DNA of 64,000 nt from Polytrichum commune (lineage: Eukaryota > Streptophyta > Polytrichopsida > Polytrichales > Polytrichaceae). Below are positions 1-64,000 of the stretch, piece by piece. Below the pieces are notes generated by a model. That model did not search any database. It was given only the letters and a program-made list of their open reading frames with translations, and was not told the origin of the DNA. The stretch lies in assembly GCA_950295325.1 (NCBI GenBank), contig OX485809.1, positions 20,520,001 to 20,584,000 of the forward strand, in the 5' to 3' direction. Made by a program: the position numbers and the translations under genes. Position 1 is the stretch's first letter, and the number at the start of each line of letters is the position of its first letter.

Positions 1-520
1 GGTTGGTGGTTCAGGTCAAAGTGTGAAGCTTTCTATTCCATGACATATTGCTAAGTCACACTATGCCATTTGTGTTTGATCAACCTTACATTTACAGCTT
101 CATACGTGGTCCTAATTTTTTATCCATAGTTCAACTTATGATAGCAATAACTTTATTGAACCTGTGAAATTTGTTCTTTTGAGTCTCTTAACCTATTAAA
201 GCCTAAGGTAGACATGCCTTATCTGGTTGTTTGCTACATTATACTACCAACCCATAATATTGTGAATTGAAGAGCTTAGTACAACTTTTGATACTCGCAA
301 CAAGTCGCTGAAAGAAAACTATCATTGACATCTCAAGTTTGTCTCTTACATTCTCATTTAAAGATTGAAGCCTTCCATGAAGCAAAAAGGCAAGGATTGA
401 AATTTGCTCAACACAACCTCTGCAGATGTGCGTACACCATCCACATGGCAGGAGGTCTGGCTCCGAGATCATCTTACATTTGTTGTCATATTCACAGGAG
501 TCTCGGAAAAGAGTCCTGCA
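1..520. other. Intergenic, no feature seen
   Basis: I see no coding exon, terminal repeat or RNA gene here. Short open frames on both strands lack recognisable motifs. The cytochrome c duplication detectable further right fades out at about 520. Confidence 0.5.
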
Positions 521-885
521 CATTCTGAAATGATTCTATTGCAATATGCTGGTCGACTCCATAAGCCCAAAAACTGGGCCTTTGAATCAAATATTCAGTT
601 AAGGGTCTTCGAACTCAGCGCAATAAAATGGAGTGATCTAAGATTACCTTTCTTTCAATTATGTCGTGATGTAGTAATGGCATATATGCGGCTCCGCATC
701 GAGTTAAACGGGAGTTGGATTATTGTCTAAAACCCCAACGAAGTGTTTACACCATCGAGTATTAGCTCTACCTAGCATCAAATTAATGCTTGACAGGATC
801 AATTCCTGGGTGTTTGCTACTCAATGCTTTGATCAATAGAACAAGGCAGATCTCTTCAGACAAATTTTGTTTAGGAGCAAACCCT
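521..885 (-). other. 3' UTR and flank of cytochrome c copy 1
   Basis: Read on the minus strand, this stretch matches the sequence after the stop codon of copy 2 (18,328-18,560). The shared pieces include a run around the AATTTGTCTGAAGAG motif and, after a gap, TTTTTGGGCTTATG followed by ACCA(A/G)CATATTGCAATAGAAT. Roughly 590-730 is extra in copy 1 and interrupts the homology, so either an insertion here or a deletion in copy 2 is implied. The 3' end of the transcript is not determined. Confidence 0.55.
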
Positions 886-2907
886 TCACTCTGCTGTTGA
901 CTTCTTCAGGTAGGCAATAAGATCTGCTCGCTCTTGCGGCTTCTTCAAGCCAGGGAACATCTTTTTTGTGCCAGGAATAAACTGCACACATCGAACACAA
1001 CAAATGTTCACACTTGCAAACTGAACACTTCTGAAACAGTGCAAATAAACCCATCTATACAGATAGATGCCTTTCGTACAGTCCAGGCTTCTCAATCATA
1101 AAAGCTAGACGGCAAATATCACGGAGCTGAAATTGATATGTTCGTCATTTGACGACCATAACTAGCTACGAAAAAATGAACCACACAAAACACCGCTTTT
1201 TGTGGCATGGTAATCAAAATTGCTGTCACCATAGCAACCTCACCTTCTTAGGATTTAACAAATACTCGTAGAGATGCTCCTCACCCCACTCCACAGCCTT
1301 GTCCTTGTTGGCTTTGGAGTAAGTGTAACCGGCAGTAGTTCCGGATGTCCTTCCGAACAAGCCATGCAAGTTTGGTCCTGGAAGACACGACACCCAGGAG
1401 TCAGGAATAATTCGTTGTTCCTCAACATATCGTCATAATTAGTAGGTTTTCAGGTGCAAACAAAGAACAGCACCAAAGAGAATCTGGACACAAAACCTGC
1501 TACAAAAACGGTGTTTGGTACCCACTGCTTGCCTCCTGTGCTCAAATGGATGACCCTATTTCTACTTCGCGAGAAGATCATCAGATGACTTTTCTAAAAC
1601 ACGACTTTGAAGTTATAGCTTCGATGAAATTCTTCCAGCACAGCAATCAGTAATATCCCAATTATTGCACACCAATCCTTTGCAGACAATATAATTTAAA
1701 TCCCCACGGGTCAGACATATCCTAATGCTCATAATGAACATCCAACTCTGCCGCAAGAAAGGAACATTAAGGTAATCTCGTATTGGAACACAGAAAAGGT
1801 CCATAGACTTTAGAAGTGACGAGGCAAGAAGCGCTAGGCATTGAAACGAACTACAGACTAGAGACGACAGTATAAGATGTGCATGCACATTTACTGGCAG
1901 GGTTTGTACTATGTGCAATCCTTTTTAAAGAAAAGAGAAAGTGTTATCGTGTGGTACTGGGAATACCTGGTTGGATGTCCTGTTCAATGCTTCAAGATGC
2001 TTATTCTGGTGTAGGAAAACAAGTGATTTACTGAGGTGGTTTATTTCATGTTTAAGCAAAACATTAGAGGAAACATTAAAGAGATATATATTCGACATCA
2101 ACCAAAAACTACTATCCCGGAAAGAGTTCGACTTTTTCCATACCCCGTCCCGCTATCTGCCCAGCCAGGTGATCTTTGCTGCACGTACTACCTTTTCCAA
2201 GGTAATTCGAACGATCTTCACAAAATCATATTTAAATGGACTAACTTCTGGGCGATCGGCACTCCCAATTAAGTTTCTGGACGATGGGCATTGACTCAAC
2301 TATATGTGCTCAAATCTCAACCAACTATCCGCCCAGAGATTCAACAATCTCGGTTGTGAAGCTAAAAAATCAACTTCTGGGATGAGCGACGACGTGCGCC
2401 AAACAGTGACAAAATCTCCCTGGAGCTTAAAACCAACTTGCTGCTCGACCTCTACTCTCACTCGTTGCCATGCTCTGAACCACGACCGTGAATGCTCCAG
2501 AGAAGATATTAACTTGGACAAGACGAATTATCTCTAGGCACAGAATGACCGAATCTCTGAAAAAAAAATCCAGCGATTTCGCCGAAAGACACCACGCTAA
2601 CTCCTCCAAAACAACTTCAGTGCCACTTCGTGCAATGTCGACTTGGATGCACCTTGTTAGGGAACAGCAACACCTCGCAGAGGATCTCCAATGAAGGCAG
2701 TCCTTCTCTGTGAGCACCGAACCAAAACTATAACCTGGGTGGAGTACTACTTAGCTAAGTCGTGTATCCCAGACAGACGCAGTTACCTTGCTTGTGGCCA
2801 GCGGCCTTGTCAACGGCGTGGCAAAAGGCGCACTTGGTTTTGAAGATCTCCTCGCCCACCTTCCCATTCCCCTTGGGCGCCTCCGACCAGCTTTCCTTGG
2901 ACGCCAT
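886..2907 (-). CDS. Cytochrome c, copy 1, with Lys at the axial Met position
   Basis: Three exons, 2907-2787, 1377-1244 and 981-886, all with GT/AG borders, give a 116-residue protein. Cytochrome c carries electrons from complex III to complex IV in the mitochondrial intermembrane space and binds heme through CXXCH. Here CAFCH is at residues 26-30, [10 protein letters not shown] follows, and the C-terminal helix AYLKKSTAE is intact. The start is fixed by MASKE and by a shared leader with copy 2. The anomaly is [11 protein letters not shown] at residues 86-96: normal plant proteins, and copy 2, read GTKMVFPG. Residue 92 (Met80 in horse numbering, the sixth heme ligand) is therefore Lys (AAG), and Met is at 93. 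Exon 1 has six other replacements relative to copy 2, including Q28F inside CXXCH. Exon 2 encodes exactly the same 45 residues. I am sure of the family; whether this copy is functional is open. Confidence 0.9.
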
Positions 2908-3215
2908 CGCCGACGATCCACACCAAATCCGAGCTCCCCTCCCGCAGCACTCTCATCTGTCTAGTCACGTCTCTCTCGCATTCTCAAAGTCAAGCTTATT
3001 ATATGACCCCTAGGGGCGGGAAACTCCCTTACCGCTCCGCTTGTAGATTCTTGTAAGGGTTATTACGCATACTAACTTATGCACTAAACCCTAAACCCCA
3101 TCACTAGTTAGAACATGGCTTTTCCGAACACTTGGCTTCGACACGGATTTTTTGCGTGTCGAAATCCACGCTCTTTTGGTTGGACCACCACTAGAGCCAT
3201 TTTATCATGTGGGCC
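2908..3215 (-). promoter_or_regulatory. Promoter region of cytochrome c copy 1 with telo-box and site II motif
   Basis: A double telo-box, AAACCCTAAACCCC, lies at 3086-3099, about 180 bp upstream of the ATG. A site II motif, TGGGCC, lies at 3210-3215, about 300 bp upstream. Telo-box and site II (TGGGCY) motifs are known in promoters of plant nuclear genes for growth and respiration, including cytochrome c. The ~25 bp just before the ATG are nearly identical to copy 2, so the leader was included in the duplication. Regulation is inferred from motifs only. Confidence 0.45.
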
Positions 3216-3929
3216 GCCACTAAATTTGTGCTATAAATCTTCTAGATTATAGTCACATTCTTGTGGGACATGGTGCCGTCTTGTTGTTTTGTTGGCCATG
3301 CAAAAGATCTATGAAGTTTTTGTTATGATTTTGGTTATTTATTAGATATAGATTCCATTCACGTTTACTCATAATATCTAGGTCCCGTGTATATTATTGA
3401 GTGTACAATATGAAGGAATTTTATCTTCTCTCTTTGTTTAATTTAGAGACCTTCTTGCTGTAGTGATCTATTTGCCTCTCCTCCAAAGTGTTATATTTTT
3501 GGCTACTCATTCAAGCTTACACACTAGATTCCATGTTTATTATTTAATGTCCATGAAGGAATCTTCTATATTTGTTTAGTTTTACAGATCATAGATTTAG
3601 ATGTGAGTCACCTTCCTAAGTAATTACTAATGTGAGAGAGAGGGAATTACCACATACAAGTGTGTCTTTCATTCATCCAACATAGAAGCACTGAAAGAGT
3701 AAATGGTCTACATGTTATTATTTTTATTTATTTAGGGACCAAATTTAGGTTTGGAGACCCCAAATTAACCTAGTGTAAGTCATTTGAGATGAATCCACCA
3801 AACATCTATAGGGGACAAGTTTTTTTTATGTTGGATGGATGAGAGGTACTTTACTTGGTAGATTCTTACAATACAAGGTGAAAGCAACCTTTACATATAG
3901 AGTGCTTCAAAGCCCTCTTTCTGCACACA

Positions 3930-4085
3930 TGTGTGGTGCAACGAGTTGGTGGCTAAGAATTTCAAATGGGGGTCGTGAGGTCCAAAGGTTTGAACCCCCT
4001 TGGCCACCTCCCTTGGCCTAACTTTGTAGGTGGCTATGTACGTTAGGCAACTCACGTGGGGAGGGCCTATCAACATATTAGACAT
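3930..4085 (+). repeat. Possible tRNA-derived SINE fragment
   Basis: TGGTGGCTAAGAA at about 3945 resembles a Pol III A box. GGTTTGAACCCCC at about 3988 resembles a B box (consensus GGTTCGANNCC, one mismatch). The spacing is close to that of a tRNA-type promoter. No second copy was found in the window and no target duplication was defined, so this is a weak call. Confidence 0.25.
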
Positions 4086-7000
4086 GTTTTTTTATGGGAG
4101 AAACATGATTATTGAAATTCTTAAAATTACCCCTAGAAATTACTAATAATTTTTATTGCACAAATATTACCATGTCAAAACGAAGAGTTTGTTAGTACTT
4201 AAATAAAATTTGCTTTGTGTCTAACAGGGCATGACCCTTAGCACACGACTTGAACAATGCTTTTTGGACCACCTTAGGAGCCATAGACCAGAATTTGAAT
4301 ATACGTCAAGTGGACCCTTTTTGGCTATTTTGTGTTAAAACAAGCGTTGAAAAGAGCCTTGTTTTGCACTAGTGTTGTTTTCAAGAGAATTATAAAGTAA
4401 AAAATGAACTATGTTTTCCCTTTGTTAATACATTGTTATATATAGTAATGTATTGTTATTTAATTGAAAAGTGTTCAATTTTTTATGGACTCTTTTAATT
4501 TCTTACCTCAAACCCTGAAAGTTTGAAATATAGTTTTATTGCATATATTTATCACGAAGTTTAATGAGTCTAGATCGATTATAAAGAAACCATGAGAGTT
4601 GCTAGATATTGCTACCATATTGATGTGATCTTAAAATCATTAGCAACAATTTAAACTCTTTTAGGTACAGTAAAATTTGAAGTTTAGAAAGCTTAACTTT
4701 CAGATGATCTAATGAAACCACAATATGCTCTAGGAAGTCAAGTTTGAAGCTCTAGGAAACCTAAATTTGTGTGGGACTTGACTAAATATGGAAACTATTG
4801 TAATAAAAAAATGGACACAAAATCCACTTGTGTTACGATGAGGTTGGACTATTTGCAACCAGTCTAGGTTCATTGATGAACACCATTGGGGAAGGTCTAT
4901 GTGATTGTTCAACCCTTAATCCTTTGAGGAGGTTCCTAGAAGTTATTTGTTGGTCAAGCTTGAATAGTTACATCTTGAAGATAATATTCACTCTTGTATG
5001 AGCTCAATTGATGAACCGAAATTCTATTTTGTATTCCATTTTACAAATATGAAATCAAAAAAATGAAGTGTTTTATTGCATTCTTCACAAGGAATTGGTA
5101 ACTATTGTGCACCCACATTACTATTCATGGTATTTTTAATGTAAAAATAAGCTCAATAGTGTGGCTCACAATATTTATTATAATCATTATAGCTAACACA
5201 TGAGAAAAACTACATTGATGGCTTTGACTATCCAATTCAACCTTCAATATAGTTTCAATGGTGATAAAGTGTCCAAGAAACTTATTGGTCCCTACCCTAG
5301 GGACCACCTCCAACATGAGGCAATAGCACTTGTCCTATAGCCATGCTCAACGCACCTGTCCCAAGTTCACATAAGAGCACGCAACTAAGATCAAGGTGAG
5401 TATCCCTCATTGATGCCAACACTAGAGGTTGGCATCGTGTGTGTCTCTCTCTTTGGTCCATACCCCAATTCTTCCAGCTTTGTCTTTGGCTTCGTTACCT
5501 CTCATTGCCCCTTGCTGTTATTGTTTGATGCTATATATATGGATGGGGCTCCCCAAACTAATGACCTATCGTGGGCACTTCCAATTCTATATGCAATTTT
5601 GACATCAATTTCCATCAAGGAATGCCTCATCTTACAAGCAATTATGAATCACGCTTATGGTTATTTCAAGTTTTAAAATTAGAGTCAACATGCAAATTTT
5701 ATTGGAGGTCAAAGTGATGATTATCTCTCTATCAAATGATCACACACTCCCTCCCAATTGTTTTGACAATTGAACATAGAATGATGTCCATATTTTGAGC
5801 ATCTAGTCCAATTTCATAATGTGACATGTATTTTTGGTGCCAATTGTTAACTGCAAACCTTGCCATATACCACTCAAATACATGTGTCCTATTTGATCCT
5901 TTAATGTTCTCAGTAACCTGAGGCGTCACCTCTTGTTGGGAGAATATTCTTTATCCATTTTCCTCACATCATCATGCGAAGCTCCCACTTGGCATGGTGA
6001 TTCTTATTTATTTCAAGACTAGATGTTGCATATCATGCTAGATTTCACCTTGATTTGCACAATTTAACAATGCTTTTAAACAAATTTGATTCATGTGGAA
6101 GGTCACTAAGACTTGAATGAGGAGGCAAACTTTTCTAGCATGTGGATGTTGCCCATTGTAAGTATAAACTATTTTTAAGTGGTTTGGCCATTGACAATAC
6201 GAACGGACACTTCATTCACGCCGGCCCCCTTTAATTAGGGACCGGAGTTTCTATCTATCTATCTGGTTTGGCCAACACCTCAAAGAAAACATGATCCAAA
6301 GATGGAGTTCAAGTTCAATATGAGAAAACCCATCCTTTAGTCAATGAACTTTGACCAATTCTAGAGGAGGCATATGACCTCCAAATTTGGAAATTCTAAA
6401 TTTCACATGTATGGATTCTAATTTCTTCTACCATAATGATCCAAGGTCCACATCCACCCCATCATTCAAAAACAAAACAAAAAAATTTGCTCACTAGCTA
6501 CCCCAACATGAAAAAAGCAACTTTGCAACCTTTGGATCTTCTCAAGTTTTTTTTTGGGGGAGGGGGGTTCCCACAATATTATTATGAAATTGGCTTCTAA
6601 AGGCAAATGATTGATTAATACAAATCTTGACAATAGTGGCCTCAAATGCTTCCAACACCAAGGGTGGTATGAAATCCATTGGAATGCACCCCGGTGCAAT
6701 AAAGAGTAAGAATAGTTACCACATAAGACCCACATATGTTATAATTTAAATTAAGTTGTGCTAGTAAGATGCTAATGGAAGCGAGAGTAATGGAGTCGAT
6801 GAAAGAGAAATATTGCACACGAGCGCACCTCTCATCCATCCAACACATAAACTTGACCCCTATAGGTTTGTGGTTGATTTATCTCAAATGATCTAGACAT
6901 AAATTTGTGGTCTTTAAAATTAATGACGGTGTCAAATCGACAAAAGAAAGTAAAAGTAACCTATGGGATGCATGTTGTTTCAGAGGTTTTATGTTGGATG

Positions 7001-7195
7001 AATGAGAGGTACGCTTGTATGCAATAACTCCCTCTCACCTATGGAGTCCAAGGCAAACCCAAATAGTTTATAAGTTAACTTAGATGGTACAACATAAGGG
7101 CATGTTTACACGAAATCCATTGGGCCATGGCTCTCAAGAATCCTTCAATTCTTATTGGTTGAGAATGTCACATGCCCCCGCTTTAGGTTTACATG
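4086..7195. other. Intergenic, AT-rich, little recognisable
   Basis: No gene or complete transposon is supported. A (TATC)n run lies at about 6,254-6,266 just after a CCGG-rich inverted motif. At about 7,097 the sequence TAAGGGCATGTTTACACG looks like one end of a Harbinger-type element, but I found no matching second end. Confidence 0.4.
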
Positions 7196-8430
7196 AGGGG
7201 CAGTTTTGGCTATAGCTTAATCTAACTAGAGGCAGGAGGCTAACTAGTAGTAAACTTGTTCAAAAAGACAATATTAAGCTTAAAACAATGTGAATAGCAG
7301 GCTATAGGCAGTTAACGGCGGTTTGCAGCCTGCAGGTAGTTACTGAGGGAGCCGGGCTATAAGCAGTCTCTCTCTGACGAGAAAGACAGATCATTTTCAA
7401 ACTCAATATCTGATTATAGCTGAGAGAGCTAGGAATGGTAGCGCAGGCTATAGGCTGAGCGTGAGAGCTTCAGGTAGAGCATAGCCATGGAATCCTGAGA
7501 GAGGAGCATAGGCTATAGGCAATACCTTTTAGGAAGATAGTTGGCTGACCAGGATATAGCCTGGTAGTCTTTTTGGAAAACTCTGAATTATGAGTAAAGC
7601 ATATTGTAAGTTGTTGAGAACGAAATGTGATGAACTTGAGTGGAAGAGAGTTCTTGTGAAGTTTTTGTCGCAGTCATAAGTATAATGGTACTTAGTTGTT
7701 TAAGCAAATTGCTGGGCGATGATCATGGGGAATAACAGTGCAGTATCAGCGAGTGAATGTGTTGCATTCATTACATGAGGGATATGGAGAGGTTGTGAAG
7801 TGGAGATTGCTTTGAAGCGTATAGTCTACATGCGTACGTCATTGGGATAGACTATCAAACGCACCTGTAGCTATAGCTTGGTCTAAATGAAATTCCAACA
7901 AGTTGTTTTAATCCCAAAAATTAGAGATGTCGTATTAATCTGATAAGTCTAAGTCATATGGAAAGTTAACCCTGAAGGGTTACTGTCGAGAGAGAGGACG
8001 AGTAAAGGCCGTAAGAGGAAGGCTGAGGAAAAAACAGGCTATATTCTCAGTACGAGTCAGTAAGATTAGTCTTCTGGAGTGAGAGTAGTTTATCGCCGAG
8101 AGAGCGAAAGGTCAGATTGTGACGAGAGTACGGAAGTACAGTTCTTTGAGAGCAGTTTATGGATTTGAGCAGTATATGAGTAAAAGAGAGAAAGGATTGA
8201 GATTAATTGTCAAGCAAGGTAAGAGCAATATTCGACCCTGTCTCTTGGCTATATGAATTTGTTTATCGCCTATGCTATTATCAGAGACTATGTGATTGCA
8301 TAAACAAAACTACGTATATAAGTGATGATTACAGGCTTACGGCGTCAGACTAGGTTCTCATGCAAAATGGTGGCTATAGTCTCAGAACCCGTTTTGGCTA
8401 AAACGTGAGTTAACTTAACTATAGCATGTC
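7196..8430 (+). repeat. Array of palindromic GGCTATAG-type motifs
   Basis: About a dozen variants of the core CTATAG occur in 1.2 kb, often as GGCTATAG (for example near 7211, 7303, 7449, 7512, 7868, 8371, 8419). The full motifs GGCTATAGCC and GACTATAGTC are palindromes. The strand is purine-rich and otherwise low in recognisable structure. A second, pyrimidine-rich array of the same motif lies at 47.2-48.65 kb, as if inverted. Dense short motif arrays are typical of transposase-binding subterminal regions, but I found no terminal repeats to prove that here. Confidence 0.5.
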
Positions 8431-9728
8431 TTTCGTTGAGAAGAAATACACAAAATAAGGATGAATTAATAAATTAACCCACACATAAAATCATAACGAG
8501 AGATTATATTTGAGAGATGGCAGTTACGAGAATATTGCACCCGGAAGGGAAAAATGACTATCGCCAAGCTTTTGAGCTTCACGACTGAACTAGGTCAAAG
8601 CCTTAGAGTGCTAGAGAATTCCCTAAAGATAGGACAGAATCACCCACGACTGAAAGGGCACAAAGGAACCATAAGAGTGAAGATTAAGTGGAGTGAATAA
8701 GGAATGAAGCAAGAATGAACCCAAGATGTTATTGTAATCCTTAATCCAATGTGACATTAACCCTTATAGACACTATCTCAATCTTCTTGGAGACCTTGTT
8801 CCCTGGGTTTTGTTGTTTTAAGACATAGCAAAAAACTTACTACAACAACCCATTACATTTTTAGTGAATGAAAAATCTACATGCAATCCCATATGGCAAG
8901 TACGGATAATGTTGGCCAGGATTGTAGGGGAAATTTTCAGGGAAAATTCTTGAAGGTAGGCATGGTAGAAAAATGTAGCAACAATTTGGGTTTACACTAA
9001 GGGCTTGTGACCTCCAAAATACTTTGTCCATGAACTCCTCTATCCTCTCATTCAAAAAGTGGGGCGCCATGGTCATTTAACCTTAACAACCTAGGCGACT
9101 ACAAAGTGGTTGATTTCTAGTCAAAGGGCTAAATCATCATATTTTGAACCTTTGTTGGAGATTCTCCTTTCCCTAGATGTTTAATGTAGGCTACGATGCA
9201 TCAATTGACTGTTGGGATTTAGCAAAGGACCTGATCTATAGATTCTACACCGTTGTGAAAATTGAAACTCGCGTGCCCAAAATGCAAACCAAGTTATAGG
9301 GATACTTCAATCATGTGCCGTTTGTAACTTTTTCCTTTGAATTTTCTTACTTACAAATGAATACATGCAATCTCTACCATAAATGAAAATTTTAGATGAA
9401 ATTTTATGCTTATAGTGTTTTACTTTCAACCTCATCTTTTTACATACAAAAACTCATAACTAATACAAATATGGTCCAAATCATGGTGGAATCTTTATTT
9501 ATAGTTTCAATATACGCTTGCCTACTCTTGTAAAAAAAGTACTTTAGGTAATCCCTGCAAATAAACAAAAATTACTCATATCCAACGCTTTGACTTCTTG
9601 GAAATAGGCCATGCATTTAGGGGTCAAGAGCCATTGCCTAGTAGAGTTATCCTTAAAGTCTATCAAAGAGGAATCAAGTCTTGGGGATTTTGTCTTGGTT
9701 TTGGCAACATGACTATTTTGAGCACTCT
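8431..9728. other. Intergenic, no feature seen
   Basis: I found no exon-like open frame, repeat pair or RNA gene. The open frames present are short and AT-biased. Confidence 0.45.
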
Positions 9729-9997
9729 CTTGACATCAGTGTGTATGTTTGACAAATTTCATTTGATGTTCAACTTCAAATCCAAAGTGTCACGTGACGT
9801 TTTCAAAAAAAATGAAAAAAAATGTCAATTGACATATACTTTTGATTCTAAAATGTCACCTCAATTTCAAGTTACACAATAGTGTAGAAAAACTAATCTT
9901 TTGAATAATCAACATACAATCTTAATTTGTAACAATTTTTTTTGTTAATCGAGCATAAATATCCTCCAGTCTCACATTTTTCTCTCCAAGTGTTGAA

Positions 9998-10498
9998 CAC
10001 GGGTAGATCACTTAGTGCATTTTTAAAATGACGTGTGGCATAATATAGAGAAGATTAAAATCATTTGAAATAAAAATTATAAAGGAATTCCAAAAATGAA
10101 GGGGCCATTAAATGTAGACAATCCCATTATAAGTAAGTTAGATGGATATAAAACGTGGGCCATTATTTTTTTGTAAAATTAATATAGGGGCTAAAGATAA
10201 GGATCCTAGAAGGTATGTTTAGTATGGTATGTAAATGGGTTTAGGACTCACGGGGATGGATGATAATTGGGATTTCCGTCTATCCGAAATTACTTAAAAG
10301 GAATATAGAGTACAAAAAATTGCAGTGACTTGGACAATATAAGTAATGGAAGGGTGCAAACAAATGGGCCATTTTTGAAATTTAAGTAATTATAGGGAGG
10401 CTTTAATTCAACCCTTGAAGGTAAATAGCCCTGAAACAAAAAAAAAAAACCCCAGCTGCACGTGGTGCACAAAAATGCCTTAGAGTGATCTACCCGTG
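9998..10498. mobile_element. Nested hAT-like MITE, 501 bp
   Basis: The ends are perfect 12-bp inverted repeats, CACGGGTAGATC and GATCTACCCGTG, with imperfect pairing continuing inward. The target duplication GTGTTGAA is perfect, at 9990-9997 and 10499-10506. The 8-bp duplication indicates hAT-type transposition, but the ends differ from those of the host element, so a different transposase probably moved it. No coding capacity is visible. It lies inside the 4.4-kb element and is therefore the younger insertion. Confidence 0.85.
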
Positions 10499-10984
10499 GT
10501 GTTGAAGATGGTAGCCCAGTTCATTGCATCCAATTCAAAAGAGACCTGAAGAAGAAGAAGAAGAACTCCAGTCTCCAGAGAGGCTAAAGTGAATAAAGTG
10601 TATGTTCGTAGAACATCCTTGGCCACACCCTAGGGCAATGGCATTACATGTTAAACTACTTCACCCTTTGTAGGGGGTAGACACTATATTAGTAACTAAT
10701 AACCGGTTAGCCGATAACCGGTAGCATGTGACCGTTGTAAATGGGGTTAATCCAGTACAGTGGCATTGTTTTACATGGTAAAGTATACCGGGTTATAAGT
10801 TTGTTTATTTAGTTATGCTAGGTCTTGAAGGTTTGTGACATGTTGTTGGTTCTCTAGTCTTCGTTTATGAACTAGTATTGAGTGTGCATATTTTGTGGTG
10901 ACTATGTTAATTTGTTGGAATGTATTTTTTTATTTTTATGAGAGGGAGTTTGAGTGTTGTTTCTAGGTTTTTCATTGATGGGAT

Positions 10985-11652
10985 GTGTGTAGTGGCTCTC
11001 GCGCCTGCAACTACTGTAGCACCATAGTTGGTTCGTGCACCTCGAAACAAATATTTATTTATTATTTGAAAAAGAAGGTTCATCAACTAAAAATATAATT
11101 TATGAAATTTCGTCAGTCCTTTGATTAAAAATAATTTAATTCATTTTTTTGGTAAGGTCCAGCAGTACTGGAAGTAAGTTGTTGTTTTTTTCATTCATTC
11201 ATGGTAGCTTCTTGGCCTTAAACCTAAGTATCCATCTTAACCTTACTTAGTGTGGCTCTTGTTTGTCTTTACACAATGTATGTGTTAGGTCTTTTGTATG
11301 TATTTGCACTTTGACATGTGTGAGAAGAGTGTTAGAAATGGCATCAAAACAACGATGGGTTGATTTTGCTTTTATCCCTATTAGCAAGGAGGAGAGGGAG
11401 ATGGATATAGAAAGAAAGTTTGTTGCTTTGAGTGACCAACGCGTTAGCATGCAACCTCTTATGACACGTTAACATGGTTGGAGCTTAAAAGAGTCCAAAA
11501 TTTATATTAATTAGTTTTTTCCTAATATAAATTTTCACTTATTCATTTGATTGGGTTCATAATTTCCGATTTTTTTTCGGTTTTTCATTTGGGAATTATT
11601 TTTGCACGAACCAACTATATTGCTATGGTAGTACCATGAGTGGGGCTACATT
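10985..11652. mobile_element. Inverted-repeat element, about 0.67 kb
   Basis: The left arm contains CATAGTTGGTTCGTGCA at about 11,022-11,038. The right arm contains its near-complement TGCACGAACCAACTATA at about 11,604. Pairing extends outward imperfectly through ACTAC and TAG(T/C). A target duplication could not be fixed. The internal open frame on the plus strand at 11,263-11,472 has no motif I recognise. Confidence 0.5.
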
Positions 11653-12010
11653 CCATCCCCATGTTATGATGTTATTGATGAGCGGTTGGTATTTTGTGGT
11701 TTTCCTATCAAGGGTTTATGCGGCAAATATGTCATTACAGTGTGTATATTCTATGAATTATACGGTGATTCATGTTGTAGGGGCTTTCTGGCGGGGGGTG
11801 GTTACATGGATGTCCTATGACACACAATATGTCCAGTTTAAACCTGGCATTGCAGTGCGATCTCTGGGTACCACATGTGCATGGCAGTAGCCATGTTGGC
11901 ACAGTATTTTCTTGAGGTCGTTCATTGTACGTTCCCGCATTCATAAGTGTATAGTGTCTATATATTTTATTTGACATAATTAGTTTACGTATTTCCCATA
12001 CAACTTTGTT

Positions 12011-12513
12011 ATGTCGTTTTGTTATGAGTGCAAAAGAGACATGCATATGAGCATCAAGTTCAACCTATTGTGCAAATGGCTTTTGATTGCATTTTATTTG
12101 GAAAATCCTCTCTCACAAATAGCTATACTTGATGGAATGAGTATAATTGTATACCAGAGTTGTATAAGTTTAGGCCAAGTTGTGTGCCATTCCAAATTGC
12201 TATCACATATGAGCCAAGCCTCAAATATCATTTTGTTCTCACACTCATGTCGAAGTGTTTCTGTAAATTCCAGGAGTTTTCCCTTACACATGTCACTTTC
12301 TTCTCCATTGTATTGAAACTTCAACAATATCCTTTCGAGCTGTAAATTGGTATTTGTGATTCGGTCACTTTCATTGCTTGGATAATTATGAGGGCTAGAA
12401 AGTTTGGTTGCATTGCACTCTACAAACACCTTAGAGCACGCATTAATTAGCTTGAGGTGTATGGTAAATGGGCATGTATTCATGAATTCAACATCACTTA
12501 GTAAAAAGTTCAC
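12011..12513 (-). pseudogene. hAT transposase C-terminal fragment, broken
   Basis: The minus-strand frame from 12,513 ends in IILIPSSIAICERGFSK, the classic end of the hAT dimerisation domain (families typically read IPxSSAxCERGFSKQN). The next codon is a stop where the family has Gln. Past it the same frame continues as NAIKSHLHNRLNL, again the expected sequence, before degenerating. The fragment is about 165 residues against 600-800 for a full transposase; the N-terminal zinc finger and catalytic DDE parts are not seen. It lies on the coding strand expected from the ends of the surrounding element. Confidence 0.8.
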
Positions 12514-12544
12514 CCTAACTAATTTTTAGATTTGGCAAAATAAT

Positions 12545-13640
12545 GCATGTTTCGGGAATTAATACCACACACACTACATGGGATAATCAATGTAGTTGGG
12601 CATTGACCAAATAAAGTATCTACCACGTGTGTAGAGAGTAAAATTGGTGAGAGTGGAATATCCCAACATCTTAGATATTGGGACAGATCAAGTGATGAAC
12701 TTCAAGGCCTTGTGAACAATGATAAAAATCCAATATCACACCCAAGTGCACAATTACTGCTCCTCCCCCTCTGATAGAATCATATGGCTCCTCTTACTTC
12801 ATATCCTATGTGTTCCCTTGAACTTTAATTCAAGCATTGTATTGAAGCATTATGATTTTCGCATCATACATTGAACTCAATTGAAAAGGAATCGTGCACT
12901 ATGCAAGTCTACCACCTCAAATCATCATGTCAAGCTGAGACGACTAACCAACCTAAATGACTAGAGATTGGACTAGGTGGGATTTTACCAAAACATAGTA
13001 CCTAGCATGAGTGTAGATGGTACCACTTACGAGAGTGGAATATTTACCATTATCCTAGATATTGGGACAAACTTAGGGGATGAATTTCATGGCCTTGTGA
13101 ATACTAATAGCATTTCACTCATAGACTCAACTACATTATTGATTCCAATCTAACGTCATCTCAATCATTGCATTTAATCAATGAGAATTTCACATTATAT
13201 ATAAAACTCAATTGAAGGGGATCATTGCCCTATGCAAGACCTCAAAATTCAAATCATCTTGAGCTGAGATGTCTATTTTCCTTAATTTTCAATCAAACAA
13301 AGCACTCTAGATCTCTTCCCTTGCTTGAAACTTCAATTCAAGTGACTTAGGCCATACAAAAATATCTATCACATATGTAGGCGGTGCCACTGGTGAGAGT
13401 AGATTATCTACCATTGGCTTAGAGTACATGACAAACTTTAGGGACCTGTGAACGTTGATGGCATCCAAATCACATACCCAACAATAGTATTGCTTTCAAT
13501 CTAGCTTCAATTCAAGCATTCTGAATTGTACATTGTACATTAAACTCGATTTGAAGGGGATCTCTACCATATGCAAAGTCTACCTCAAATCATCCCAGTG
13601 TCAAGCTGAGATGCCTCAAAATTAACCCAATATTTAACCA
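12545..13640. repeat. Three-copy diverged tandem repeat, ~375 bp unit
   Basis: Units begin near 12,600, 12,985 and 13,350. Each contains a motif of the form TATCTA(C/T)CA(C/T)..TGTGTAG, then GAGAGT(G/A)GA.TAT, then CTTAGA and GGACAAACTTAGGGGATGAA-like sequence. Each closes with a purine-rich stretch ending in TCAAGCTGAGATG-like sequence. The units are well diverged, so the array is old. It lies within the 4.4-kb hAT element. Confidence 0.6.
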
Positions 13641-14644
13641 GCCAAAGCACCACTCTTTGAGATATGCCGAGGCAAATGATTCATTCACATGCATGCACAA
13701 AACAATCATGGAAATACATCCGCAAAAGACCAAGAACAATGGTCTTGTCGGCCTTGTACTTAGCTTCCACCACCTCTCTAATCACCGCTTCAATTATAAA
13801 GCCTTCCCGGTTATAAAGGAATTTACAAGAACAACGCTAATCTTAAGTATGTAAGTGAATGTAAGAAGTTCTCCTATTGTTATGGGTTATGTTTTCTGGA
13901 TACTTGAGCTGCAATTTATAGTACTTAAGTTGCCTAGTAATATGCGCCATTTCAATTTCTAGCGTGTCAATTGACATGTGTTCTTTTCCTTCAAAAGTCA
14001 CGGTACATGTCAACTTGTAAATTGTGCGTGTCAATTGACATGCATTTTTTTTTTGTGCGAGTTTTTGCGTGTTATAAGTGAAAAAACTTGCAAAAACTTT
14101 GTCAAACATACAAACTGCTTGACATCTTGTCTTGATGTCTATTTCTGATTCTAAGATCAAAGTATGAAAGATCCGGTTTTGAGCATTCGAACCTCAAGTC
14201 ATGTCATGGGTGTTAGATTTAGACTTGGTGTGCCTACCACCAAATTTGCTGAGAAAAACAAGCCCTGCCATTGAAAACGTGGCATGACAATGAATTTGTG
14301 TGCTAGGTGAGGCGAGGCTCGACTCCGACAACTATGGTTGCAGGTTGATGGGCCGCTCACACTATTCCCAGTAGTCGCAAACCTGGGTGAATTCTTGTTT
14401 CTTCTCCCAAAGCGTGGTTTCAGTTCTAAAGAATTGGGTTAAGTTACTTCACATGTAATTTTAATACCTTAGTGTAAACAATCCCTAAGTTCACAAGGTA
14501 TTCATTGGCACCAAGGAGTTAACTTATAGCATGTCCAAACTTACTGGTGCGGGTCACTAGCAAACAACTCCCACAATAGGGTCACTTTTAACTCTAATTT
14601 GGTCAGTGAGAGCCACTTCTAACTCCAATTTGACCAGTGAGGAC

Positions 14645-15615
14645 CACTACAATAAATAAGGTATTTAGTGTTTGATTATATTTAGTGTTGTTACCACCCT
14701 ACCCTGCTCAACATTCATTTTCAACTCTTTGATGATGAGTGTTAGAAGATATGCTAGAAGAGATGTTGGAATTCTCCTTTTGAAAATTAGTGTTGAGCAT
14801 GGTAGGGTGGTAACTTACTTTCATAGGGTTATTGGTATTTAGTGTATGTGTTTGTATGTAGTGTATTAAATATTGTATATCCTATTTAAGGTAGAGGGTG
14901 CTAAAACCAACACCCCACCCAAAACCAACACCTATAAGTGCCTCCCAGTCACCAACACTCTACTACCTTGAAGTGTTCACCATGGTGTAGGAGTGTATAG
15001 GCCCACATAATGACGCTTTTAGGTGCCATTAGTGGCGCCACCTCATAACGACCTCCACTACCTTCATGTAGGGTAGGTAATGGGCTCCACTCTATCTCGG
15101 GTAGGTTCAAGGTAGGTTCAAGGTGGCTTGTCAATGCCTATTTTAGCCATTCTATACATGCAAAGGCAGGGGGGGGGGTTAGAGCCATTCTATTCAAAAA
15201 GTCACGGAGGTATGCCCACAACGCACAAAGGGGGTTGGTACCCATGATGCAAGGTGATGGTTTTGCAAGCAAACTAGGTATGTGGCTTTGCACACCGTTA
15301 CTAGTTGGTCTTCGATCTAGCTTGGGGCTAGTACCCAACTATGTAGTGTTGGTTCTAGGCAATGAAGATGAGGGTTCTCATCATATCCAAGATCGTCATA
15401 CATGGGGGCCTATATGGTTTTAGGAAGCTAGTGGTTTTAACTTTGAATATTCATCAAATATCTAATTGAGGCTAAAAATGTTTTTTCGTTCTTTACACCT
15501 ATGTTTAGAACAAAGGCTAATATGAATATATATTTTTATATATCAACCATGTACCCATATGTATGTGCAATAGCTTAAAGTGTTGGTTTAAGCACCCTCT
15601 ATCTTAGTGTAGATG
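14645..15615. mobile_element. CACTA-like foldback MITE, copy A, split by an insertion
   Basis: The left end, CACTACAATAAATAAGG followed by TATTTAGTGT, matches the ends of elements at 32,548 and 38,446. The left arm (to about 14,745) pairs with a right arm at 14,770-14,888 through shared pieces such as TTACCACCCTACC and ACATACACTAAATACCAATAACC. The right end is interrupted at 14,888 and resumes at 15,604 as TTAGTGTAG, the expected terminus. Confidence 0.6.
14889..15603. mobile_element. Harbinger-like element nested in CACTA-like MITE
   Basis: The inverted ends are GGTAGAGGGTGCTAAAACCA and the complement of GGTTTAAGCACCCTCTATC, one or two mismatches in about 24 bp. A TTA duplication flanks it (14,886-14,888 and 15,604-15,606). 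Removing the insert restores a continuous CTATTTAGTGTAG end for the host MITE, which supports the boundaries. No coding region is seen. A short run repeats TAGGTTCAAGG near 15,101-15,125. Confidence 0.65.
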
Positions 15616-15763
15616 TAACCAGTGCTGGTAGAATCGTTCACGGGTGGTCAACATGCACCAATAAGTATGGGGTGGGCTATTATTATTAACTGATGCATGG
15701 TTGTAGGAAGCAGGCATGGTCGCCACAAGTGCTAAAGCGGGCTGAACACAATAGGGACACTAA

Positions 15764-16261
15764 GGGCCACTTCACACACGAGACTAAGAGCCCGTGACCA
15801 TTACACTTCAAGCACTCTCATTGGTGGAAAAGGTGGAGCCGGTCCAAGTTCGCTTCGCAATGTGCTTGAGGGACCAACGGAGTATGTGAATGCAAGATGG
15901 ATGTAAAGTCTACATGAATTCCTACATGGCATCGAATGAATCATGTTTCACGGTCACTTGGACTATTTTCAAAAACCACCTCTTGAAGGTAGGCCTAACA
16001 CAAAACCGGTAGACCATGCCACTCCGAACGCTCATAATCGTTGATTTATTCTATTTTATCATGTGTGAAGACCCGTATGAATAAAAATTCATTGAAATAA
16101 CATTTGGTTGAGGGCCCGGTCACATTTGATTTCACATTTCACTTAGGGTCCGTGACCACACTACATGAATTTGGAGGTGTGTGGGGACGGCCTTTGGACA
16201 CTTTCTTTTGGGCTCTCAAACTTTCATGGTCACGGCTCTTGGCTCGTGTGTGAAGTGGCCC
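15764..16261 (+). mobile_element. PIF/Harbinger-like MITE, family 1, copy 1
   Basis: The ends GGGCCACTTCACACACGAG and its exact complement form perfect 19-bp inverted repeats, extending imperfectly to ~38 bp. The target duplication is TAA (15,761-15,763 and 16,262-16,264). A 3-bp TWA duplication with GGGC-type ends is typical of PIF/Harbinger (Tourist-like) MITEs. Copies of the family lie at 31.8 and 51.8 kb. This insertion stops 172 bp before the cytochrome c copy 2 ATG and so forms part of its promoter region. Confidence 0.85.
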
Positions 16262-16417
16262 TAAAGAAGCGTCTCGTAAGTTCAATACCTTGGCTTAGGC
16301 TAAACAAAGAGAAAGCCGAAGCTCTTTCATCAAACCCAGCCTGCTTCGGCGCTCGTGGGGAAGGAAGAAAGGAGGACGGAAGGGAGGAAGGAAGGGTGGT
16401 AGCTAACTAGGGTTTGG
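16209..16417 (+). promoter_or_regulatory. Proximal promoter and leader of cytochrome c copy 2
   Basis: A site II motif, TGGGCT, at 16,209-16,214 lies inside the MITE end. A purine-rich GGAAGGAAG-type tract runs over 16,357-16,398. A telo-box variant, CTAGGGTTT (complement AAACCCTAG), at about 16,408-16,416 sits some 17 bp before the ATG. These are motifs known from plant respiratory gene promoters. Their activity here is inferred. Confidence 0.4.
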
Positions 16418-16432
16418 TGTGGATCGTCGGCG

Positions 16433-18327
16433 ATGGCGTCCAAGGAGAATTGGGCGGAGGCGCCCAAGGGAAACGAGAAGGCTGGGGAGAAGATCTTTAA
16501 AACCAAGTGCGCCCAATGCCACGCCGTCGACAAGGCCGCTGGGCACAAGCAAGGTAACTGGGTCTGTCTGGGTTACACAACATATATCAGTAGTACTCCA
16601 CCTAGGTTATAGTTTTGTTTCGGTGCTCACAGAGAGGGGCTGCCTGCATTGGAGATCCTCTGCGAGGCGTTGCTATTGCTAAACGAGGTGCGTCCAAGTC
16701 GACATTGCACGAGTTGACACTGAGGTTGTTTTGGAGGAGTTAGTGCGGAGTCTTCAGGCGACTTCGCTAGATTTTTTTTCCCAGAGAGTCGGTCATTCTG
16801 TGCGTAGAGATGATTCGTCCTGTCCAAGTTAATCTGTTCTCTTGAGCATTCACGTTCGTGGTTCAAGAGGATGGTGACGAGTCAGACTAGAGGTGGAGCA
16901 ACAAGTTGGTTCTAAAGCTCCGGGGATATTTTTCCAGCATTTTGCGCACGTCGTCGCTCATTCCATAAGTTGATTTGTTATCTCTACAAGTGAGATAGTT
17001 GAATCTCTTGGCAGATAGGTATTTGAGATTGAGCATGTATAGTTGAGTCGAGAGCCCATGGTTAGGAACTTAATTGGGAGGCCATCACCAAGACGTTAGT
17101 TTGTTCATGTAAATTCGATTTGGCGGAGATCACTTGAATTACCTTGGAATAGGTAGTACGGGCAGCGGAGATTACCTGGCTGTGCGGATAGCTGGACGGG
17201 GCATAAAACAGTTGAGGTTCTTGGATTTTTCGAACTATTTCCGGGATAGTAGTTTGGTTGATCCCGAGCAACTCTAGAATGTTTCCAGTGAGGGCTTAAA
17301 CACGGAATGAAGTGCCTCAATAAATGACTATTTCTTAAAGCTCCAGATTGAGCATCTTGAAGCATTGAATAAGACATTCAGTCAGGTATTTCCAACACCA
17401 CACCACAAGACATTCTCTTTTCTCCAAAGAGGATTGCACATAATTCAAACCCTGGCAGTGAATATCCGTGAATACATAGCTAGCAAAACTCGTGCTACTG
17501 TCTCTAGTCTGTAGTTCATTTCACTGCCTCGTACTTCTTCACTTCATTACATTGCTGTTTGTTACGTTGGAAGTGTTTCATCTAAGCTAGTACTTCAGAA
17601 GTCGTGGTTTGTAAAAGTTACCTGGTGGTCTTCGCGTGAAGTAAGATAAGGTTATTTATCTGAGCGCAGGAGGTAATCAGTGGGCGTCAAGCTCTCTGGT
17701 TAATGTTTTTGTAGCAGATTTTGTGTCCGTTTTTCTTTATCGAGATGTTAGTGCTGTTTTCTGTGCAGACCTGAAAACACACGAACTATGAAGACTGAGG
17801 AACAACGACTTATTCATGACTCATGAGTGTCGTGTCTTGCAGGACCAAATTTGCATGGTTTGTTCGGAAGGACTTCCGGAACTACCGCCGGTTACACTTA
17901 CTCCAAAGCCAACAAGGATAAGGCCGTGGAGTGGGGTGAGGAACATCTCTACGAGTACCTATTGAATCCTAAGAAGGTGAGGTCGCTACGATGACAGCAG
18001 TTTTTGGTTACCGTGCCACAGAAAGGTGGTGTTTAATCTGATTCATTATCAGAGTAGCTATTTGTGATCGTCAAATTGATGAACATATGTGATATTTGCC
18101 ATGTAATTGTTATGATTGAGACGGTATGAAAGGCGTCCCTCACGGGAAGTGCCTCTTGGCAGGTATACATGAGGTGTTTAAACAGTGTTGAGTATGTGAT
18201 TTTGAACATTTGTTGTGTTCGATGTGTGCAGTTTATTCCTGGTACAAAAATGGTATTCCCTGGTTTGAAGAAGCCACAAGAGCGAGCTGATCTTATTGCC
18301 TACCTGAAGAAGTCAACAGCGGAGTGA
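16433..18327 (+). CDS. Cytochrome c, copy 2, canonical
   Basis: Exons 16433-16553, 17843-17976 and 18232-18327 join in phases 1 and 0 at GT/AG borders and encode 116 residues. The product is the soluble mitochondrial electron carrier between complexes III and IV. Visible signatures are the N-terminal extension [13 protein letters not shown] typical of plants, the heme site CAQCH at 26-30, [20 protein letters not shown], the axial ligand Met92 in [15 protein letters not shown], and the C-terminal helix ending KKSTAE. Length and all ligands are normal, so this is probably the main working copy. It is divergent to copy 1, 13.5 kb away, and the introns (1,289 and 255 bp) are recognisably homologous to those of copy 1 (1,409 and 262 bp). 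It is tail-to-tail with the SMXL gene. An upstream MITE now forms part of its promoter. Confidence 0.97.
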
Positions 18328-20209
18328 AGGGTACACTCTCAAACACAATTTTGTCTGAAGAGTCTATATACCTTGATCAATTGATTAAAGATTTCAGTAG
18401 CATTTACCCAGGAAATGATCCTGTGAACAGTAATTTGTTGCTAGGGAGACCAAGAAATAATTGAGAAACTGCCCAATTTTTGGGCTTATGCTGTTGACCA
18501 ACATATTGCAATAGAATTACAATGCTGTACATTCCATTGTGCTTCACCGTAATGTTTGAATATCTTAATGATTTGTCCACCTGCTTTTCTCATTACTCTG
18601 ATTACAGAACATTCAACAATGTCTTAGTTCATGGCCAATGGGAAGAGAGTTGTCGGGGAGTATGCATTTTGATTTGAATGGGGGCTTATCAAGGGTACGA
18701 ATATATTGTTAGGTGTTCAATAAGTGGCATTTTCTCCTCGAAGGAAGCATATGCTTAGTAATTGTGATGCTCACCTCCAGCTGTTTCAAATGATATCTCT
18801 TTCAAATGTTGATTGTTTTTCACAAACAAAGAATTCATCTTGTACCGCTGCTTGAGCTTTTCTCATAGGCACCAAGATTGTACCCCTAACTCTTAGTCAT
18901 TTTGGTGCTGTGACTATTCAAGGATCAGTTGCTCTCCATGTCAATTTTTGGTGTTTTTCCCTTTTATTCTTCAACGTATAGGAAGTGAGATTAGGCTCTT
19001 TGGATTCACAATAGCTTTCTTTTGATACCTTACAACAAAAGTGAAAGAATGAGAACATAGTAAGTGGTTGAAGACTCAAAAATATTTGTGTAGTTCTGAA
19101 AGCTTGCCAACACACGATGCCACCTCACCCTGGGGTATGGAAGAAGAGTTGAATGTGTACGGTTACATAACATGTTCATGAGCATTGCGGAGTCCCTATT
19201 CTTTGGTTGGTACTATTGGGTCAACTTCCATGGAGTGCACTGGGCACATTGACGGAAGAAAAAAGAAAAAAAGAAAAAGATTTGTAACCTGACGGCCTGG
19301 GTCACTGGTTTGGATGTGCTTGTAAAGGCTCAACACCTAAGAAATGAAGAGTCTTAATTGGAAGATAGGTTGCAGGTTAATCAAAAAGTGCATATTGCAC
19401 GAACATACACCCCCCAAAAGTAAATTCTCAATACTCGTAAAACGATATCAAAATGCACAGGCAACTTCAAGTTTAAATTGGCCCAGGCCATAATAATATT
19501 CAAGACTAATCATAAGGGTTTCAAAGTTTCAATCATCTTGGAACTTCAACAATGATCTCAAGATGTTCATCTTTACTCTTCAAGTGTTTAAAAGAATGAT
19601 AATAAGGTCAGTATAATACTCATAAGATGAAAGATAACATTCTCATGTTGTGTTGTGGGGAAAGTCAACAAATGCAGGAAAAGGCACAAATGAATGGAAG
19701 TTATGTTGATTTCATTAGAACCAAAACAACAAATCATTTTCTATTGCAATATTATTCAGAGAGATATTCGCATTTTCAGTTCCATTCGGTCAATAGATGA
19801 TCCTAGCTCTGAAAACAAAAAGAGATTGTAAGCTTACAATCCAGCATTCTTAACAGTCCAGGCAGAAGAAATAAATACCACACGAATAAACATTCATAAT
19901 TAATAGTCATATATGCAAACAGACTTTGGCCAAGTGAAACCACTTATTGAGTGTACACCTCCACCCTTATACTGCAGATTCCAGGAGTAAAACCTCAGCC
20001 AGGGAACAACTATACTCAAACCTGTAGCACCTTAATAACATTTCAAAAAGACAAAATTGAAAATTATGGGACATAAATAAACCACCACCCCAACATAGCC
20101 GCACCCACACTTCTCCCCCTTTCAGATGAGTACCTTAATGTGTCCTTGAAATACCGATAATAACAAGATCAGCATCACTTAAAAATACCTTAGTTACCTA
20201 CTGGGGGAA
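18328..20209. other. Intergenic between convergent cytochrome c and SMXL genes
   Basis: The left part (to about 18,560) holds the 3' UTR of cytochrome c copy 2, recognisable by homology to copy 1. The right part, from about 19,750 to 20,209, is the likely 3' UTR of the SMXL gene on the minus strand. In between I see an A-rich run at 19,258-19,281 and nothing else definable. Confidence 0.5.
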
Positions 20210-23200
20210 TTAAGGCCCCCCAGGCACAACTTGTCCCCCGTCATTGTGTCGCACCTTTGCCTCTCCGGTGAGATGGAGAGTTAGCTGCTGTGTAGAACCA
20301 AACAGAATGACATGTGGTAAAGAAACTTCCTCCTCAAAGGCATTATTGTCCTCACTGGAATGATCTGGTTCTGCAACTATCTTAATCACCCGTTTATCAC
20401 AGATTGGGATATCCATGAAGGCTCTTGTGAGGCTCTTGAAAAAGGTATCGATCCAAAAGTCAAATTCTTGCCGCCCATCAGGCATCTTCCACACACATGA
20501 CACTATGTGTTCCAAGAGATGGAGGTCAATTTCCAGATCAGCACCACGAGGGATGAGATTTTCAAAAGATTTGCCAAACTTCTGAAGTATCTCCATCGCA
20601 AGCCCTTTGAAATCATAAGGGTTGAGCACCACAACGGAGTTGAGCAAAGCACAGAACTTATTAGAGAGTGCCCCTGAGAGAGCCTTCTCATGCTTCGCCA
20701 CCTCATCCAACTCCTTGTTAATATGGCCATCTGTCCAGCTACTCTGGATTCCTTCACTGGGCCAATAGTCCACTTTATTTTCACCAAGCGCAAGGTTCAG
20801 GTCCAGACACAATGACTGCCTGTCACTTGACTTCCTGCGCTTCTCCCCTGAGCTCGAGTTAAATTCACAATGCAGAAGTGCTTGAGACTTTCGTTTGGGA
20901 ACCCAGCAGGGAACTTCGGCTACTGGGTTCACTACATTGATGACATCACGAAGCTTTCCACCACGGTTATCAACAATGCGAATATTATTTTGCCCCTTGA
21001 AGACGACTTTCTCGGTGTGTGTATCCTCCACCATAACACGTATACTGCTCCGCTTCATGGCAACCAGCTTCTCTTCTGAGAAGCACAAATCGTCTGACTC
21101 ACATTCTAGGCTTGAGCTCTCAACCCCAATATTTGTGGTCATTAAGACAATGGCATTGCTGAAGCTCACCTCACGGGCATTTGACCCAGCAAGCTTGCCT
21201 CGGTCCATGGCCCTGATAACCTTATTCCGTGTCACATTGTCTGCATAATCAATATCCTCCAGCAATATAACTGAGGACGGGTTCAGTCGCACAGCCTCCA
21301 CTAGTCTGTCAAGAGTGGGTGGACCTCTGTATCGTGAGCCACTAGCATCCACTTCCATTTTGGCCGCCAACCCATCCGCAAATCCCAGACAGAGAAAGCT
21401 GCTCTCGTCACCAAAGACGTGCTCAGCAAGAGCTTTTGCAATGGCGAGCTTTGCAACTCGGTCAGGCCCCATTAAGAGAATCCATGTGCCTGTCTTTGAA
21501 ATCGTCCCTCTTATAGTGCCCACACCAACCCGACACTTTAGGACAGTTTCTGCAATTGCCTCCACAGCCGCTCCTTGCCAGGGAACGCGTGCCATGAGGC
21601 CCTTGCAGAGGCCCTTAAGATTATTGACTATACAATCTTTACCACCTGAAGATCTGTTGGATTCAATAACACTGGTAACCCAGGGTTGAACTTTGGTTGA
21701 TAGGTTCAGCGCAGGTTGCCAAGGTAATCTTGGAGGTGAGGCGTTATCAGTGCTAATAACAACGCTAACCAAATCCTTCTGCATGGTGGATTGCATAAGC
21801 CAATGTGGCTTGCCACTATTTCTCATCCCACTCAGTGAGTGGCATGAAGGGTGATCTGCGAAGGCCTTGATATGTGATCTTGGAGTGGCAGCAATGGAGC
21901 TGCAGTGGACGGTATCCACCACTCTACCAAGGGCTAGGTCTGTATCTAGGGGTGCCAGGAACGCATCCTGGACCGAAGTTCTTGTGGGACTGTGTGGATC
22001 TTCTTGATCATCTGGTCCAGAAGCCACACTACTCCCATCCTTTGGTGAGCCAATGTCGGGCCCGCACAGAGCCTCTAAAATCCCATTAGCACCCAAAGAA
22101 ACTGCATCTTGCACCTGTACCATGCTTGCCAGAGGGCTAACTCCACGTACTCCTGAAGAACTTAGTGTGTAGTCTAGGAAGCTTGATGGTGTCTGCGCGA
22201 GCTGGTCAGATTTTGACAAACTCAATGTATTGTTGTCAGATCCGGCCCATGGGCCAAACATTTCTGGATTCAACCCTGCACAGTCAAAGATCATCAACAA
22301 TAATCATGGGCCAGTCCAAGCTAAAACTCCACCAACAGTCATTGAACTGTACAAACAAGAGTCAAGAACTACCAGAAAATGGAAAAAGAATGAATCATGA
22401 AACAGAGCTACAGTCAGTGGGCACAAGAGAAAGTGCAAGCCGTACACCAGTGCATAGATGTCTCTTATTTGTTCTTACCGCAGGGCTTACAATCCATGCC
22501 ATGGGGAACCACAGATAATCGACTTAAGGACGACAGCTCTGGCCTTGAATGAGCTGGAACTGGCAAAAACGTATGCATATGTAACTTCCTGCATGTGGCT
22601 TGCCACTTGCGTCGAAGCTTCAGCAACTTCTGGATGATTGACTGGTTCTTGACCTATTGTATGACATTCAATTTGAAATAAGATACATCAGCACCCATGA
22701 GGATAGCCCTTAAGGATATGAATGTCAGTAGCCTCTTCAGACCAGCCAAGAGAAAGATAGAAAGATTTTGCATCAAGGAAGTACTTGAACTCTTGATGTT
22801 TGAATAAGAAAAAATATTCATGCACCTGTGTGTCAACAATCACAAGTGACAATACAAAACCATACCTGGCTCTTGCCACTTGAATAGACTCCATCGCTTG
22901 CAAGGGAGAACCATTCAGCTGGAGCCAGTTGCAATGCCAGCCTCTCATGTTCATGAACAAACCTCCGCTCTTCTTCAAACTTTGCCAGGCACTCTGGACA
23001 GCATTGGATCTCCTCCTCCCCTTCGTCATCTCCAACAGAACCACTTTCTACTGCCATAGGGAAGGCTCGAGAAGAAACACCATGCATGGCCCACATGGGG
23101 TTAGCTGTCTCTCCATCCTCTGCCGGCCGGGAACTACTTGAGAATCTGATAAGCACAAAGAAATAACCCATCAGATCAAATCATCACATTTACCAGTACA

Positions 23201-25085
23201 GGTGTGCTAGTGAAGCGGGAGGTTCAATAATATGGGCAGCCTTGCACTTGCTAGCTCAATTTCGAGGAACTGCCCATAAACCTATGATGCTACATAATAG
23301 GAACAAGCTGAGGATAATAATTAATGCACAATCCAACTTACCTCCCTCCAGGTCAGCTAATAATCCAACAACGCCAAGACTTACCTTAGAGATAACTAGC
23401 GAAGATTGAAGATGTGAGGATTGAGGACCTGTTCAGGGAGTAGGACTGGAGTGCTGCCCCAATTTGGACAGGCTGAAGTCCCCAATCAGCTCTCAAAGCT
23501 GGGTGGTGAGCCTGTAGTCGAGTAAAGATTTGAGGTGTAGCCAGCCCCACAAACCAGAGTCTTTCATTGGCATGCCGAACCAGCAACCGACCCAACTCTG
23601 TTGCTGTATGGTGAGCAGGGCAGAAGTTGGAAGGACCCTTCTTCAGCTGCATGGGTTCTGCAAGCCACTGCAAATCCCCAATGTGCAGTATGGCACCTGC
23701 TGGCATGCACTCCCCAACGATCTTGCCAAGCTCAACAAGCTTCTGTTCCATCTCCAAACTGCTACAGAAGCCAAAAGATGAGGAGGATAGCTGTGGATCC
23801 AGAAACTGTAATCCCTGAAGTGCTGATGGCACATTACTATTCTTGATCCTTGATGCCAGATGTCTCACCACCTCATTTGTCTCCACTGGACTTTCCCCAA
23901 TCAAGATGACATTTCTGTTTCTAGAGCTCAAAAAGATTTTCAAAATCTTGTCTATATCCTCTTCACATGGCTGGGACACGATCCTTAAATCCCCAATGTT
24001 GCCTGCAAGATTTGGAGTTCTGCATATCACGTCTCTCTGCTCGAAATTATCTGTGTGAAAATCTGAGTGCTGCCATGAGCTTGTAGAATGAGTCTGGTTT
24101 ACCGAACCCCCAGGAAACTGCACTGACCCTTTTGTGTCTGTCTCTTCCTGTGTCACACAGCTGCTGCCATGAAAGCGACCTGATGCCAGAAAAGCACAAC
24201 TATGAGGTGATACGCAATACATTCAGAATAATGTGCACAGGTAAATACCCACACAAAAACCAGCAATGTCTTGACCATCATACTGCACTTAGGTACAGAA
24301 ACAAGCCTTCTCTGTCCTGCCTCAAATACTCCACCATGACTAACCAAACCACATCAACAACTCAATACATCCACCAGTGGCTAATGGCACATAAAAGCCC
24401 TCAAATATTTCAAACACATGAGCTCCGGGAGGTGGAGGCGTAAGAAAAATCCGGGAGTTATATGACAGCCCAGGTGCAACCATTCGGACTCGACAGAACA
24501 TTTACCTTGCGAGAGCAGGTCCAGACTCAGTTTAGCACCCTGTTGCTTGTGGACGGACAATGTTTGAGTCAAGCCAGTTTGTCCCACACCCGAACCATCC
24601 TCAAGGTTGAACTTTATGTTGGTGCTTGAGAAACCCGCCTCCCTCATCACGCGGCTCACACTGGGATCGTCAAGGATTGAGAGGATCAGTTGATCAATCT
24701 CCACCTTGACAGCTAGCAACGGCGATTGCTGATGCTCAGGGCAACCGCGACGTTGGTGGGCGTGAGCCCGCTTGAGGGCAGCCATCAGCGCATTGGACAG
24801 CACCGGCTGGCTGGAGGCAGCCAGTGCCGATTGTGCAAGATGGTCCAGTGCAACCGTGAAGCAGACCTGTAGAGCCCGACACTGCGGTGTTTGGGAGCTG
24901 TCGGGCTGCGATAGCATGCACGCTTGTCGCAACCGACTCCCAGCATGGGTGAGCAACATTGCCACGACATGGAGGGGCTGGACCTGCGGGTGTCCCCTCC
25001 TGCGGGCCTCTGTGACCGCATGCCTCAAGATTTGTAATGCTGCTGGTGTTAGCAAGTGTTGCACTGAGTTTGCACCCCCACGCAT
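20210..25085 (-). CDS. SMAX1-LIKE (SMXL/D53) family transcriptional repressor
   Basis: Five exons, 25085-24506, 24179-23429, 23145-22866, 22653-22479 and 22275-20210, join in frame and give 1,283 residues (Arabidopsis SMAX1 is about 990). SMXLs are nuclear ClpB-like corepressors of karrikin/strigolactone signalling, removed through D14/KAI2 and the F-box protein MAX2. Seen here: a double Clp-N domain, residues ~1-165, with NALMAALKRAHAHQRRGCPE and SILDDPSVSRVMREAGFSS; a degenerate first ATPase domain in exon 2 with ILHIGDLQWLAEP; CCPECLAKFEEE in exon 3; KLRRKWQATCRKLH in exon 4; a second ATPase-like domain with P-loop GPDRVAKL at 865-872; an EAR motif LDLNL at 1086-1090 for TOPLESS binding. 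The degron motif RGKT is RGPP at 912-915. The start ATG gives MRGGANSVQHLLTPAA, matching the family. The exon 2 donor chosen (AG|GTCCTC) is weak but is the only one found that keeps the frame. Confidence 0.92.
23383..23390 (-). other. Strong alternative splice donor overlapping a stop in SMXL exon 2
   Basis: On the minus strand TCTAAG|GTAAGT is a near-consensus donor 44 bp beyond the in-frame donor at 23,429/23,428. The in-frame codon just before it is TAA (23,388-23,386). Using this donor, or retaining the intron, would end the protein after about 457 residues, keeping Clp-N and the first ATPase-like domain and losing the second domain and EAR motif. Confidence 0.55.
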
Positions 25086-25140
25086 GCCCACGTAACTACT
25101 CCGTTCCTCGGATGCCCGTCCCTCTCTCCACTACAGCCTC

Positions 25141-26040
25141 CACAATAGCACTATGCTAACCTACACAGAAATTCTGCATCTGCATCTGCACCTGCACCTG
25201 CAAGAAAGCAACAGAAATATAATTTCCTTTGCAAGCATGATCGTCCAGAGACCTGACTAATGTTCCCCTAAAATCCCCTCTTTCTATCCAAAACAAACCA
25301 AGTACATCCACCAATGCTTCACCTCTTCTCCTGAGACATGTGATAGGAAACACTGTCTAGTATACCAACACCAATATGGACTTTACACAGCTACACCATC
25401 CTATAAAATGTACATGTCAATCGTTACCCTAGATGCACATCCCTCCACTACACTAACTCCAAATGAACACTACACTAACCTACCCAAAAATTCTGCATCT
25501 GTGTCTGCAAGAACAGAGATATAATTGCATTTGCCACATACTGCAACAAGCATGATCATTTTAAGACCTACCTAATGTCCCCCTGGAATGTCCTCATTCT
25601 ATCTAAAACAGACATGTACATCTACTGAATGGGTCACCTCTTCTATGGGACATGTGATAGGACACAGTCTAGAATACAAATAGTCGTATGGATTTTACAT
25701 CAGCCACACCATCCTATAAAATGTAAATGTCTGTCATTACCCTAGATGTGCGTCCCTCCACTACTGTCCCCACAACAACACCAAATTAACCTACTCAGAA
25801 ATTCTGCATCTGCAAGGAGAAATGGAGATATAATATCATTTGTCTTGTACTGAACCAAGCATGATCATCCAGAGACATACCTAATGTTCCCTTGAAATCT
25901 CCTCATTCCATCCAAACAGACTGTACATACCCAGACGTTTCACATTCTCTACTAAGATATGTGATAGGATACCGTCTAGAATATCCAACAGTCATATGGA
26001 CTTTAAATCTTATACACCATCCTACAACATGTATATGAGT
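25141..26040. repeat. Three-copy tandem repeat upstream of SMXL, ~315-bp unit
   Basis: The motif AAATTCTGCATCTG recurs near 25,170, 25,490 and 25,800. Each unit continues through ATATAAT, AAGCATGATCAT, CTAATGTTCCC and GTGATAGGA to CACACCATCCTA(C/T)A. Copies differ by many substitutions and small indels. The array begins about 55 bp before the SMXL ATG, so it lies in the leader, a leader intron or the proximal promoter. Confidence 0.7.
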
Positions 26041-28700
26041 GTATAAAAGATAATAGCTGTGGCATTGAGCCATTATTTCAACTGATATATGTGCCTTCTC
26101 CCTGAATGTTTAAGGAATCAATTGCAAATACAGCTTAAAACTGTACACTCCCAGAGAGTGAGTTGCTTTGTCTGCTTACCAACAATTGAGAAGAGTCTGT
26201 CTTCTTTAAGCACAAAGTCGTTAACTGAGTTCTGATTGCCTTCTCCAGCTCTCCTCCAATATTCTGTTTACAAAAGAAGAGCTATTAGTACACCAGTGAG
26301 ATTACCTTTCTTAGATATGCAAAATACTCAACAGTACAACTAACATTGGTCAAAGGTGTTTCTTTCAGAAAAAGCAGTTTCAACATAGAACCTCTATGTA
26401 AGTGCAGGTTCTATACTCATATCCCTCAAATGTTTCAAAACCAGTTGCACACATGATGTATCCTATGCAAATTTAAGATTGTTCAGATCATACAGTGAGA
26501 GACTTCAGAACAATGTCATTACTTAAGGATGAGAGATGATGATTCTCAGAAGTGTCGGTCATGATGAGCACTGGACGTGATTACGCCCCTATCTGTGGGT
26601 GAGAATTGCAATCATGCAAGATAAAATTTTCTCTACCTTCTTGCTGTTTTTTCCTAACATCGCAATTAGTTCTAAAAAAAAAATCTTACCTGAAAATAAG
26701 TGGCTGAGTGAGATCCTCCAATACTGTAGCACTTTTAATACGAGGAGGGGACAGCTGGAGGCTTGTTAATGCCAAGGTTGGAACCTATGTGTTTGTAGTG
26801 CTGATATATTCTGTTTTCCCTTAATGCCAGTGCAAGTTGAAACCTCCCATCCTTCCAGAATAAAACAGAAGCGAAGTAGGTTAGCCTACTGCTGACTTTG
26901 GAAGCTCATGACAAGATACTTTAAAACTGAAACATGCCCAGATGTCCAAACACAAAACTGACAACCCCTTTTCTCACAAATTCTTTTCTTATGACTTCCA
27001 GGAACTATCTCTTAAGGGCAAAACTGCTAAGAACCACTCCACTTGATACAGTGGCCATAAGTGGGGAGTTCTTCTAATGAACTCATTGTCATGTTTCTTT
27101 TCAAAACTACGCTTTTTCACATTGTGATGATTGATTACTATGGATACTACTTTAATGTTGGATAAATTGTTGACAGAATTGCAATCATGACAGAACCAAG
27201 ACCAGCAACAACATCTCGTTTCTTCATCATTCACTACCCAGGTTTTAAAGTTGGTTTATTTTTTGTCACTCGGAGAATGCATTTAGGGCAGAGTCAGGAA
27301 CTCAGCCTCACAACAACTTCAAGAGGAAAACTGACTCCACAGCCCCATTTTGGGCACCTTCTCATCTGCTGTACTTCTGATATAGCTCAATACACACTCT
27401 CTTACCCCCACAGTTCTCCACTAACCTCACACCAGTTTGAAAATGCACTTGCAACAGATCATCGCCAAAAGACATCTATCCTAAAAACCGTCTTCCCACA
27501 GTTCCACAAAATGACAGTCAAACCTACTGCAGTGATCCCCAAATAATGAGAGACCATGCCTGCAATTTTGGCAAAATGCAATCTGTGCAAATCTGACTGG
27601 GTTAAGAACTTATACCAAGCTGATGAGGTCAAGTCTCTGGCATCCACCTTCCCCAACTTAAAAGTCTATGTTAACCTGCCACAGCCACCACAATGTAAGT
27701 CCCCTCCCTCAACATCGACAGCCAGCCTCCGAACAAAACAAGGCTAATCAATCATCCTCTCATGGAACCATCATCACATCTACATCAGCAGCTGCCACCC
27801 CCGAACCCCCTAGTGTAGCTAGCTCACTCCTCCACCCTCTAAAAGTAAAATGAATGAGCAGGAGCTAAACTAATCACATACGATCACACAGCAGTATCAG
27901 AGACACAGAACTACAAAAACTAAAACTAAAACTAAACTAAACTACAGGATTCCCCCTACGCAAGATCCACAACACGGCCACCACATAGCCAACATCCCTC
28001 CCCCACCCTTACATTCCCTAAATTTGCAGTCTTGGAGGCAACCCAACTTAATTATTTTTGTCTCTCACTCCCACAGTTAACAAACTCGTCAACACCGACC
28101 CAACTCAACCCCAACCCCCCCCTAGCCCTGTCTGCACAACCCCCTCTCGATCTGTCCTGAATATTCCAGAGCAACCCCAAAACCCGCTGCACTGATAACA
28201 AAGGCACCCAAATCGCAGCTAAAGAGCAACGACAGCACGGAGAGAGAAAGACAAGGGTTTGCTCCACTGTCTCACCCGAACACTTGTTCCTCACTTGGCA
28301 ATGGAGCGGCAATGCGAAAACCCGGTGTTTGATTGCCAAAACCTGGTGGTCTTGTTTGATTGTGGCTTGAGAGTTTGAGAGTGGTTCTGTTTCCCGTCTT
28401 CGATGCTTGCTGCCCTCCCCTCCTCCCCACTTGGCCGCTAACCCTCACATCTGCTCCGGCTCCGGTTGCTCCCCTTCTAGCTGTTGATGATTGATGCTCT
28501 GGTGAGTTGTGTCGATGTGTGTGCGAGCTAGTGTAAGTTAAGTTAACTAGCTTAGCTGAATCAACCCACTCACTCAGTTACTTACTTCCTCACTTGCTTC
28601 CAAGCCAAAGGGGGATGGGATGGGTGGTAAGTAAGTATGTTAAGTGGAGTTAAGTGTGGGCATGCGCAATGTCGGAGGAGGAGGCCCTAGATGCCATTCT
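26041..28700 (-). promoter_or_regulatory. Probable long leader and promoter of SMXL
   Basis: No conserved coding sequence is visible on either strand. The base composition becomes less AT-rich and more C/T-rich (plus strand) towards 27,900-28,700, like a plant 5' UTR/promoter rather than the repeat-filled DNA beyond. SMXL transcripts often have long leaders, but no transcription start or leader intron can be fixed from sequence alone. Short upstream open frames exist but none is supported. Confidence 0.35.
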
Positions 28701-29109
28701 CGTGAGACATACGATTGTTTCTTTCCGCCAGCATCGGGGTGCGATACGAGCGAGTATACAGCATCATCATTCATTCGCTAGCGGCCTGCCTCCCTGCATG
28801 CCTCCCTCCTCTGTTTGCCTCTAGGGCTGGGCACATGGCCTGGGCTTCCACAGCCCGGCCAGCCCTGGAGGACCTTGCCTGCCACAGTAGAAAGTAAAAA
28901 GCCTGAACGCAACAGTAATGCGTTCTTGTAAAATATATTTTTTATCATGGTAAACCGTAAAATACACAGGCAGTGTTGCATTTTTATTGCATGCTGTATT
29001 TCTCATTCTGCGCGGTGGCTTGTCTTAGCAACAACCACATTTCTGGTGTGTTGTATCATTTCTCGCCTTGTTGCCCTACTTCCCCAACAGTTAGAAACAA
29101 TTGCATAGC

Positions 29110-30700
29110 AACAAAGTTGGGCCATGCGCCCAGCCCTTCTACTTGCCTCCTTGCATGTGTTGGGTTACTCCCACCCTACAAACACCAAGCAACCCAGCGG
29201 GCGGGCAAGTTGGGTCACCTAGCTAGTTGAGCTATGGCGGGGAGTGGGGAGGGGCGGGAGGGCAAGCAAGCAAGCAGGGGAGGGCAAGGTGACTCTGTCC
29301 ACTGCAAAAAAAACTTTTGTGCAAAATACAAATATGGTTTTAATCTTTAAATGTTTGAGGTTTTTTTTTTTTTTTGTTCTATAGATTGATTAAAGCCAGC
29401 CTCAATGTTATGTTGACATGTTAGTTTCTTGTTTGCATATTTGCAGTTGTTGGTCACTCCACACCCAATCACCAAGTGGTCCGTTGGGCGAGAAAGTTGA
29501 TGCTCTAGTGGGGGTGGGGTGGGGGCCAAGAGGCAAGGGAGGGGGAGGTGCCTTCATCCCACCACAAAAACACGTCGTGCAAAATATGGGTAAGGTTTTA
29601 TCTCCTACATTGCTACAAAAATCACAGGTTGTTAACATTGGGTTTTGGTCACTCGGGGTAGATTCTAAACTATCCATTCTATCACCCCAATAGATTTGGA
29701 TACCTAAAATCTACCTCAAGTGGCCGAAAACCAGTGTTAACGACCCATCATTCTTGTAGTGACTGATGCGTGAGCATTTTTTGTGTTCCATGTATTGGAT
29801 GCTAAATACCACCCCAACACCATATTGTTTGGCGGGTGGGCTCATCTTGTTTGCGTGCTTGCATCTATCAGAATGCTCCACCTCCAAACACCACGCAACC
29901 CAACATGCAGGCGAGTTGGATGAATCATCCAACCAGTCAATGCTCTAGTGGGGGGTAGGGTAAGGGGGGGCATGAGATGGGGAGAGAGAGGTGATTTTGT
30001 CCCACCATACAAAACTTTGTGCAACACGAGCAAACTTAGCCCCTAAATTTTATGATTATTTTTTTAAAATATTTATCAAAAACCACCACAATACCATTTT
30101 TCCAATGAGTGCATTGGTCATGTTTACTTTCTTCTCACTTCTTTGCATCTATTGGACTGCTCCACCCCAAAAATACAAGCAACTTGATAGTCAGCCGAGT
30201 TAGCTAGGTCACCAGCCGGTTGATGCTCCGATGGGGAATAGGGTTGGGGGGCGGAGAGGTGATTTTGCCCCACTACAAATATACATTATTAAATAATATA
30301 ATATACTAAATAATAAATGTGGATTGAACTCTTAAATGCTTGAGAGTTTTTGTGCTTTTATATATTCATTGAAACCCCCCACACCATATTGTCCAATGCA
30401 TGGATTGGCCATGTCACTTGACCCATTGACATTTGGAGGGGGGTTAAGGTGGTGGCGGAGGCCATGGTCTGAGGCAACTCTCATCCACCCCAAAAAAATT
30501 CGTAAAACACCGCCAAGGTTTAAATCAGTGTTTATTGGTTTAATTAAGGTGGTAATTTGTGAAAAAACATGAACAATCGATAATTTTATGCTAACGATTA
30601 TCTTTATTGAGTGTTGTAGCTTTCCAAATGGGGGCCATTTGTACCCTTATCTAAGGCATGAGGTCACTCACAAAACCTTTTGTAAAACACATGCAATATT
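29110..30700. repeat. Degenerate G-rich tandem repeat array
   Basis: Five or six diverged units each show a GCATCTATTGG/TGCTCCACC-type segment, then CAAGCAAC and a (G)AGTTGG..TCACC segment, then GATGCTCTAGTGGGGG-like G-rich sequence, then TCCCACCA(C/T)A and TTTGTGCAAAA. G-rich blocks lie near 29,240, 29,510, 29,945, 30,230, 30,435 and 30,635. Unit length is irregular (about 200-440 bp). No coding signal is convincing. Confidence 0.5.
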
Positions 30701-31757
30701 TTGATTAGTGTTGGTCACTTATCAAGTTTCAATACTAGTCCCATTATAAATTATGAAACTATTAATGAATCAATAATTTCGAGATAGAGTTTTTGCAACA
30801 TAGGTTGTTGCTCATGCTGCAATATCAATTTGATTGGGTCATCACATGAAGTGCCAATCACGGTAGAAGGTGGCTTTACCCCCATTGACTTTACAATACA
30901 TGTGTGTTTAAATTTTTTAAAAATTAAAATTAAAATTAAAATAAATCAATCAATCTTAGTCAACTTTGTATATTATTTACTGTAAATCAAGATGTTCAAA
31001 AACTCACATGCAGTAGTCTAATGATTTGAACGATATTTATTATTGAGGATAGATAGGTAGATATAAACATCAGCTCCACAAGCTATTGTCAATATCAAGG
31101 GACAAGGACTCTTTTGAATATTAACAAATCATAAAATATTTGATTTAGTTAATTCACGATCATGGTATTGGATGGGACATGAGCTAAAATGTAATGGAAG
31201 GTTGGAAAAAGGTTCTCATAAGTGTGTCAACAAAGGGACGGTAAATCAAGTAGAGATCTAGATTTTTGTAACATGATGGTCTGGGTCCGAAAACCGCGAA
31301 GCCCCAAGTCATTGTAAGTTGGAGAACAGTCTTCCCCTCTCACGAGTCAAGATGAGTGAAAGACATTGTATGTTGCCAATACATTATGGGATTTTGTTGC
31401 ACTTATATGGAGGGATTGAATGGGTAGGAATATTGGGTGATATGAATTTTATGAACAATGAAGTCATTAAAGCAACATGATGGCAACCAATGTGTTGTTG
31501 AGTTTGAATTTTTTGTGGTGGGAACTTGAGATGGGTGGAGAGGTTGGTGCCTATCATGTGAGTGTAGGCCTCCTCATTGGTTGATTGGGAGTGTTAATGA
31601 TGCCTTGGACCTATTGATCGCGTGTGTTGATGGATTCCACGTACTTCTATAAATTTCTCCAAATGGTTGCGTCATGGAATCTATCGTGGCAATTCCGTAA
31701 ATTGTAGAGAGAGTTGGTACGAAGGTCAAGGGGGTGAAGGCGAGAGTGGGGAGTCCT
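30701..31757. other. Intergenic, no feature seen
   Basis: AT-rich sequence with an (AAAATT)-like run near 30,915-30,940 and no recognisable gene or element ends. Confidence 0.45.
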
Positions 31758-31760
31758 TCG

Positions 31761-32242
31761 GGGCCACTTCACACACGAGCCAAGAGCCGTGACCATGAAA
31801 TTGTGAGAGCCCAAAAGAAGGTGTCCAAAGGCCGTCCCAAGGCACCTCCAAAATCATGTAGTGTGGTCACGGACCCTCAACCAAATGCTATTTCAATCAA
31901 ACTCTATTCACGCATGCCCTCACACATGATAAAAAAAAAACACAAACACAAACTAAACCAGCAGTTGCGAGCGTTCGCAGTGCCATAGTCTCCTAGTTTT
32001 GTGTTAGACCTACCTCCAAAAGACAGTTTTTGAAAACCGTCCAAGTGACCATGAAACACGATCCATTCGATGCCATGTAGGAATCCATGTAGACTTTACA
32101 TCCACCTTTGCATTCACATACTCCGGTGGTCCCTCAAGCGTAGTGTGAAGTAGCGAACTTGGACCGGCTCCGCCTTTTCCACCAATGAGTGTGGTCGAGG
32201 TGCAATGGTCACGGGCTCTCCGCCTCATGTGTGAAGTGGGCC
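31761..32242 (-). mobile_element. PIF/Harbinger-like MITE, family 1, copy 2
   Basis: It begins GGGCCACTTCACACACGAGC and ends with the complement of an end that has drifted (GTGAAGTGGGCC). Internal sequence matches the copies at 15,764 and 51,818 in reverse orientation, including the ATTCGATGCCATGTAGGAAT and CTTGGACCGGCTCCGCC segments. The flanking trinucleotides TCG/TCA are imperfect. No coding capacity. Confidence 0.75.
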
Positions 32243-32547
32243 TCAATCGGGAGAATATGAAGGTAAGTTAGAGCATGGTGAGACAAAGCAAGAGTGGGGC
32301 CAGGCATGTGCATCATCTTGAGACAATCCAATGTCATAACCACGTGGTCTGCCGGGGAGGAAGGGATCTAATTGTAGTTCACAAGGCATTTCCATCCAAC
32401 ATGGTGACGAGTGAACAAAAAAAATTTTGGAGGCGATGAAGGGGTTGGTTATGTGTGTCCAGGTGCATGGCTTTCATAACTTGGTGGTTGTATAACGCAA
32501 GTAAGGAAGGGTACACTTTTCCATGTGTTGGCAAAGTCGGCAAAAAC

Positions 32548-33063
32548 CACTACACTAAATAGGATATTTAGTGTCTGATACACTAAATACGAACGCATAC
32601 ACTAGATATCAATAACCTTGTGAAAGTAAGTAACATTAAATGTAAATTCAAATACTAAATATCAACTATGGTAATATGTGGAAGTTACATGTTTGAATAT
32701 AGTGTTAGTAACGGTATGAAAAAAGGTTTAATAATGATAAAAGGAGAAAGGAGGTGGCAGTAGGGAAGGCAACGGCGCATTTATATCTAACATTGATTTT
32801 CAATTCTTTGACAATTAGTGTTAGACATAAATGTGGAGCCACCTTTCTTATTGTCAACTTCCTTATTGTATCATTTTTTTCATATCCTTACTAACACTAT
32901 ATTCAAACATGTAACTTCCACGTATTACCATAGTTGATATTTAGTGTTTGAGTTTACATTTAATGTTACTTAAGTTCACAAGGTTATTAATATCTACTGT
33001 ATGTGTTCGTATTTAGTGTATCAAACACTAAATATCAGACATAATATTGACATAATTGTAGGG
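32548..33063. mobile_element. CACTA-like foldback MITE, copy B, long hairpin
   Basis: It starts CACTACACTAAATAGG. Two arms of roughly 250 bp pair almost throughout: TGTCTGATACACTAAATACG, ATCAATAACCTTGTGAA, GGAAGTTACATGTTTGAATA and others recur as complements in the right arm. The centre is itself palindromic around ACATTGATTTTCAATTC. The right end has drifted and carries a duplicated GACATAATTGTAG. A target duplication is not resolved. The transcript would fold into one very long hairpin. Confidence 0.75.
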
Positions 33064-33897
33064 GGTAGTTAAATATCGACATAATTGTAGCGGGTAGTTA
33101 GAGTTTGAGGAGGGGGACTTGACTGCCTCTCTTTTCCAAAATCGGGAATTGATTATCTTTTCAACAAATAAAAATTAAAAACATTAGTAAATAAAATTGC
33201 ATAACTTGTCAGTGTGGACGTGAGATTGTTGTATTTTACACTGCACTTATTCACCATGTTGTATTCTTACTATTCAAACGTTGCTTGAAGTTTTTACAGT
33301 TTTAGGATTTACTTTCAATGTTTCTAGCATCTCAACATACGAAGCTCAATCAATAAGGTGATGCAACATGTAAAATGGGTGTGTGCGAGGACGGCCACAT
33401 GCCAACTTGCACATTGAGAAACGAGACAAATATAATATCTTCACATGGAAATGCTCAACCATCAAGATGTTGGAAGATACTGGGGATGTCGGCAAGCTCT
33501 ATTTTGCTTCCCTTGGACATCCGACACATGGAGGTCTAAGTGAAGTCAATTGCCCGCATGGTGGGATCCTAGTCCGCATTGAGGGAGTCGAATTTCTAAT
33601 AGGTACATGATGAAGAGGTGTTCCCACATGTCATATGTAGATCAATCTCAAGTTGCCAAAACCAATCCTCGTTTCTCACACCATAATCTCCAAATATGAT
33701 AAGCATGTTAGTTTCAAACAACACTAACGATACGGTAACTTCACATGGTCGTATTCAACGGAATCGACACCTCTAGGGTTGTATACGCTTTAGTGCACCC
33801 ATTTGCAAATAGTGTACGTGATGATATAGATTCCAAAAATAGCATGGATGCAACCTAGGATTGTTCATTTTAATAACCATGTGAACGGGTCTAGGGA
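33064..33897. other. Intergenic, one unassigned open frame
   Basis: The plus-strand frame at 33,383-33,610 encodes 75 residues (with SLGHPTHGGLSEVNCPHGG) whose composition is protein-like. I recognise no family, and no splice partners were found. It may be a gene relic. Confidence 0.25.
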
Positions 33898-33905
33898 CCA
33901 TGGAG

Positions 33906-35338
33906 CAGTGTATATGTTTGACAAAGTTTTTGCAAGTTTTTCTCTTTTGACACACAAAAACTTGCACAAAAAAAAATGCACATCAATTGACACGCACAAT
34001 CTAGAAATTGACACGTACTGTGACTTGTGAAGAAAAAAACCACACGTCAATTGACACACTAGAAATTGAAATGACACGTATTACTTGAGTACCATAAAGT
34101 GCAGCTCAAGTATCCGGAAAACATAACCCACAACAGTAGGAGAACTTCCTACACTCACTCACATATTTAAGTTCAACTTTGCTCTTGCAATTTCCTTTGT
34201 AACCGGGAGCTAAGACGGTGATCGGAGAGCGAGACTAACTAGGAACATGGCGAGGCAAATGTTTGTATCACCGTGGTGCTTGCACATCCTCCACTCCGTA
34301 TGAGTTTTTTCTTGCTTCCAACCAATGTGAGTTTTTCTTGCTTTCAACCAAAGCTGTTTTGAGCAATTCCCTTTGAATCGCAAAGCTCCCTTGTTGAAAG
34401 CATCTGAATCCCTTTGAGTTTTCTTGGAGCTGGAGAGGCTTCTTATTGCAAAAATGACGCAGAAGTGGCACAAAGATCAACGCCTGCTTTCGGTTAGGAT
34501 TGATTGAAGCGCACTTTGTTCCAGAGTGAATTGTTCAGTTGGGATAATTAACCTGTAATTATGAAGTTGCGATTGTGTGGTTGCTTTCCACTTCCCATGC
34601 CTCTTTGGAAACACCTGGAACCAATTAATTCCCAACGATAATCAATATTCCTTCTTGTAACAACCTTTTGTTGGCCAGCGCACTAGAAGTGTTTCTATAT
34701 TTCATAATTCCAGTTCAGAGACCTAGATCAGACCTCACCAATTGAACAACTTTTTATTCTTTTTCTTTACCACTAAAGGATATAATATGCTTCAAGAGGA
34801 TATTGGTTGATATTGATTGTTCAGCAGATAGGTAGATAGATAAATAGATACATTCAACTAGAATCAAGCAAAGGGAGGAGCATACGTAATTGTGAGCCTC
34901 AGAGCCTCCGTACTGAAGTGCAAGAGAGTCACCCATGTTGATCACCTTTGAGAGTTTTGTCCGTTGCTTTTGGCGGAGAGATAGCAAAGTCTAGCTGTAG
35001 ATTCAGAAGCAAAAAGTGGAGAAAGACGCCTAAATTCAAGGCTCTTGACTTCTTTTCTGTATGTCGTGCATTTCTCTCTAATTGCATTGCATAAGTGGAG
35101 AAACATGCGAGACCGAAGGATACTTACGCTCGATTGATAGTTTTTTTTTGTTACAAATCAAGTTTTTTTTATTATTATTCAAAATATTAGTTTTCTATTG
35201 TGTAAGCCAAAAATTGAGTTGACATTTTGGAATAAAATGTAAATGTCAATTGACATTTTTATTTTTTTTTGAAAACGTCACGTGACACTTTAGATTTGAG
35301 GTTGAACGTCACATGAAATTTGTCAAACATACACACTG
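33906..35338 (+). mobile_element. hAT deletion derivative carrying a captured gene fragment, 1,433 bp
   Basis: The ends CAGTGTATATGTTTGACAAA and the complement of CAAACATACACACTG are flanked by a perfect 8-bp duplication, CCATGGAG (33,898-33,905 and 35,339-35,346). The first ~330 bp match the subterminal part of the 4.4-kb element (14,117 back to about 13,780). The last ~150 bp match its other end (9,737-9,870). The middle, about 34,240-35,180, is unrelated to that element and includes a fragment of a host phosphatase gene on the minus strand. No transposase is present. Confidence 0.88.
34886..34945 (-). pseudogene. Captured exon fragment of a SAC-domain phosphoinositide phosphatase
   Basis: The minus strand reads VINMGDSLALQYGGSEAHNY, which matches the MGDTLALQYGGSxAHNK segment of plant SAC1-5/FIG4-type polyphosphoinositide phosphatases. 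It is bounded by an AG (34,947-34,946) and a GT (34,885-34,884), so it looks like a single exon with its splice borders. No catalytic CX5R(T/S) motif or other domain is seen nearby. It is a passenger inside the hAT element, not a gene of its own. Confidence 0.65.
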
Positions 35339-35817
35339 CCATGGAGGCAATAATATAAGCCTACGTATCCTCACTATAGAAGAGGCTAAAAAGCTCGATA
35401 CCTATAAAATAGGAAAACTCTTCAATACTTCATTGTACATTCCGACGTGGGAATATATTTGAACCTTTAGCATCAAATCCATGCCTTGATGGAACTGGGC
35501 AATATGGGGCCATGCAGCGAGGGGTCTACCTCGTAGAAGTACATGTTTCATTCTAAATGGAGACTTGAGTGTGCTCCCCTCCATGGAAAATCATTTCTCG
35601 AGGATGAAGCAGTCGTAGTATACCATGTACCTTATAGGCTTATGGGCAAATCGTTCCAACATGGTCCCATTAGTCGTATTGAGATCTTAGAGTCCAATTT
35701 TGTCCTCATGCACTTTTTTTTTGAAAGGTATTCTCGTGCTATAAATGAACCGTTATAATTTCATATAAATTTTAAACAAAGAAAGAGACTTTCCTTCAAA
35801 TACAATCATGTAACTCA

Positions 35818-35970
35818 TTAATATAACATTATTCATATCCATAAGAATGGTTTGTGGGAGTGACAATATTCCACGGAGTACTTTCCATGTCTAGTCTAAA
35901 TGTGGGGAATATTATGTAGAATATTGTCGGCCCCACATACCATTGTTATGGATCTAAATAATGTTGTGAA
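35818..35970. repeat. Short imperfect hairpin, ~150 bp
   Basis: The left arm, AACATTATTCATATCCATAAG then AATGG(T/)TTGTGGG..GACAATATTC, pairs with the right arm ending CCATTGTTATGGATCTAAATA. About 50 bp of each arm pair. It may be a small MITE or foldback; no target duplication was defined. Confidence 0.5.
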
Positions 35971-38359
35971 TTATAGTAGCGTAGTGTATAGAAGACCGGG
36001 AGGAGGTTGCCTACCATTAGCACTTGGCTTTAAGGTATGCGGGTGTTAGTTCCCCCCCCCCCCCCCCTTGTTTTCTATCTTCTCTGTATCAATTTTGTGT
36101 TTCATTAGCAAATATTATATGATGAAACATCAACAGAAACCATATTGAAAATCATATTTCCCTTCATTTAGGCATGGCCATCAAAAATGTGTGTTTGTTG
36201 ATTCCTCCAATGGAGACATAGGTCCTCCCAATTGTGACTCACTATTGAGTTTGGAGTAATTGATAAGATTTGAAGACAAAGTTTAAACTCTTCTAACACG
36301 TGTGTCTTCATGATGTTTGAAGATTAGAAATAAATGCATTTGAGTAGAGTCGGCCATAGACTCTGCAATATTGGGTCGATATAAAGCCACGAGTTTTGTT
36401 TCCATGCTTCCAGGTGGAGGGTGAAAGTGGTCACGCTCTTGTTCAACCCCGAAGACGTAGAGAAAGATGAAGCCGATGAAGCATTCTTTGCTCGCTACCT
36501 CACCACACACCGATCAAATATAGGTGTCCAATTAGAATAAATGTCTTAGGTAACACCCACACATGTTATCCCACATTTGAGACCAAACATACGAGTTCCC
36601 CTCGGGGAGGTCACTCCCTCTTATATTAATGCATACAAGTGCTCTCAGGACCTATTTATCGGGGGGCTATTTACCTTGCAGAAAAGATCATAAGGTATGG
36701 TATTTTTCAAAACAAAGGTAAATGCTTGTATTTTAATACACCCTATCAATAATTATAAGTTTTTGGGGAATCATTTTAAAATACCCTATTTTACTTGTAT
36801 TGCCAAAGAAGATTGGAAAGAAGATTCTAATTTAAACAACACGCTAAAATTTTCCCTCCCGACATGTAGGTAAAGAACATTAACTTCACATTAGATATGT
36901 TGGTTCAATCACATTCAAGCCAACCAACATGTGAAGTCATCCATCCAAGGTTTTTCAACAAAAATACCTCTTTTCATCCACTAGCAGAGACCCTACCCTA
37001 GACATGCTACCCCTAGTAATTGTTTCCACGTTATTTTACATGTATTGACTAGATAAAAGAGGCCATTATATGTGATGATACTTTACATATAAACATGTTT
37101 CATTATTTTAAACCCCTCACATTATATACATATATACATTTTTTGCAAAATATACCTTTTACATTATATATAAATTTTTGCAAAATTTATATTAGACCTT
37201 ATTTTTCATCGCACGTTGTTTCTATGATTTTCGCCAGTGACCTCCCCAAAGAAATCCTCATTGACAATCGTCCCTTAATGATGGGTTAGGGAGATGACAA
37301 GAATCTTTTAGCAAAGTGCAGCCAAACTTTACCAAAGGGTAGTTGAATTTGGGCCTTCTTGGGACCCCGCTCAATTGTACCAATTCGGACCGGGAACATC
37401 TCCTTCGAAATGGCTCAGTGAATGGGAAATTGCCCCAAAAAATGAACTATTTGGCAATCTTGAACTCTCAAAGGCTCAATGAGATGCCACCTTTCTTAGG
37501 ACGGAATCATCGGGTGATTTGCAAGACGAATGTGAGGGTTGAGTCGTCCGTGATTTGTAGCATTTTCATTCCAAATAGGTAAGTGTGGGTACGAAGGTTG
37601 AGGGGAAGGTCTATTACATCACATACGTGATGCTTCGGTGTACTTCATACGATTATTGGAATTCATTGCTTGTGTTTAGTACGAAGTAGATATAGGTAGA
37701 TGACCCACTTTGACCTTGGCAAAGTTTGACTTGCATGGTTTACCCAAAGGTTGACCACAAATCTTTTAAATGCAATTAAACACCATTTGAAGCAAACAAA
37801 TGGCTTTTTCCATTGGAGATACACACATGGCCAAGGCATTCTACTTTCCAAATCTTCACAACTTGTTCCTCCTTCAAACATGAAGCAGCATCAAGAGGCA
37901 TAACATCTTATATTGCATCATGATTAATTGTGATCAACATACGGCTAACGGGCTCACATTCATGCTGGTACTTGGATATGGTCATTACTTTTATTTTATG
38001 AAGCAACATCACCATAGAGGTGGCAACATCGGAGTTCTCCCTTTCTTCTCTTTTCGTGATAAAAGGTGTCACAAATGAAGAGATTCCGTAAATGGTGTGT
38101 TTTGCCGATGGTGATGTTCCCTTTGTAGAAGCATGTAAGAAGTGATGAAATAATCAAAGAGTATGATACATTGACATACTACAATAGTTTAACACAAAAG
38201 GTACTCGTGGTCATAGGTATCAAGCAGTGACCATGAGGTAAAGTTGCTTTCCAAGGCCATGAGTAGTGGACATCTAATTGAAGTAGAAGTTGAACTCCGT
38301 TGTTAAGTCATTTCTCCAACTTCCCTTGTCTCCTAAGGTCTCCTAGTCTTTCCTTTCGC
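35971..38359. other. Intergenic, homopolymer run, no gene seen
   Basis: A 16-base C run lies at 36,052-36,067. Short frames at 36,283-36,510 (minus) and 37,343-37,582 (plus) have no recognisable motif. A TATATACAT-rich stretch lies near 37,125-37,175. Confidence 0.4.
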
Positions 38360-41300
38360 CTCAGGGAATGGTATCATATGAACAATGAGTGATGAGCAAT
38401 AACTCGTGAGCAACGAGGGATAAAAATTAATGTGGAAATACACCCCACTACACTAAATCTTGTATTTAGTGTCACCGATTCTACTTGTCTTGCTCAACAT
38501 TATATTATAAATTGCCCATGTAATGTCACCAACGCTAAATGTAACATTCTTTGTCATTCCTTATTCAAATTTTGGGCATCATAGATACACAATGTTGCAA
38601 TTATTGTCACTCACTAAGTGATTTTTCATCCAATTGTAAATCATCCATGACAATATTTTATTACAAAATCATTGGGATGCATAAATAACCAAAGTTTGTT
38701 TCAATGATTGGCATGGACGTTGTCCAAATTCAATCATCCATGATAATTCTTGTAAACTTATTCATAATAAGTGGTATGAGAAAAGCTATTGTAGTGAGAG
38801 AAAGTACCATATGACAACAAATACAATATTGATTGTAATATCCTATACCCCTAGCATTTTGATATAATAGCATCTTTGTTTACAATAATGTGAATGGGGA
38901 TTTCAAACTAAGTGCATTAAACATGATGAAATGTCTCACCATTCTAAAAAAATCAACAATCGCAAGCTTGGCATGGGGATTTAGAAACAAACTTTATAAT
39001 TATGTTAGATTCAGTATCCAAGTCTAGATTTCAAAAAATACAAGCACATTCCAAGTATCAAGTATGCTCTAAACTATATTTCTAGAATTTATGTAGGTTA
39101 TAGAAATCACTTGATGCGGGTTTTGCGTAAGAAAGAAACTTAAGTTTTTGGGCATAGATGGAAATGTAGGAGGAGATTGCTCACACAAATCAATACCCAT
39201 TGATTATGGATGCTTAAATAACAACCCAAAAAACCTTAAGGGCAAACACATGGAGAACATATAGCTAAAAATATCAGTTGTGCACAATACACAATGTCGA
39301 TTAGTTTATCACAAAAAAAAATTAAATTAAAACCACACCACACACATGTAAAAAAGACATAAACTAATTCATTGACTAATATAAACTAGTCATCCATAAT
39401 TGTACCCTATGCCTCGTCATCTATGTGTGAATGGCGAGCAATTCGTTGAAACCTATAGTGAGGGACTGGAGTCGATGACTATGTTATAATCTACGCAACA
39501 CTCTCAATATATAGAGGCAAAACTTGTAGTTCGGAGGCAAAATCACACTTTTCCTATATAACCATTAATGTTAGGCTTCAAGTGAGCACTTCCAACCTTA
39601 AGGATGTGTAGTTGACAAAAAGACATGGATAGATGGCAAACTTACATATTGAATTGAATTTGTTTTGCCGCCTTCTGAATAAGCTCTTCGTTGGAATCAC
39701 CATAGGCAATATGTGCCACAAATCCACTTGAACTAAGAGGTGGAATTGGGTCATGTAGTGATGATAGGATGGCATCAAACAATGTATAGTCTTCCTCGTA
39801 CGCAACTAGGTGGCAGCCATTGCATATGCAAGCATGAATAGGTGCTCATGTCGATGCAACATGAAGATATCAATAAACTAGCGATATCCAAGAAGAATGT
39901 CTACAATACAACAAGAGTTTGAGACTACCAACCTATAGATGGATAAACATCAAGAACAACTAATGTACTTTAGTCAATGCTTTAATTAGAATGTGCATTG
40001 ATTTGAACTACTTTCACTCTACAACCTCGTTGACACTTTCATGTTTATGAGTTGCATACTCGCGGATGTCAAGTTGAAGTACACGTCCAAGGCCTCAACA
40101 TCCAACCTTGGGCAATGCACCCTTCTTTTGAAAAACAAACCCAAACTTGGGCTTTAAACATAGAAATATCATGGTGCAAAGATTTATGAGTATGAGCATC
40201 ATATGCCAATGTTGATGGTCAGAGGGCCAATCTAAATAATATTACAATACAATAGGGAGGAAGAAAATAAATTACCAAATCATTGAAGAGTCTAATCAAT
40301 GATGTATGTAGCGGTGAACACAATGCAGCTCATTGAAATTCCACCATTTGTTTCTCAAACAAAATCGCAAAAGACCGCAAAAGTCCTCACATCATCTCTA
40401 TCAACATTTAGCTCGGAGACAAATAAGAGTGATGGGTAATCATCAATGAGATATTTATGCACACAAATTCAAACAAAGCCTCGATGTTCTTCCTCTTGTG
40501 TTCATATAAGCTAAGACAATATTAGGAAGCAATGCTCCATTTGGCACATTCATGGCCTTATGGTAATTTTGCAATAATCAAATCAAACCCTTTTATATAT
40601 GCAAGCTTTCGAAGATTCCAGTTCCTTCCTCCCAAATCCCACCTAATAAAAATAACCACAAAATGTATTTGATACGTATACAAAATTTTGGAAGCATGGT
40701 GTATTTTAATATTCATGTGATTACAATAATCCCCATATTCGGATAATTGAATGTTAATGAAATTTACTAACGTTCGTCAGGAATTCAAATGTTTCTAATA
40801 TAAGAGGGTTTTCAATTGCAGCACTCTCTATCATTGTTGATATTGAAGTATTCTTCAATAGGACTGAGGTTGATGGACCTTCCACAAACCCCAATGTTGA
40901 GGCACCTCTAACAATGGCTTTTAGCATACGTTGAAAGCATAGAGGGAAATGGGAGGAAGCATAAATACATTATGTCAGATGGAGTAGCAACATGAGATGA
41001 GAGAGTGTTGGTTGAGCCGGGGAATGCTATCATGTGAGCAATGAGCAATGGGGATTGGAACATATTTGGAAATACACCCACTTGTACCCTATACTTGTGG
41101 TATTTTGGCAATTTTTGTTATAAATATGAGTGGAGAGTTCAAACAAAGTGCAATTAACCTATCAAATGCATCACTCCACTCTCGAAATTAACAAATTTCA
41201 AGCTTGGCATAAGGATTTGAAAATAAATTTTATATTGTTGTTAGATTCAACATCCAATTCCTCCAAAAATGCGAGCACATTCCAAGTATCGAGCATTACA

Positions 41301-42260
41301 TAGACTATATTTCTAGAATTCACATATATTTATGAATGAATGGATGGAGATATTGCAAATGGAGGAAGTTAAGTTATTGGACATAGATGAAACTGAAAAA
41401 TGAATTTGTGTTAACATATACCAATGTTCGTTGATTGTGGTAGTTTGAACAAAATCCAAACATTATCATACAAAATCAAGTAATGTGCTCAAGTGCTTTG
41501 TTTTATTAGTGCAACTATAAAATACAATCGCATGCATATAAAATGCCAACTCCAATGCAGTCTAAGTTCCAACCCAACATATCCAATATGATCATATCCT
41601 AACCAATCAAACATATAGTTGATGGTATTGTCAACCGCATATTGCCCCCTAAACTAATCTATCCTAAGCATTAAGATCATGCAAATGAAACGTCAAGAGG
41701 TCAATAAATTTGCACACACCGTGAACAAAACCACATTGATATCTAAGCATGTGTAAGCATCAAGGATAACAAATGCATGAACTAATAAAGCATGAAGTAA
41801 GATTTGCATCCATTCGGAATCCTTCTTTCTACCACCTCTCCATGGCACTTTCCCGTTCACAAGTTATGTGCTTGTTGATGTGAGATTGAAGTATACGTGC
41901 AATACCTCCAGAGTCTAATAACCTTAAACTGGCATTAAGTGGGGGAATGACCAAATACAATAAAAGAAAATAAGAAGGGAAATCATATAAAGTTTAGTGT
42001 GTATCGTAAAAGATATATCGAGTGGCAAACACAATGGCATCTTGTTGAAATCCCACCATGTTTTTGCAATACAAAATCAAAGGAGGCCATGAACGTCCCC
42101 ACTTTGTCCTCATTGTCTTTCCCATAAATGCTTGGTTGGGACATAGTTGTTATGCATCTATTCACATTATCATTGTCTAATTGAAACGATTGTGCATGTG
42201 TGGGGTCCGCTATGCAACATCTTGTTATTTTGCACAATCTTTTTATTTTTGTCATTTTTA
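38360..42260 (-). repeat. Two diverged tandem copies of a ~2.5-kb decayed unit
   Basis: Segment 38,370-39,110 matches 41,010-41,340 (shared CAAGCTTGGCAT..GGATTT and GCACATTCCAAGTATC, then ACTATATTTCTAGAATT). Segment 39,890-40,420 matches 41,740-42,110 (shared CACAATG.C.TC(T/A)TTGAAAT(T/C)CCACCA). On the minus strand parts look like decayed exons, for instance DKVGTFMASFDFVLQKHGG near 42,060-42,120, but frames are broken in both copies. Partial copies of the first segment also occur at 57.84 kb and, inverted, at 49.77 kb. I do not recognise the family. Confidence 0.5.
38446..38796. mobile_element. CACTA-like MITE, copy C, 351 bp
   Basis: It begins CACTACACTAAATC with TATTTAGTGT just inside, as in copies A and B, and ends ATTGTAGTG. 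It interrupts the repeat copy that is continuous at 41,057-41,120, which supports both borders approximately. The inner sequence differs from A and B, and the 3-bp flanks do not match. Confidence 0.6.
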
Positions 42261-42569
42261 CTATTTGCTAGAAGAAACAAACAACCCATTTCCCCTTCTA
42301 TGTTTCCTCTATTGTATAGCATGTTCTCTTTCTTGCATTTATAAGACTACATATGGAAAATAGTAAAGCTTGCCACTTTGACCATGCACACAAGTTTGGT
42401 GGAGGAGCAATGAATTAAATTGCCTTCATGATTCAAGATCCAAGATCTCTCTTTAATATCTCAAGAGAAACAACACCACAACGTCTAAGGTAATATGTTT
42501 GTACCAAAAGGTACAATATAGAAGTCTTTGTAGGAAAATAAGAAGGGCACTAGAAGAGATGACATGTGT

Positions 42570-43240
42570 CAAAAAAATGAAATTTTGGTTCAAAGTTTTG
42601 TAAAAGTGGGAAATTCCAGCACAATTTCAAGATTATCTTCAATCTTGTGAATAATTAATTATTTATTTTGCCAAAGCTACAATTTAATATTCTTAGGAAT
42701 GTATTACGACGGGCACAAGAGAAAGGGGGCCATGTTGAAATATCACATTTTGGTTCCAAGTTTTAAGAAAACACAACTTTCCAACATGCTTTCAAAGACA
42801 CCTTTACTATTGTGAATTATAGCTTCATTAAGAAAAATAAAATATTCAATATTCAATATTATAGTAATAGGCACACAAAAGGAGGTGAGCCATGTCAAAA
42901 AAAAAATTCAAAAAATCAAAATTTTGGTTCAAAGTTTCAAAACAAGAGGACTTTCTCGAAGGCTTCCAAGGTTTCCTTAACCTTGTAAATTGTAGTTCCG
43001 TTAACAAATTTATAATTTACAACTCTCAATAGAACACTAAGAGGCACACAAAAAAAGTTAATCGATGTCACCAAATTAAATTTTGGTTCAAAGTCTCATG
43101 GGAGTTCCCAACATGCTTCTAAGACTTATCTTGTAAATTGTAGTTCCGTTAATAAAACTACAATTTACAACTCTTATGGGTACATTAAGAGGCACCCAAA
43201 AGGAGTTTGCACACTGAAAGAAAACAAATGAAAAATCAAG
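42570..43240. repeat. Four-copy tandem repeat, ~165-bp unit
   Basis: The motif ATTTTGGTTC(A/C)AAGT recurs near 42,581, 42,746, 42,922 and 43,080. Each unit also has (T/C)TTTC..AACATGCTT(T/C), an internal palindrome TTGTAAATTGTAG..CTACAATTTACAA, and AAGAGGCAC(A/C)C(A)AAA. Divergence among units is moderate. Confidence 0.65.
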
Positions 43241-43800
43241 ATCAATGTGAGTGGAAATGTGGTTTCGTTATGGAAACTATATTTCCCTCAATCAACCACA
43301 AATTCAACCCCAACTATTGAAATTAAAAAGCAACCCTTTGAGGAGCCAACAGATTGAGAAAGTCCAAAAAGAAATGAAGAAAACTAAGGGAAATTTGGTT
43401 TCGTCGATGAACTTCATTTCCGTTCATTTCTTTTTTATTTAGTATGTGGCATGAATCCAAAGGTCAACACTTGGAGGTTGGTGGACCAATCCCAACCTCA
43501 AGCCTTTATATAGGAACCCAATATCCTAAGGGAAGAGGAGGCTCAAGAGCATTCAACCCAAGTATTGAAATGAAAAACAACCCTCTAAGGAGCTTGCAGG
43601 CTGGAAAAAAATCCAAAAAATGAAATGAGGGGAAATGTGGTTTCGTCAGTGGAACTACATTGCCTTCACTTAATCACGCATCCAACCTTGACTATTCACA
43701 TGAAGAAAGAACACCATGAGGAGCTTGTAAACTACAAAGAGGAACAAAACAAAAAACATTAAAATGAGTGAAAATGCGGTTTCCTCACCAAACTAGTTTT
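43241..43800. repeat. Tandem repeat, three diverged ~190-bp units
   Basis: GAAATGTGGTTTCGT-like segments at about 43,254, 43,393, 43,630 and 43,775 alternate with CAACC.(A/T)TGAGGAGC segments at about 43,333, 43,580 and 43,707. A (TTTA)n run follows at 43,798-43,819. No coding frame persists through the array. Confidence 0.5.
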
Positions 43801-43819
43801 ATTTATTTATTTATTTATT

Positions 43820-45500
43820 TTCTAGACATATAAGAAATATATACAATTTTCTACAATTCTTGTGGTGTTTGTAGGATATGACAATGTGCAAAGATGCCAA
43901 AGATCTTAACACTAGGAATTGTACCTTGGAATTATACCCTAACATCATTTTCTTTTGTCAATTTCATTGATCTAATTGTTACTTAGATGGTGTAGAAGAT
44001 GCAAATTGTTAGCATAATGTACTTGTTGCAAATTTTAGTTCTTGACTAATAACTTTTGTTGTTCCTGAACATACGTACTTGCATCCAACAATGAAACATA
44101 AATAGCACAAAGTACATACACCTACAATCTAGTAGCTAAGGCTCATGTTGAAACTTTGGCTTACAAAGTATACATGTGGGAGGGGTATTGTTCACCTAGT
44201 TTTGTACAAATCAATAGGGTACTATGATTTTCTTGAGGGAGGTAAGTTTGTTCTTTGGAGATCACGAATTCGATAACACGAGTGTATAAAAGGGGATTTT
44301 TTAGAGGCACTGATGTACATTAAATATGTAGAGGGGGGATATTTTTTTACTATAATTTGTTGTTGTCTACAAATAAAATGGATATTCATTATTTTAAAGC
44401 ATAGGTAGATGTACGTATCACAATCCCAAAGTTTAGAAGGAAAAAACTGACATTTGTTGATAAAATTTAGAACCCGTCAACTCCCTAGCTTCAATGACGC
44501 GTGCTGCATGGTCAAATTCTCATGAGCTACATCGTATGGATGAAAACATCTTTAATACCTTTCTCAAATTTAAATAAAAAATAAAAAATTGGGATGAGGT
44601 ATTTGATTTATAAGCAGACCTTGGGATGAGGCACGCTTCCTTGGACCTCAAACTTTTTTGCGTGTATAACCGATTGGCAAGGGATGAGGTATTTCATTTA
44701 CAAACAACCCTTGGAAAGGCATGCTTCCTAAGCTCCTCCTTTTTGGGCACATGAAGTGCAAGAGTGCAATCAAGAAACCATGGACAACATCTTAAAGTGG
44801 CATAATCTCGTATCTTTTATTTGAGTCGTGGTAAAAATGTGAAGGCCATTAGATTTATCTAACTATGAAGAGAATGATCTTGGATTGGATTGAAGGGAGA
44901 GTGAGATTGAAGCCGATAACCCCCTGGTAACTCCAATTTAAACTAACTACCAAACAAAATGATAACTCAATTGTAGTTAGTCGATGCAACATTTAGGCAT
45001 GCACATTGAGGTCAACATTGTGAAATAATGAAAATCATTTGTATTACACGAATATTATTTGTTTGACATCAATGCCTTCATCAAAGACTTTATGGATTGG
45101 ATTGGTTTGTGTAAAGATACTTCGGCCACTGAAAATGGGTCCGAATGCTTTTGTTCAAAGCATGTTACGCCATTTTTCAACGTAATCATAAGGCCATAGG
45201 ATAAGTCCATTCTAGCGAACCTTCTCCTTCACGGGCATTTCCATGCTCTCAAACTTTGTTATCAATGCTTATTCCACTTGTATAACAAGCACATAAACAT
45301 TGCAAAAATCATAATGACTAAATACAAAATAATATAATGAAAGCATGAATATAATAATATGGGTTTTTTAGTAGTACATGGGCTTACAAGGATGGCTCAA
45401 TATCCTTATCATTCACATCTCCCACTAGGATATGTAAAGAGTCACTAGATATGGCTTTGGAATTTTATCACCTCAATCACTTGATCTTGTAGACAACCTC
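43820..45500. other. Intergenic with a small local duplication
   Basis: GGGATGAGGTATTT followed by ATTTA(T/C)AA and ...TTGG...GGCA(C/T)GCTTCCT occurs twice, at about 44,593 and 44,683 (period near 90 bp). I see nothing else. Confidence 0.4.
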
Positions 45501-45521
45501 CATTGGAATGGTCACAATTTC

Positions 45522-46589
45522 TCAAGAGCTTTGAGATGTATATTGATTTGCACAATGAGTAATGTCACTTAATATAATTAAAGGATTAATATAAATGGAA
45601 CATGCATCATTGAAAGGAAAAGAAAGATCCACATCTTTCAAGAAGTCTTTACCATTAGATTGATTGCAAACTAGTATTTTTACCAAGTTTATTTTCCCTG
45701 AATAGAAGTTATAGCTTTCATGGTTATTGCCTACATGGCATCCCACACTCCTTTCACATTCCTTTGACTCAATAGGGGTCTTCTTGTTGTACTTACAAGA
45801 TGCCTCCTCGGTTACAATTGCTATCTCATGCTTAAGAAAAAAAGACACGTGTATTAATTGAAAAACATTTAATAAAATGAATAGAATACTAAAAGATGAG
45901 ATTAGATAGGTTATATACCTTGTAAGGAAATGCAAAGATGTCGTTGGTGAGAGTGTACCAACTATTCTTTGGACCTTCGCTCTCACACTTTGCCGATTCA
46001 TTAGCGGGGATGAGATCTTCAAAATTTAGATTTGAGAACTCCAAAACTTTGGACACAATGAAGTTTGTGCACTAAATTGGTTTTCAAATTGTACATGAAA
46101 TTTCAATGTTCTTAAGTGTATTGAAATCATAAACACAACTCATAATCAACCTAATAAAGTAGTGAAGCAAAGTAAAAGATGCGTACCTATTCACATTTTG
46201 TATAGTGTTAAGAAGAACAACCATTGATCCAACTGGATTGAGCAAAATACATTTGACGTGTAATTTCGATCCATGTCATCATGGTGGTGTCTATCAATAT
46301 GTTGACTTTATGTAGTGACCATGTGATTCCCCTCCCACACGAAGAACATCTTGTCACTAAACTTTGTATAACCTTGGTCATTTTTAAGCAAAATTTCAAA
46401 TAATTTGTTGAATGCTTGCCAATGCTTTCCCCAAGCCTCAACACGAGTAATACATAATGACTTACCCACTTTGTCAAACGCAAGCACATAGAGGACTTTA
46501 TCACCCTCTATATAACAATTGACAAATTCATACTCCATCAATTGGACATCAAGCCCAAGAATTAGTCTAACAACATGCAATGGAATCAA
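45522..46589 (-). pseudogene. Decayed multi-exon gene with a DGNHR-like segment
   Basis: On the minus strand, 46,589-46,308 reads WGKHWQAFNKLFEILLKN, then KMFFVWEGNHMVTT before a stop. After a frame shift the sequence continues as VKCILLNPVGSMVVLLNTIQ near 46,250-46,190. The next stretch, about 46,022-45,925, reads NSWYTLTNDIFAFPYK followed by GTATAT, a possible donor. 45,835-45,522 then reads as an open C-terminal part rich in Asn and Ser. VWEGNH is close to the DGNHR signature of ParB/sulfiredoxin-like folds, with Asp and Arg both lost. Stop plus frameshift indicate a pseudogene. The family is not named; the function is unknown. Confidence 0.4.
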
Positions 46590-46779
46590 CCAACAAATTG
46601 TAACAGAGAGTATTGATTTTGAATAGGCTTCATATGCAACCCTCCAATCAAAGAATTGAAATTTGTATTTTGCAAGTTGCTCATGTGGCTCATAGTGTCA
46701 TCCACAATCAACTCACCCTTGGGCAATAGACACAACTATCAATGTCATCATGGACAAACGATAATGTATGTATGTATAT

Positions 46780-48985
46780 AATCTAGGATTTCACTCAAAT
46801 GGCCCTAGTGGCACAATGAGAAAGACCAAATTTGATCACTTACAAGGCACATGACCAAAAGACTATAAATTCAAGAACAAAAAGAAAATTGCAATAATCC
46901 TTAAAATTCTTAAATAAGTTGTCTCCGAATTGAGAGCATTAATTATTAACTCCAAGAGATTATTCCTTTTTTTTTCTTTTTTCTTTTGGGGGGGGGGGTG
47001 TAGGTAGCTTTTTGGTTACAAACAAACCCAGGGAAACAATCAGGGAAGACTTAAAGGGTGACTTTTATCTCATCTAAGCGTCTTGGATAAGGTTCATTAG
47101 GGAAAACATAGAGTTATTTCACTTCCTTTTAGCTTAGAACTGACAATTATCTTAGGGGCAAGGGATAAAAACTCTAAAAAACTCTCTTTGTCCGTACATA
47201 CAAATGTGACAGTCTCTCACCTCACACTAATTCCCAGGCAATAGTCTGGCAGTGAGTTCATTTTAATTGGACCAAGTGCGGTGCACAATCATAGGCACAT
47301 CCATCGACCATAGTCTTTTCTCAATAGCGCGATAGAGTCTTACTGATCAAAGCCAAGGGCACTTTGACATGAGCCATAGTCTTTAACTTCATTGCCTTAA
47401 GGTTATAGTGCATTATTTCAAATAAGTACATAAGGGCAACACCATTGGTCTGATACAATAACAAGGCTTACTTGCATGATCTTCAGAGTAACTGACATGT
47501 TCGAGGGTGTGTTGTCCCTTCGCCTACTCTCCATGTCACTGTTCACAGGCTATAGCCTTTTCATAGTGACTTTTACTCTCCCAGCATGGCTATTGTCTTT
47601 TCAATGTCTTATGATACTCCGAGTATAATTAGATTTACTCTCATCACAATCAGATCCAAGGTAATTCATCAAATCCTTTCAATCCTTAGGGCATCCTTTT
47701 GTCATTAGTTTATTTTATTATTCTCTCAATCTCACCTTCAAACTGATTGCTTTCCATTATGAATAAGACATTGGGCTTAATACTCTATCATTCATTGACC
47801 GTCCAATCATCTCTCATATCGCCATGATAGATTCTTTTGCTCATTACCCAGACTATAGTCTCAACATAGAATTATCAGATGGAAGAATCTCATCATCTAT
47901 CAACTACATGCAAGTAAATTCTAAGGCTATAGTCTGCACTCATTACCACAGTATATGGTCCATGATTGTTACAGGCAATTGCCTTGATTTAACATCTCTC
48001 TTAGGAGGATTCATTTACAGATTTTGAGATTATGGCATGGATATGTAATTTAATCTTATCCTTCATAACAACAACATAAACATGATTCAATTACAACTTT
48101 ATCAATTGGAGAACTTGCAAAGTCATGCAATCATATGTGAGCAATTTCACCAGGCTATAGACTTTGATTGCTTCATTGCACAAATGACTCACTCACATCA
48201 GCACTCTCTGCAATGGTCTCAAGCACACATTCCAAGAATATAGCCTTACTACATAATCTGATTTAGTCTTCCATCCCAATATCAGGGTTGTAGTCTATCA
48301 TTATAAAACGGGTGCACGACGCATACACAAAAACTCTGCAGTCCAGTACACACTCCCTGGAAATTGTTTACTTGGTAATTAACATACAATAGCACATGCA
48401 AATCAGACAATGGCCATGCACTTCACAGATGCATACCATATATATATAGACTTTAATTCACCAAAAAAATGTACCCAGTCCTCACACTGTGGAGTTCTAT
48501 CTCTCTCCCAGAGATAACTACTTCTCTCTTTTCCTCCCCTCTCTTTATACTCTGAGAAGTCCTTGGGTCATCCTATCCCTTCATATCAGACTATAGCCTT
48601 TGAGTTCACGCTTTTCTGAATCTGCAGACTATAGCCTATTCACATTGACAACGTTCTGGGATTCCAGTTCAGATCTAACCTCCTTCACACTATAATTGGA
48701 TTTGTGGAAAGAAAAACATTTTTTTACTACTACAGGGGGGTTGGGCAAAGTTCATATGGGAGGGTGGCCCTCAAGCTCTCAAGTGGCTACCAAGACACAC
48801 CAAAGCATTCAAACTTGATCCCCACACTATCCCTAGTGGCACATCAAGGAAGACTAGAAATGATCAAGCACACACTTATCTACTCAAAGCGGGAAGACTC
48901 GAGCAAAGCGAAATACAAAATTAAGGGATTGGAATAATCTTTGAAATTCTTGAATTAGTTGTCTCGGAATGGAGAGCACTATTTC
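46780..48985. repeat. CTATAG-motif array flanked by ~165-bp direct repeats
   Basis: 46,790-46,945 and 48,830-48,985 are diverged direct repeats (shared CCTAGTGGCACA, TTGATCA/ATGATCA, then AAATTCTT(A/G)AAT.AGTTGTCTC and GAGAGCA). Between them lie G runs at 46,988-46,998 and a pyrimidine-rich 1.4 kb with about a dozen (G/C)CTATAG(C/T)C motifs, several as perfect palindromes (GACTATAGTC near 47,850; GGCTATAGCC near 47,548). The same motif, on the opposite strand bias, fills 7.2-8.4 kb. It could be an LTR-like or otherwise mobile unit, but no coding region or standard termini were found. Confidence 0.45.
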
Positions 48986-49030
48986 GGGAAATTTTGAAGA
49001 CGGTCCCATTTTGTTTATTTTTAGTTTAAT

Positions 49031-49528
49031 TTGTTTTCACACAAGGTTTGCATCCAAGGCCGCCTCTCCACCCAACCCTTGGTTGAATCTATTGTGCAAG
49101 TGCATGGCCTTGGGGGTGGCCATCACCCCAACTTCCGAGCTCTCAAAGTGCCTACACACCACATGGCACTCTATTTCAAACATGGAAATTCAAGAAAAAA
49201 GGCAAAAAGAAAAATAGACCAAACTTGTCATCAACATCGTCTTAAAGGAGGACAATGCCTATTGTGTAACAATTGGCAACATCCCATAATCCACCTGCCC
49301 GAATTTTATCAAAATGTCCTCTCATGCTTTGGGAAAGAAAGGGAAATGCTTGTAGTGCAAACACCTTCACTACGTGTACATATATTCTTATGCAAGGTGG
49401 ATTATGACAATGACAACTTTAGGACGGCTCCAATGTATACCTATAACGAGGTCTTGCAACTACTAGAGTTGGCCGTATCATCGAGTGTGAGTAGTGATGA
49501 TATTGTAGTGTTTACCATATTGTTTTAA
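49031..49528 (+). CDS. Hypothetical protein or gene relic
   Basis: An open frame of 165 codons starts right of the repeat above. It contains a basic stretch (SRKKAKRKI), a possible CX2C (CLLCNNW), and an acidic-hydrophobic C-terminus (YNEVLQLLELAVSS). I do not recognise a family. An overlapping frame at 48,969-49,217 ends in a similarly basic tail, suggesting a frameshifted older coding region. There is no strong promoter or splice evidence. It may be a random open frame in decayed repeat DNA. Confidence 0.25.
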   Translation: MFSHKVCIQGRLSTQPLVESIVQVHGLGGGHHPNFRALKVPTHHMALYFKHGNSRKKAKRKIDQTCHQHRLKGGQCLLCNNWQHPIIHLPEFYQNVLSCFGKEREMLVVQTPSLRVHIFLCKVDYDNDNFRTAPMYTYNEVLQLLELAVSSSVSSDDIVVFTILF

Positions 49529-51147
49529 AAACGTCAGTACATGACTTTATATGTTTGGAAAATTATATTGTTGCATACCTAAAATTGTTTTGAAATATTA
49601 TAATAAAATATCAGAATTTTATATTATTATCCAATTTTTACATGGTAATAAGTTCCGTCGTTTGTGATCCCTTGAAATGTGTTACTATACAAATAAAATA
49701 CACAAATTTTATTTGCCAAAATTTATAACATGACCCCTAACATATGTGCAAATTATCTAAATTTGGATTCATTACTCACATGTTACTGCTCATTGCTCAT
49801 TGCCCATCACTCATGTCTTAGCCTCCCTCCTTTTGTCTCTTATCATCGACCAATCCAATTACTCGATACTTACAGTGCCACTAACCCCTGCCCTTTGCTC
49901 ATGCTCCCCCAAAACGTTTTGCATATGAAACTCCAAACTATGTTGTGGAATATTGTAGGCATAGGGTAGAATATAACAGTCGCATCCAACATTTAGGCAT
50001 ATACGGGGACTGTAAAATTAAGCAAATTCCTACATGAGCACATCAACAACCCCCCATAACATGATAGCCAAGGTGAATATAATGTGAACTACTTTTAGCA
50101 TTTTCATATACTTATCTGACCGATCTTATTTTTTATATTTACATTATAGACTTTCATATGTACACATGCATTGAAAATCTCGTAAAGGTTAATATTTAAA
50201 TAAGGCAAGTAAACCTCACAATATTTTTATATGGTAGATTTTATAACGCCCAAACTAATCACGTGTGGCCCATGTAATGTTCATGTAAAAGATTCAAATA
50301 TCAATTGCATTAACACTTATTTGTCATGTGGTATATTCCACTAAATCTAATTGTTTTAATTATACCCTTGATGTTGAGGGCATTGATTCCACTATCATCA
50401 ATGTTTGTTTGATCGGCCACTTGTAAGTTGAAGCAAACTCCATGACTATGATACGTGACCAAAAACCTATGCATCACAACAAGACTCGAGAAGATCCAAC
50501 GATCTTAAAATTGGGGGGTTATTGAGTGGGAAAGCCAATGAAAATCACGATTTTGAAGTTTGGTGATGGGATAGATGAGATCTTTTGACGATATTAGAAA
50601 GACGTGTATAGAACAAGAAGGCTCATATGTGAGAAATTGGGTTCCCAAATTTTTCGCTATGATGTTTCTAATGCACGTTGATCGATGAAAAATATTTCGT
50701 CGCTTGTGGGTTGATTACATGTTTTTTTTGTCGTAAACGGAGGATTGTGACAATTGGTATCAAAGCACGATTCATCTCACAAGCTAAGTATGGTGCCAAG
50801 TAAAACTCAAACCAAATCAATTGGGTACCAAAAAAAACCCTATTTACACCACACCAATATTGGGTGCATTAAAAGAATGTGATTTTCTAAGATGAAAATG
50901 TAACTCGCCCTACATCCACTTCATGCCACCTTTCACTCAAACGTTTGTTGTCCATCTCCAAAACATCATCACCAAAACATGATGGGGGGGGGGGGGGGGG
51001 GGCATTATTAGGGATTGTTTTCCCCGGTCCTAACATTATAACTCTTGGTTTTCCACATTTAGAATCGTGAGTGAAGGGGATGATTCACCGGCGGACGCAA
51101 GGTGGTGCCCCGAGCTCTAACCCTAACCCCTTCTTTGCCCACCCATC
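49529..51147. other. Intergenic, dispersed repeat fragment and G run
   Basis: Near 49,770-49,830 the TGCTCATTGCTCATTGCCCAT segment is an inverted copy of the dispersed repeat at 38.37, 41.01 and 57.84 kb. A 19-base G run is at 50,984-51,002. No gene is seen. Confidence 0.4.
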
Positions 51148-51150
51148 TTA

Positions 51151-51595
51151 GGGGCGGTTTACACTATGGACCATGAAGTCGTCCCACGGCCGTCTAAGCG
51201 ATGTGATTGGACGTTGAAGTCGTCCCGGGACGACTTGGGTTTACACCAAGGAAAAAATGGCAGAGTGACCACGGAGGTTGAGGTCCACAAAATATTATTT
51301 TTTAAGCCTACTCTATCCACTGCCATGGTCCAACGGGTTTTCCGTTGGGACAAGCAAAAGAGGTGGTCCGGGAAAAAGAGCAAGGGCCCATGTCAGAAAA
51401 ATGCCGTTTTAAGCCTTTTTGGTGCATGGTCATTCTTCATGGTCCACATTCGGTTTACACCTAGTGAAGGGCCCATGAACCATGAAAACTAATATTTTAG
51501 TAACTCGGACCATGGAAGTCGTCCCATGAAGTCGTCCCACGCAAAATAGGCCTCTTACGTGGGACGACTTCATGGTCCATAGTGTAAACCGCCCC
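51151..51595. mobile_element. PIF/Harbinger-like MITE, family 2, 445 bp
   Basis: The ends GGGGCGGTTTACACTATGGA and its exact complement are perfect inverted repeats that extend inward through CCATGAAGTCGTCCCA. The duplication is TTA (51,148-51,150 and 51,596-51,598). Inside, GAAGTCGTCCC occurs several times in both orientations, including a GTCGTCCCGGGACGAC palindrome at about 51,219-51,234. No open frame of note; the near-perfect ends suggest a recent insertion. Confidence 0.9.
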
Positions 51596-51817
51596 TTATT
51601 GCACAATTCTCTAGTAGCCAACTCATTCTCGTTTCTAAAAAAAAACATGGGTTGACCAATTCCACCGTCTTCTTTAAGCAATTGATCATTCACTTTTTAA
51701 ATTCAAGATACCACTAAGATACACTGCATAAGCCAAAAAGGTAGACTTTTGGATGCACTGACCCTTTTTGTCTTGGAAGGACTACAACTGCATTTTCTTT
51801 TCGCAAATTCATAGAGT

Positions 51818-52327
51818 GGGCCATGCTAATCTCAGGCACACGAGACTGAGAGCCCGTGACCATTACACTTCACGCACTCTTGTTGGTGGAAAAGGCGGAG
51901 CCGGTTCAAGTCCGCTACTTCACACTACGCTTGAGGGACCAACGGAGTATGTGAATGCAAGATGGATGCAAAATGTACATGGATTCCTACGTGGTATCGA
52001 ATGGATCATGTTTCATGGTCACTTGGACTATTTTCAAAAACCACCTCTTGGAGGTAGGTCTAACACAAAACCAGGAGACCATGGCACTCTGAACATTCAC
52101 AATCGTTGATTTATTCTATTGTGTCGTGTGTGAGGACCCGTGCGAATAAAAATTCATTGAAACATCATGTGGTTGTGGGTCCAGTCACATATAACTTCAC
52201 ATTACACTTGAAAATTTGTGACCACACTACATGATTTTGGAGGTGTCTTGGGACGGCCTTTGGACACTTTCCTTTGGGCTCCCACAATTTCATGGTCACG
52301 GCTCTTGGCTCGTGTGTGAAGTAGCCC
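51818..52327 (+). mobile_element. PIF/Harbinger-like MITE, family 1, copy 3
   Basis: From ACACGAGACTGAGAGCCCGT to GGCTCGTGTGTGAAGTAGCC it follows copy 1 (15,764-16,261) closely and in the same orientation. The left terminus is eroded (GGGCCATGCTAATCTCAGG in place of GGGCCACTTCACAC), so the left border is approximate and no duplication is visible. Confidence 0.75.
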
Positions 52328-55116
52328 TCGCGTACTATGAAACTTCAAGCTTGAATCAATGAATGCAAAATGTTTGGAACAATAACACCTGATTGTGTTT
52401 GTTGTAATTGTTATGACTCACAACAATACGTTGTTCCATCACTTTATCAAGAAAGTTGACATTGTCCAACCCTTCCCATTACTACAATATTTATCCACAT
52501 GCGATCATTGGTAGTACGGTAAGTGATAAATACATTTGATATGAATTAATTCAAATTTTGAAGAAAGTACAACATGGTGGTTTTCCATTAGTTATAACAC
52601 CTACAAAAGTCCACTTGTCACCTCACAAAATTAGCATTTGAACATCAAAGTGTCAAACATACCTAGCACCTACCCTATAATTCTAGCATTTTACTATAAT
52701 TTTATACAAATAGAAAACACTATCATTATCTCATGTATATTCATGTGAAATGTTATTTGATCCCACCCCTGCATAAACACTACTCAATAGTTGAGTTATG
52801 TTTATGGCCCCCCGCAATACATTTGAGAGTAAGGACTCCGGATGTCAGTATCCAATTGCTTCATATTGAATTTCAAGTTAGGGCAGTTGAGTAATGTTAT
52901 GTAAAGGTTGAGGTTGTTAGTAATGATTTGTTGTATACCGATGTATCTCATCCATGACTAAAAAACACCAAGAACCATATGAGGTTAAAGCACCTGAATT
53001 CAAACCAAGACAACCCCCAAAACCAACACCCTCAAAATTTTGCATAGTAAGTAGATATTGGCCATGAGAGTGTTCACCATGTGAACAATACTACACCCCC
53101 CCCCCTTTAGTGGTTCTAGGTAACAAACATAGTTTTCATTTTTTAAATGTGTATTATTCCAATATGGGAGGGGGGGGGGGGAATAACTTGAAGTACACAT
53201 GGTCTCCTTTTTACTACATGGGAATAATAATAAATAAAATAAAATAAGTTCATCAAGCTACCACATGTATGCCAAATACCTTAACTTCTTAGTTTTAAGG
53301 TGCTCCTACATTAACACTTATGAAATTATTTGTAGTTAGTATGACACGGGAATTGAAAGCATCAAACAAATATAATGATCTGGCATGTCTTAGAATAACC
53401 ATGAACTTGGAGGGTGAAATTGTAAACCAAAGCGTATGAAATGTATAAGGTATGTGGGTGTGTTATTCATTTACGTTCTTAATCAAACACCTATATTTGA
53501 TTGGTGTGTGGTTAGGTGAGGAACAAAGCACGAACACTGTAAAGACATACATTTAAATGAGGTTGGATTACATATGTAAATTTGATTAACTACTCCACAC
53601 TTGATAATGAACACAATTGGAAGGAGTTGTGTATTCGGTTCATGAACCTAATTACCATAAATATATTAGGAGAGGCATGGTTTTAGACCTGGTTTTTGTT
53701 GATGCTTCATCATATATTTGCTAGTGCAACACAATTTTTTTTTAATCTTAGGTTTGATATGTGTGGAATCTAAGGTAGAGCCGTCCATAACCAATCACTT
53801 ACAAGAGTTTGCACCATACTTGGATAAACTTATAAGGCGGTGAAAATTGTTCATGTGTAAGAAAATAGAAAATAGGAGGATTGCAATTATTTTCGGTAAT
53901 TTTATTCCCTAATTGAAATTACCTTGGGATTTTGAAGCCAAAATTTGGGCCAAACACATTACCAATGTCTAGAATTTGTCATTTGTCATAACCACTCATT
54001 TTCAAACAAAATCCTCCTTAGTTTAGCACTCAAAACCAGGGACATGTGTCATGGCACTATCAATTCCCTAGCGATACCATATTTGAAGTTGGAGACTTAG
54101 AAACCAATAATTGACGGTGTACCACTTGGCAAGAAAGGTTTATTGTAACTACATTTGTGCGAACCTAGTTCCGTTCATCCAATTTGCCATCATCAACCAC
54201 AAATCTACTAGACACTTGGAGTTTGGAGGGAAATGCGGATCCTTGTCTTTCTCGTTGGAAGGGTGTGCATTGTTGTCGGTCATCATCAAAAAAAGTCTTC
54301 CATTGGCCCCGGATTGTGAGCTTTTTCCTTCAACCTTGGAAAATGCATGCACTCCTTCTTCTCTCTATAGCACCCACAACTGTTTGGAAGTTCATAGTCG
54401 AGTTTAAAAGAGTTTAAAGTTCTAAACACTCTTTTGGAGTTGCTTTTGGTCTGTAAGCACATGTTAAACACTTTCATAGAAATGAGAACAAATACCTTCC
54501 TAAGGCCTAGATTGTGACTTGTAGACCCTTGCTTTTTGGAAATATTTGATTATGATTAGTTCTGAAACTTTGACACTTGAAAGTGTACAACTTTCCCAAT
54601 TCATGAACAAATGGTATCAATGAATTCCTATCCGTCCCTCTTTCCAATGTTGCTTCTCTAGTATGTGAAATAACAAATGATCAATCCATTAGAAGCAAGT
54701 AAAGTGATTAATCGCCACCCTGGGTCATTCCTTCTCTTGTGATTTTTTTTTTGTTTTGGTGTGTGTATTTGATGCACCTTTGCAACCATCCATGTGTACA
54801 CATCAATTACCATTAATCTCAAAATCACCTTGCCAAATTGGTATACTAGTATGTAATTTATGTGATTACCAATAATACATGCCGCCATTCTCATTGACTC
54901 ATGCTCTAATTAAAGTGACAGTTGGCTATCATCACTTGCTACGCCCAAGCACGAAATGTTGAACCTTGTTTCAACCACCCATGAAAAGAAATCAATGAAA
55001 TCAATCCCAACCTTATTGAAATTCCATACCCTATAGATTCCCAATGGGGTCCTGATCAAGAATAGGCAATTCGACTCTAATTGGCAAAAGTAGGAGAACA
55101 TGAAAATTTAACCAAA
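52328..55116. other. Intergenic, C and G runs, no gene seen
   Basis: C-rich and G-rich homopolymer runs lie at about 53,095-53,106 and 53,167-53,180, some 60 bp apart and able to pair. Open frames at 54,111-54,407 and on the opposite strand carry no recognisable motifs. Confidence 0.4.
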
Positions 55117-55119
55117 TAA

Positions 55120-55958
55120 GGGTCGATTCACACGGCATCCCAAGTCTTGAGTCCCAAACTTAACATTTAAGTATATTTGGACAAACCACTTGTCTAAACA
55201 TAATAAGGGATGTGCACTTGTTGGATAAAAACATTAAACGACAACAACAAAAAGCAACAACGCAACAAGCACAAGTTCAAATGTTTGTATTCCATGTTCG
55301 CAAGCCATCATATTTGTGTAGTTTTGCGATCTAATGTACTTCATATTGGTGGTTGGAATTGTTAAATCCTAATTCCCAAGTCACTTGAGGTCAATCCGTG
55401 CAATCTCAATAATCGAGAGCATGGAAGTTGGGACTTACCACTTCACACGGGGACCCTGAGTCCTAAGTCCCAAGTGTGACATGGACACCTACACTGCAAC
55501 ACTCTTTGGAGGCGAGGCTTGGGACTTGTGTTGAGAGTTGGGTCGAGCAAAACTCCCCAACTCTCTACACAAGTCCCTGCGAATATGTTTGCATGAAATA
55601 ATCAACACCCAACTTCATTAATAATCAACCACAATGATCGTGGAGAACCGGCAGTTAGTTACAAATGGACCAGTTGAGTTTGAGAAATAACCGGTTGAAG
55701 TTCGAGACTGCAAGAAAATTACCGATCATTTTAAGGGGTTTCATAAAATATACCCCAAATTAATAAAGGAAAACCGGAGGATGTCAACATGCAACCAGTT
55801 GGACTTGCAAACACTAGAATCTCAACCGGTCATGCCCAAAAATCTCCCTGATCACAAATCAACCATCTTCAATTGGTTTCTTGAGACTCAAAAGTTGGGA
55901 CTTGCTAACATGAGTGGGACTTGGGACTTGGGACTTGGGAGCCCATGTGAAGCAGCCC
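55120..55958. mobile_element. PIF/Harbinger-like MITE, family 3, 839 bp
   Basis: The left end, GGGTCGATTCACACGGCATC then CCAAGTC, pairs imperfectly with the right end, whose complement is GGGCTGCTTCACATGGGCTC then CCAAGTC. The duplication is TAA (55,117-55,119 and 55,959-55,961). GGGACTTGG motifs recur near both ends and in the middle (about 55,430-55,520), suggesting subterminal repeats. No transposase is seen. Confidence 0.75.
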
Positions 55959-56228
55959 TAAGACCCACATTCCTTGACAGCTTTGTAGCATACCCCACTC
56001 GGTTGTGACCTTTTTGCCAGCACTGCGATTCAACGAATAGTGTATATATGTACTCAAAACTTTAATCAAAAAGTTTCAGTATCTGACATCCTATGCAATA
56101 AATGGCAGAAAGGCAATCAAAGGACAAGATTCGTATGCATCATTTGCACCTAACTTGGAAGTCCTAATAAGAGTATTCCCACGCATATGATAGCACACCA
56201 AATGGTCTCGTGTAAGTTATGGTGTTTA

Positions 56229-56655
56229 GGGCATCCCCAGGAGAGATAGTAAGCAACCCGCCAAAAATAATATATTATATGGTGTTTAGGGTGTTTGGGG
56301 AGCCCTCCATCTTGGGCGGGTCCGCTCATCTTGAGTCAGAGCCCACCAAAGCCTAGGCATACCCCCGGTATAATTAGGAAGCAATCAATAAGACAACGAC
56401 ACCTATTATCTGACATGGGATAAAGTAGGATATCGGAGTATCTGATATTAAAGTAATCTCTTGGCGGGCCGGAGGAGGGCCGCCATATGAACCATTTATG
56501 GCGTTGGAAGGCCTTTACTATACCCGGGCCGCTTCTAAATTATGCCGGACCGGACATTGGTGGGGATCAATTTATGCCGGTACCGCCACCTAAGAACCCG
56601 GGATGCCCCATTTTTGGCGTTGGCATGCCCTATGGCGAGGCTGCTGGGGACGCCC
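56229..56655. mobile_element. PIF/Harbinger-like MITE, family 4, 427 bp
   Basis: The ends GGGCATCCCCAG and CTGGGGACGCCC are inverted repeats with one mismatch, flanked by TTA (56,226-56,228 and 56,656-56,658). The interior is GC-rich relative to its surroundings, with several CCGG/GGGCC-containing short palindromes. GGGCRTCCCCA-type ends are familiar in Harbinger-type MITEs. The GC-rich stretch continues some 100 bp past the right end. Confidence 0.8.
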
Positions 56656-57834
56656 TTAGGGGTGGCCCGGGAAGGGGCATACGCCGGTTGGCATTTGGGC
56701 GGGCCCACACCCCCTATGTGGGGCCCGGCGAGCTACCGAAAACCTCTCAACTAATACTCGGCATTTTCGGGCAAGGCCACCTTGAAGGGCACTTGGAAAT
56801 GCAATAGAGTTATGTGTGAGGTCCCTCGAAGAAGGACGAAGCCGTGGGTAGGATCCTTCTTTGATGAAACCTTCTCATTAAGAGTTCATTTAGTTCATCA
56901 TGTATTGGAGCCAAGGCTCCTTTTTGATGGGTCCACTTTCCTTTCATTTGGTGGGTTTATTACTTTATTTTATGTCGGCTTTCAATGTGATCGACAACAT
57001 CAAAACGAATCAAACATATGTGCATTTCCTTATCCATTTTGCAAAGATTCATTTTAATTTGTTTTTGGAATCTCGCAACCATCTTAAACAACTACTCTAA
57101 ACCATGACATCATACTTGAGTCACAACAAGTGACAATCTACAAATGACTAACTACTGTAGAGACACACACACACACCCACATCTGACACAACAAAGGGCA
57201 AATAATCATTTACTAACTAGACATCTAACTTATGATGTAGCCACCCTTCCTGAGAAAAATCAAAAGTTCCATAGAAGTCAACATAATCCACAAAAAATAA
57301 AAAATAAAATAAAAAATTGTTCATGGGCAAAATGTTTGCAAACATAACCTAAACAATTTTTTCGTTCTTTACACTCAATGCACAAATTGCAAGGATTTGA
57401 TCGGCAAGGGGTAGGCCAGGATATTGCAAAGAAAATTTATCTGAAAACAAGGTGCAAAAGTTGACTCCTATTTTCTAAGTCAATGTGATATCGAAGCGTG
57501 GCTTGTATATTATGAGATAGAACGTTGTTTGTGGATAGTTATGGGATATGGTTTGACGGGTTAATTCTCTAATGCCTTTCCATGTGATGGGAGTTTATTT
57601 TTTCCATTTTTCTTTTTGGCAACCAAGATTAATTTCGAGTGTTATATGCCTTTCTTTTTGCTTGTGACAGGTGCAAAGAGGGGCCTTGATTGGAGCCCAT
57701 TTAAAAAGTTGGGTGAAACTTTGGGACGTCCTCTTTCCTCCTACCAACTTTGAGAGAATTTAGGATCTAATATAGGGTATGCACATGGGATCTGTTGTCC
57801 TAAATCCTAGGTTGGCATAGGCAAGCTAGCTTAG

Positions 57835-58065
57835 CCCATGAGTGGTGCTAATACATGAGTGGTGAGTGGTGAGCGGTAACACATGAGCAGTGAGGGAAGA
57901 AACATGTTTGGAAATACATCCACTATTATCCTATAGATGTGGTTTTTTGTTTTGGCAAAATTAATATCATAATTTGAGTGGGGAGTGCTAACAAAATGCT
58001 ATTAAGCTCATAAATGCCTTATTCTACTTTCAAAACAAAAATCCGAAACATTGCATATGTGAATG
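57835..58065 (+). repeat. Dispersed repeat fragment
   Basis: GAGCAGTGAGG..GAAA(C)ATGTTTGGAAATACA, then ATCCTATA.(A/G)TGTGG and TTTTGGCAA, then GAGTGGGGAGT..AACAAA.TGC, matches 41,010-41,180 and in part 38,370-38,450. This identifies a repeat family with at least four fragments in the window. Confidence 0.55.
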
Positions 58066-58520
58066 GAGGTGTGACCAAGCAAAAGATTTTGAAAAGCCTT
58101 GGACCTTGTATTTCTCATGAAACTTGAACAAGACTTTGTGCACCACGTTACCAATTGAAGCAAGGCTTGGAATTCCAAATACCGACTCAAATGTGAGGAA
58201 TTCTTGGGAACCCTTGCAATGCTAAGAACCTATTCTTGCCACAATTCTCCATGATTAAGTTTTCTATCTATTTCACAATGAGCAAATAAACAACCCAACT
58301 ATAGATGTGTACAACATAAAACAAAACAAATCCTTGTAAATTTAATGAACGTTCGAGATGCATGACAACATGCCCTTCAACCATAACAAGAATGCACATG
58401 GCACTAGTGGCAAAAATAGTGGTTTGCCACACCCAAGCCTACAACATGCTTTTAATATTTTCCCTTAGCCATATATTTGTCCCAAATAAACATGTTTGGT
58501 ATGACTAGTCTCCTCCCCGG

Positions 58521-58840
58521 CAGTGTGTACGTTTGACAAAGTTTTTGCAAGTTTTTGACATTTGAAAAGCAAAAACTTGCACAAAAACAAAAATGCACGT
58601 CAATTGACACGCACGATTTAAAATTTTGACATGTAGTGTGACTCGTGAAGAAAAAAACCACACGTCAATTGACATTTAGAAATTGAAATGACATGTACCC
58701 CTAGGCATGTGACATTGAGGTGACATTTTAGAAGAAAATGCAGATGTCAATTGACATTCATTTCGTGTTTTAGAAAACGTCACGTGACACTTCAAATTTG
58801 AAGTTGAATGTCAAATAAAATTTGCCAAACATACACACTG
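58521..58840 (+). mobile_element. hAT MITE, short member of the 4.4-kb family, 320 bp
   Basis: The ends CAGTGTGTACGTTTGACAAA and the complement of TTTGCCAAACATACACACTG are nearly identical to those of the elements at 9,737 and 33,906. Both subterminal regions of those elements (AATGCACGTCAATTGACACG on one side, AACGTCACGTGACACTT on the other) are joined with little between them. The flanks CTCCCCGG/CTCCAAGG agree at 6 of 8 positions, an aged 8-bp duplication. Confidence 0.82.
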
Positions 58841-60252
58841 CTCCAAGGCACTAATATCCATCTCCCTCAAGAATTTTTTTATGAACCAAATGGGTGCCTA
58901 ACTTAGATATTTTCCTTGGGAAGAGGGCAATGAAGTGGGCCCTTGTAGATCCCGTGCCTTTATAGGCTAGGCCCAAGCTTCTCGGCTCGAGAATAGCTAA
59001 TTATAAGCATCCATAATATATACCCTGTCTGTAGTGGAATTAAGTTCACATGCAACAATGCGGCGTCAACATACTAGCCGGGTACACTAGCCACTTAACA
59101 TTATTCCGTTGCATGCTTGTGTTCCATTCTATATTTAGCATCTGACATGGGCCTCCATTATCTTATTTTCATGGGAAGAAGCCTAGAAAATACGAAGAAA
59201 TTGACGCTGGTACAAATAATGACTAGTGTCGATTTGAATAGTAAGAATGTTGTGAACAACGTCACTGTCTTCAATGGTAGTGTTATTGTTAGTAGTATGT
59301 CCAAGGAGTAATATTGGGATGAACAATGTTTCTTGCGAATATTCTTGGGATGAATAGTAATTCTTGCACATAGTGCTGGGAGTATAAGGGTGAGTTTTCA
59401 TGTAGGTTGCGTACCCACTAGATTCTAGATAATAGCGGGTTGGAGGTGTTCGCATGTTGGTAAGCACAAGTCACCCGTCCAACTGCATTCTAGATGTCCA
59501 CTAGACTTCCATGCGCCCACTACAAAATTTCTAACCTACAAGTGCCCGGTCACCAAAGAATTAAGACCGGTTGAAAACTCAAGAGAACCAATGTTGGTCT
59601 AAAACTACATCCTTGATAGCTAGGAAGAGGAGGTTAGTAGGTGGGCCTGGATTGGAGAAGATGGGGAGTAGCTAGTTGGCACATACAAACCCTACCCCAC
59701 CAGATTCCCTCTACATTTGGGCAGGTTTGTCCTTATTCACACTAGAATTTGGTGGGTGAGCGGTCTATATGGAAACTCAACCTAACTCCACCCCACTTTC
59801 CAAGTTTAGCTTGAAGGTATGCATAGTAAATGAATATTTCCACTTTGTTCGAGGGACTCGTGAAATATAATTGACATATTCCTTGGTCATGGAACCAACC
59901 CACATGAATGAATAATGTTATGCACATGCGTCATGTGTTATATATGTATATGGCATCTTGTGAAGCGTAATTTGGACAAGAGTGTTTCCAAGGACTTGTA
60001 GGGATCCAAGAGTGTTTGGCTCTAAGCTTCGTGGAAGTAGGTTGTGTGCGTGAATAGATTGTCTCTTCACCCATATAAATAATCTTGGGTCAATAATTGA
60101 TTGGTGTAAATCGTGGTAATAAATATCAAAATAGTGTGGAATTTTCAGTATAGGAGCGTGGGATAACCTAATTGCACATATCAATGTACATATATAATAT
60201 ATCAAGCTCAATTTCTTGATTATTTGTAGAGAAAATTTGAGGTAAATGGACC
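58841..60252. other. Intergenic, no feature seen
   Basis: Short frames near 59,117-59,467 on both strands show no family motif. No repeats or element ends were identified. Confidence 0.45.
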
Positions 60253-60255
60253 TAA

Positions 60256-60686
60256 GGGTTGTTTTACACACGTGACCAAGAGCTTTGTAACATAAACTTT
60301 GACCAATTTAATCTCGTTTGGCTCTTGGTCAAAGTTTACGTTAAAATGTAAATCCAAGAATGTAGCGTTTTTCACGTAAACTTTGACAATTGGAATACTA
60401 AGAAATAGAAGTTGTTAACACTGTATTAATATTTTGAAGGTCATCTTCATCTTGTTTGTGTTAAAACAACTTATTTGGGTTGTAATCACCACAAAATTCG
60501 GGTGGTCATCAAACAATATCCATTTTTGGACATTTTATTACTTTTTCAACCATGTTATTGACATGGTCAATCTATTTTTTTGTTGACCTTGTGTAATCCA
60601 CAGTGGAACTACCACTCATTTCTCAATCAATAAGGGAATTTAGGAAACGATGGTCGTGGTTTGTGATCATTGGTGGAAACATGCCC
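60256..60686. mobile_element. Candidate Harbinger-like MITE, family 5
   Basis: The left end, GGGTTGTTTTACACACGTGA, and the right end, whose complement is GGGCATGTTTCCACC, are only partly complementary. Both are flanked by TAA (60,253-60,255 and 60,687-60,689). Within the left part CAAAGTTTACGTTAAAATG and the TAACATAAACTTTGACC segment form a small inverted repeat. Borders are tentative. Confidence 0.45.
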
Positions 60687-62044
60687 TAATTTAGTTTAGT
60701 TACTCATCACTAATTGGTAGGTGAGAGTCGGCAAAGGTGTTTGAAGGGTAGAGATTTTGTTCATTAGGAATCCTACTTATGGGGTTAGGGGAATGCATTC
60801 ATGGGTATTGGAAGAGTCTAGTAGCAAGTGCTTGAATATTGGCAACATCTTTCGTGGGAGTAGTTTCAGGTTAGACTTTTGGTGGTGAGGCGACGATTAG
60901 TATTTCAAGAAGATTGAGTTGGGTTAAGGGTTTGAGTATAAGGACTCCTCACCCTCTCCGTATTAGATTTAGATTCAGAGTTGGGATAAGGGAGTGATAA
61001 CTGTCGATGATTTAGATGATTGGGTATTAATCTCTTGAATTTGCAATTCACTGATGGATTATAAATGTTGAGATCGATCTCACATCCTAGCTTCAATCTT
61101 GAATGGTGCCATGGAAGGAATTTGTTGAAGGCATGGTTGAGTTGGTGGATTTGGAATGGGGTAAAGAGGTCCATTGGGTTTACATTGGAATGAAGAGCCA
61201 ATGCAGGGGAATGATGTGGATTACAAACCAAGACCAATTATTAAGTCTCTTGAAGCCCGTGAGTGCGAAAAATTATCACCAAATTTTGCAATGGAACATG
61301 AGTTTTCAATTGTAGATGTTATAAACATGCAATCATTTAATGCAGTCTACTAAACAACACGTCAAATTCCAACATCAACAAATATCATTAGATCACAATA
61401 GATTCTTACTTTCGTAATGTGTGATATGTTGAGCATGTGTTTCATGTCCACGTCTATCAAATCACGTCATGTCCTATGACAATAGCGTGATACCGCACCC
61501 AAAAACTTATTGTGAGTAGTAAGTGAGTTCAAAATTTTACCCAAGGGTAAATTAATATGACCAACACCGTGGTCAACATTTTAGTCGATTGCAAGGTGAC
61601 TACTACTTTGCAATCAATACTATAATTGACTGCGAATTTTTTTTTTTAAATCCAAAAAATTGGATTGTTATATCTTGTTGGTTGCAAAATCTAATCATCC
61701 AATTTTGGGGGAAAATTTTGGATTCTTTTTGTTTAGTAATCAACTGCCTAGTTGACTACTCCAAATTGATAGTTGCAATCAACTAAGAGAAATCAACTTC
61801 TAGGAAAAACCAAAAAAAAAATTCCAAAATTCCCAAAAGTTTTTTCTGGATGGTTAGATCTTGCATCCCAAAAGATCTAAGAGTTCAAATTATTTATGGA
61901 GGATTTTGTTAATTAAAAAAATATTTTAAAAATTAAATTGTTAGTAGCAGATGACAAGAGTAGTTGACCAAAAAAGTTTTACAATTTACAAAAACATTGC
62001 TACAATATAAAAAGAATACCACGTTAGCAAGCGTTGCATCAATT

Positions 62045-62083
62045 ATGATGTGATGTGATGTGATGTGATGTGATGTGATGTGA
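62045..62083 (+). repeat. Pentanucleotide microsatellite (ATGTG)n
   Basis: About seven perfect tandem copies of ATGTG (equivalently GTGAT) form an uninterrupted run. Confidence 0.95.
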
Positions 62084-62695
62084 CAATTAGGTGCCCTGTC
62101 ACGTTCATTTGCACATCCATGATGGTGAAGGCATCATCATGGAATTATTTTATTTTATATAAACTTCATATTGTGTGACATTGTGGACATATTTCTTCAA
62201 TAAATAAATAAAAATCTCTCATAGTGATGTGTCTTCATTATGCATACAAATTGATATTCTACATTGAAATAAGCCATTTGCTTTAAAAACTTCGATAGTA
62301 CGATATTTGAGTCCAAAATGTTGTGTTATCAAGAATATGACATTTGGATACTACGAGACTTTCTTGTGGGACCAAGCATGTCGTATTAAAGGGAGGGGGG
62401 GAATACAATATAGGTCATGGTAAGTAGACATACCCACATTAGGGAAACGTATTTGCAATGTTTTGATCAAGAAGCCCTATCAAGGCAAACGGAATTTAGA
62501 CTAGCCATGGCCACACCACGACTCGTGTGTGTGTGGGGTCCTTTGCAAGTAAGCAACTTCAAACCTAAATATCCAGGTCCTCCATGTTGTACATGGCATG
62601 TGAGTGCCAGTCCATCCTTGCAGGGTAACTTAAGCCCAAGTCACATTGCCAAAAGTTTCGGTAATTAAACTATGTGTAATTGTCACTATGGATTT

Positions 62696-62778
62696 GGGCG
62701 AACCAACCCATACACTTGTTTCTTGTTGGATGCCTAAACCCTTGTCTCCAAGGAATCAATGTATGGGTTGGTTCGCCC
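62696..62778. repeat. Perfect 19-bp inverted repeat, 45-bp loop
   Basis: GGGCGAACCAACCCATACA at 62,696-62,714 is exactly complementary to TGTATGGGTTGGTTCGCCC at 62,760-62,778. It may be a small foldback element or a cruciform-forming site. No flanking duplication is seen. Confidence 0.8.
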
Positions 62779-62882
62779 TAGCTTGCAACAATGTACTTGT
62801 CCCAAAACCTTACTTCATAAATTAGTTTCAGATTATGTTCTAAGCTCGCAGCTATGATCAAGGTGAAGTGTCTATGTTCTAA

Positions 62883-63271
62883 GGGCAAGCCCAATGACCC
62901 TGCACCTGCATCTGCATTTGCACTTTCTCATCCGCGATGCGGGTGTAGATTGCATGATACTGGCCCAGTCACCCTGCTATACCCTAAAATTGAATGTAAA
63001 ATAATACAGGGAGTGCAAAACTCCCTGCATTTCGGCGAGATATGCAGGGAGCTTGCTATCAGCTAAGGACAAACAACTTCATGGCGGCTTTTAACTACAG
63101 ACAACTCAATATGGTAGGGCCGCAAAAAACTACAAATCATTTTAGAGGAAATTATGAGTTGGTAAGGTAGAATAAGTGGCAGTTTTGCCTGGGTCTGCAT
63201 CTGCATTATGGGTGGAGGCCACTTTTCATTCCCGGATGTAGATGCAGATCCATGAACGACTGGGCTTGCTC
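62883..63271. mobile_element. Harbinger-like MITE, family 6, with duplicated flank
   Basis: The ends GGGCAAGCCCAATGA and TGGGCTTGCTC are inverted repeats flanked by TAA (62,880-62,882 and 63,272-63,274). Inside, TGCATCTGCA motifs sit near both ends and TGCAGGGAG/CTCCCTGCA palindromes in the middle. A 32-bp sequence beginning TAAGCTC(G/A)CAGCTATGAT is present both left of the element (62,841-62,872) and immediately at its right end (63,272-63,303), one mismatch apart. Confidence 0.7.
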
Positions 63272-63303
63272 TAAGCTCACAGCTATGATCAAGGTGAAGT
63301 GTG

Positions 63304-64000
63304 TCTCTTCTCTACTTGTTGATTTTGTTTCCCATTTTGGAACAAAAATCTCCAAAAGAAATACTTAACATCATTGGGTCTTTTGGATTCATATACTCCC
63401 AAACCAAACATGCTTTTTGCTTCAAAGTTTTTGGAATGACAATGAATAGTGCGGTTTTTCAATGATTTTTGGGAAATGTCATAGTTGTTTTTTTGGGGAA
63501 ACAAATAAGGCCATTGGCAAAGAAAGTGGTGGAAGGTGTTTTGTGATAGATGCCGCCTTTCAGCTTTTGTTGTAATTCTGTTTGGAAATAAAGTTTGTTC
63601 ATGTGTTGAAATGTTTCCTTTTTGTTTCCATTAGGACCCCTTGCAAATTACTGAATCTCTAATAGATCTACATATTACTTTAAATCCCACACTACGACTC
63701 TTGTTTGGAAGATTAAGTATTTTTTTCCTCATTGTCAAGCTATGGATCTTGAAATGAAATACTTCAATTATGTGATTCAATTCTGTGAGTCATTATGCAT
63801 TCATGGGAGTCTCATGAAGGCTTGAAACACTTGGGCTCCCAATATATTATATTAAAATAACTAAGAGAGAGAAATAAATGCTCTCGTGACATTTTGCCAT
63901 TATGTGTGCTCGATAACATGTGTGTGTAAGTGGGTGGGTAAGATGGGAAAGGTCTATATTCTATATTGAACGGTTAACTTTTAATTGTGAATGGCTGTAA
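63304..64000. other. Intergenic, no feature seen
   Basis: AT-rich sequence without a recognisable gene, repeat pair or element end. Confidence 0.45.

Follow-up and report, generated by a model that had tools for sequence, protein, structure and literature searches.

In a 64,000-nucleotide stretch of the Polytrichum commune genome (the window) we find a cytochrome c gene, copy 1, that encodes Lys in place of the axial heme ligand Met80. Our best explanation, toward which we lean with some reserve, is that copy 1 arose by duplication of a mitochondrial cytochrome c gene and has diverged while remaining functional, with a predicted low-potential Lys/His heme and probably a non-respiratory role. 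The more demanding reading, a land-plant cytochrome c that selection has kept, locked in the Lys/His low-potential state, with a redesigned docking face and work outside respiration, is one that we put forward tentatively, as possible.

Copy 1 lies on the minus strand, has three exons separated by GT-AG introns, and encodes 116 amino acids in a frame free of internal stops (Table 1). Residues are given below in horse numbering, which for the cytochrome c copies is the gene residue number minus 12, except where gene numbering is stated. A preliminary description had reported Lys for the axial Met with an ATG one codon later, and so it is: GTKKMFPG is translated from the minus strand of exon 3, with the Lys80 codon AAG at 963-961 and the Met81 codon ATG at 960-958, where copy 2, an ordinary cytochrome c gene of the same exon-intron structure elsewhere in the window, reads GTKMVFPG. 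That description was also right that CXXCH and the proximal His18 of a mitochondrial class I cytochrome c are present, but in taking the fold as otherwise unchanged it overlooked two replacements on the docking face, K8E (codon GAG, 2850-2848) and Q16F (codon TTT, 2826-2824), the latter turning CAQCH into CAFCH (2832-2818, in exon 1). We add that the gene is on the minus strand and that exon 1 holds six more replacements, these two included. The Pfam model Cytochrom_C scores 47.2 bits on copy 1 (cut-off 21.3), and Tyr67, Thr78, Phe82, Asn52 and Trp59 are kept; the Met80 of class I is missing, with Lys in its place. The marks of a pseudogene are absent, in that the introns are present and GT-AG, the frame is open, and the 351 exon bases aligned with copy 2 hold no indel (introns, 25 in 1472). 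On sequence grounds copy 1 is a cytochrome c paralog by descent, and its functional membership of the family is something we infer at most. A degenerate DNA pattern for PGTKKMFPG had a single match in the 408 Mb assembly, copy 1 itself, and its reversed control had none.

Table 1. Positions in the window of the two cytochrome c copies and of the region upstream of copy 1
Feature	Position	Strand	Basis and remarks
Copy 1 exon 1	2787..2907	-	Gene model; begins at ATG; contains CAFCH
Copy 1 exon 2	1244..1377	-	Gene model; protein identical to copy 2 exon 2
Copy 1 exon 3	886..981	-	Gene model and translation; GTKKMFPG, stop codon
Codons AAG ATG (Lys80, Met81 replacing Met80 Val81)	958..963	-	Sequence and codon table
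Upstream stretch up to repeat	2908..3100	-	Only the last 20-26 bases before ATG match copy 2
Dispersed transposon-like repeat	3098..3420	.	40 scored places of 77 candidates, its own included; extends past the searched stretch
Copy 2 exon 1 (ordinary cytochrome c)	16433..16553	+	Gene model
Copy 2 exon 2	17843..17976	+	Gene model
Copy 2 exon 3, GTKMVFPG	18232..18327	+	Gene model

An exon-wise protein search of the assembly (407.8 Mb, 64 contigs) returned 15 exon matches, three for each of five genes, a count that is a lower bound because gapped stretches of the assembly might conceal more. The other four genes (copy 2, L001, L002 and L003) all carry GTKMVFPG. L001 and L002 form an inverted pair on the window's own contig (C7), near 8.789 and 8.796 Mb, and are 99.8% identical over ~1.8 kb, diverging from ~34 bp upstream of the ATG, so that either a recent duplication or gene conversion may lie behind them; L003, on contig C1, is more distant. 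Of the 15 matches (E 0.001), none pointed to an alternative Met80-encoding exon 3 in the neighbourhood of copy 1. Rice 1CCR was the best PDB sequence match, and a search of a phage collection gave no match. Downstream of copy 2, minus-strand frames with AAA_2, SMAX1 nucleotide-binding and Clp_N domains (20210-25091) probably belong to one SMXL-type gene of the strigolactone/karrikin pathway.

With L001 as outgroup for polarising the differences between the copies, all eight amino-acid differences fell on the copy 1 branch and none on that of copy 2. In gene numbering they are N6S, A8S, E15G, A17V, K20E, Q28F, M92K and V93M, the last of which, together with K20E, Q28F and M92K, correspond to V81M, K8E, Q16F and M80K of the horse protein. 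Six lie in exon 1 (gene residues 6-28) and the other two are the ligand site, residues 80 and 81, where two point substitutions suffice if the ancestor had ATG GTG, as in L001. The same two codons may instead have arisen by insertion of AAG and deletion of GTG, but that would take two indels, and the 351 aligned exon bases are free of them.

The copy 1 branch carries 14.5 synonymous and 9.5 nonsynonymous changes (averaged path counts; uncorrected omega 0.18) and the copy 2 branch 17 and 0 (omega 0), counts that differ by Fisher's test after rounding (P 0.002); between the copies dS is 0.48 and dN 0.037. When as many changes as observed were simulated under neutrality, no more than eight replacements came up in 2 of 5000 runs, and in a second simulation in 1 of 20000 runs, rising to 58 under a minimal ancestor, in which ambiguous bases were assigned so that copy 1 changes fewest; overall, 0.005-0.3% of runs reached so low a number. 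Because neutral simulations so rarely yield so few replacements, the counts indicate that purifying selection acted on copy 1 over much of its branch, although they cannot date the replacements or establish present-day constraint, and a brief recent spell of neutrality may be hidden in them. Outside codons 5-28 and 92-93, that is, in the other 90 codons, the copy 1 branch has nine changes (five with the minimal ancestor), every one synonymous, a pattern with a neutral probability of ~8e-7 (~4e-4 with the minimal ancestor) that must be read with the knowledge that the region was picked post hoc, once the data had been seen. A mutational hotspot in exon 1 was ruled out as the source of the cluster, since synonymous changes are not clustered there (3 of the 12 synonymous codons lie within codons 5-28, vs. 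six of the eight replacements). Gene conversion from a paralog was likewise ruled out, as none of the four other genes has the residues that copy 1 shows at the replaced sites.

A constrained respiratory copy could nonetheless have been silenced late and have gained M80K, K8E and Q16F afterwards, and M80K in particular may be recent and follow a loss of function. We regard this course of events as unlikely, though it is the alternative that survives best: four other respiratory copies were to spare, the replacements strike sites essential to respiration, and a repeat begins 191-205 bp ahead of the copy 1 start codon, itself a counterpoint to our best explanation. Random decay, however, should have struck the other 90 codons too, where there is no replacement, and copy 1 has no stop, frameshift or splice loss. 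In neutral simulations with the same number of changes a stop arose in 59-67% of runs, while a short decay would bring fewer changes and often no stop.

Matches to the repeat begin at ~3098-3112, and its 39 other scored places are 74-85% identical, all 40 being on contigs C1-C7. It could reduce or alter the expression of copy 1. At its edge the window holds two telomere-like repeats (AAACCCTAAACCC, 3085-3103). Site II and telo-box words occur upstream of copy 1 (-308 and -186) and in copy 2 as well; the -308 site falls within the dispersed repeat, and an exact TAGGGTTT immediately before the ATG is found in only two of the four close copies (copy 2 and L002, not copy 1 or L001), for which reasons promoter words around the cytochrome c copies are uninformative and we draw nothing from them.

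A study of lysine acetylation (PMC8634867) places Gln16, Ala50, Ala51, Lys72, Gly77, Ile81, Lys86 and lysines 8, 13, 27, 72, 86 and 87 on the partner-binding surface. Three of the eight replaced sites of copy 1 (8, 16 and 81) belong to this 11-residue set as that source gives it (P 0.028), and with the ligand site added the figure becomes four of eight in a 12-residue set (P 0.004). The docking-face changes are Lys8 to Glu, Gln16 to Phe and Val81 to Met, with docking lysines 13, 27, 72, 73, 79, 86 and 87 retained. According to the same source, K8Q lowers electron donation to the oxidase, but its binding to c1 is slightly tighter, not weaker. Variants that combine multiple Lys-to-Glu substitutions, K8E included, are described as being without electron-transport activity and having peroxidase activity 4-6 times higher (PMC11311590), which, as far as that account goes, works in favour of raised peroxidase activity as an idea for copy 1. 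Gln16 is variable outside eukaryotes, Ala being commoner (33 of 46 bacterial loci).

Those 46 bacterial loci were retrieved with copy 2 and form a biased set, as one search pattern included the Met and many loci are from Ruegeria; 42 cover site 80, with Met in 41 and Thr in one, an alphaproteobacterial metagenome-assembled homologue (L010:301-603, LVPKTRTAFAGL). The open-licence literature on Met80-to-Lys and natural variants, within what it gave us, yielded no natural mitochondrial cytochrome c with Lys80.

The Met that stands directly beside the lost Met80 invites another reading, in which the loop slips by one residue, Met81 becomes the ligand, the Met/His iron is kept and copy 1 still serves respiration as a slightly changed isoform. 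Tyr67, Thr78, Phe82, Asn52, Trp59 and lysines 13, 27, 72, 73, 79, 86 and 87, all unchanged, would suit such an isoform. Residue 81, however, is part of the partner-binding surface as listed in PMC8634867, so its side chain should normally point outward; none of the 42 bacterial homologues covering the site has Met81; and the docking face is altered by K8E and Q16F as well, all of which makes this reading, in our view, rather improbable. With one assembly to go by, one might suspect a sequencing or assembly error or an uncommon individual variant, but this is very improbable, since two codons are altered in frame and six further replacements accompany them, more than a single base error could produce.

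Candidates for the sixth ligand of copy 1 are Lys80, a different loop lysine and Met81. The side chain of Lys is longer than that of Met, and direct ligation by Lys80 would require the loop to adjust. The structure of an engineered M100K Paracoccus versutus cytochrome c-550 is tabulated as a distal Lys / proximal His heme (PMC4476040), and a review credits this protein with increased stability and 20-fold less peroxidase activity (PMC7193304). Lys-ligated yeast cytochrome c is put at about -137 to -145 mV and the Met form at ~+330 mV, calculated (PMC12188557), and a nearby lysine is stated to suffice for Lys ligation in the ferric form of the human variant F82K (PMC7139943). M80A alone is given by the last source as leading to hydroxide ligation and not to Lys, a further counterpoint to our best explanation, and a review of engineered enzymes attributes to M80A a potential drop of ~400 mV together with pseudo-peroxidase activity (PMC8398203). 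From these precedents we take it as likely that copy 1 would have a low potential in most of the ligand outcomes, with peroxidase activity depending on the outcome, raised activity being expected for an open heme site and not for a closed Lys/His heme. The preliminary description had named raised peroxidase activity as one effect that Lys at or near this position can have; the 20-fold lower activity reported for Lys-ligated M100K c-550 (PMC7193304) goes against that, and because of it raised peroxidase activity should not be the first expectation.

Set beside plant mitochondrial class I cytochromes c, copy 1 agrees in length, CXXCH, His18, Tyr67, Thr78, Phe82 and most docking lysines, and differs in having Lys80 for Met80, Met81, Glu8 and Phe16. 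With M100K c-550, as the sources present it, it has in common a Lys that replaces the axial Met in a class I cytochrome c and, by prediction, a Lys/His heme, but the former is a bacterial laboratory mutant, whereas copy 1 is natural and eukaryotic and has its docking face changed as well; the M100K chain was absent from the best 60 matches of the PDB searches. The low-potential form of Met80-bearing cytochrome c, with a lysine of the same loop on the ferric iron, is another predicted likeness, with the difference that there Met80 competes and copy 1 has no Met80; with Met80 gone, reduction could therefore not restore the Met80 bond. The Lys/His heme of NrfH is likewise a natural c heme with a distal Lys (PMC4476040), copy 1's ligation being predicted, but NrfH, as described there, is a bacterial membrane protein with multiple hemes that forms a complex with NrfA, a context unrelated to that of copy 1.

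In the mechanism that we propose for a functional copy 1, the protein would be exported to the intermembrane space, with its heme attached covalently through CXXCH, and the sixth position of the iron would be taken by Lys80 or by a neighbouring loop lysine (72, 73 or 79), upon which the potential would fall by several hundred mV. K8E, Q16F and V81M on the docking face would make it a poor shuttle from bc1 to the oxidase, and its role would be non-respiratory, perhaps as a low-potential or closed-heme sensor, a competitor or a partner-binding form. A role apart from respiration, as the preliminary description had also suggested, seems reasonable because copy 1 is a real Lys80 paralog that keeps CXXCH and His18, with its coding intact and constrained; signalling or cell death, the roles that description had in mind, would be conjectural forms of it.

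Students of the alkaline transition still ask if Lys ligation of cytochrome c arises only in vitro or under stress, or can also be a selected state. If copy 1 is a natural case, a gene with Lys fixed would stand beside normal copies in one genome and the question would become genetically testable; gene targeting is feasible in mosses (Physcomitrium). If copy 1 is truly locked in the Lys/His state, it would be a built-in alkaline conformer, in which Met ligation is irrecoverable.
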